This document shows, in pieces, positions 1-37,636 of a stretch of DNA of 37,636 bases (the first letter of the stretch is position 1; each line of letters starts with the position of its first letter). A model generated the notes under the pieces. That model had not been told where the DNA came from. It saw only the letters and a program-made list of their open reading frames with translations, and did not search any database. Position numbers and translations under genes: made by a program. The stretch spans positions 1 through 37,636 of the forward strand of contig DASXKV010000045.1 of assembly GCA_036496605.1 (NCBI GenBank), read 5' to 3'. The DNA comes from Gemmatimonadaceae bacterium. Its GTDB lineage: Bacteria > Gemmatimonadota > Gemmatimonadetes > Gemmatimonadales > Gemmatimonadaceae.

Positions 1-140
1 CCTTTTCGACGCGCCCTTTTCGACGCGCCCTTTTCGACGCGCCCTTTTCGACGCGCCCTTTTCGACGCGCCCTTTTCGACGCGCCCTTTTCGACGCGCCC
101 TTTTCGACGCGCCCTTTTCGACGCGCCCTTTTCGATGCGC
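1..140. repeat. 14-bp tandem array, 10 copies
   Basis: Ten head-to-tail copies of CCTTTTCGACGCGC fill the first 140 bases. Nine are identical, and the last has one C-to-T change. The array runs off the left edge, so the true copy number is unknown. The unit is twice seven bases, matching the 7-bp period of many other tracts here. Near-identity of the copies suggests recent slippage or expansion; assembly collapse or expansion is possible. Confidence 0.95.
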
Positions 141-225
141 CCGTCTACCCTCTACCCTCTACTCTCTGCCCTCTACTCTCTGCCCTCTACCCGCTCGCCA
201 ATCTCCATTCGCCGCTCGACAGCCG
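141..225. repeat. Heptamer tract (CTCTACC/CTCTGCC type) at the 3' end of the hydrolase gene
   Basis: From 141 the plus strand runs in 7-base steps through CTCTACC, CTCTACT and CTCTGCC variants and then through CTCGCCA/TTCGCCG-like variants. The tract continues into the last codons of the minus-strand hydrolase and supplies its TAG stop (189-187). The tract at 34995-35209 has the same word family. Confidence 0.8.
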
Positions 226-981
226 TTCCGCCAACCATTGCGCGCCGAAATCGATCGCCGGTTGCGGCGGCCAGTGGCCACCTTGATACCAGTGGATCTC
301 CTTCGGGTCGCCCGCGGCCTCGAACAATCGCTCGGCCTGCACCGCTTTGATCGTGCGATCGAACCGACCATTTACCATGAGCAACGGCCGGCCGCACAGC
401 TTGCGCACGGCGCGCAATGGATCCGCCGCGGCGCGGACGATCGACTCGAACGGGACCTGCTCGGGCAAATCGCCCCCGGATGCCAGCACAATAGCGCGAC
501 AGCGCGCGTCGTCACCCGCGGCGACGATGGCGAGATACGCGCCGAGGGAATAACCGACGATCGCCACGCGCTGCGAGTCGACGGCGGCGACGTCGCTCAA
601 GTAGTCGAACGAGCCACGAACGTCGCTCAACGCCCGGCGCCACGTCGCGATCATCTGTAGCGGATTGCGCGTGACTTCGTCCATCCCGTTGCCACGCGCG
701 CCGTGCATCGGCAAATCGATCGACAATGTCGCGACACCCCACGCGAGCAGAGCTCGGCCAATACCTTCCGCCATACGCTCTTTGCGCGAGGTCAGTCCAT
801 GGAGCAGAAGCGCCGCGGCGCTGCGATTTTCGCCCGCCCACGGACGATCCGGGATCATGAGAATACCCGGAACGCGGTCATGCTCCATCGCCAACTCGAC
901 GTCGATGCGATGTCCACCTGGTACGTCGCGACTAGCTGTCACGACGCCGGGAACTTGGATCGGTGTTCTTACCCGCTTCAT
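187..981 (-). CDS. Alpha/beta hydrolase (dienelactone hydrolase / prolyl oligopeptidase-like)
   Basis: A 264-residue cytoplasmic serine hydrolase of the alpha/beta fold; no signal peptide is visible. The oxyanion-region HG pair is at residues 61-62, the nucleophile elbow GYSLG puts Ser at 145, the acid is Asp208 in NGRFDRT and the base is His236 in GGHWPP. The N-terminal stretch before residue 55 resembles acyl-peptidase-like or dienelactone hydrolases rather than lipases. The substrate cannot be read from sequence. ATG start at 981-979, with AGGG about 9 bases upstream. The last eight or so residues (EWRLASG) and the stop are encoded by a 7-bp repeat tract, so the tail is probably not functional. 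It is divergent from the flippase-like gene at 1075. Confidence 0.88.
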   Translation of the reverse strand: MKRVRTPIQVPGVVTASRDVPGGHRIDVELAMEHDRVPGILMIPDRPWAGENRSAAALLLHGLTSRKERMAEGIGRALLAWGVATLSIDLPMHGARGNGMDEVTRNPLQMIATWRRALSDVRGSFDYLSDVAAVDSQRVAIVGYSLGAYLAIVAAGDDARCRAIVLASGGDLPEQVPFESIVRAAADPLRAVRKLCGRPLLMVNGRFDRTIKAVQAERLFEAAGDPKEIHWYQGGHWPPQPAIDFGAQWLAERLSSGEWRLASG

Positions 982-1074
982 AGCGGTGCCCTATAAAAGC
1001 AAAATCGGGCCCATTAAAGCGCAAAACGTGGCGTTCTTCTTGAACACCCCTCCGTTGACGCGCGAGGTGCGAGC

Positions 1075-2172
1075 TTGGAGAATTCGCCAGTCCCTTCACC
1101 AGCACCACCTATTGCGATTAGAGCACGAGACGCGCGGCCGGTGACGCCCGCCACCCGATCACGGCCGATCAAACACTGGCTGCTCACCGGACTCTCATTT
1201 TCCGCGGTGATCGGCGTTTCGGTGTACATGATCGCCGAGTGGTGGGATCAGGGATCGCTGAACTTGCCCTTGCGATCGCACGTCCTGGCGATCCTCGCCG
1301 TCGTCGCGGAGGTGGTTGCTCGCTCGCTCAAGTTGACGTGGAGCGCGAAGGCGGTGCGCATCCGGTTACCGTTTCGCATTTCCTTACGTACCAGCCTCGC
1401 GGGTGACTTCGGCGGCGCGATCACTCCCGCTCGAAGTGGCGCCGAGCCGGCGCGCTTCCTCGTGCTCGTCGAGGCGGGAGTCGTCGCGACCAATGCACTC
1501 GTCGTCCTGTTCGCCGAGCTGCTGCTCGAGGCGCTTTCGCTCGCGTTCGTGGTGCTCGTGGTGGCGATCGTCTTCCGCAATGCGGGCAGAGTTCTCGGCG
1601 CACTCATAGGCGTGGTCGGTGTATATGCGGGCTTCGTCCTCGGAATTGCCGTGCTCGCCGTGGTGCTGGCCCGTCGCCACGTTGGGGACGCGGCGCCCCG
1701 CTGGGCAGAGCGCATCGGCCTTCGGGCCGGACGCTGGCGCGTGATTGGACAGTGGCTCGCGCGCGTACGCATGGCGGTCGACGCCGTGCAGAACGTCAAG
1801 ATCTCGTGGGCGCTCGCCGCGTTTCTCGCGTCGGTGACGCACGTCGCGATGAGACTCTGTGTATTGCCGTTGCTGGTGCTCCCCGCGGTGACGGAGCCGG
1901 TCCCGCTCGCGCCGCTCGCGCTCTGGCCGCTGGGATTCCTGTATGGCGCGGCGGTCGTTCCAGCACCGGGCGGTGGCGGCGCGGTGGAGCTGGCCTTCCG
2001 AGCCGCGTTAGGCAAAGTTATTCCTGCGCACGCCTTCCCCGCGGCCCTCGTCTGGTGGCGATTCTACACCTTCTACATCTATATCGCGTTAGGCGCGATC
2101 ATCGCCGGCGGCGTCGCGTTGCGCGCGGTTCGCAAGACCGATGAGCTCGAGGAAGAGCTGGAACGAGCCTGA
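1075..2172 (+). CDS. Lysylphosphatidylglycerol synthase TM-region / UPF0104 family membrane protein
   Basis: A 365-residue integral membrane protein with seven or eight hydrophobic segments. Two motifs mark the family: RSGAEPARF near residue 120, following a conserved small-residue loop, and PAPGGGGAVE near residue 305. Members (the flippase-like membrane half of MprF and stand-alone relatives) are thought to move or present lipids or isoprenoid-linked glycolipids; no catalytic aminoacyl-transferase half is present here. The start chosen is TTG at 1075, preceded by an AGG core at 1065-1067 with 7-base spacing. An in-frame GTG at 1141 is a weaker alternative. The C-terminus is charged (DELEEELE) and probably cytoplasmic. 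The gene ends convergently with glgP; repeat IR-A copy 1 lies between them. Confidence 0.85.
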   Translation: MENSPVPSPAPPIAIRARDARPVTPATRSRPIKHWLLTGLSFSAVIGVSVYMIAEWWDQGSLNLPLRSHVLAILAVVAEVVARSLKLTWSAKAVRIRLPFRISLRTSLAGDFGGAITPARSGAEPARFLVLVEAGVVATNALVVLFAELLLEALSLAFVVLVVAIVFRNAGRVLGALIGVVGVYAGFVLGIAVLAVVLARRHVGDAAPRWAERIGLRAGRWRVIGQWLARVRMAVDAVQNVKISWALAAFLASVTHVAMRLCVLPLLVLPAVTEPVPLAPLALWPLGFLYGAAVVPAPGGGGAVELAFRAALGKVIPAHAFPAALVWWRFYTFYIYIALGAIIAGGVALRAVRKTDELEEELERA

Positions 2173-2222
2173 CCTCCGTGCGCGGCGCGAGCGGGAGCAG
2201 GGTCCGGAGGGGCAGCTAGCGG

Positions 2223-2445
2223 CAACACTGGGTTCTTCGGGAAATCCCGGGAGAATCGCGTCGAGACCGAGCTCCAGAAGCGAGACGTGAGTAGTGAGCT
2301 CCGGCCTTGTCGATGTGGCACTCACGCATCTCACCCCCCATCGGGGGGTGAGATGCCCGCGACGCCTCACGGAGTAGGCCGGATCTCACCACTCACTTCT
2401 CGACCCTCGAGCTCACGCGCTTTCCCGAAATTCCCCGATGATCCC
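2223..2445. repeat. Intergenic inverted-repeat element IR-A, copy 1
   Basis: About 220 bases with two imperfect inverted arms of roughly 65-70 bases. The left arm (about 2232-2305) contains GCTCCAGAAGCGAGACG and GTGAGTAGTGAG. The right arm (about 2378-2443) contains CTCACCACTCACTTCTCG and CCCGAAATTCCCCGATGAT. Similar sequences occur at 22421-22606, 26525-26707 and 29844-30071. It lies between convergent genes here, so it may act as a bidirectional terminator, but copies elsewhere lie in other contexts. No coding capacity is seen. Confidence 0.85.
2326..2356. terminator. Perfect 14-bp stem-loop in IR-A copy 1, candidate bidirectional terminator
   Basis: GCATCTCACCCCCC and its exact complement are separated by ATC, giving a very stable hairpin in the centre of IR-A. 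It lies between two convergent genes, 154 bases from one stop and 96 from the other. No T-tract follows on either strand, so intrinsic termination is not assured. It is absent from the other IR-A copies. Confidence 0.45.
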
Positions 2446-2451
2446 TACGCT

Positions 2452-4176
2452 CTACGCGACAGTTTCTTCGACCATCGCCCCGGCCGGGAAGTACGCGTTG
2501 CGCACGTACTGCTCTACCATCCGCTGCGTGTTGAAGAACGATCCATTCAACGCGATCGCAGAACGCATTACTTCAGCGTAAGCGAATGGAAGTCCGTAAA
2601 AAAGCGGCAGGATTACGCGCTCGAGTTTCAGGTAAAGATCCGACGCGTCCTTCGACTGATCGCCTTCTGAGCTCGACGTTCCGATCGACCAGCCCGTGAC
2701 GCCCTCGATGTGGCCCTCGATCCACCAACCGTCGAGCACCGAGAGACTCGGCACGCCGTTGAGCGCTCCCTTCATGCCGCTCGTGCCCGAGGCCTCGAGG
2801 GGCTTCATCGGGTTGTTGAGCCAGAGGTCGACGCCGGCGACCATCTTCGCCGCGATCTCCATCTCGTAGTTCTCGACGTAGACGATCTTCACCGCGTCGG
2901 CGAGCTTCAGCGACGCTTCATGGATGCGGCGAATGAGCTCCTTGCCGCCGACGTCGTGCGGATGCGCCTTGCCGCCGAACACGATCTGGATCGGACCGAT
3001 CGAATCGGCGATCTGCAGCAGGCGCTCGGGATTCGAGATCACTAAATCGGCGCGCTTGTACGGCGTGGCGCGACGCGCGAACCCGATCGTGAACACCTTC
3101 GGATCGAGCGTGACGCCGCTGCGCGCCGTGATCTCCTCGAGGAGAACGTGCTTCGCCTCGGCGTGCGCGGCGCGAATCTCCTGCAGCGGAATGCCAATCG
3201 CATAACGCAGGTAGTAGTTGTCGGAGCGCCACTCGGGAATGCGGCGATCGAACAACGCCTGAAACGACGGCGACGTCCAGGTCGACGCATGGACGCCGTT
3301 CGTGATCGAGTTGATCGGGTAGCTCGGAAACATCCCCTGCGACACTTCGCGATGCTTCATCGCGACGCCGTTGACGAAGCGCGAGAGGCGAAGCGCGAGG
3401 TGCGTCAGGTTGAGCGTTCCCTCACCGATGCACTGCGCCTGCTCGAGCAGCGCGACCTGCTCGGCGCCTAACACATGGCGCACCATGTCGACCGGAAACT
3501 TGTCGTGACCAGCCGGGACCGGCGTGTGCGTCGTGAAAACGACACGGCGCCTGACGGCGTCGATGTCCGACTCGTCGAGCTCGAATCGCGCGCGCCCGTC
3601 GAGCTGCCACTCGAGGAGACACAGCGTCAAGAGCGCTGAGTGGCCTTCGTTGAGGTGGTAGTGCACCTCGCCGTTGTAGCCGAGCGCGCGGAGAATCGCC
3701 GCGCCGCCCATGCCGAGAACGACCTCCTGGCACAGCCGGTAATGACTGTCGCCACCATAGAGATAGTCGGTGAGCGTCTGATCCCACGGCGTGTTCTCGG
3801 GAACCGCGGTGTCGAGCAGGAACACCGGAACCTCGTGCCCCGATACGCCGCGGATAATGTATCGCCACGCGCGAACGCGAACCGTTCGCCCTTCGATCTG
3901 TACCGATGCGCTCACCGGCAGAAGATCGAGGACATCTTCGGGACGCCATGCGACCGGCTGCTCGGTCTGCGTGCCGGCGTGGTCGAGATGCTGCTCGAAA
4001 TAGCCCTTCCGGTGAAGCAGCGTGATGCCGATCATCGGCACGGCCAGATCTGCGGCGGAACGCAGCGTATCACCCGCCAAAACGCCAAGGCCGCCGCTGT
4101 ACGTGGGGACTGCCTGTTCCAGGCAGATCTCCATCGAGAAATAGGCGACCGTCGAGTTTATAGAAACCAAAGTCAT
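2452..4176 (-). CDS. glgP: Alpha-glucan (glycogen/maltodextrin) phosphorylase, short form
   Basis: A GT35 phosphorylase that releases glucose 1-phosphate from non-reducing ends of alpha-1,4-glucan using phosphate and pyridoxal phosphate (PLP). The 574-residue length matches the short archaeal/Thermus-type form rather than the roughly 800-residue classical enzyme. Visible signatures: VAYFSMEICLE at 10-20, TYSGGLGVLAGD at 25-36, HLNEGHSA at 174-181, FTTHTPVPAGHD at 214-225, NGVHASTW at 293-300, RATPYKRADL at 369-378, and the PLP motif EASGTSGMKG with Lys469 as Schiff-base lysine. The ATG at 4176 sits just before the conserved VAYFSMEI, so the start is secure, although the Shine-Dalgarno sequence is weak. 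It is last in the nine-gene cluster, 298 bases after treY, so it could have its own promoter. Cytoplasmic. Confidence 0.95.
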   Translation of the reverse strand: MTLVSINSTVAYFSMEICLEQAVPTYSGGLGVLAGDTLRSAADLAVPMIGITLLHRKGYFEQHLDHAGTQTEQPVAWRPEDVLDLLPVSASVQIEGRTVRVRAWRYIIRGVSGHEVPVFLLDTAVPENTPWDQTLTDYLYGGDSHYRLCQEVVLGMGGAAILRALGYNGEVHYHLNEGHSALLTLCLLEWQLDGRARFELDESDIDAVRRRVVFTTHTPVPAGHDKFPVDMVRHVLGAEQVALLEQAQCIGEGTLNLTHLALRLSRFVNGVAMKHREVSQGMFPSYPINSITNGVHASTWTSPSFQALFDRRIPEWRSDNYYLRYAIGIPLQEIRAAHAEAKHVLLEEITARSGVTLDPKVFTIGFARRATPYKRADLVISNPERLLQIADSIGPIQIVFGGKAHPHDVGGKELIRRIHEASLKLADAVKIVYVENYEMEIAAKMVAGVDLWLNNPMKPLEASGTSGMKGALNGVPSLSVLDGWWIEGHIEGVTGWSIGTSSSEGDQSKDASDLYLKLERVILPLFYGLPFAYAEVMRSAIALNGSFFNTQRMVEQYVRNAYFPAGAMVEETVA

Positions 4177-4474
4177 TTATGTCTCAAGTAAATCGGACCA
4201 ACGAATCGTTATACACCCGGGACGAATGGACGCTTCGACGGTTGGGCAATGCCCTCCTCCCGACGGCTAAAGCGTGTGTGTCCCAAATGAATCGTAACGA
4301 TGCTCGTTGAGTAATCCGTGCCAGCGCATCGGCCGTGCCGGCCTGAGCCCTGAGCGCTTTGAAATACGACGACATAGCCATCGTGGGACCCGGCGTCGGT
4401 CATCCCGCGTTTGGCGACTCCGTAATACACAGCTTTTGACGATCGATGCAACGGTGAGAAACGACGTCGTACTC
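4177..4474. other. Gap between treY and glgP, no recognised element
   Basis: This 298-base stretch is less GC-rich than the flanking genes. Minus-strand open frames of 65 and 80 codons occur (4184-4381, 4209-4451), but neither has a recognisable domain or a good ribosome site. A promoter for glgP could lie here. A TATAAC-like -10 occurs on the minus strand around 4208-4213, without a convincing -35. No hairpin with a T-tract was seen. Confidence 0.4.
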
Positions 4475-7102
4475 TTACGGGCTGAGCAATACGGCCATTG
4501 GCAGGACCGTCAACATGTGCCCGCGAACGCCGGATGTCGAGCCGCTCGCAAGATCAACATTTCCCCCTCGTAAGACGTCGCGGAACGAACCCGTGCGGAC
4601 AGCGGTTGGAAGCACAATCTCGGTGTCCCTCCAATCCGGAGCCACGCGGTCGGATTGCGCGCTTCCGGCGAGGAGGCGCGGCGCGATCACGACCAGCTGC
4701 GCGTCGTCGGTGCTGCGAAGGAAGACCACGAGATGCTTCGCGTGTGCACCGCGCACCTCGATCGGCTCATAGGACCCGCGACCAAAAAGTGCTGCGTGCT
4801 CGCGTCGAATGTTGAGTAGACGCTGCAGCACCGCGAGCTTGAGGCGCTCGTCCGACGGGTGCAGCGACTCGAGCGATCCTGCCGGCAGCGACGCGAGCAA
4901 CTCTTCTCGTCTCGAGTAATCCACAGCGCGCCGGTTGTCCGGATCCACGAGTGAGAAGGTCCAGAGCTCGTCGCCCTGATAGGTGTCGGGGACGCCGGGC
5001 GCCGTCAGCTGCAGCACGAGACGCGCGAGCGCGTTCCAGTGCCCGACGTTCGCGATCTTCGCGACGAAGCGAGCGACGTCGGCCAGGAAGGGCGCATCGT
5101 CGTCACCGCCGAGAATGGCGGCGATGAATTGCTTGAGCGCAGCTTCGTACGCGGCGTCGGGTTCGGTCCAGCTCGTTCGCGTCTTTGCTTCCTTGACTGC
5201 CTTGAGCATGTACTGCTCGAGCCGCGCCCGCGCCGAAGCGAGCCAGGCGCGATCGGGCAGGTCATCGGCCCGGCGCCCCGGTCGCGGCGAGGGCCACATG
5301 CCGATGAGCGTTTGATAAACGAGGTACTCGGTGTTGGTATCTGGCGCGAGGCGTCCACCGACGGTCGCGCGATGCCGCCGGTTGAGCCGCCGCCAACGCG
5401 TTATGCAGCGCTGCCACTCCGGCGCGCACTCGGTGAGCACGTCGAGCCGCGCACGCAAATCCGCGCTGCGCTTCGTGTCGTGCGTGTTCACGCAGGTGAG
5501 CGACGAGGGCCAGTGGCAGGCGCGATCCGCATTCGCGCGATGGAACCGGCTGACGGCGTCATCGAGCGGCCGGTCGGGCGCACCGCCAACTTCGTTTCGC
5601 GAGACGAGTGGAACGTAAATGTAGAGCGCAGTATCCTCGACGCCTTTCGCCGCTGCTGGGCCGCTCGTCTGCTGCAGACGCTGCACGAAGTCGAGCGCCG
5701 GCTCGCCGGCACGGCCAAGCATGGCGTCGCGAATGAGATCGAGCGTCGCCGACGCCCCCGCGCCGTTACGCTCCCGCGCGATCCGGATCGCGCCATCTAC
5801 AATCGCCACGTCCTGCGCATCCGGAGTCGCCGACCGGCCGTCCACGTAGGTGCGATAGACGGGCAGCGCGGCAATGTACTGGACGATCGCCCTTCGAACT
5901 CGATCCGCGTCGTCGCTCGTCGGCGCGAGGGGCCGCACGAGGCGCGTGACGTCGGCGCGCAGCGGGCCGTCCAGCATCTTGACCTTCCCCGCCCACGCGA
6001 CGTCGGCGAAGGTGGCGGTCGTTAGGCGCCGCGCCGAGCGATACGCCCGCTCGACCGCGGCATAACCTTCGGGATCGAGAAAGACGTCCTCGAGATCGTT
6101 GAGAAACTCATAACCGGTCGTCCCCTGTACCGGCCAGCTGCGCCGCAGCTGCTCGCCGGCCGACAATATCTTCTCGACGACGATTGGAAACGTCTCGCCG
6201 TCTTCACGGGCATGCTCGACCCGCTTGCGCAGCCGCTCGAGGTAGCCTAACGGGTCGAGGAGCCCGTCGACGTGGTCGATCCGGAGGCCGTCGATCACTC
6301 CCTCGGCGACCAGCGACAGCACAAAGTCGTGCGTCGCGTCGAAGACGACCGGATCCTCCTGCCTGAGCGCGACGAGATCGTTCACGTCGAAGAAACGACG
6401 ATAGTTGATCTCGTCGGGCGCGCGACGCCACGACGTGAGGCGATAGTGCTGCGCGTCGAGCAGTGCACGGAATCGGCGCTGCCCGTCGTCACCCGAGAGA
6501 AAGATCCGGGTATCGGTGACCGCGGTGGGGTCGAAGCGTGCGAGCTGCAGCTCGTCCGACATCGATGCGGGATCGACGGGCCACGAGCTCTCACCGTAGC
6601 ACAGGCGTGGTGTCTTCTCCTTCACGTCGAAGGTGATCTCACCGCGCGCGAGCACGGCGTCGAGCTCGTCCTTCAGCACGGGCAGCACGATCTTGTTCCG
6701 CCCCGACGTCCAATCGACATCGAACCATTCTGCATAACGAGAGCGCAGCCCGTGCGTGAGCACGTCCTCCCAGTAGGGATTCGCCGGTCCGATGCCCATG
6801 TGATTGGGCACGATGTCGAGCAGAATTCCCATTCCCTTCGCCTCGAGCTCGCTCGCGAGCGCGCGCAAATCGTCGAGCGTGCCGATCTCCGGATTGATGC
6901 GCGTCGGGTCGACGACGTCATAGCCATGCATGCTGCCGGGCCGCGCCGCGAGAATCGGCGAGCAGTAAAGGTGCGAGATCCCCAGTCGCTCGAGATAGGG
7001 CACGATGCGACGGACGTCGTTCAGCGTGAACGTCTTGTTGAGCTGGACGCGGTAGGTCGCGCTGAGTCGCGAGCGGCGAGTGACGAGTGGCGACTCGGTC
7101 AT
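4475..7102 (-). CDS. treY: Malto-oligosyltrehalose synthase
   Basis: A GH13 intramolecular transglucosylase that converts the reducing-end alpha-1,4 bond of maltodextrin to an alpha,alpha-1,1 trehalose bond, the first step of the TreY/TreZ route. The family start is seen at ATYRVQLNKTFTLND (15-29), then YCSPILAARPGSMHGYDV (46-63). The nucleophile is Asp276 in DGLRIDHVDG, the acid/base Glu310 in IVVEK, and the third acid Asp542 in NTHDTKRSAD. The 875 residues are usual for TreY. ATG 7102 overlaps the malQ stop by four bases (ATGA), suggesting translational coupling. The first 14 or so residues (TESPLVTRRSRLS) are encoded by a 7-bp repeat tract and look unconserved. TreZ is encoded upstream in the same cluster. 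Confidence 0.96.
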   Translation of the reverse strand: MTESPLVTRRSRLSATYRVQLNKTFTLNDVRRIVPYLERLGISHLYCSPILAARPGSMHGYDVVDPTRINPEIGTLDDLRALASELEAKGMGILLDIVPNHMGIGPANPYWEDVLTHGLRSRYAEWFDVDWTSGRNKIVLPVLKDELDAVLARGEITFDVKEKTPRLCYGESSWPVDPASMSDELQLARFDPTAVTDTRIFLSGDDGQRRFRALLDAQHYRLTSWRRAPDEINYRRFFDVNDLVALRQEDPVVFDATHDFVLSLVAEGVIDGLRIDHVDGLLDPLGYLERLRKRVEHAREDGETFPIVVEKILSAGEQLRRSWPVQGTTGYEFLNDLEDVFLDPEGYAAVERAYRSARRLTTATFADVAWAGKVKMLDGPLRADVTRLVRPLAPTSDDADRVRRAIVQYIAALPVYRTYVDGRSATPDAQDVAIVDGAIRIARERNGAGASATLDLIRDAMLGRAGEPALDFVQRLQQTSGPAAAKGVEDTALYIYVPLVSRNEVGGAPDRPLDDAVSRFHRANADRACHWPSSLTCVNTHDTKRSADLRARLDVLTECAPEWQRCITRWRRLNRRHRATVGGRLAPDTNTEYLVYQTLIGMWPSPRPGRRADDLPDRAWLASARARLEQYMLKAVKEAKTRTSWTEPDAAYEAALKQFIAAILGGDDDAPFLADVARFVAKIANVGHWNALARLVLQLTAPGVPDTYQGDELWTFSLVDPDNRRAVDYSRREELLASLPAGSLESLHPSDERLKLAVLQRLLNIRREHAALFGRGSYEPIEVRGAHAKHLVVFLRSTDDAQLVVIAPRLLAGSAQSDRVAPDWRDTEIVLPTAVRTGSFRDVLRGGNVDLASGSTSGVRGHMLTVLPMAVLLSP
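7064..7098. repeat. Five heptamers of GAGTGGC type at the treY start
   Basis: Five consecutive 7-base units GAGTCGC, GAGCGGC, GAGTGAC, GAGTGGC, GACTCGG on the plus strand. They lie inside the first codons of treY, next to the malQ stop. The same word family occurs at the 3' end of the hydrolase gene near 190-220. Confidence 0.85.
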
Positions 7103-9243
7103 TTTCTACGATCGGCACAGCGGAGCGCTGCTCGAACCTGCTCGCTCGTCCTCATCTCCTCGAGCGTCATCGACATCTTGCGCGTCCAGCTCGCGTGCTT
7201 CTCCGGGCCGACGCCCGGCACGTTCACGGCGTCCACCTCGCCGGCGAGATCGTCGAGCGAGACGCCGACGAGCTCCGTCGGCGTCTTGCACAGAAACTCG
7301 TGGATGGCACCGCGAAGCTCCGCGTCGTTAGGCGCACGCCCCGGCGCGATGACCTTCTCACGCACGAGACGCTCGAGCAGTGCTGCCTTGTCCTGCTCGC
7401 GTTCCGCCTGTGCCTTGCCTTTCGCATCCGCGTCCGCGATCAAGCCGACCCGCGCGCGGTCCTCGATGTCCTGACCGCGCCAGAAGCCGGCGAGCGTCGC
7501 CATGTCGTGCGTGTTCGCCGTCGCCAGCGCGAGCGGCGGGTAGCGATCCGCCGCGGAAAAGCAGCCGCGCTTGTCTCGCTCGAAGTACAGCACCTTCGAC
7601 GACAACACGCCCCACTTCTCGAGTGCGGGTGGAACCTCCTTCGGCACCGTACCGAGGTCCTCGCCGACGACGAGCGCGTTGTGCCTAACGCTTTCCAGCG
7701 CGAGAATCCCGAGCAGGTCGGCCGACGGATAGCTCACATACGCGCCTTCTCTGCCCGTCTTCCCCTCGGGAATCCAGAACAGGCGGAAGAGGCCCATCAC
7801 GTGGTCGATGCGCAGGGCGCCCGCATGTCGAAATCCGCTCTGCACGAGGCGAATGAAATACCGATATCGATCCCGGCGCAGCGCGCGCGGATCGATCGGC
7901 GGGAGCCCCCAGTTCTGGCCCGTCGCCGCGTACGGATCGGGCGACGCACCAATGCTCGCGCCCCGCACGAAGAGCGTCGGATTCGACCACGTGTCCGCGC
8001 CCCCTGGTGACGTACCGATCGCCAGATCCTGGTACAGGCCAATCGAGAGCTTCGCGCCGCGCGCGGCGATCGCGACGTCGCCGAGCTGGCGATCGAGCTC
8101 GAATTGGATCCACCGATGCAGATCGATCCCCTCGGCGTGCAGCCGCTGGAGCTCCGTCACCGCGTCCGATGCCGGATCGTGAAAGGTCGCGGGCCACTCG
8201 CGCCAATTCCACGACCGCCGCGACTCCGCGATCGACATGAAGGTCGCGAAGCGCGTGAGCTCGGGATCGTTGGCGCGAACGAACTCGTCGTAGGCAGTTC
8301 GGCGTTCGCCGTCTCCGCCGCGCGCGAAAACGCGGTGCAGCTCCTCGAGCACCGGCATCTTGATCGCCATCACCTGCGCATACTGCACCTGCGGATTCTC
8401 CCGAAGCGCCTCGAGCTCGGCCTCGAGCTCCGGGTGATCGAGACGTTGCGCCACGTTAGGCGCACGATGCAACTCCGGAACGCCCTTCACATCGATGTAG
8501 ATCGGATTCCGAAAGATGCGGCTCACCGGGCTGTACGGGCTGATGCCGTCGCCCGTGTTCGCGAGCGCGTGCAGCGGGTTCACGCCAACGAAGGCGCCGC
8601 CGAGCGAACCGGTCCACTCGATGAGCTGCTTCAGATCGCTGAAGTCGCCGACGCCCCAGTTCTGCGCGCTGCGCACCGTGTAGAGGTTGGCCACCAGGCC
8701 AAACGCGCGCCGGTCGCCGAGCAGATCGCGCGCCTGCACGCACCGCGACGGTACGACAATGAACGTTTGCTCGGCGCTGGTCGTTCGCTTACCGCTGTCG
8801 AGCGTCAGGCGCAGTTGATGATAGCCCAGCGCAGGATAGTCGGGCCACGGAATGGAAAGCTCGGCGAAACGGCCCTCGGGCCACACGCCGTCGGCGCTTC
8901 GCGTCTCGCCGGTTTCGAGGGTGAGCTCGAGGCGCCACCGCGCGGTGGCGTTAGGCGGCGAAGCCAATCGCGCCGCGACGTGCCGAACCGGAGAATCGTC
9001 GGTGAACTCGACCACGCGAACCGGCGGGATCAGCTCCCGACGCTCGGCGAGACGCAGGGCACGCAGCGCCGTGTCGGCCGCCGCTTCCGTCGAGGCGTCG
9101 ATCCCCATCGCCGACAGCAGCGCGACGCGCGACTCGTTCGACGTCTGACGCCACTCCGTGCCGGTTTGGTCCAGATACTTCGGAACGATCCCGACCGCGT
9201 CGGCCAATCGCCGCACCGCCGACACTTTGGTTTTCGTAGCCAC
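7099..9243 (-). CDS. malQ: 4-alpha-glucanotransferase (amylomaltase, long form)
   Basis: A GH77 enzyme that transfers maltodextrin segments between chains, recycling short oligosaccharides left by GlgX, TreZ and GlgP. The frame is open to 9423, but the upstream codons come from repeat IR-B. I place the start at GTG 9243, where GAGG at 9253-9250 stands six bases upstream; GTG 9249 is too close to it. This gives 714 residues with an N-terminal domain of about 165 residues, as in the long E. coli-type enzyme. Signatures: QNWGVGDFSDL near 194-204, SPYSPVSR near 235-242, Asp480 in GALRIDHVMGLFRLFWIPEG, Glu528 in VVGEDLG and Asp580 in ANTHDMATLAGFW. It overlaps treY by four bases. Confidence 0.94.
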   Translation of the reverse strand: MATKTKVSAVRRLADAVGIVPKYLDQTGTEWRQTSNESRVALLSAMGIDASTEAAADTALRALRLAERRELIPPVRVVEFTDDSPVRHVAARLASPPNATARWRLELTLETGETRSADGVWPEGRFAELSIPWPDYPALGYHQLRLTLDSGKRTTSAEQTFIVVPSRCVQARDLLGDRRAFGLVANLYTVRSAQNWGVGDFSDLKQLIEWTGSLGGAFVGVNPLHALANTGDGISPYSPVSRIFRNPIYIDVKGVPELHRAPNVAQRLDHPELEAELEALRENPQVQYAQVMAIKMPVLEELHRVFARGGDGERRTAYDEFVRANDPELTRFATFMSIAESRRSWNWREWPATFHDPASDAVTELQRLHAEGIDLHRWIQFELDRQLGDVAIAARGAKLSIGLYQDLAIGTSPGGADTWSNPTLFVRGASIGASPDPYAATGQNWGLPPIDPRALRRDRYRYFIRLVQSGFRHAGALRIDHVMGLFRLFWIPEGKTGREGAYVSYPSADLLGILALESVRHNALVVGEDLGTVPKEVPPALEKWGVLSSKVLYFERDKRGCFSAADRYPPLALATANTHDMATLAGFWRGQDIEDRARVGLIADADAKGKAQAEREQDKAALLERLVREKVIAPGRAPNDAELRGAIHEFLCKTPTELVGVSLDDLAGEVDAVNVPGVGPEKHASWTRKMSMTLEEMRTSEQVRAALRCADRRK

Positions 9244-9257
9244 CTTCACCCTCGAAA

Positions 9258-9551
9258 CAACATTCCGGGAACGGTTGACGTCAGCGGAGCCGCTGATACC
9301 ACTGACACGGCCCTGAGACCGCTGACGGGCTCCGTGTACAGAGATACCTCCGCGCCCAAGGACGTTTTGAATTTGTGAATGCGTCGGGAGGCTCCCCTGA
9401 CCGCGGCACACTTCCCGAGGCATTTAAACAAAAAACCCTTTGCTACTTGCCGCATGGAGCCGTCCCTGCTGAGGAGTAAGTCAGTGGTGTCAGCGCCGTG
9501 TCAGTGGTGTCAGTGACCCCCTGACCTCAACTGCATCCCGAAATTCCAGGA
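9258..9551. repeat. Intergenic inverted-repeat element IR-B, copy A
   Basis: The malQ-glgB gap holds one large imperfect inverted repeat. The plus-strand arm at 9481-9551 contains GTCAGTGGTGTCAGCGCCG and CCCGAAATTCCAGGATCAG. The other arm, inverted, occupies about 9258-9310. Between them at 9311-9386 is a core that, reversed, reads CGACGCATTCACAAATTC and onward; it aligns at about 85 of 98 positions (by eye) with 34116-34213. No gene is supported; the open frame 9246-9455 is simply the repeat read through. Confidence 0.8.
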
Positions 9552-12170
9552 TCAGCCCCTTGGCCCGATGATCACCGCTGCCAACGGCGGCAGCGTCAGC
9601 GCAACGGACTGCGGATAGCCATGGAACGCCGACGGCTCCGTCTCGAGCGTATCGAAGGCCCCGTAGCCACTGCCGCCCCACTCCTGATCGTCGCTCGATA
9701 GCAGCTTCACATACGTGCCGCTGTCGGGAACGCCGATGCGATACGATTCGCGCGGCACCGGCGTGAGATTGAGCACGACCAGCACGTGGCGCTCGCCGTC
9801 GCGACGCACATACGAGATCACCGAGTTCGCGCGATCGGCGACGTCGACCCAGCCGAATCCTTCCCAGCTCGGATCTTCACGCCAGAGCGCGGACTGACCG
9901 CGATACAGATGCCCGAGCCGGCCAACGTACGACGCGTACGCGGCGCGTTCCGGCGCGTCGAGCAGGTGCCAGTCGAGGCTGCGATCGTGATCCCATTCGT
10001 TAGGCGTCGCGAGCTCCGTTCCCATGAACAGGAGCTTCTTGCCCGGACGCGTCAGCATGTACGCCAGCAGCAACCGAAGATTCGCGAGCTTCTGCCAGTG
10101 ATCACCCGGCATCTTGCTGTACAGCGAACCCTTGAGGTGAACCACCTCGTCATGCGATAGCGGCATGAGGAAGTGCTCACCGTACTCGTACATCATCGCG
10201 AAGGTGAGCTGATCGTGATGATGGAATCGGTAGACCGGGTCCTTCGTGAAGTAGACCAGGGTGTCGTGCATCCATCCCATGTTCCACTTGAACGTGAAGC
10301 CCAGCCCGCCCTCCGGCGCCGGCTTGGTCACGTTCGGCCAGGCCGTCGATTCTTCGGCGACGGTGAAGCAGCCCGGCTCTTCATCTCGGATCGTCTCGTT
10401 GAACTGCTTCAGAAACTCGATCGCCTCGAGATTCTCGCGTCCGCCGAAGCGATTCCGCATCCATTCGCCGGCCTTGCGGCTGTAGTCGAGATAGAGCATC
10501 GACGCGACGGCGTCGACCCGCAGGCCGTCGGCGTGGAACTCCTCGAGCCAGTAGAGCGCATTGGCAACGAGGAAATTTCTCACCTCGTTGCGACCGTAAT
10601 TGAAGATGAGCGTTCCCCAATCGGGATGCTCGCCTAACCGCGGATCGGCGTGCTCGAAGAGCGCCGTTCCGTCAAAGCGACGGAGTGCGTAGTCGTCCTT
10701 CGGAAAGTGCGCCGGCACCCAGTCGAGAACGACGCCGATGCCGTGCTGATGGAGCGTATCGACGAAGAACCGGAAATCGTCGGGCGTGCCATAGCGCGAC
10801 GTCGGCGCGTAGTAGCCGCTCACCTGATAGCCCCACGAACCGTAGAACGGATGCTCCATCACCGGCATCAGCTCGACGTGCGTGAAACCGAGCCGGTTCA
10901 CGTGTTCGGCGAGGCGCGGTGCAATCTCGCGATACGTGAGCGGTCGGTGCCCTTCTTCGGGAACGCGCGCCCATGAGCCGAGGTGCATTTCGTAAATCAG
11001 CACCGGCTCGTGGAGTACATCCCAATGTCCTTTGTTGTCGCGACGCATCATCCAGTCGCTGTCGGCCCACTGATACGCGCCCTCTTGCTGCACGATCGAC
11101 GCGGTGCCGGGGTATTGCTCGAGCTTGAACGCGAAGGGATCGCTCTTTACGCGGATGAGGCCTTCGGTCGTCAGCATTTCGAACTTGTACAACGCCCCAG
11201 GTCTGATCTCCGGGACGAACACCTCGAACACTCCGGAGCCGCCCATGGAGCGCATCGGGAAGATGCGTCCATCCCAGCCGCTGAAATCCCCGACGACGCT
11301 GACGCGTTTGGCGTTAGGCGCCCAGACCGCAAAACTGGTCCCTTCGACGCCCTCCATCGTGCGAACGTGCGCGCCGAGCTTCTCCCAGAGACGCCGGTGC
11401 GTGCCTTCGCCGAAGAGGTGAAGGTCCACGTCGCCGATCGTCGGCAAGAACCGATACGGATCCTCGCGCTCCCAGACCGCTCCGTCCGCAAAATGGAATC
11501 GCAACCGGTATCGCAACGGCAATGTCGCGCCGGGAATGAACCCGCAAAAAAGGTTCGAGAGTCCTGTCGCCGTCGTGTCGAGCGGGACTATGACTCCGCC
11601 CACATCGAGCACCGCCTCGGCGGCGATCGCGTTAGGCATGAGCGCGCGAATCACGACGCCGCTCGTGCCCGCGACGGTCACCGTGTGCGCGGCGAGGACG
11701 TCGTGGGGCTGCGAGTGTTCGCCGGCAAGGAGACGGCCGAGATCGCCCGGGGCCGGCAGCAGCGCGGCGAACGAGGCGGCTTTGCCGCCGGTCGAGCGCC
11801 CGCGAGGTGGCTTCGCCGGCTTCGCAGCCGGTTCCTCCACGCGCGTGAGCAATGCGTCACCGTGCGGTGGGAGCTCGTCGTGTTGGTCTTCGGGCATGCC
11901 TCCGCTCGCTCTCTTCGGTGCGACGCGCACCGTCGCTTTCTTAGCCACACGCGCCGGACGCTCCGCGGTGGAACTGCTGCCTGCCTCACGTCGGGACGCG
12001 TCGCTCTTCTCCTTTGAATCACCACGCGGTGTAGTCTCTGGCGCGTTGGCTTCCGCCGCGCGGCTCGACTTGCTTTTGCCGCTTTTCGGCGAGCGTGCAC
12101 GCGGTCGCTCGCGGTCGGGTGGCGGACTTTCGCGCGGGTCCTTCTCGTCGTCTCTGGGTTCGGGGCTCAT
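9552..12170 (-). CDS. glgB: 1,4-alpha-glucan branching enzyme with a long disordered N-terminal extension
   Basis: A GH13_9 enzyme that forms alpha-1,6 branches in glycogen. Of 872 residues, about the first 130 are low-complexity, rich in Pro, Arg, Lys, Ser and Glu, and unlike any known GlgB module. An N-terminal GlgB domain follows (about 138-250), then CBM48 (GTSFAVWAPNAKRVSVVGDF at 277-296) and the barrel: Asp553 in ADGLRVDAVASMLYLDY, Glu606 in VAEESTAWP, His673-Asp674 in LSHDEVVHLKGSL. ATG 12170 has a good GGAG upstream. There are 27 bases between the glgX stop and this start, so the two genes are probably co-transcribed. It branches the linear glucan made by GlgE. An internal ATG (Met92) could give a shorter form. 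Confidence 0.95.
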   Translation of the reverse strand: MSPEPRDDEKDPRESPPPDRERPRARSPKSGKSKSSRAAEANAPETTPRGDSKEKSDASRREAGSSSTAERPARVAKKATVRVAPKRASGGMPEDQHDELPPHGDALLTRVEEPAAKPAKPPRGRSTGGKAASFAALLPAPGDLGRLLAGEHSQPHDVLAAHTVTVAGTSGVVIRALMPNAIAAEAVLDVGGVIVPLDTTATGLSNLFCGFIPGATLPLRYRLRFHFADGAVWEREDPYRFLPTIGDVDLHLFGEGTHRRLWEKLGAHVRTMEGVEGTSFAVWAPNAKRVSVVGDFSGWDGRIFPMRSMGGSGVFEVFVPEIRPGALYKFEMLTTEGLIRVKSDPFAFKLEQYPGTASIVQQEGAYQWADSDWMMRRDNKGHWDVLHEPVLIYEMHLGSWARVPEEGHRPLTYREIAPRLAEHVNRLGFTHVELMPVMEHPFYGSWGYQVSGYYAPTSRYGTPDDFRFFVDTLHQHGIGVVLDWVPAHFPKDDYALRRFDGTALFEHADPRLGEHPDWGTLIFNYGRNEVRNFLVANALYWLEEFHADGLRVDAVASMLYLDYSRKAGEWMRNRFGGRENLEAIEFLKQFNETIRDEEPGCFTVAEESTAWPNVTKPAPEGGLGFTFKWNMGWMHDTLVYFTKDPVYRFHHHDQLTFAMMYEYGEHFLMPLSHDEVVHLKGSLYSKMPGDHWQKLANLRLLLAYMLTRPGKKLLFMGTELATPNEWDHDRSLDWHLLDAPERAAYASYVGRLGHLYRGQSALWREDPSWEGFGWVDVADRANSVISYVRRDGERHVLVVLNLTPVPRESYRIGVPDSGTYVKLLSSDDQEWGGSGYGAFDTLETEPSAFHGYPQSVALTLPPLAAVIIGPRG

Positions 12171-12197
12171 CTCTCGTCTCCTCGCCGGATGCTCCCG

Positions 12198-14378
12198 TTA
12201 GGCAGCGCTCGCATCGCGCGCCGGCACCGCGGGCTCCCCTTCGGGAGGCGTCGCGCCGAGCCGGCGTTCAGTCCCATGACGCAGCAACAGCAGCGAGTGC
12301 GCGGCCACCACCACCGATGACCCGTCCTGAGGACCATGGCACTCCGAATGAGCGCTGTCGAGCAATGTGATCCAGAAGCCCTGCTCCTGCACGTGCGGCA
12401 GCGTGAAGCGGCAGTCACCTTCGCCGCCATTCAAGATGAGCAATAATGTGTCCCCACGAATCGGGCGACCCCTGTCATCGGTCTCATCGGTTGCCTGACC
12501 GCTGATCAGCATTCCGAGCAGGTGATTGTCGTCGTTCTGCCAGTCACCCTGTTGCATTTCCTGGCCATCCGCGCGGATCCACATCACGTCCTTGCCCGAC
12601 GATGAGTTCGGATCCTTACCGTGGAAGAAATGTCGTCGGCGGAGCACGGGATTGTTCTGGCGAATGGAGATGACGCGCTGCGCGAACGCCAGCAGATCGC
12701 GCTGGCGCTCATCGAGGCTCGTCCAATCGATCCAGGTGATGTCGTTGTCCTGCGAATACGCGTTGTTGTTGCCCCGCTGCGTGCGCGCGATCTCGTCGCC
12801 GTGCGCGATCATCGGCGTGCCCTGCGAGAACGCGAGCGACGCGAGGAAGCTCTTCATGAGACGGAAGCGCGTGTCGAGAATACGCTTATCTTCCGTCGGC
12901 CCCTCGACGCCCCAATTGCGGCTGAGGTTGTCGTTGTGCCCGTCCTGATTGTTCTCGCCGTTCGCTTCGTTGTGTTTCTGCTCGTAGCTCACGAGATCCG
13001 ACATCGTGTAGCCGTCGTGGGCGACGATGAAATTCACGCTCGCGTAGGCGTCGCGCCCGCTCCACTGATAGATGTCGCTCGACCCCGTGAGACGCGACGC
13101 GAGCTCGGGCACCACCCCTTTGTCGCCGCGCCAGAAGCGTCGGATCGCGTCGCGATACTTCCCGTTCCACTCGGCCCATCGGATCGGGAAGTTGCCGACC
13201 TGATAGCCGCCCGGCCCGACGTCCCACGGTTCGGCGATGAGCTTCACCGTCGCCAACGTTGGATCCTGGTGGATGATGTCGAAGAACGACGACAGCCGAT
13301 CGACCTCGTGGAGCTCGCGCGCGAGCACGGGCGCGAGATCGAATCGGAATCCGTCGATGTGCAGCTCCTCCACCCAGTAGCGCAACGAATCCATGATCAG
13401 TTGGATCGTGCGTGGGTGACGCATGTTGAGGCTGTTGCCCGTGCCGGTGAAGTCGGTGTAGAAGCGCTTGTTCTGCTCCAGCCGGTAATACGCGACGTTG
13501 TCGATGCCTTTGAGCGACAATGTCGGCCCGAGATGGTTCCCTTCGCCGGTGTGGTTGTAAACCACGTCGAGAATCACCTCGATGCCAGCCGTGTGAAACG
13601 TCTTGACCATCGACTTGAACTCGTAGACCTGATTGCCGAGTCCGCGCGTCGCGTAGCGCACGTCGGGCGCAAAGAAGCCGATCGAGTTGTAGCCCCAGTA
13701 ATTCGTCAGGCCCTTTTCAGGCAGATGCCGGTCGACGATGAACTGGTGTACGGGCAGGAGCTCCACTGCCGTGATGCCTAACGACGTAAAATAGTCGAGC
13801 ATCGCGTCGGCGGCCAACCCCAAGAACGTTCCGCGCAGATGCTCGGGCACGTCGGGATGCTTGATCGTCATGCCCTTCACGTGGCACTCGTAGATCACCG
13901 TGCGATTCCACGGCGTCTTCGGACTGCGATCGTTCTCCCACGTGAACGCGTTGTCGATGACGACCGACTTCGGCACGCGCCCGGCGCTGTTGTCGGGGTC
14001 GGGCTCGAGGTCCTCCTTCGGACCGCCGACTTTGTACGCGAAGACGGCGTTGCTCCATCTGATCGAGCCGGTAATGGCTTTCGCGTACGGGTCGATGAGC
14101 AGCTTCGCGGGATTGAAGCGATGTCCCTCTTCGGGGTTGTACGGTCCGTGCACGCGATAGCCGTAGTACTGTCCGGGTCGCACGTCTGGCAAATAGCAAT
14201 GCCACACCTGGTCCGTCTGTTCACGGATTTGAATTTTCGCGCTCTCGGTGGCGTCGTCTTCGTGATTGAAGAGACAGAGCTCGACGCCGGTCGCGTTTTC
14301 GGAGAAGATGGCGAAGTTGACGCCTTCGCCGTCCCACGTCGCACCGAGGGGGTAGGGTTGTCCAGGCCAGACGCGCAA
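12198..14378 (-). CDS. glgX: Glycogen debranching enzyme (isoamylase type)
   Basis: A GH13_11 enzyme that hydrolyses alpha-1,6 links, here probably feeding linear chains to TreY. The 726 residues contain CBM48 at the N-terminus (PLGATWDGEGVNFAIFSENA, 10-29), ILDVVYNHTGEG at 269-280, the nucleophile Asp347 in HIDGFRFDLAPVLARE, acid/base Glu383 in LIAEPWDVGPGGYQVG, and His454-Asp455 in IVAHDGYTMSDLVSYE. The start is TTG 14378, placed two or three residues before the conserved WPGxPYPLGA. The leader is pyrimidine-rich (CCCCTCTCTCT) with no Shine-Dalgarno sequence and abuts a heptamer tract. The stop TAA lies inside a GTTAGGC motif (12197-12203). Confidence 0.95.
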   Translation of the reverse strand: MRVWPGQPYPLGATWDGEGVNFAIFSENATGVELCLFNHEDDATESAKIQIREQTDQVWHCYLPDVRPGQYYGYRVHGPYNPEEGHRFNPAKLLIDPYAKAITGSIRWSNAVFAYKVGGPKEDLEPDPDNSAGRVPKSVVIDNAFTWENDRSPKTPWNRTVIYECHVKGMTIKHPDVPEHLRGTFLGLAADAMLDYFTSLGITAVELLPVHQFIVDRHLPEKGLTNYWGYNSIGFFAPDVRYATRGLGNQVYEFKSMVKTFHTAGIEVILDVVYNHTGEGNHLGPTLSLKGIDNVAYYRLEQNKRFYTDFTGTGNSLNMRHPRTIQLIMDSLRYWVEELHIDGFRFDLAPVLARELHEVDRLSSFFDIIHQDPTLATVKLIAEPWDVGPGGYQVGNFPIRWAEWNGKYRDAIRRFWRGDKGVVPELASRLTGSSDIYQWSGRDAYASVNFIVAHDGYTMSDLVSYEQKHNEANGENNQDGHNDNLSRNWGVEGPTEDKRILDTRFRLMKSFLASLAFSQGTPMIAHGDEIARTQRGNNNAYSQDNDITWIDWTSLDERQRDLLAFAQRVISIRQNNPVLRRRHFFHGKDPNSSSGKDVMWIRADGQEMQQGDWQNDDNHLLGMLISGQATDETDDRGRPIRGDTLLLILNGGEGDCRFTLPHVQEQGFWITLLDSAHSECHGPQDGSSVVVAAHSLLLLRHGTERRLGATPPEGEPAVPARDASAA

Positions 14379-14385
14379 AGAGAGA

Positions 14386-14426
14386 GGGGCTAGGGGCTAG
14401 AGGTTAGGGGCTAGGGCTAGGGGCTA
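14386..14426. repeat. Heptamer tract GGGGCTA between treZ and glgX
   Basis: Six units, GGGGCTA x2, GAGGTTA, GGGGCTA, a 6-base GGGCTA and GGGGCTA, fill the 38-base gap between treZ and glgX. They run into the last three codons of treZ: read on the minus strand, GCTAGCCCCTAG encodes Ala-Ser-Pro-stop. Confidence 0.92.
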
Positions 14427-16366
14427 GCGAACAGCACAGCGGTCCATGGAGGGAGCGAGACCGTTTGCGTCGGCTTCGATTCGAGGAGGCGACGAGGCTC
14501 GTCGGCCGTGGCGACGCCTAACGCTCCGCGCATCCCGCCCCACGCCCCACGCGCTTCTTTCCACTCGTCGTTTCCCCTCGCGTCTGCCCACGCCTCGGCG
14601 AGTCGTCCCTCACCGCCGTAACCGGACGCGTCCGTCGTTAGGCGAAGCGTCCAGTGGCCATCGGGCAGCGCCGGCTCGCTCGGCTCGCACGTGCAGTTGA
14701 AGATCGCCAGGAGCGCGTTGCCGCGGGCGTCGCGCGACGAGCGGAGCATCGTTATGCAGCCGTTGCGCTCGCTCACGACGATGTCCGCTCCGTCCGGACG
14801 CAACATCGGCTCCTCGTCGCGCAGCGTGAAGAGATCGCGATACAGCGCGTACAGCCCCGCGTTCTCCCGTTGCGACGCGCGCGAGCGATCGAGGACCGAG
14901 CGACGGAGCGTCTCCTCGTCCTGCGGATCGGGGACGTCCTCGCCCCAACCGAACGATTCGAACTCGCGGCGCCGTCCGCCGCGCACCGCGTCGACGAGTG
15001 TTTGATCGCTATGACTCACGAAATACTGGAACGGGTTGGTCTCGCCATACTCCTCGCCCATGAAAACCAGGGGCACGTACGGAGACAGTAGCAACAACGC
15101 GGCCGCAAGCCGCAGTTGATCGGGCGCCAACAGAGTCGACAGACGATCGCCCAGCGCGCGATTCCCGACCTGGTCGTGATTCTGAATCGCGACGACGAAT
15201 CGCTCGCGCGGCAATCCCTCCGACTTCCCGCCGTGCCGTCGCCGCCGATATCGGGAGCGGGCACCGTCGTACACGAACGGCTCGCGCAACGACGCGGCGA
15301 GATGCTCGACGGCGCCGTAGTCGGCGTAGTAACCCTCCTTCTCCTGGGTCAGCAGCGCATGCACCGCGTGGTGAAAATCGTCGCTCCACTGCGCGTCGAG
15401 ACCGTAACCGAATTCGTCGGTCGAGCGAACGAGCTTGGGATCGTTGAGATCACTCTCGGCGATCACGACGACCCGGCGACCGAGCTGCGTTCCGAGCTCG
15501 TGCACGGCGTCGGCAATTTCCTCGAGCAAGTGCTTCGCGCTGAAGTCGAAGATTCCGTGCACCGCGTCGAGACGGAGGCCGTCGATGTGATACTCGGAGA
15601 TCCAGTACCTTGCGTTGTCGACGACGAAGCGCCGTACCTCATCGCTGTCGGCGTCGTCGTAGTTGAGCGCGGGGCCCCATGGCGTCTTGTACTTCTCCGT
15701 AAAGTACGGCCCGTACGACGGGAGATAATTCCCCTCGGGCCCGACGTGGTTGTAGACGACGTCGAGGATCACGGCGAGATCCTCGGCGTGCGCGGCGTTC
15801 ACGAGTTGCCTCAATCCGTCGGGCCCGCCATAGCTGTTCTGCACCGCGTACAGATCGACGCCGTCGTAGCCCCAGTTTCGCGAACCTGGAAACTGTGCGA
15901 CCGGCATGATCTCGATCGCACTGACCCCGAGATCTCGACGCAACCCCCGCAGATATGGAATGATGGCACTGAACGTTCCGTCGCGCGTGAATGTGCCGAC
16001 ATGCAGCTCGTAAATCGCGAGGTCGCGCATCGCGACGCCGTGCCACACGTCGTCAGTCCATTGAAACGCGCCCGGGTCGACGACGCGCGAGGGACCGTGC
16101 ACGCCCTCCGGCTGCCATCGACTCACCGGATCCGGCAGCGGCGTATCGCGATTGTCGAGGACGTAACCGTACTCTGTTCCGACCTTGGCTTCGGCAACGA
16201 TTGCTTCGAAGACTCCGTCGTCGTGACGAGTCAGCTCTCGCTCCATCGTGACGCCATCACTCGTCAGGCGCACGCGGACGCGCTTCGCGCACGGAGCCCA
16301 GACGGCGAATTGCACTGCCTTTCCGGGGATCACCCTCGCGCCGCGCTCGAGCTGCCACGTCTGCAT
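14417..16366 (-). CDS. treZ: Malto-oligosyltrehalose trehalohydrolase
   Basis: A GH13_10 enzyme that cuts maltooligosyl-trehalose made by TreY to release trehalose. The 649 residues begin with an E-set domain (VQFAVWAPCAKRVRVRL, 18-34), then YELHVGTFTRDGTF at 119-132, ILDVVYNHVGPEGNY at 200-214, nucleophile Asp267 in HIDGLRLDAVHGIFD, acid/base Glu304 in VIAESDLNDP, and Asp398 in IQNHDQVGNRALGDR. ATG 16366 has no purine-rich ribosome site; the leader is CCCCCTCACT. The final Ala-Ser-Pro-stop is encoded by heptamer repeat, so the natural tail may have been replaced. It is separated from treY by glgX, glgB and malQ but on the same strand, so it is probably co-regulated. Confidence 0.95.
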   Translation of the reverse strand: MQTWQLERGARVIPGKAVQFAVWAPCAKRVRVRLTSDGVTMERELTRHDDGVFEAIVAEAKVGTEYGYVLDNRDTPLPDPVSRWQPEGVHGPSRVVDPGAFQWTDDVWHGVAMRDLAIYELHVGTFTRDGTFSAIIPYLRGLRRDLGVSAIEIMPVAQFPGSRNWGYDGVDLYAVQNSYGGPDGLRQLVNAAHAEDLAVILDVVYNHVGPEGNYLPSYGPYFTEKYKTPWGPALNYDDADSDEVRRFVVDNARYWISEYHIDGLRLDAVHGIFDFSAKHLLEEIADAVHELGTQLGRRVVVIAESDLNDPKLVRSTDEFGYGLDAQWSDDFHHAVHALLTQEKEGYYADYGAVEHLAASLREPFVYDGARSRYRRRRHGGKSEGLPRERFVVAIQNHDQVGNRALGDRLSTLLAPDQLRLAAALLLLSPYVPLVFMGEEYGETNPFQYFVSHSDQTLVDAVRGGRRREFESFGWGEDVPDPQDEETLRRSVLDRSRASQRENAGLYALYRDLFTLRDEEPMLRPDGADIVVSERNGCITMLRSSRDARGNALLAIFNCTCEPSEPALPDGHWTLRLTTDASGYGGEGRLAEAWADARGNDEWKEARGAWGGMRGALGVATADEPRRLLESKPTQTVSLPPWTAVLFASP

Positions 16367-16459
16367 AGTGAGGGGGTTTGGGAGAGCAACATTTGAGCCC
16401 AGTGACCCGACAGCTCTCCAAGCCTGCGCCGCCTCGCTTCGCTCAGGATCACAGAAATC

Positions 16460-18064
16460 CTACGCAAGCAGCTTGGCGATGCCGCGCATCGGAATCCACG
16501 CCCAGTCCGGCCGATTGTTCAACTCGTACGCCAATTCGTAAAACGCCTTCTCCGTCTCGAACAACTTGAGCAACGCGCGCGTATGCGCCGGATCCGACGG
16601 GAGAATGCCGCTCGCGTTCGCATCGTCGCTGAGATAGCCGCGCAGGAAGGCGTCGCGCGTGTCGCGCTCCCACCGACCGATGCGCAGCTCGCGCGTGCCG
16701 ACGTCGAGCGCCGTTGCTTCCATGCCCAGCGTCGCCGACGCATACGCGAACGACCGCAACATGCCGGCGACGTCGCGCAACGGACTCGCCTTCTCGCGCC
16801 GCTCCGCGAGCGACCGCGCCGGCTCGCCCTCGAAGTCGATGATCATGAAGTCATCGCGTGCCGTGCGGAGCACTTGGCCGAGATGGTAGTCACCGTGAAC
16901 GCGGATTGCGAGTCCGGCGTCGCCGCGGATGTCGTTTAGTATTTCATCAACGACACCCACATACCGATCCGCGCGCTTCACGAGCGCTTCTGCCTCCGGC
17001 GCTCGCTCCTTCGGCAGCGCACGGGCGCGGAGCTGTCTGTCGAGAAGAGCCAGGCCATCACGAATCCACTGCTTCGCGCGCGCTGCCCACTGCTCGACGA
17101 GCGCGGCGCTCGCGGGCTCCGGCGCGAGATCGGCACCCGTTCCCGTCGCGAGCGCCTCGTGCAGCGCGCGCGTCACGACGCCCAATCGCGCGGCATCGCC
17201 GAGAAACGGGTTCTGGATCTCGCGATCTTTCGGCGACTGGAAGTACGGGCGCGCGCAATCGAGGGTATGGGCCCAGGCGTCGATCGATTTCGCCAGGTAC
17301 TCCTGGAGCATCCCCGCGATCGTCGGAACGCCGTCGTCTTCGAAGCGAATGACGCCGAGGAGAGACGGCGTATGCGGGAACTCCGCGTCGACGGTGAGGA
17401 ACCGCGTGAGCTCGACGTCGGGATTGGCGCCGGTTTCGAGTCTACGAAACAATTTCATAATCGCTCCGGCACCGAGAATCACCGACGTGTTGCTCTGCTC
17501 GACGGAGCCGACGCGGATCTCCGACGTCGGCGGAATGACGAGTGGCACTGCGCTCAGCGACTCGATGATCCACCGCGACGCGCCGGCCCCGAAAGTTCCG
17601 CCGCGGCCGATCGCGTCCGCCAGCGCGCGCAGGAAAGCGCCATCCTCCACCGCGTCGAAGAGCAGCCCTTCTTCCTGCTCGGCGATGACGCGCGCGATAA
17701 TGCTCTTCGGTTTTCGATCGCCGAGCTCCTCGTCGCCCCGGACGCAGAGGGGGAGCTGATAGCTTTTCGCGCCGCCGGTGCTTCCTTCGGTGATCACGTC
17801 CAGTCGCGCGATCGCGAATCGACCACCTTCCCACGGCAGCGCGATCGCGTCCCGTACCCGCGCGGAGGTCGGATTGCCGGCCTTTGCTCCGAACCATCGC
17901 TTGGTCGCGAGAAAGGCAGCGATGTCTTCCGTCGCCAATCGACGCAGCTCGTTAGGTGCGAGCGCATCGGCGAGCGAGCGAACGCGCAGTTCCGGGGCGC
18001 GGGACGCGGAACGCGTGGCGCCAGATTCATCCACCAATCGTCTCTCCTGGCTCGCTTCGCTCAT
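16460..18064 (-). CDS. mak: Maltokinase (stand-alone Mak/Pep2)
   Basis: Phosphorylates maltose with ATP to maltose 1-phosphate, the substrate of GlgE. The 534 residues show the family's cap region with TKRWFGAKAGNP at 54-65, an N-lobe with EQSNTSVILGAGAIMKLFRRLE at about 189-210 (the lysine binds ATP), the Brenner-type catalytic motif RVHGDYHLGQVLRT at 388-401, and the metal-binding IIDFEGEPARSLAERR at 408-423. The C-terminus LNNRPDWAWIPMRGI is typical. In many bacteria this kinase is fused to the C-terminus of TreS; here it is separate, and a MITE-like element lies in the 391-base gap after treS. ATG 18064 follows a pyrimidine-rich leader without a Shine-Dalgarno sequence. The 93 bases before treZ contain no hairpin I can support. 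Confidence 0.93.
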   Translation of the reverse strand: MSEASQERRLVDESGATRSASRAPELRVRSLADALAPNELRRLATEDIAAFLATKRWFGAKAGNPTSARVRDAIALPWEGGRFAIARLDVITEGSTGGAKSYQLPLCVRGDEELGDRKPKSIIARVIAEQEEGLLFDAVEDGAFLRALADAIGRGGTFGAGASRWIIESLSAVPLVIPPTSEIRVGSVEQSNTSVILGAGAIMKLFRRLETGANPDVELTRFLTVDAEFPHTPSLLGVIRFEDDGVPTIAGMLQEYLAKSIDAWAHTLDCARPYFQSPKDREIQNPFLGDAARLGVVTRALHEALATGTGADLAPEPASAALVEQWAARAKQWIRDGLALLDRQLRARALPKERAPEAEALVKRADRYVGVVDEILNDIRGDAGLAIRVHGDYHLGQVLRTARDDFMIIDFEGEPARSLAERREKASPLRDVAGMLRSFAYASATLGMEATALDVGTRELRIGRWERDTRDAFLRGYLSDDANASGILPSDPAHTRALLKLFETEKAFYELAYELNNRPDWAWIPMRGIAKLLA

Positions 18065-18255
18065 CTGAAGAAGGGGATAGTGGCCTGTAATCGAGATGGT
18101 GAGAGCAGCCGGCGAGCATTGCTCTACTCAGGTCGTCAATTCCATCAAAAGAATGATAGAGGCCGCAGGCACCTGGATTCGATTCGCTCCACATTCGCGT
18201 GATTCGCGTCCCCAATACCCTGGACTCCCCAGGCGGTACAGCCGTGCTTACCCTC
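18065..18255. other. Leader between the MITE-like element and mak
   Basis: 191 bases with no gene, part of the 391-base treS-mak gap. It contains short imperfect repeats (ATTCG-rich around 18176-18210) and a small CCTGG/CCAGG hairpin near 18220-18235. No promoter could be assigned with confidence. Confidence 0.35.
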
Positions 18256-18455
18256 GCTAAGTAGGTGGACAAAAGTCTTGCTACAAATTGCTTCGCTGCG
18301 TGTCAGTGCTCTCAGCGGCCTCTCTCTCTTTCACCCCTGCGCACAGCCCGAACTTCCCGGATGATTGCGGATCTCGACTGAAGCGCGTGCTCACAGTGCT
18401 TTTGATCATCGAAACTCCATCAGTTTGTAGCAGAACTTTTGTCTACCTACTTAGC
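18256..18455. mobile_element. 200-bp MITE-like element with 33-bp terminal inverted repeats
   Basis: The left end 18256-18288 starts GCTAAGTAGGTGGACAAAAG. The right end 18423-18455, reversed, starts GCTAAGTAGGTAGACAAAAG. The two 33-base ends match at 29 positions by eye. There is no transposase frame inside. The interior carries GTGTCAGTGCTCTCAGCGG, like IR-B, and CCCGAACTTCCCGGATGAT, like the IR-A end. No clear target duplication is seen outside the ends. It lies between mak and treS, and its right end touches the treS stop codon. Confidence 0.75.
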
Positions 18456-20126
18456 CTAGGCCCTGACCCCTTGCTGGTACTGCTTCGCTTGCTCCGCCGG
18501 CATCAGCCTGAACCAGAGAAAATTGTGCGGACCCATCGTCAAGAGATACGGCAGCTCGCCAATCGGCGGAAAAGTGTTCTTGCTGTACAACTCGAGCGGT
18601 ACCATTCCCAGAAACTCCCGCAGGTCCAGCTCCACGTATTGCGCGAAACGTGAGAGATTATTGACGCAGAGAATCAATTCATCCTTGTAGCGTCGCAAAA
18701 ACACGAGCACGCGCCGATTGTCTGGATGTAGTGGCTCCCACGTCCCGCGACCGAACGCCTTGAACTCGCGACGCACGGCGATCAGCCGCCGCATCCACCG
18801 CAGCAACGACGTCGACGTGCGCTCCTGCGCGGTGACGTTGATCCCTTGATAGCCGTACGGCGGATCGACGATCACCGGACTGTAGAGCGCGGCGTTGTCC
18901 GCGTCGGAGAAGCCCGCGTTGCGATCCGTCGACCACTGCATCGGCGTGCGCACACCATTCCGATCGCCGAGGTAGACGTTGTCGCCCATCCCGATCTCGT
19001 CGCCGTAATAGATGATCGGCGTCCCCGGCATCGACATCAGCAACGCGTTCATGATCTCGATCTGCCGGCGACCGTTGTCCATCAGCGGCGCGAGACGCCG
19101 GCGAATGCCGACGTTGATCCGCATTCGCGACTCACGCGCGTACTCCTTGTACATGTAGTCGCGCTCGTCGTCGGTCACCATCTCGAGCGTGAGCTCGTCG
19201 TGGTTCCGCAGGAAGATCGCCCACTGGCAGTCCTCGGGGATCGGCGGCGTCTGCCGCATGATGTCGACGATCGGCGTGCGGTCCTCTTTGCGCAGCGCCA
19301 TGTACATGCGCGGCATCACCGGGAAATGAAATGCCATGTGGCATTCGTCGGATTTCCCGAAGTACTGCCTAACGTCCGTCGGCCACTGATTTGCCTCGGC
19401 GAGAAAGATCCGATTCTCGTACTCGGCGTCGAGCGTAGCACGCAGATCCCTCAGTACCGCATGAGTCTCTGGTAAATTCTCGCAATTGGTGCCGTCGCGC
19501 TCGATGAGATACGGTATCGCGTCCAGCCGCAGTCCGTCGACGCCCAGCCTGAGCCAGAAGCGCATCACGTTCTTCACCGCCTCGACCACCTCTGGATTAT
19601 CAAAGTTCAAATCGGGCTGGTGGCTGAAAAAGCGGTGCCAGAAGAACTGCTGCGCGACGGGATCCCACGTCCAGTTGGACGTCTCCGTATCGGTGAAGAT
19701 GATGCGCGTACCGGCGTACTTGTTCGGATCGTCGCTCCACACGTACCAGTTGCGCTCGCGCGAATCCTTCGCCGCGCGGCGCGCGCGCTGGAACCATGGA
19801 TGTTGGTCCGACGTGTGATTGATGACGAGCTCCGTGATGACTTTCAGATCGCGTTCGTGCGCGGCGTCGAGGAATGCCTGGAAGTCTTCGACGGTGCCGT
19901 ACGTCGAGTTGATCGCCTCGTACGACGAGATGTCATACCCATCATCGCGCAGCGGTGACGGATAAAAGGGCAGAAGCCAGACGCACGTCGCGCCGAGCTG
20001 CTGGATGTAGTCCAGGCGATCGGTCAATCCACGAAAGTCCCCGTAGCCATCCGCGTTCGCGTCGCGGAACGACTTCACGTGGGTTTGATAGACGATTGCG
20101 TCTTTGTACCAGAGGGGATCGGACAT
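18456..20126 (-). CDS. treS: Trehalose synthase (maltose alpha-D-glucosyltransferase)
   Basis: A GH13_16 enzyme interconverting trehalose and maltose; with Mak and GlgE it drives trehalose into glucan. The 556 residues are colinear with TreS: WYKDAIVYQTHVKSFRDANADG at 6-27, LLPFYPSPLRDDGYDIS at 51-67, ELVINHTSDQHPWFQ at 99-113, nucleophile Asp202 in DGLRLDAIPYLIER, acid/base Glu244 in FLAEANQWP, Asp310 in FLRNHDELTLEM, and ANRNG-like DRNGVRTPMQW further on. No fused kinase domain follows. ATG 20126 has the leader CCCCATCTCTCC with no Shine-Dalgarno sequence. The TAG stop (18458-18456) directly abuts a MITE-like terminal repeat, so the last few residues may be junction-derived. 56 bases separate it from glgE. 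Confidence 0.96.
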   Translation of the reverse strand: MSDPLWYKDAIVYQTHVKSFRDANADGYGDFRGLTDRLDYIQQLGATCVWLLPFYPSPLRDDGYDISSYEAINSTYGTVEDFQAFLDAAHERDLKVITELVINHTSDQHPWFQRARRAAKDSRERNWYVWSDDPNKYAGTRIIFTDTETSNWTWDPVAQQFFWHRFFSHQPDLNFDNPEVVEAVKNVMRFWLRLGVDGLRLDAIPYLIERDGTNCENLPETHAVLRDLRATLDAEYENRIFLAEANQWPTDVRQYFGKSDECHMAFHFPVMPRMYMALRKEDRTPIVDIMRQTPPIPEDCQWAIFLRNHDELTLEMVTDDERDYMYKEYARESRMRINVGIRRRLAPLMDNGRRQIEIMNALLMSMPGTPIIYYGDEIGMGDNVYLGDRNGVRTPMQWSTDRNAGFSDADNAALYSPVIVDPPYGYQGINVTAQERTSTSLLRWMRRLIAVRREFKAFGRGTWEPLHPDNRRVLVFLRRYKDELILCVNNLSRFAQYVELDLREFLGMVPLELYSKNTFPPIGELPYLLTMGPHNFLWFRLMPAEQAKQYQQGVRA

Positions 20127-20134
20127 GGAGAGAT

Positions 20135-20206
20135 GGGGCTAGGGGCTAGGGGAGTAGGGGCTAGAAGTCGATTCCCTAGCCCCTATGCCCCTAGACCCTC
20201 GACCCT
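20135..20206. repeat. Inverted heptamer tract between treS and glgE
   Basis: The left arm reads GGGGCTA twice, a variant, and GGGGCTA (20135-20163). After about ten bases the right arm reads CCCTAG, CCCCTAT, GCCCCTAG and ACCCTCG (20174-20206). The arms can pair into a long hairpin. The right arm encodes the end of glgE, with the TAG stop within a CTA repeat unit. Confidence 0.88.
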
Positions 20207-22309
20207 GAAGACATGCCCAACCTGCCCCGTCATCGGATCCAGCCGCACGTAGTTGCGCGCCCCGCGCCACGTGTAGCGCACGCCCGTTAGTAAATCCTGA
20301 ACCATGTAAGTCGCGTCGTCGGGCAGTCCCAGCTCGGCCAGCGGGACGTGCACCATCGTATCGTGCGCCGTGCGCGGATCGAGCGTCACCGCGACGAGCA
20401 GATCGCGCTCGCCGTCGTCCACGTCGTCGATCATCGTCTGTGGTACCGTGTAGTACGACGCTCGTCCTCCCGTCCATTCTCGTGGGCGCACGGTCGCTGC
20501 CTTTCGGTAAAAGAGCACTCGCGGATTCTCGCTCGTGTGAAACGTGAGATTGTCTTGGCGCTGCAATGCGCGATTCTCGCGCCGCACCCGATTCAGGAGC
20601 TGGATCATCGGGTTGAGGTTGCCCGGCGCCTCCCAATCGCGCGGCTTGATCTGATACTTCTCCGAATCCAGATACTCCTCACTGCCCGGGCGCACCGGCA
20701 CATTCTCGAAGAGCTCGTATCCGCTATAGATGCCATAGAGCGGCAGGAGCGTTGACGCGAGCAATAAGCGTATGCGAAACGCCGCCGGCCCGCCGTGCAC
20801 GAGATACTCGTTGAGGATGTCGGGTGTGTTCACGAACAGGTTGCCGCGGAAGTACTCGACCATCGGTGTGTTCGTGAGCTCCTCGAAGTAGTCGCGCAGC
20901 TCCCAGTCGGTGTTCTTCCACGTGAAGTACGTGTACGACATCGTGAAGCCGAGCTTGCCGAGACTCTTCATCTTCTTCGGACGCGTGAACGCCTCGGCGA
21001 AGAAGATCGTGTCGGGGTGGTCGCGCTGCACTTCGGCGATGACCCACTCCCAAAACGGCAGCGGCTTCGTGTGCGGATTGTCGACTCGAAACGTCTTTAC
21101 CCCGCGCGCGATCCAGTACAAGAAAATATCCCGGCAGGCGTTCCAGAGATTCTGCCTGTCCTCGCACCAGAAATTGAGCGGGTAGATGTCCTGATACTTC
21201 TTCGGCGGATTCTCGGCGTACTGGATCGTCCCATCGGGTCTGATGTGGAACCAGTCGGGATGCTCTTTCACCCACGGGTGATCCGGAGAGCACTGGAGCG
21301 CGTAGTCGAGCGCAACGTCGAGTCCGTGTGCGGTCGCGGTGCGGACAAATCGCTCGAAGTCCTCGACGGTACCGAGCGCGGGCTCGATTGCCGTGTGGCC
21401 GCCATTCTCGTTGCCGATCGCCCACGGACTGCCGACGTCGTCGGGCTCGGGCGTCAAGCTGTTGTTCTTCCCTTTTCGAAACGTGCGACCGATCGGGTGA
21501 ATCGGCGCCAGATATACGACGTCGTAACCGAGCTCCGCGAGGCGCGGCAGCCGCTTCGCGGCGTCGTCGAAGGTCCCGTGACTACCGTCGGCCGCCTGCG
21601 AACGCGGAAAGAGCTCGTACCAGGCGGCGAAGCGCGCGCGGGGCCGATCTACATAGACCGAGAGCTCACGTGAGTAACAGGTGAGATCTCGCGGCGGGAA
21701 GAGCTCGTTCATCTGTGTGAGCAAATCCTCATCGAAGGCGCGCTGGATCCGCGCCTCCGCGGACGTGTCGCGCCGATCCTCGAACATGCGCGCCGTCTGG
21801 AGCAGCGACGCGCGGATCGGTGGCGACTTGGCCCGCCGCGCCGCCGCGCGCACGAGCAGCGCCCCCTCGAGCAGCTCGACGTGCACGTCCTGCTCGGCGT
21901 CGACCTTCTTCCGAAGCTCGGAGCGCCACGTGCCGAACGCGTCCGTCCACGCCTCGACGCTGAACCGCCACATGCCGAGACGGTCGACGACAAAGGAGCC
22001 GAACCACCGATCGTTATCGAAATCGAAGGTCAGCGGTGACGAACACCAACCTGGATCGCCCGGCCCTTTGTAGATCGCGCGCGCGGCGAGCAGATCCTGT
22101 CCTTCCTTGAAGATGTCGGCGCCGATCCAGACCCTGTCGCCGACGACGCGCTTCACGGCGTACAGTCCCCCGTCCAGCCCCGGCGTAACGCATTCGATCA
22201 CGAGATGGTCGAGGCCGCGGCCCGGTGACCGGCGATCGCGTTTGGATGCTGCGGGCGGATTAGGCGCCAAGGGATAGGGGTTGGGGAATAATGAGGCGCT
22301 CACAAGCAA
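20183..22309 (-). CDS. glgE: Alpha-1,4-glucan:maltose-1-phosphate maltosyltransferase
   Basis: A GH13_3 enzyme that extends alpha-1,4-glucan by two glucose units using maltose 1-phosphate. The 708 residues include the N-terminal domain starting near VIECVTPGLDGGLYAVK (37-53), FAAWYELFPRS at 227-237, YLAPIHPIGRTFRKGKNN at 266-283, the nucleophile Asp410 in FRVDNPHTKP, acid/base Glu439 in FFAEAFTRPKKM, and Asp497 in FVNTPDILNEY. The 29-residue Asp-Glu spacing matches my recollection of Streptomyces GlgE. The start is uncertain: TTG 22309, GTG 22303 or a later codon. Residues 8-19 (FPNPYPLAPNPP) are repeat-like and the conserved region begins after residue 36. The last residues, EGLGA and TAG, come from a heptamer tract. 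First gene of the cluster, so its upstream region should hold the main promoter. Confidence 0.96.
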   Translation of the reverse strand: MLVSASLFPNPYPLAPNPPAASKRDRRSPGRGLDHLVIECVTPGLDGGLYAVKRVVGDRVWIGADIFKEGQDLLAARAIYKGPGDPGWCSSPLTFDFDNDRWFGSFVVDRLGMWRFSVEAWTDAFGTWRSELRKKVDAEQDVHVELLEGALLVRAAARRAKSPPIRASLLQTARMFEDRRDTSAEARIQRAFDEDLLTQMNELFPPRDLTCYSRELSVYVDRPRARFAAWYELFPRSQAADGSHGTFDDAAKRLPRLAELGYDVVYLAPIHPIGRTFRKGKNNSLTPEPDDVGSPWAIGNENGGHTAIEPALGTVEDFERFVRTATAHGLDVALDYALQCSPDHPWVKEHPDWFHIRPDGTIQYAENPPKKYQDIYPLNFWCEDRQNLWNACRDIFLYWIARGVKTFRVDNPHTKPLPFWEWVIAEVQRDHPDTIFFAEAFTRPKKMKSLGKLGFTMSYTYFTWKNTDWELRDYFEELTNTPMVEYFRGNLFVNTPDILNEYLVHGGPAAFRIRLLLASTLLPLYGIYSGYELFENVPVRPGSEEYLDSEKYQIKPRDWEAPGNLNPMIQLLNRVRRENRALQRQDNLTFHTSENPRVLFYRKAATVRPREWTGGRASYYTVPQTMIDDVDDGERDLLVAVTLDPRTAHDTMVHVPLAELGLPDDATYMVQDLLTGVRYTWRGARNYVRLDPMTGQVGHVFRVEGLGA

Positions 22310-22420
22310 TAACGATGCGCCTATTCAGGGGAGAAGAGCAACGGCGGGACTGTGACTGGAACTGGGGACGTACCCCGACCCCCGCGGCCGGCTTCAGTGG
22401 ACCCTCCGGGGCACTATGCA
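22310..22420. other. Upstream region of the glgE cluster
   Basis: 111 bases between the glgE start and IR-A copy 2. It includes a short 7-base-period run (GGGACTG TGACTGG AACTGGG, 22348-22368) and a GC-rich stretch. The cluster promoter is expected here or inside IR-A copy 2, but I could not recognise a sigma-70 promoter. Confidence 0.35.
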
Positions 22421-22606
22421 CAACACTGGGTTCTTCGGCAATTCTCGGGACGAGTCGCGTCGAGGGCGAGCTCCAGAAGCGAGACGTGAGTAATGAGATC
22501 TGGCTTTTTCGAAGTCGCACTCAGGCCCCACGGAGTAGGCCCGATCTCACCACTCACTTCTCGAGTCTCGAGCTCGCGCGCTTTCCCGAGATTCCCCGAT
22601 GATCCC
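22421..22606. repeat. Intergenic inverted-repeat element IR-A, copy 2
   Basis: The closest relative of copy 1: CAACACTGGGTTCTTCGG at the left edge, GAGCTCCAGAAGCGAGACG inside, then CTCACCACTCACTTCTCGAG and CGCTTTCCCGAGATTCC. The arms are inverted and imperfect, with a shorter centre than copy 1. It lies between divergently transcribed genes, glgE and the membrane protein at 22624, where a simple terminator role would not fit. Confidence 0.88.
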
Positions 22607-22623
22607 GATACGCCGCGCACGGG

Positions 22624-23355
22624 ATGGCCGGCAATGCACGTGACCTCACTCCACCGTACACGTCAGCTACGAGGCCCCATCCCCCTTCGCCCGTGCGCCT
22701 TCTCTCCATCCCCGCTCTTCTAATCGGCATCGCGCTCGCGATCGTTTTCTTCAAGGTCTACGGGCTCGTCACGCGCCCCTCCGTGCCGCTGCCAGTCGCG
22801 GTGATCGTTTCCCAGTTCGCGCCCGACGTCGAGATTGGCGCGCGCGTCTCGAACGCCAAACACGGCGTCGCCGCGATGACCTACGTGCCCCACCTCGGCT
22901 TCGTCGGCGTTCCGAACGCGCACAGCCCCAACACGCCCACCGGTCGCACCGTCAACTTCTCGCAAGTGCGACTCCTCCTCGACGAGCGAACGCGGGGCGA
23001 GCTGCGACCCGATCCCGCAAAGGCGCGCGTCGACGCCGTCGAGGTCGTGACCGGAGAAGCCAGCGCCGCCGACGACATCGAAACGACCATCGCCGCCGCC
23101 TTCCGCCGTGTTCCAGTCCAGGGATGTCTCCGGACGCCCGAGGAAGACCGCCTGCGCCAGGTGCGAGTCTGGATCACGCCTAACGAACGAGGCGGCGTGG
23201 CGGTGATCAGCGACTTCTTCATCGGTGCGCCCTCGCCGTCGCACGGGCCGTACATGACGAACGTCATCGCCTTCGTCGGCAAGTTCGACGGCGGACGAAC
23301 GCTGCGCGGCAATTATACGAACGCCGCCTGCACCGCGATCTCGCAGCCGACATGA
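22624..23355 (+). CDS. Membrane-anchored protein of unknown function
   Basis: I do not recognise this 243-residue protein. One hydrophobic segment (about 26-48) follows a Pro-rich N-terminus, giving a membrane anchor with a roughly 190-residue exported domain. That domain contains two cysteines, in VQGCLRTPEED and NAACTA, which could form a disulphide. ATG 22624 has no clear ribosome site; GTG 22693, just before the hydrophobic segment, is an alternative that would remove the low-complexity N-terminus. The 3' end overlaps the next gene by four bases (ATGA), so the two are probably co-translated and may work together. Confidence 0.65.
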   Translation: MAGNARDLTPPYTSATRPHPPSPVRLLSIPALLIGIALAIVFFKVYGLVTRPSVPLPVAVIVSQFAPDVEIGARVSNAKHGVAAMTYVPHLGFVGVPNAHSPNTPTGRTVNFSQVRLLLDERTRGELRPDPAKARVDAVEVVTGEASAADDIETTIAAAFRRVPVQGCLRTPEEDRLRQVRVWITPNERGGVAVISDFFIGAPSPSHGPYMTNVIAFVGKFDGGRTLRGNYTNAACTAISQPT

Positions 23356-23951
23356 TCCCGCGCTACTGTCTTTACCTAACGACGATCGCCATCGGCGTGG
23401 CGGCGTGTCAACGTTACCCGCGTGGCGACGCCGCGGAGCTTGCCCTCGCTGCTGCCATATCGGACAGCCTCACGCTCGCCGTCGCCGACTCGCTCGGCTC
23501 CTCGCAGGGTTTGGTCGTCAGCCTGCAGGGCGCGACGACGGAGACGCTTTCGGCCTGCAACGATCGCGTCGACGCCTCGGGCTGGCAGAGCGTCGGCTCG
23601 GGAATCGTCGAGACCGAAGTGCCGGAGGACTTCACCACCGGCAGCCAGACGAGTCAGTCCGCGAGCTGGACCGGGGCCGCAGGGACCCTGCGCGCGTCCT
23701 CACACCGCGGCGCCGCGCACGCCGGCTGGTGGACCAACAGCATCACCAGCGAGTGCGACGTCTTCATCTCGGGCGCGCCCGCTCATATCGATCTCGTGTC
23801 GACGACGTACGGCCGGTCGGTCTACGCGATGATCCAGGCCCGCGACGCGCCCGCGATCGAGCTCGAGGGCCAGGCCCGAACCGTCGCCGGCCAGGCGCAA
23901 CTCCTTCACGCGATCAGAACCGCCCGCATCTCGGCGGCCTGGGGTCGCTGA
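23352..23951 (+). CDS. Putative lipoprotein of unknown function
   Basis: A 199-residue protein starting with a short type II signal, LTTIAIGVAAC, so that Cys19 would be lipidated. The mature part is Ala/Ser/Thr-rich, contains two more cysteines (LSACNDR, SECDVF), and is followed by a repeated beta-like pattern (GSQTSQSASWTGAAGTLR). No family is recognised. It overlaps the preceding membrane-anchored gene by four bases, supporting a two-gene operon. It ends convergently with the TVP38-like gene 31 bases away. The short gap carries AATTTCGATTTCCTCGATGA, like the IR element ends. Confidence 0.65.
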   Translation: MIPRYCLYLTTIAIGVAACQRYPRGDAAELALAAAISDSLTLAVADSLGSSQGLVVSLQGATTETLSACNDRVDASGWQSVGSGIVETEVPEDFTTGSQTSQSASWTGAAGTLRASSHRGAAHAGWWTNSITSECDVFISGAPAHIDLVSTTYGRSVYAMIQARDAPAIELEGQARTVAGQAQLLHAIRTARISAAWGR

Positions 23952-23982
23952 ATAATTTCGATTTCCTCGATGATCCCCACCT

Positions 23983-24747
23983 TCACTTCATTTTCTTCAG
24001 CGCCAAAGGCAGTAACGACATCAACATGAGCACCCCGCTCGCGATCCCGACGTCCCAGTACGCGTGCGTCTTCGCCCCCTGGAGCCCCCGCACCAGGCTG
24101 TCCGCGAAGTACGCGAACACCACCGTCGTCGGGAGGATTCCAATCGCCGTTGCCGCGACGTAGACCCCGAATCGCGTCCGCGCCAGGCCTGCCGCAAAGT
24201 TGACGACGCTGAGCGGAATCACCGGGACGAGCCTCAAGCGCAGCAGCGTCATGAAGCTCGTCGACTGCGTGAGCGCGGCACCGACCGCCCGCTTCGCCAG
24301 CCAGCGCCGCGCAGTCTCGCGGCCAACGAAGCGCGCGATCGCGTAACCGAACATCGTCCCCACGAGTGCCGCGGCCCAGCTCAGTGCGCTGCCGAGGAGG
24401 TGGCCGAAGATCGCGCCGGCGGCGACCGTGAATGGAAGCGCGGGAAAGCCCGCTGCCGTCGTCACCGAGCAGAGCAGAAAGAAGAGCACCGCGACCGACG
24501 CGAGATTGTGTCCACTCTGGAGACTCTCGATCATCGCCGTCGCGTGCTGCAAGTCGAACCATCCCAGCTTGAACGCGACTATGGTGAGCACGACGATGAC
24601 GGCCGCGAGCGCAGCGATACGAAGCAAGGCGCTACGTCGCGTGCGCCGTTTGTCGTACGAGCCGCCGACGCCTGCACCGATTGTGGGTGGAACCGCCAAT
24701 GCTTCGTGCTCCGCGCTCGTCGCCACTGCCTTCTCCAGGATACGCAT
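23983..24747 (-). CDS. TVP38/TMEM64 (DedA-like, VTT domain) membrane protein
   Basis: A 254-residue inner-membrane protein with five or six hydrophobic segments (about 41-60, 81-100, 104-140 in two parts, 196-215, 233-250). The VTT domain is marked by GFPALPFTVAAGAIFG (100-115) and LLRLRLVPVIPLSVVNFAAGLARTRF written here in part as LRLVPVIPLSVVNFAAG (171-187). The family is linked to lipid scrambling or transport in bacteria and eukaryotes. The first 40 residues are hydrophilic and may be over-called. It follows the anti-sigma gene by 46 bases on the same strand and may belong to that sigma-factor operon. Confidence 0.85.
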   Translation of the reverse strand: MRILEKAVATSAEHEALAVPPTIGAGVGGSYDKRRTRRSALLRIAALAAVIVVLTIVAFKLGWFDLQHATAMIESLQSGHNLASVAVLFFLLCSVTTAAGFPALPFTVAAGAIFGHLLGSALSWAAALVGTMFGYAIARFVGRETARRWLAKRAVGAALTQSTSFMTLLRLRLVPVIPLSVVNFAAGLARTRFGVYVAATAIGILPTTVVFAYFADSLVRGLQGAKTHAYWDVGIASGVLMLMSLLPLALKKMK

Positions 24748-24793
24748 TCCCCGTGGGTAGTCAGTTTTCGTGCCCGGGTCTGCGTTCAGGAGA

Positions 24794-25957
24794 CTACCGG
24801 TTCCACGGACAATCCACTCGCTGGAGCGTCATCCCCACGCCTCGCCCGGCGACGCCGCCAGCGGACAACATCGAGTCCGCGGCGACCTTGAGCTCCACTG
24901 GCGTGCGGCCGAACGAGATGCGAACGCCGCCTGGGACTGGCTGCCAGGACGCGCTGTCGATCCGCCGCGCAGCGTGGTCGGCGACTGAGCTGACGGCGAA
25001 CGTCGTCGCCGGAGGCTGGCTGCCAGCGACCGACGGCCGGCGTTCGGCCATCACCTGATCGAAGCGCAACGTGTCGAGCGACAACAGCTTCGGGAGCGGC
25101 GCGAGCGAATCCCCTCGCGCGGCGACGGAGTAACAGCCTGCGTACTGTGGCTGTGGTGCGAGCAGCCTTACCGCCATGCGCGCCGTCACCGGCGCTCCGG
25201 CGCGCTTCAGCTCGCCCCCGGCGACTGCCGGCGCAGCAGTGGCGGTGACCGACGCGTTAGCCTGCGCCGCGAGTCGCCGAGCCGAATCAGTTCGGACCAG
25301 ATCGCGCGCCGGGGCGGCCGGCGCCACCGCAACGGAATCCATGCTCGACGATACCCGGCTCACAGCCGCACTCTGCATCTCCTCGCCCGCCGCCTTCCTT
25401 CCTGGCGACGGCAATGGCGCAGGAGCGGGAGCCGGCGCCGGAAGCACGAGAACCTTCGCCCTCTGCCGTTCGCTTGGCTCTGGGCGGGCGAAGCCAATCG
25501 AGTCCGCGACTGTAGGCACCACCGCGGGAGTTGGCGTCGCCGGCACCGGCTGATTGCGCGCCGGTTGCCCGGCTTTGATCGGGTAAATGCCCGCGACAGG
25601 CGGCGACCCCGGCTTGTTATGCATAACGAGCGCGGTGCCGGCTGCCATGATGACGATTGCCGCCGCCGCGGCGCGCGCAGGCGTCATGTGCGTCACCGTC
25701 CATAACGAGCGCGGACGCCGCGTCGCGGCCGAGCCACTTCCGAACGTGCCGCCCCCACCACCAGGTATTACGCCCGACGGCACGTCGTCGAGAGCCGCGA
25801 GAATTCGCGACGCGCCCGCGACGAGACCGCGCGCTTCGGCGACGGCGTTCGCGCACATCGCGCACTCCGTCACGTGCTGCTCGACGCGAGCCGATTCCTC
25901 CGCGTCGAGCGCACCGTCGAGCCAGGCGTGAATGGTTCCTTCCTCAAGATGCTGCAT
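24794..25957 (-). CDS. Zinc-finger anti-sigma factor with a large periplasmic domain
   Basis: 387 residues. The N-terminal zf-HC2/ZAS module has the H-x3-C-x2-C core at His28, Cys32 and Cys35, with an upstream His as the fourth ligand; such modules bind and silence ECF sigma factors. A transmembrane segment (about 95-112, AAAAAIVIMAAGTALVM) follows. After it comes a Pro/Ala/Val-rich linker of about 130 residues. A C-terminal domain of about 115 residues (YAGCYSVAARG to RVDCPWNR) carries two cysteines and could be the signal-sensing part. The start overlaps the sigma gene by 14 bases, the usual arrangement for a sigma/anti-sigma pair. The sensed signal is not evident. Confidence 0.88.
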   Translation of the reverse strand: MQHLEEGTIHAWLDGALDAEESARVEQHVTECAMCANAVAEARGLVAGASRILAALDDVPSGVIPGGGGGTFGSGSAATRRPRSLWTVTHMTPARAAAAAIVIMAAGTALVMHNKPGSPPVAGIYPIKAGQPARNQPVPATPTPAVVPTVADSIGFARPEPSERQRAKVLVLPAPAPAPAPLPSPGRKAAGEEMQSAAVSRVSSSMDSVAVAPAAPARDLVRTDSARRLAAQANASVTATAAPAVAGGELKRAGAPVTARMAVRLLAPQPQYAGCYSVAARGDSLAPLPKLLSLDTLRFDQVMAERRPSVAGSQPPATTFAVSSVADHAARRIDSASWQPVPGGVRISFGRTPVELKVAADSMLSAGGVAGRGVGMTLQRVDCPWNR

Positions 25958-26468
25958 GCGTACCTCGTGTACCGAGCTTGTCGCGTTGCATCGCTTCGTG
26001 CGCTTCGACCAGTCGACGTCGCGCTCTGGCGAGCGTTGTGCCTACCGATCCGACCGAGAGCTCCAGTGCCGCGGCAATCTCGTTATAGTCCAATCCTTCT
26101 TCTCGCATCAGGAGCGCCTCCCGATCCCTTTCGGTCAAGCACTCCAGAGCACGCCGGGCCGCCGCTGCCTCTTGCGCCCGCTCGAGCGACGTCGGCTCGG
26201 GCTCGACCGCTTCCTCTGCGCGTGCCTGTTCGCGGAGGAGCTCCAGGTGCCGCCGTCGCCGCGCGTCCTTGCGTGCTTCGTCCCGCACGAGATTCGTCGC
26301 CACCGCGAAGAGCCACGCGCGTTCGCTCACGATCGTCTCCTGCCGCAGGGCGCGCACGAACGTCTCCTGGGCGATTTCCTCCGCCCAGTCGCGATCACCG
26401 AGTCGCCTAACGAGATACCGAACCAGCGGCTGGTGATAGGTGTGGAAGAGACGGTCGATGTCGGTCAA
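25944..26468 (-). CDS. ECF-type RNA polymerase sigma factor
   Basis: 174 residues with sigma region 2 (about 8-75: YHQPLVRYLVRRLGDRDWAEEIAQETFVRA) and region 4 (about 103-155: ALECLTERDREALLMREEGLDYNEIAAALELSVGSV in outline), joined by a charged linker. It directs transcription of a regulon when released by the anti-sigma factor encoded immediately downstream with a 14-base overlap. Start TTG 26468 follows AGAGGA at very short spacing, so the true start could differ by a few codons. The target genes are unknown; the operon downstream (anti-sigma, TVP38-like protein) may be autoregulated. Confidence 0.93.
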   Translation of the reverse strand: MTDIDRLFHTYHQPLVRYLVRRLGDRDWAEEIAQETFVRALRQETIVSERAWLFAVATNLVRDEARKDARRRRHLELLREQARAEEAVEPEPTSLERAQEAAAARRALECLTERDREALLMREEGLDYNEIAAALELSVGSVGTTLARARRRLVEAHEAMQRDKLGTRGTHAAS

Positions 26469-26524
26469 TATCCTCTTCTTGTCGAGCGAAGCGACGACGG
26501 ATGTACTGTGTGTACGTAGAAGCC

Positions 26525-26707
26525 GAGCTTCAGATACGAGATTGCTCGCGGCTCGAGCTCAATCTCGCACCTCGTTGCTGCCTTCTCGCTGCTCGGAGCT
26601 GGGCTCGCCGATGGTGGGTGAGATGCCTGAGTGTCACATCGAAAGGGCCGGATCTCACCACTCACTTCTCGAGCCTCAAGCTCGCTTTCCCGGAATTCTG
26701 TGATGAC
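26525..26707. repeat. Intergenic inverted-repeat element IR-A, copy 3
   Basis: This copy shares with copy 4 the words GAGCTTCAGA, GCTCAATCTC, TTGCTGCCTTCTCG and CTCGGAGCTGGGCTCGCCG. It shares with copies 1 and 2 the right arm GGCCGGATCTCACCACTCAC and a TTTCCCGGAATTC end. It fills most of the gap between the VIT/VWA gene stop and the sigma-factor start, both on the minus strand. Confidence 0.85.
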
Positions 26708-26713
26708 ATTGCG

Positions 26714-28957
26714 TTACCAACCCTTCACGAACGCACCTACATCCGTTGCGCTCAACTGTTCTGACCCACTCTCACTGACGATCACCGTCACCGCCCGTCC
26801 CTGCGCCGTCACCCGGTCGCCGACCGCGAAGATCGCGCGCAGCTCGGGTACGGCGTCGATCAGATCAAAGTACGCCTTTGAGAACGCTTTGATCCGAACC
26901 GTCTTCGCCGACGCGCCAGTCGGAGCGGGGCGAAGATCCGTCCACGTGCCATCCTTCAGTATGAACGTGTGCGAGCCCGCGCGCTTCGTGGCTCTGGCAA
27001 GCGCTCCGCCCGCGACAGTCCTGGTCGAATCGAAGTATGCCAGGGACGTCGCCGCGCGTTGTGCCGACGCCGCCTTCGCCTGCTCGAACGCCTGATCGCG
27101 CATCGGAGCCGCTGCCGGCGACATTCCCACCGGTAAACCGCGTCGCTGCAGCCCACCTCCGTTCGCGACCATGTTCGGCTCCGTCACGAGATACGACGTG
27201 AACTCCGTCGGGATTCCAAAACGCTCACCCAATCCCCGAATCTCGTCGTCGATCTCGCTCGACGCGCCATTCTTGCGCTTCTCGGCCGCGAGCCAGCCGA
27301 TGCGCTGCGTCGCCCAGAGTCGCGCGACGAATGGATTGTCGCGTTCGCGGTCCGGGAAGTCCACCGTCGACGTCCAACGCACGGTCTGGCCGCGATGTTT
27401 CCCCTCGAAGATGACGCGCGCGCTGCCGTGCCCTGCATAACGAGCGAGCAGCACGAGGTCCTGGCCGGCGAACAGGTCCACCGGCTGCTCCGGCAGGATC
27501 TTCGAGAGCCTGACGTCGCCATCGGTGTGCACGCGAACATCCGTGAGCACGGGATCGGTGATGCGACTGGCGACGAGGCTCACCGCGCGCTCGACCGATT
27601 CATCCGGACGAACGAACTGCGCCGTACCCTGTCCCTGAAGCGCGAGCTGCTCGAGTAGCGTGACGTTGACGTCAGCGCCGACTCCGAACGTGAATACCCG
27701 CGCCGCACCGCGATCATGACTGGCCGCGTCGGCAATGTGCGCGGGATCGCGCTCTCCAACCGTCGGCTCGCCGTCGGTGATGAACAACACCACCGGCATG
27801 CGCTCGCTTGCTTCGGGTCCGCGATTCGCGCCTAACGCTTCACGCAGCGCGCCCGAGATGTTCGTCGACCCCTGCGCCTCCAGAGCGTTCAGATATTGCT
27901 CGGCCGCGCGCAGATTCTCCGGCGTCGCGCCTACGAACTCGTCGCGGAAGGTGTGCACGTCCGACGAAAAGTCGATGAGCCGGAAACGATCCTCGGCGCG
28001 GAGCGTACCGAGCAGCTGCCGCCCGGCAGCGCGCGCCTGCTGCATCTTGACGCCGCTCATCGAGCCCGAGACGTCGAGCACGAGGGTGACGTCGCGTGGC
28101 GTGACGTCGCCGCGCGCCATCGTATTGGGCGGCGCCAACGAGATGAGCGCAAAGCCGTCCTCACCGCCGGGCGCATTCGCGAGCACACTGATCGCAGCCT
28201 CGTTGTGCGCCCGCACCGGAATCAGCAGCGTGAGCTCACTCGCGTCCCCGCGGACGTCGACGCGCCGCTCCGTGTCGTTGTCCGCCACGTCCACCGCGTG
28301 CGTCGGCGAGTACGCGGTTCCCAGATCGGGCGTGCGCGGATATATGAAAGTGAATGTCGTGTTACCGCGATCGGCAGGAGTCCATTCCCGCGTCGGTGCC
28401 GGCTGGTTCTTTGCACCGCGGAAGTAATCGACGCGCAGTGCGTCCCCCTCCCGCTCGGCCACCATCTGGAAGCGCACGACGACGCGCTTTTCCTCGCCGG
28501 GGTTGATCGGAAAGATGCGCGCTCGCAGCAGCCCGTAACCCATCCACTCGACGAGCGCCGGGTCGCGCTGGCGCCTCACGATGTCCTCGTAAATGCGCCG
28601 CGCGTCGGCGGCGTTCATCGTCTCACCGCTCACGAGCTCTCCATTGATGGAGAGCTTGAGGTCCTGGAACGCGGCGCCTTTGGGCAGCGGGAACATATAG
28701 TCCGCCTCGCCGACGCGCGCGCCATTGTTTACGAAACGCTCTTCAACCTCGTAGCGGACGACGCGCGACGCGCCGTTGCCAACGAGCTCCGCTCGCACGT
28801 CGCTGCGCACCCTCACGACTTGCGCATCGCACGCCTGTATCGGCAACGCCGGCTGCACCCGATCGATCGGCATGAAGCACGGGCGAGGTACCACCCATCC
28901 TTGCGCCGATGCCGTCAACGGTACCGCCGCCAGCGCAATGACAACGAATGTCCGCAT
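26714..28957 (-). CDS. VIT and von Willebrand factor A domain protein, secreted
   Basis: 747 residues with a signal peptide (MRTFVVIALAAVPLTASAQ, cleavage after about 19). A VIT domain at about 45-180 has GEADYMFPLPKGAAFQDLKL and ARRIYEDIVRRQRDPALVEW. The vWA domain from about 288 has the metal-ion site D295-x-S297-x-S299 in LVLDVSGSMSG. Family members resemble inter-alpha-trypsin inhibitor heavy chains and are thought to bind proteins or matrix in the periplasm or at the surface; function in bacteria is mostly unknown. ATG 28957 has AGGGG eight bases upstream. The C-terminal third (LWATQRIGWL, TEFTSYLVTEP) is typical of the longer bacterial group. Confidence 0.92.
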   Translation of the reverse strand: MRTFVVIALAAVPLTASAQGWVVPRPCFMPIDRVQPALPIQACDAQVVRVRSDVRAELVGNGASRVVRYEVEERFVNNGARVGEADYMFPLPKGAAFQDLKLSINGELVSGETMNAADARRIYEDIVRRQRDPALVEWMGYGLLRARIFPINPGEEKRVVVRFQMVAEREGDALRVDYFRGAKNQPAPTREWTPADRGNTTFTFIYPRTPDLGTAYSPTHAVDVADNDTERRVDVRGDASELTLLIPVRAHNEAAISVLANAPGGEDGFALISLAPPNTMARGDVTPRDVTLVLDVSGSMSGVKMQQARAAGRQLLGTLRAEDRFRLIDFSSDVHTFRDEFVGATPENLRAAEQYLNALEAQGSTNISGALREALGANRGPEASERMPVVLFITDGEPTVGERDPAHIADAASHDRGAARVFTFGVGADVNVTLLEQLALQGQGTAQFVRPDESVERAVSLVASRITDPVLTDVRVHTDGDVRLSKILPEQPVDLFAGQDLVLLARYAGHGSARVIFEGKHRGQTVRWTSTVDFPDRERDNPFVARLWATQRIGWLAAEKRKNGASSEIDDEIRGLGERFGIPTEFTSYLVTEPNMVANGGGLQRRGLPVGMSPAAAPMRDQAFEQAKAASAQRAATSLAYFDSTRTVAGGALARATKRAGSHTFILKDGTWTDLRPAPTGASAKTVRIKAFSKAYFDLIDAVPELRAIFAVGDRVTAQGRAVTVIVSESGSEQLSATDVGAFVKGW

Positions 28958-29085
28958 GTTGATCCCCTGAAAAGGTTGCTCCTAGGAGACGGAGGAGACG
29001 CGCGAACTTGCACACGCGCGGGAAAACGGAGGGCGATCAGGCATAATGACCCGTCGAAGCAGGCTAAGTCCACTAGACTCAGGCA

Positions 29086-29841
29086 ATGCGAGGCAAGGGA
29101 ATCACCTACGATACCGGCTTTCTCAGCGCCGGTACGAGCACGCATGAACCATTCGATCCCGCGGTCGTCAGGCGCGAGCTGCGGATCATCCGCGACGAGC
29201 TGCACTGCAACGCCGTCCGAATCACCGGAGGCGACGTCCACCGATTGGAAGTCACCGCCGATGCGGCTGCCGATGCGGGGCTCGAAGTCTGGATCTCGCC
29301 GTTCACGAACGGCCTGACGATCGACGCGCTGCTCGAGCTCCTCGGCGAGTGCGCGGTGTTCGCGGAGCGGCTGCGGCGAGGAGGACGAGAGATCGTCCTT
29401 CTCACCGGATCCGAGGTCCGCGCTCGCATGAAGGATTTCTTGCGCCGCGCGGTGGACGTCGTCCGCGCACGATTCGCAGGAAGGGTGAGCTACGCGTCGC
29501 TGCCGCACGAGGGAGTGGACTGGACACTGTTCGACTTCATCGCGACCGACGCGGGATATCGAACCGGGCCGATGGCCGCGTACTTCCGCGACCAGATCCG
29601 CGCGTTCGTGGCGCACGGCCGATCGTTAGGGAAGCCGGTCGCGATCACCGAATTCGGATGCGCGTCGTTTCACGGCTCGGCCGACGCCGGCGGCAGCGAG
29701 CTGACGATGATCCTCGCGAGCCGCGGGATCGTCAAAGTGCTCGATGGCGAGAGTGGCATAGCCGTTAGGCGCTGGGAGCCGAAGGCCGCGTTCGACAGGC
29801 TGGCGGCGTACTACTCACAATCCGCTGGAGACGCGAGGTGA
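29086..29841 (+). CDS. Glycoside-hydrolase-like TIM-barrel protein, apparently shortened
   Basis: A 251-residue cytoplasmic protein with RGKGITYDTGF at 2-12, VRRELRIIRDELHCNAVRITGG at about 28-49, GLEVWISPF at about 65-73, VSYASLPHEGVDWTLFDF at about 132-149 and KPVAITEFGCASFHGSADAGG at about 185-205, where Glu may be catalytic. From memory, actinobacterial homologues (sometimes labelled abortive-infection proteins without evidence) are about 80-120 residues longer. Here segments after LLTGSEV and after GGSEL seem missing, and the text resumes at ASRGIVKVL and WEPKAAFDRLAAYY. It could be a shorter natural form or a degraded gene. Start ATG 29086, weak ribosome site. Divergent from the VIT/VWA gene. 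Confidence 0.65.
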   Translation: MRGKGITYDTGFLSAGTSTHEPFDPAVVRRELRIIRDELHCNAVRITGGDVHRLEVTADAAADAGLEVWISPFTNGLTIDALLELLGECAVFAERLRRGGREIVLLTGSEVRARMKDFLRRAVDVVRARFAGRVSYASLPHEGVDWTLFDFIATDAGYRTGPMAAYFRDQIRAFVAHGRSLGKPVAITEFGCASFHGSADAGGSELTMILASRGIVKVLDGESGIAVRRWEPKAAFDRLAAYYSQSAGDAR

Positions 29842-29843
29842 GT

Positions 29844-30071
29844 GAGCTTCAGACGCGAGCCTGCTCGTGGCTCAGCTCAATCTCCCCGCTGGTTGCTGCC
29901 TTCTCGCGGCTCGGAGCTGGGCTCGCCGTACCGGGTGAGATGCGAGCACGCCACTTCGAAAAGGCCGGATCTCACTGCTCACATCTCGCGTCTCGAGCTC
30001 GCTCACATCTCGCGTCTCGAGCTCGCTCACGTCTCGCGTCTCGAGCTCACGAGTTAAACGAAGCCTGATGA
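29844..30071. repeat. Intergenic inverted-repeat element IR-A, copy 4, with a 24-bp triplication
   Basis: The left part matches copy 3 and the right part has AAGGCCGGATCTCACTGCTC. From 29977 to 30048 a 24-base unit starting GCTCACATCTCGCG and ending CTCGAGCTC occurs three times in tandem; the first two are identical and the third has one change. It lies between convergent genes, the TIM-barrel gene and the HD-GYP gene, and touches both stops. Confidence 0.85.
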
Positions 30072-30073
30072 CC

Positions 30074-31234
30074 CTACGCCGCGACTCGCTGCACTCTTCC
30101 CTCCAAATCCTTCATCATCGCGACGAACTTCCCCGCGACGCCAGGCTCGAACTCGCTACCCGCCCTCTCCGCGATGTACTCGAGCACCCTCGTCGCCTCC
30201 CACGCCGCCCGATAAGGCCGATTCGTTCGCAACGCGTCGTAGACATCACACACGTGCACCAAAACACTCGCCGGATGACACGCGCGCTGAAAATGACAGT
30301 GCGGGTATCCGCCTCCGTCGATCATGATGTGATGCTCGTAGGCCACTGCCGCCGCCAGGTCGAGATCGCGATCACTCGTTATGATCAACCGTGCGCCGTC
30401 AGACGGATGACGCTGCATCACCGCGCGCTCGTCATCCGTGAGCTTGCCGGGCTTGTTCAGGATCTCTGTCGGCACGCGCACCTTCCCGAGATCGTGCAGC
30501 AGTCCGGCGACGCCGAACGTCCGCACCTCGCGCGGACCCAGCCCCAGATACTCGGCCAGCGCCATCGTCAACACGGAGACGTTCAGCGAGTGCGTCGTCG
30601 TGTATTCGTCGAACTCACGAAGCTCGAGCAGCGGCACGAGCATGTGTCGCTCGCCGTGCATCGCCAGCGAGAGCGACCGCACGACGGCTTCCGCTTCGGC
30701 CAACGGCAACGTGCCGTGCTCACCGACTTCGCCATGCATCCACTGAACCGCGGCTGCTTCCTCGTCGAGCGAGAAGGCGATCGTCGCGACCGGCACTTTT
30801 GCTTCAACGACGTCGGTCAACTTCTTCGCTTCGCCGCGCACACCGATCGCGCCGAACTTGATTGCGCCAGGCCGCGTCTGTCGCGCCTCCGAGCTGTCGA
30901 TCGCCGCGAGCGTTAGGCGCGCGAGCACCTGCTCGAGAAACTCTTCGTATTCCTCGCGCGTGACGTCGGGCTCGAACTCGAGCCGCTGCACGCCGGCGTC
31001 GCCGAGTCGCGTCGCCCATTCCCATTCTCGGAGATCGCGCAACGAGAGCTGGCCGTACACCGTCTCCTCACCGAGGAAGGAGAACTGCGGCTTCGGATCC
31101 TCGACCTGCAGCTCACGCAGCGCGGAATACGAGCGATCGATCGCACGCTCGCGCGCAGGATGCTTGCTCGTGTAGAGCGCCATCGTCGACAGCGCTTGAG
31201 CGAGTGAGGTGAGGAATTTGAAGGGGTCGGGCAC
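30074..31234 (-). CDS. HD-GYP domain protein (cyclic-di-GMP phosphodiesterase-like)
   Basis: 386 residues. The C-terminal HD-GYP domain (about 205-350) has His215, HDLGK at 247-251, His276, HH at 301-302, DGGGYP at 306-311 and Asp330. These are the metal ligands and signature of enzymes that hydrolyse cyclic di-GMP or related dinucleotides. HHIMIDGGGYP departs slightly from the common HHExxDGxGYP. The N-terminal domain (about 5-105: FLTSLAQALSTMALYTSKHPARERAID) resembles that of the adjacent HEAT-repeat protein. No membrane segment, so cytoplasmic. GTG 31234 has no Shine-Dalgarno sequence and sits beside a heptamer tract. It is downstream of the HEAT gene on the same strand, 169 bases away. 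Confidence 0.9.
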   Translation of the reverse strand: MPDPFKFLTSLAQALSTMALYTSKHPARERAIDRSYSALRELQVEDPKPQFSFLGEETVYGQLSLRDLREWEWATRLGDAGVQRLEFEPDVTREEYEEFLEQVLARLTLAAIDSSEARQTRPGAIKFGAIGVRGEAKKLTDVVEAKVPVATIAFSLDEEAAAVQWMHGEVGEHGTLPLAEAEAVVRSLSLAMHGERHMLVPLLELREFDEYTTTHSLNVSVLTMALAEYLGLGPREVRTFGVAGLLHDLGKVRVPTEILNKPGKLTDDERAVMQRHPSDGARLIITSDRDLDLAAAVAYEHHIMIDGGGYPHCHFQRACHPASVLVHVCDVYDALRTNRPYRAAWEATRVLEYIAERAGSEFEPGVAGKFVAMMKDLEGRVQRVAA

Positions 31235-31340
31235 GGTGATAGGGACTAGGGAACTCAGGGGTTAGGGGCTAGGGCTGGAGGGGCATCACAGCTTTTGCTT
31301 TTGTCCGGCTTTGTCCGGCTCCGTCTGGTCTTGTCCGTGT
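31235..31340. repeat. Heptamer tract and 10-bp repeats between HD-GYP and HEAT genes
   Basis: 31240-31282 carries TAGGGAC, TAGGGAA, AGGGGTTA, GGGGCTA and GGGCTGGA, the same word family as the tracts at 14386 and 20135. At 31301-31320 TTGTCCGGCT occurs twice, with two degenerate 10-base units to 31340. The remaining bases to 31403 show nothing recognisable. Confidence 0.75.
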
Positions 31341-31403
31341 CAAGCAGTAGATACGTGCGCCGCCTGTGGCCAGCGCCACTCCGGGATGGCAAACCATAAT
31401 GCG

Positions 31404-33596
31404 TTAAGCCGCACGCGGCGGTTGAACCGGCACCTGCCCTTTCACCACATTCCGCACTTCAGCGATCTTGCTCCGCGACGCCAAACCAAGAACCTCCCCC
31501 GCCTCAGGATCCTGCCTCCACGACATCCAGATCGCCGTCAGCGCCGCCAACGTCTCTGGCGACGTCGGCAAGAGTTTGCGACGACGCAGGAGCGCGGATC
31601 GTGTCGTCACGCGATCGATGAGCCAGCGCAAAGTGTCCGACGTTCGCATCGTCGCGACCGCGCGGATGCCTAACGCGCGCAGCGACGCGTCGAGCTCGCC
31701 GCGCTCCACGCGCCCGCGGATGAGCGACAATCCCTCGCGTGAGCAGCGCTCCAGCGCGTTCGTGAGCGCGAGATACACGATGCGCCCGTCTTCGTCACCG
31801 AGGCCGGCGAGCAGCGCCTCGTCCCGCTTGGGACCGCGGAGCAGGAGCCGCACCGCCTCGCGCCTGACGTGAGCGTCCTCGTGCCGCAGAAAGCGCCGCA
31901 GGTCCACCTCGAGTGGGAGCGGCATCTCCGGCGTCATCAATTTGCCGAGCAGCATGAGCAGCTCGCGCTGCGCAACGGCGCGGCCGCCGCCCTGGGATGC
32001 TTCGGCAAGGCGCTTCGCGACCGACGAAACCGCAGCTGCTCCTCCCTTGGCCACGATCTCGTAGAGCCGCTCGCGCGCCCTCGCCTCCGTCGCCCGCTCC
32101 GCCGCCTCGAGCAGGGCCGGCGCGCTCGCGACGCCCGTCAGCCTGACGAATCGCTCGACCACCGGAAATTCGATCCGGTCGGCGCCGAGCAGCCGCTTGA
32201 GCGTGCCCGTATCGGCGAGATGCTTCACGATCGCATCGGCCATCGCGCGATCCGGTGCGCCGTCGACCATCTCGAGGAGAGCTCCGACCCGTCCCTCCTG
32301 CGCCACACGGTCCACCGCGCGCCACATCGTGTGTCCAACCACTCCCAGCTCGAGCGCCATCTGGACGATGCGTTCCGGCTCGCAGCCGCCGCCGTCGATC
32401 GACGCGTTAGGCAACTGGGCGACGTTAGGCGCACCCGCGCGCGACACCTGTTCGAGCACCGCGCTGTACGCCTCGGGATTCGGATCGTCGATCGACCACT
32501 GTCCCACGAGCCGGCTCACGGCCTCGCGCAGGCTCCGGTCGGCGACGGCGCGCTGCGACTCGCCCGTCGTCTCCGCCTCCGCATGCTTCGCCATCTTCGA
32601 CAACACGCGAATCATCGCGTGCGAGACGGTCTGCTTCTCCGCCGCGGCGGCGGCTTTCAGCAGATCGACGACCGCCTCGGCCGTCATCCCTTGTGTCGCG
32701 TCGAGCACGAACTTGCGACGCTGTAACGTGTCGCCGCCCATCTCGAGCAGCCGCGTGAGCGTCTCGGGTCGGAGCGCACCGAGCATGCGCGAGATGCGGT
32801 TCTGGAGCGCCGCCGCTTCCGTCGCCTGCCCGTCCGAGCCGCCGCCTGCCTTCAGCTCGTTCGCGATCTGCAGCATGTAGCCGACGATGACCTGATCGTA
32901 CGCCTGCTCGCGGAGGTGCTCGTCGATCGCCCGCGCGACGACCGACGGCTCGAGTGGCGTCGAGTCGTCCGCGGCGCTAGTGGAATCGGCGGCAAGCGCC
33001 GCGCGTGCGAGTCCCACCCAGAGTTGGGCCGCGCGTCCCGCGCCCATCTGATTCTCGTTCTGCTTCAGGGAGTCGTCGTCGAGCAGCTCGAGCCGGTCGT
33101 ACGTGAGCGCGTAAAGGCGGACGTGATCCCACTTTCCCGCCAGCTCGTCGGTCATGAGGCCGAGCGGTCGCTCCATCCGTCCCGCGTCCATCGCCAGCGT
33201 CGCGAGCGTCTCCGCGATCTCGCTCCGCTCCACGCCACGCGTGACCTTCACGGCGCCGAGGTGGTGCCGATGTAGCCTCTGGGCGAGCTCCTGAAGCAGC
33301 GGGTGATTCGGGTCGGTCGCGACTCCCTCGATCACGAGCTGCCGGCGCGCGACGCCGATGGAGAGTGACGGCCGATCGACGAGCAGTCCCCAGAGCTTCC
33401 TCGAGACGGCGTCCACCGCGCCCTCGAGCAGGGGATGTCCCGGGGGATAGATCGCGTGCTTGTGCATCGCGATCGAGAGCTCGACGAGAAAGTCCGCGAG
33501 CTCGCGCGAGAGCATCGCCGCGCTTGGGGCGCCCGCAGTCCCCCCGTCGGGCGACGACCCGGAGGGTGTGCTTGGTGATCCTGTGGGCGGATTCAC
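31404..33596 (-). CDS. HEAT-repeat protein with an N-terminal domain shared with the HD-GYP neighbour
   Basis: 730 residues, largely helical. After a Pro/Ser/Gly-rich leader of about 28 residues comes a domain (about 33-135: FLVELSIAMHKHAIYPPGHPLLEGAVD ... LAQRLHRHHLGAVKVTRGVERSEIAETL) that looks related to residues 5-105 of the HD-GYP protein. A long alpha-solenoid follows, with HEAT-like units clearest at about 560-640 (LRRFLRHEDAHVRREAVRLLLRG, LGDEDGRIVYLALTNALE). No catalytic motif, signal peptide or membrane segment is seen; a scaffold or sensor role is likely. GTG 33596 has no ribosome site, and Met28 is a possible start. Probably in one operon with the HD-GYP gene. Confidence 0.8.
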   Translation of the reverse strand: MNPPTGSPSTPSGSSPDGGTAGAPSAAMLSRELADFLVELSIAMHKHAIYPPGHPLLEGAVDAVSRKLWGLLVDRPSLSIGVARRQLVIEGVATDPNHPLLQELAQRLHRHHLGAVKVTRGVERSEIAETLATLAMDAGRMERPLGLMTDELAGKWDHVRLYALTYDRLELLDDDSLKQNENQMGAGRAAQLWVGLARAALAADSTSAADDSTPLEPSVVARAIDEHLREQAYDQVIVGYMLQIANELKAGGGSDGQATEAAALQNRISRMLGALRPETLTRLLEMGGDTLQRRKFVLDATQGMTAEAVVDLLKAAAAAEKQTVSHAMIRVLSKMAKHAEAETTGESQRAVADRSLREAVSRLVGQWSIDDPNPEAYSAVLEQVSRAGAPNVAQLPNASIDGGGCEPERIVQMALELGVVGHTMWRAVDRVAQEGRVGALLEMVDGAPDRAMADAIVKHLADTGTLKRLLGADRIEFPVVERFVRLTGVASAPALLEAAERATEARARERLYEIVAKGGAAAVSSVAKRLAEASQGGGRAVAQRELLMLLGKLMTPEMPLPLEVDLRRFLRHEDAHVRREAVRLLLRGPKRDEALLAGLGDEDGRIVYLALTNALERCSREGLSLIRGRVERGELDASLRALGIRAVATMRTSDTLRWLIDRVTTRSALLRRRKLLPTSPETLAALTAIWMSWRQDPEAGEVLGLASRSKIAEVRNVVKGQVPVQPPRAA

Positions 33597-33802
33597 TGGC
33601 GTGACGCGAAGATGACGGAGGGCGGTTTTTGGACCAAATGTTTGACGACCGATAACCCCCGCGCGTGACGGCGCCCACCCTCAGCCCTCGGCGCTCTGCC
33701 CTCCGCCGCCATGGCACTCCCATTGCCCCAATAGGTGCTCGGTTGTTGGTGGTTGGTGGATTCGGACTACCAACGACCAACCACCAACCACGAGCGACTC
33801 CC
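33597..33802. repeat. Heptamer tracts before the small disordered protein gene
   Basis: Two tracts. At about 33673-33706 CCCTC recurs every seven bases (CACCCTC AGCCCTC GGCGCTC TGCCCTC). At about 33740-33795 GGTTGTT GGTGGTT GGTGGAT is followed by ACCAACG ACCAACC ACCAACC, an inverted pair that can form a hairpin. The rest of the gap, upstream of both the HEAT gene (-) and the small gene (+), shows no recognised promoter. Confidence 0.8.
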
Positions 33803-34072
33803 ATGTCAGACGAGAAAGAGCAACAACCCGCGCACGTACCTAAAACGTCGCCGACTGGTGTCGGTTCGGAGGCGACGGAAGGCATCCACGGCGCCGACGG
33901 CGATCGCGCCGAGGCGCACAACACGGGACTGACGGGGAAAAAGACGGGACGAAGCAAGAAGGACGAAGATCGATCGGGTTCCGAGCCGATCGAGAGTCAC
34001 GACGGCGAGTACCGGAGCAAGTACGGCGGCGGCTCGCGCGAGGAGGATGACTCGAATTCCGGGAAGGGTTGA
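33803..34072 (+). CDS. Small, highly charged disordered protein
   Basis: 89 residues, almost entirely Gly, Ser, Asp, Glu, Lys, Arg and Thr with no hydrophobic core, so probably unfolded. I do not recognise a family; the end (YRSKYGGGSREEDDSNSGKG) is Gly-rich as in some stress-related small proteins. The frame is open upstream to 33665, but those codons are heptamer repeats; ATG 33803 is the sensible start, though its ribosome site is weak. It stands alone between divergent and repeat regions. Real expression is plausible, not proven. Confidence 0.5.
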   Translation: MSDEKEQQPAHVPKTSPTGVGSEATEGIHGADGDRAEAHNTGLTGKKTGRSKKDEDRSGSEPIESHDGEYRSKYGGGSREEDDSNSGKG

Positions 34073-34115
34073 GGGCAATGGGGCACGGGAAGCTTCCAAC
34101 GATCGGCGAAACGTT

Positions 34116-34245
34116 CGACGCATTCACAAATTCAAAACATCACTGGGCGCGGAGCCGTCTCTGCACACGGAGTCCGTCAGCGGTTTCAGCGCCGTGTCAG
34201 CGGTTTCAGCGACCCCCAGGCCCGAAACTCCGTGAAGAACCTGGT
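34116..34245. repeat. Intergenic element IR-B, copy B (single arm)
   Basis: Starts CGACGCATTCACAAATTC and continues through GTCAGCGGTTTCAGCGCCG to CCCGAAACTCCGTGAAGAAC. The first 98 bases match the reverse complement of 9289-9386 at about 85 positions by eye. The second arm seen in copy A is missing. Its end, reversed, matches the CTGGGTTCTTC edge of IR-A. Confidence 0.82.
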
Positions 34246-34305
34246 TTCGCGTAGCATTGGAGCTGTTCGTTACACACCACTAACCTTCTTTAGTCTTTAC
34301 TTATC

Positions 34306-34992
34306 GTGAACTCGAAAGGCTCTACGGCGCGTCGCTCTTCCCTCTCCCAGCGCGCCGCTCGATACGTTGTGCTGATCGCGCTCGCCACACTCGGCGCCCA
34401 GCGCGCAACGGCACAAATTCCCGGCAATCACTTCTGGGGCAGCCTCGGTGGCGGCTTCGGGCATTCGGGTCCCGCCAATTCCACCGGCCAGGATCAGTTC
34501 AGCGGACCCAGTGGCGACGCGGCCATTGGCGTCCAGATGACTGCACGCGGCGTCATCGCATTCGAGGTCGCCGGCTGGCACAAGGACACCCCGATCGGAA
34601 GCTCGCGATCCGTCTTCGCGTCGCTGACGTTCATCGGCTATCCCTTCGGCTCCGTTCTGGACAATTTGTACTTTCAGGGCGGTTTAGGAGTTGGTAATGG
34701 CTCGTTTCCAACAGCGCAGACGACGACCACGCCATCTCGGCTGAACATGACTCGGCCGGCGCTCCAGATTGCGCTGGGTTACGACATTCCAATCGCCTGT
34801 CCGATGTGGATCGCTCCCTTCTTCCAGAGCTACGGGACGTTCGGCGGCCGCCGCATTACGACGGCGCTCGGCCCGAGCGAACATGGATCCGCCAACGCGG
34901 TCCTCTTTCATGCCGGCATCGCGCTGCGCTTCTCGCACCCTGGACCAACGGGCAATTGTCGGAGTCGCGGAGCGAACATGCTGGCGCCGTAG
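34306..34992 (+). CDS. Probable outer-membrane beta-barrel protein of unknown function
   Basis: 228 residues with a signal peptide (basic N-terminus, YVVLIALATLGAQRATAQ, cleavage near 36). The mature part is rich in Gly and aromatic residues, with alternating patterns such as NHFWGSLGGGFGHSG, SLTFIGYPFG, LYFQGGLGVGNGSF and FHAGIALRFSHP, typical of small outer-membrane barrels. The last strand is followed by a short Cys-containing tail (NCRSRGANMLAP), unusual for a barrel that should end in an aromatic residue; the tail may be repeat-derived extension. GTG 34306 lacks a Shine-Dalgarno sequence. Monocistronic, flanked by IR-B and a large heptamer tract. Confidence 0.7.
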   Translation: MNSKGSTARRSSLSQRAARYVVLIALATLGAQRATAQIPGNHFWGSLGGGFGHSGPANSTGQDQFSGPSGDAAIGVQMTARGVIAFEVAGWHKDTPIGSSRSVFASLTFIGYPFGSVLDNLYFQGGLGVGNGSFPTAQTTTTPSRLNMTRPALQIALGYDIPIACPMWIAPFFQSYGTFGGRRITTALGPSEHGSANAVLFHAGIALRFSHPGPTGNCRSRGANMLAP

Positions 34993-34994
34993 CG

Positions 34995-35209
34995 CGCAGA
35001 GTCGGGCAGAGAGTTGAGGGCAGAGGGCAGAGGGCAGAGGGCAGAGAGTAGAGAGTAGAGAGCAGAGAGTAGAGCGTGCGGCGAACGAGCGACGGCTGTG
35101 GCCTGCGGGCCACGACACGTGATCACGCTCTGCGCGCAATACTCTCTGCCCGCAACCCTCTGCCCTCTGCCCAGCAACCCTCTGCCCTCAACCCTCTACC
35201 CTCTGCCCA
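34995..35209. repeat. Large inverted heptamer tract after the outer-membrane protein gene
   Basis: The left arm (about 34995-35074) repeats GGGCAGA, GAGTAGA and GAGCAGA at 7-base spacing. The right arm (about 35141-35209) repeats CTCTGCC and CTCTACC. The arms are complementary over about 70 bases with a 66-base centre that contains GTGGCCTGCGGGCCAC, itself a hairpin. The same words occur at 141-190, at the other end of the window. Confidence 0.9.
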
Positions 35210-35225
35210 AGTGCACTCTGACTGA

Positions 35226-35263
35226 AATCGCGTTCGCCGCGATTCACGACTGCTAAGCAGTCG
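35226..35263. promoter_or_regulatory. Two adjacent perfect inverted repeats, possible operator
   Basis: AATCGCG-TTCGC-CGCGATT (35226-35244) and CGACTGCT-A-AGCAGTCG (35247-35263) lie two bases apart in the 350-base region before the protease gene. The second is an almost continuous palindrome of 17 bases, a size usual for dimeric repressor sites. No T-tract follows, so a terminator is less likely. The remaining sequence to 35564 has no gene I can support; a 132-codon open frame from 35290 overlaps the protease start in another frame and looks random. Confidence 0.4.
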
Positions 35264-35564
35264 AACACCAAAAGCATCGCTCGTACCAAATGACGTCGTT
35301 GACGACGCATTGTACGCGCGCTCTCTTATCCGCCGCGCGAATTTCTCGCGCGCGACGTGCTGCGCGCCCATGCACCACGTCGCTTGGCGAGCGCGACGCA
35401 GAATTCTCGTCTTCACGATTCCAGTGGCACGCCGTTTTCCTTAAGTGCAGTTGCAGAGCGGTTGATTTGAACTCGATGTTCTCTCGCGCGACGACTGCAG
35501 CGCTCGTTCGGCAGACAAAGAGCTTCGATTCACCATCAAGGTGCGACACTAATCCGGCTGTAAC

Positions 35565-36671
35565 ATGCGCTCCCGTTTCACGACACCGAACGTCCCTCGC
35601 CGCGTCGCCTTTGGCGCGGCTGCTGTGGCGATCTTCGGGTGCGCGCAGGCATCTCAGCCGGGCCTGTCGAGCACGAAGCCGACCGTAGCAACTGCCGGTT
35701 ATTACAGCTTCGCCGCCAACAGCGCCCGACCACTTGTCGCTGCGCATACCGTCTCATTCGCGCTCGATCGCATCGATCAGCGCGACCTGCCGCTCGATCA
35801 CACTTACCGCCACAACGGTACCGGTCGCGGCGTCACCGTCTACGTATTCGACGGCGGCGTCTCCATGGATCATCCCGAGCTCGTTGGTCGGGTCCGTCGT
35901 GGCTACTCGGCGTTTCCCGAAGATCCGGCCCTCTGCAACGCGCACGGCACCGCTGTCGCCGGCGCGATTGCGGGCAAAACGCTCGGCGTCGCGCCCGAAG
36001 CCGAGATCGTCGACGTGAAGATGGTGCAGTGCGAGAAGCTGCGCGGAACGATCAAGGGCATCGTCGACGGAGCGAAGTGGGCCATCGAAGACCACAAGCG
36101 GCATCCGGGCACGCCCGCCGTCGCGAACTGGTCGTTCATCGCCGATACCGCTGCGCGCATTCCGGCGCTCGACAGCTCCGTCGCCGCGCTCCGCGCCGCT
36201 GGCATTCCAGTGGTCGTGTCCGCAGGCAATCTCGAGATCAACGCGTGCCGCGTGTCGCCGGGGAATGCCGAAGGTACGATCGTAGTCGGCGCGTCGGCGC
36301 TCGTGCGTGACAGCGATCGCGGTGCAGGCGACCCGATCGATCGGCGCGCGCCAGGTACCGCATGGGGACCGTGCGTCGATGTCTACGCTCCAGGCGATTC
36401 CGTCCTTCTGCCCAGTCTCGACAAGGATCAGTCGCCAACTGTGCAACTCTGGAACGGTACGTCGATGTCGGCAGGCTACGTCTCCGGTGCGGCCGCGCTC
36501 TTCCTCGAGTCGAACCCAACGGCGACGCCCGACGATGTCGGTCAGTACCTTCGCCAGACGTCGACCAAGAACGTAGTGCGCGACGCGAAGAGCCCGTTCA
36601 GTCGGATGCTGTTCGTCGGTCCGCGTTCGGAAGTGAAGATTGCCGCGCGAGGCGATTCGAAGGGCCCGTAG
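35565..36671 (+). CDS. Subtilisin-like serine protease (S8), probable lipoprotein
   Basis: 368 residues. The N-terminus is a short signal ending AVAIFGC, so Cys26 may be lipidated and the enzyme anchored outside the cytoplasm. An inhibitor-like pro-region is very short or absent. The catalytic triad is Asp96 (VYVFDGG), His127 (NAHGTAVAG) and Ser300 (NGTSMSAG), with oxyanion Asn222 (VSAGN). The layout ALDRIDQRDLPLDHTYRHNGTGRGVTVYVFD is proteinase K-like. At the usual NMSLGG position it has VANWSF, a departure in a substrate-binding strand. ATG 35565 has no clear ribosome site. A strong terminator follows 18 bases after the stop, so the gene is probably monocistronic. Confidence 0.92.
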   Translation: MRSRFTTPNVPRRVAFGAAAVAIFGCAQASQPGLSSTKPTVATAGYYSFAANSARPLVAAHTVSFALDRIDQRDLPLDHTYRHNGTGRGVTVYVFDGGVSMDHPELVGRVRRGYSAFPEDPALCNAHGTAVAGAIAGKTLGVAPEAEIVDVKMVQCEKLRGTIKGIVDGAKWAIEDHKRHPGTPAVANWSFIADTAARIPALDSSVAALRAAGIPVVVSAGNLEINACRVSPGNAEGTIVVGASALVRDSDRGAGDPIDRRAPGTAWGPCVDVYAPGDSVLLPSLDKDQSPTVQLWNGTSMSAGYVSGAAALFLESNPTATPDDVGQYLRQTSTKNVVRDAKSPFSRMLFVGPRSEVKIAARGDSKGP

Positions 36672-36688
36672 AACGGGGCTAGATGGCT

Positions 36689-36728
36689 AGGTCCCAGGAG
36701 TTATGAGCTCCTGGGACCTTTGTTTTTT
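36689..36728 (+). terminator. Rho-independent terminator after the S8 protease
   Basis: A perfect 12-bp stem, AGGTCCCAGGAG (36689-36700) pairing with CTCCTGGGACCT (36708-36719), with a 7-base loop and followed by TTGTTTTTT. It is the clearest intrinsic terminator in the window. Confidence 0.93.
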
Positions 36729-36774
36729 CTCGGTGGGGGGGACTCGTATTTTTCTTATCGTGTGTATGAACGGC

Positions 36775-37074
36775 TCACCGATAGTATTGCTCGATGCACT
36801 GCGTGATGGCCTCATCCCAAATGGCTTCTCGGTGTTCAATCTCGGTCACTGTGAGAAAGTGCTCCCGAAATGGTTGGAAACCGACTTCCAAAGCAACTTC
36901 CTTGAGCCTTATGATGATCCGCTCAATAGGCCATCCCATTGACTTGAGCTCATCAACGGCTACGCCGATGCGTTGATTGAGAAGTAGGGTGTCAGGCGCA
37001 GTCAGCGTGCTCGATTGACTCGCAATTGAGGTGAGACTAGCGCGCACGGCGGTACCGGCAGGTTGTGGGTACAT
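36775..37074 (-). CDS. Small protein of unknown function
   Basis: 99 residues, predicted mostly helical, with a conserved-looking centre (ELKSMGWPIERIIIRLKEVALEVGF, given here as ELKSMGWPIERIIIRLKEV) and an acidic-aromatic end CIEQYYR. I recall similar 90-120-residue helical proteins in Gemmatimonadota that end in an aromatic pair, but no function is known to me. Base composition is clearly lower in GC than the neighbours, which suggests separate origin. ATG 37074 follows GGGTGCC, a modest ribosome site. It is divergent from transketolase, with 131 bases between the starts, and ends toward the protease terminator. Confidence 0.55.
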   Translation of the reverse strand: MYPQPAGTAVRASLTSIASQSSTLTAPDTLLLNQRIGVAVDELKSMGWPIERIIIRLKEVALEVGFQPFREHFLTVTEIEHREAIWDEAITQCIEQYYR

Positions 37075-37205
37075 GGCACCCGACTCTAGTCAAAGAATAG
37101 TCCCTTCCCTGCATAGTATACGACTTTTCGCTAAGGCGCGTTGGCGTCGAGCTCAGGATGACAACTGGGAGACTATTTTTCACACGTCTCCAGCCAAATC
37201 CTCTC

Positions 37206-37636
37206 ATGGCCGTCTCCGATACCACCTCCGCGACCGATCTCGATCTCCTCTGCATCAACACCATCCGCACCCTCGCCATGGATGCGGTTCAGAAAGCGGA
37301 GTCCGGCCATCCCGGGACGCCGATGGCGCTTGCGCCGCTCGCGTACCGGCTCTTCATGAAGCACATGCGACACGATCCCGCCGATCCGAACTGGGTCAAT
37401 CGCGATCGCTTTGTGCTTTCATGTGGACACGCGTCGATGCTTTTGTATTCGTCGCTGTACCTGACTGGCTACGACCTCGGCCTCGATGACCTCAAGCAGT
37501 TCCGGCAGTGGGGCAGTCGAACACCCGGCCATCCGGAATATGGACATACACCTGGCGTCGAGAGCACGACCGGGCCGCTCGGACAAGGCATCTCCAACGC
37601 CGTCGGTATGGCGCTCGCCGAGTCGCATCTTGCGAC
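37206..37636 (+). CDS. tkt: Transketolase, 5' part (runs off the window)
   Basis: The first 143 codons of a thiamine diphosphate enzyme of the non-oxidative pentose phosphate pathway, open to the right edge. The family start is clear: [34 protein letters not shown] (residues about 17-50), [25 protein letters not shown] (about 67-91) and [33 protein letters not shown] (about 102-135). The His residues in GHPG, CGHAS and GHTPG belong to the active site. ATG 37206 is the natural start. The leader is CCTCTC, without a Shine-Dalgarno sequence. The upstream 131 bases are shared with the divergent small gene. Confidence 0.95.

Follow-up and report, generated by a model that had tools for sequence, protein, structure and literature searches.

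What is the short stretch of DNA with matching inverted ends that lies between treS and mak: a mobile element, or a regulatory structure belonging to the genes around it? The stretch analysed here (the window, 37,636 nt) is the whole of contig C45 of a 5.97-Mb, 70-contig Gemmatimonadaceae genome (G000), and it carries, on the minus strand, a cluster encoding GlgE, TreS, Mak and enzymes of the glycogen debranching and branching type. We conclude, with a probability of about 0.93, that the feature is a 192-bp MITE of the IS630/Tc1-mariner group, now probably orphaned, and an internal-deletion derivative of a ~420-bp form.

The element and its edges

The inverted arms (18256-18290 and 18421-18455) are 35 nt long and pair at 31 positions (89% complementary), whereas in 20 shuffles the best 35-nt inverted repeat spanning up to 1 kb paired at only 22-27. 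The near-matching terminal repeats of the first-pass annotation (29 of 33 positions) are therefore real inverted ends. Exact matches to GTAGGTNGACAAAAG occur twice in the whole window, once at each end of the element. The element proper reads AGTAGGTGGACAAAAG...CTTTTGTCTACCTACT, with TA and an outer GC on either side, a context that implies the target GCTAGC. Thus the 200-bp element proposed earlier at 18256-18455 exists but is shorter, with the edges given in Table 1, and its description as touching the treS stop was right to within 2 nt, as the treS stop lies two bases past the right TA. It had also been said to hold no gene, and none that is plausible was seen in it: an open reading frame of 121 aa with a TTG start (18288-18653) runs antisense into treS. 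Short length, terminal inverted repeats and the lack of a transposase gene are all as expected of a MITE.

Table 1. Positions of the element, its parts and neighbouring features in the window
Feature	Position	Strand	Remark
Non-autonomous MITE, very probably of the IS630 family	18260..18451		192 bp; internal-deletion derivative of ~420-bp genomic form
Left terminal inverted repeat AGTAGGTGGACAAAAGTCTTGCTACAAATT	18260..18289	+	24/30 identity to each Rhodopila IS end; 23/30 to Microvirga right end
Right terminal inverted repeat AGTAGGTAGACAAAAGTTCTGCTACAAACT (minus-strand reading)	18422..18451	-	From inverted-repeat analysis
First flanking TA, presumably half of a TA target duplication	18258..18259		Context GC/TA...TA/GC
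Second flanking TA	18452..18453		From edge analysis
Internal junction	18299..18300		~222 bp of the C15 and C4 copies missing here
Family B palindrome remnant GTGTCAGTGCTCTCAGCGGCC	18300..18321		From repeat comparison
treS (alpha-amylase fold and Malt_amylase_C)	18456..20126	-	Stop TAG 18458-18456; 91% identical in G001
mak, maltokinase (Mak_N_cap)	16460..18064	-	From gene and domain calls
Extra spacer, element to mak	18065..18257		Without counterpart in sister species G001; holds short dispersed repeat
Family B copy, tandem GCTGAAACCRCTGAC units at each end	9289..9513	+	Repeat match
Family B copy, tandem GCTGAAACCRCTGAC units at each end	34086..34215	-	Repeat match

Copies, target site and relatives with a transposase

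A search of the genome for further copies of the ends found two of ~420 bp (C15:21583-22003 and C4:15027-15431) and a third of ~365 bp on contig C37, one end of which has decayed. The window copy is 97% identical to the C15 copy over 155 bp and 83% identical to the corresponding part of the C4 copy, and the loci are unrelated. G002, which like G001 is a congener, has two further copies, one of ~320 bp on C178 and one of ~425 bp on C404, as well as two fragments of the ends. Such dispersal over unrelated loci in both genomes is typical of a MITE; the low number of copies in G000 (4, from searches that may miss decayed copies) counts against this reading. Within the order, the end sequence was found only in G000, G002 and G029 among 288 genomes, and G029, a family relative, carries a 92-bp element with the same ends and without a transposase.

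Loci free of the element were found in relatives, again in keeping with a MITE. In the sister species G001 the TGA of treS is followed by one base and then by the in-frame GTG of mak, with no insert, so that a gap of 1 nt there compares with one of ~390 nt in G000; treS-mak spacing is likewise tight in other relatives. The copy on C37 sits exactly at the ribBA stop, and this site lacks the element in both G001 and G002. A single copy conserved at its locus, the finding that would have spoken for a regulatory structure, is excluded by the other copies and by the G001 junction, and the earlier placement of a MITE between the two genes is borne out. Judging from these sequence comparisons, the element entered the DNA 2 nt beyond the stop of treS and so parts treS from mak. 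It is not the sole separator, because the 193-bp spacer on its mak side is also missing in the sister species. This spacer occurs at full length only in G000, while pieces of it, 81-94% alike, are found in other contigs and in G001; the repeat at ~18175-18237 has such matches in contigs C1, C50 and C58 and at several places in G001.

The target site can be read from the flanks. Flanking CTA was seen at 50 of the 53 ends scored in related loci, and joining the flanks gives CTAG at 17 of 18 complete insertions, counted over the Microvirga, Rhodopila and G029 copies with the G000 and G002 rows left out. The IS630-family element ISY100 inserts at and duplicates TA (PMC2170065), and IS630 prefers the TA in CTAG (Tenzen & Ohtsubo 1991, as cited in PMC2170065), a preference with which both the related insertions and the window site agree. 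Complete copies have TA on both sides. In the same genome, a paralog of the DNA that follows the C4 copy on its right lacks the element and reads GCTAGAGG, with an intact CTAG (GC-TAG-AGG); in this paralog the CTAG takes in the stop codon TAG of a TonB-receptor gene, and where the copy is inserted TAA stands in its place. Between species, intergenic DNA is too diverged to yield an empty site resolved to the base with both flanks, and none was obtained; TA duplication at the window site thus rests on family knowledge and half-sites. If a CTAG target and TA duplication hold, the uninterrupted treS-mak site would read ...GGCCTAGGCTAGCGAGG.... Two leads towards an empty site were set aside: a plasmid match for a Microvirga copy proved to be the element's own right flank, and paralogs, within the genome, of the DNA to the right of the C15 copy start at or near the element edge and are uninformative because the DNA upstream is unrelated.

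Longer relatives with a transposase were found in other bacteria. When a collection of one genome per species (84,980 species) was scanned with TAAGTAGGTNGNCAAAAGTNNTGC, 37 loci were found, most of them in Microvirga, two in Rhodopila globiformis and two in Gemmatimonadota. Paired ends lie 1149 bp apart in Microvirga (L102) and 1239 bp apart in Rhodopila (L129), and each pair encloses two open reading frames that make up a two-frame transposase: one half carries the HTH, the other DDE_3 (E 1e-20), and each of them matches NF033545 IS630. The split of the gene over two frames explains why each half, at 79-88 bits, stays under the cut-off of 100 set for the whole protein. Like the window element, these autonomous elements have terminal AGTAGGTNGNCAAAAGT, flanking TA and a CTAG target, and their CTA...TAG flanks are in line with the CTAG/TA target of IS630. 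Identity between their ends and those of the window element reaches 24 of 30 bases, as expected if the ends are shared with transposase-bearing IS630 elements; that only 18-24 of 30 are alike counts against the assignment. Among the Microvirga loci, L107, L124 and L131 are elements of 2.7-2.9 kb that share these IS630-type ends but exceed the 1149-bp form in length; they are possibly compound or passenger-carrying. Another Microvirga copy (L113 6528) lies just past an apparent tRNA 3' end, within the short palindrome AGAATGCTTAT-GAG-ATAAGCATTCT.

No PF13358 domain was found in G000, G001 or G002; a partner transposase, which is expected of an active MITE and is not part of its definition, was thus not found in these genomes. 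Across the 288 genomes of the order, a search with the Rhodopila transposase returned a single weak homolog, 34% identical, in one genome. The element is therefore probably an orphan, with a driver that we infer from another phylum. Taken together, the shared ends, the CTA...TAG flanks, the copies and the element-free G001 junction lead us to a non-autonomous IS630-family MITE, and the MITE-like reading of the first-pass annotation gains support from the same evidence, each of the three checks suggested there having turned out in its favour.

Published systems offer close parallels. With published insertion sequences of the IS630 family, such as IS630 of Shigella sonnei and ISY100, the window element shares a probable TA target and the CTAG preference known for IS630, but it is only 192 bp long and has no transposase gene. 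RUP of Streptococcus pneumoniae, a MITE attributed to IS630-Spn1, is the accepted parallel of a MITE mobilised by IS630 and is also small, gene-free and TA-flanked, with IS630-like ends; it differs in having ~108 copies and, within S. pneumoniae itself, a partner IS (PMC2229807), as against 4 copies and no partner found here, and we claim no sequence relation to it. The same holds for the Correia/NEMIS elements of Neisseria, which are likewise short TA-flanked MITEs with RNA hairpins. What the present case adds for Gemmatimonadota is a small IS630 MITE family at the level of a genus, linked to autonomous elements of Alphaproteobacteria, together with a clear example of a tightly packed treS-mak pair opened up by a MITE. 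It leaves the understanding of the GlgE/trehalose pathway and of transposition as it was: the element is real but ordinary.

Other readings and a possible effect on the operon

In addition to its identity as a MITE, and not as an alternative to it, the element may break the coupling of mak to treS, and the hairpin in the RNA may be processed by RNase III or RNase E, with mak lowered or uncoupled. The change from 1 nt to ~390 nt between the genes points in this direction, as does the strength of the intercistronic hairpin, since as RNA the 200 nt fold to -77.8 kcal/mol (z -5.9). There are also precedents, reviewed in PMC2229807: RNase III cleavage has been proposed for NEMIS/Correia RNA, and ERIC RNA destabilises upstream transcripts. 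However, the 193-bp spacer, which is of other origin, also parts the genes, and a scan for promoters and terminators found no such site in the element or the spacer. While an effect on mRNA has been proposed with evidence for Correia/NEMIS, for the window element it is only inferred, and we consider it possible but rather doubtful.

Much less probable is spread of the repeat by another route, of the REP/RAYT type or by recombination, with the TA flanks coincidental. That no partner transposase was found in the genome, and that the inner palindromic repeat described below is far more numerous than the TA-flanked form, would suit such a route, but the ends match those of transposase-bearing IS630 elements in the same CTA...TAG context, and we regard it as very unlikely. 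Least probable of all, and as a primary identity already refuted, is a conserved regulatory RNA structure of the treS-mak operon (an attenuator or riboswitch-like hairpin) in place of a mobile element: the strong fold and the position between two genes that share a pathway and an orientation would fit it, but it is the terminal inverted repeats that dominate the fold, the sequence recurs at unrelated genomic loci, it is absent from the sister species while treS-mak spacing is tight in other relatives, an Rfam search of the element and its relatives gave no match, and neither promoter nor terminator signal was seen in the element.

The IS630-type ends and target raise one further thought. Both ends begin with AG and the target TA lies within CTAG, so an element that enters a TAG stop automatically rebuilds a stop codon, TAA. 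This subgroup of IS630 could therefore come to rest where genes end within operons and leave the upstream protein unaltered. We hold this to be unlikely. Two of the 4 G000 copies lie exactly at a stop (at the ends of ribBA on C37 and of the TonB-receptor gene on C4), and the window copy lies 2 nt past a TAG; ribBA, ribH and TonB receptor are names from reading translations, not from a family search. Some Microvirga insertions also fall on TAG stops (long open frames at loci L128, L108 and L134), an observation to which we attach no claim.

The missing core and the nested family B repeat

In alignment, C45:18258-18299 corresponds to positions 2-43 of the C15 query and 18299-18454 to positions 267-421. 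The window copy is thus the 420-bp form minus ~222 bp, that is, a deletion derivative. The missing ~222 bp are part of another repeat, family B, which forms an imperfect palindrome ~230 bp long and has paired GGCCGCTGAAACCRCTGAC units at both of its ends. Family B is found at more than 20 places in G000, many of them contig ends, and is commoner by far than the TA-flanked form; it appears to be restricted to the genus, with no match outside it among 60 relatives searched. Several copies have flanking direct repeats of 8-9 bp (computed for L054; by eye for L033, L056 and L060), and repeats of ~8 bp would be as expected if family B were a separate mobile repeat. No transposase for it was identified. 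All complete longer TA-flanked copies contain family B sequence, so family B probably became nested early and the two then spread as a compound, of which the window copy probably lost most of the nested family B later. One mobile repeat is thus seen nested in another, along with a deletion product.

With this in mind, one may propose a history for the MITE. The ancestor would be the ~420-bp form, within which the palindromic family B repeat was nested. Its AGTAGGTNGNCAAAAGT ends would have been recognised by a transposase of the IS630 type that can no longer be detected in the genome and that cut the element out, and insertion would have taken place at the TA inside a CTAG, two bases after the treS stop, presumably duplicating the TA and separating treS from mak. 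The ~222 bp of core would have been lost from the window copy, probably by a hairpin-associated deletion. In consequence, translational coupling of treS and mak may have been lost and a long hairpin introduced into the intercistronic RNA.

A ~115-bp sequence, ATCGCAGCGGACGATCTCGTCCGCC..., joined to a family B unit, forms the end of three contigs (L022 on C18, L029 on C37 and L031 on C22), and represents either part of a longer repeat or a join made in assembly.
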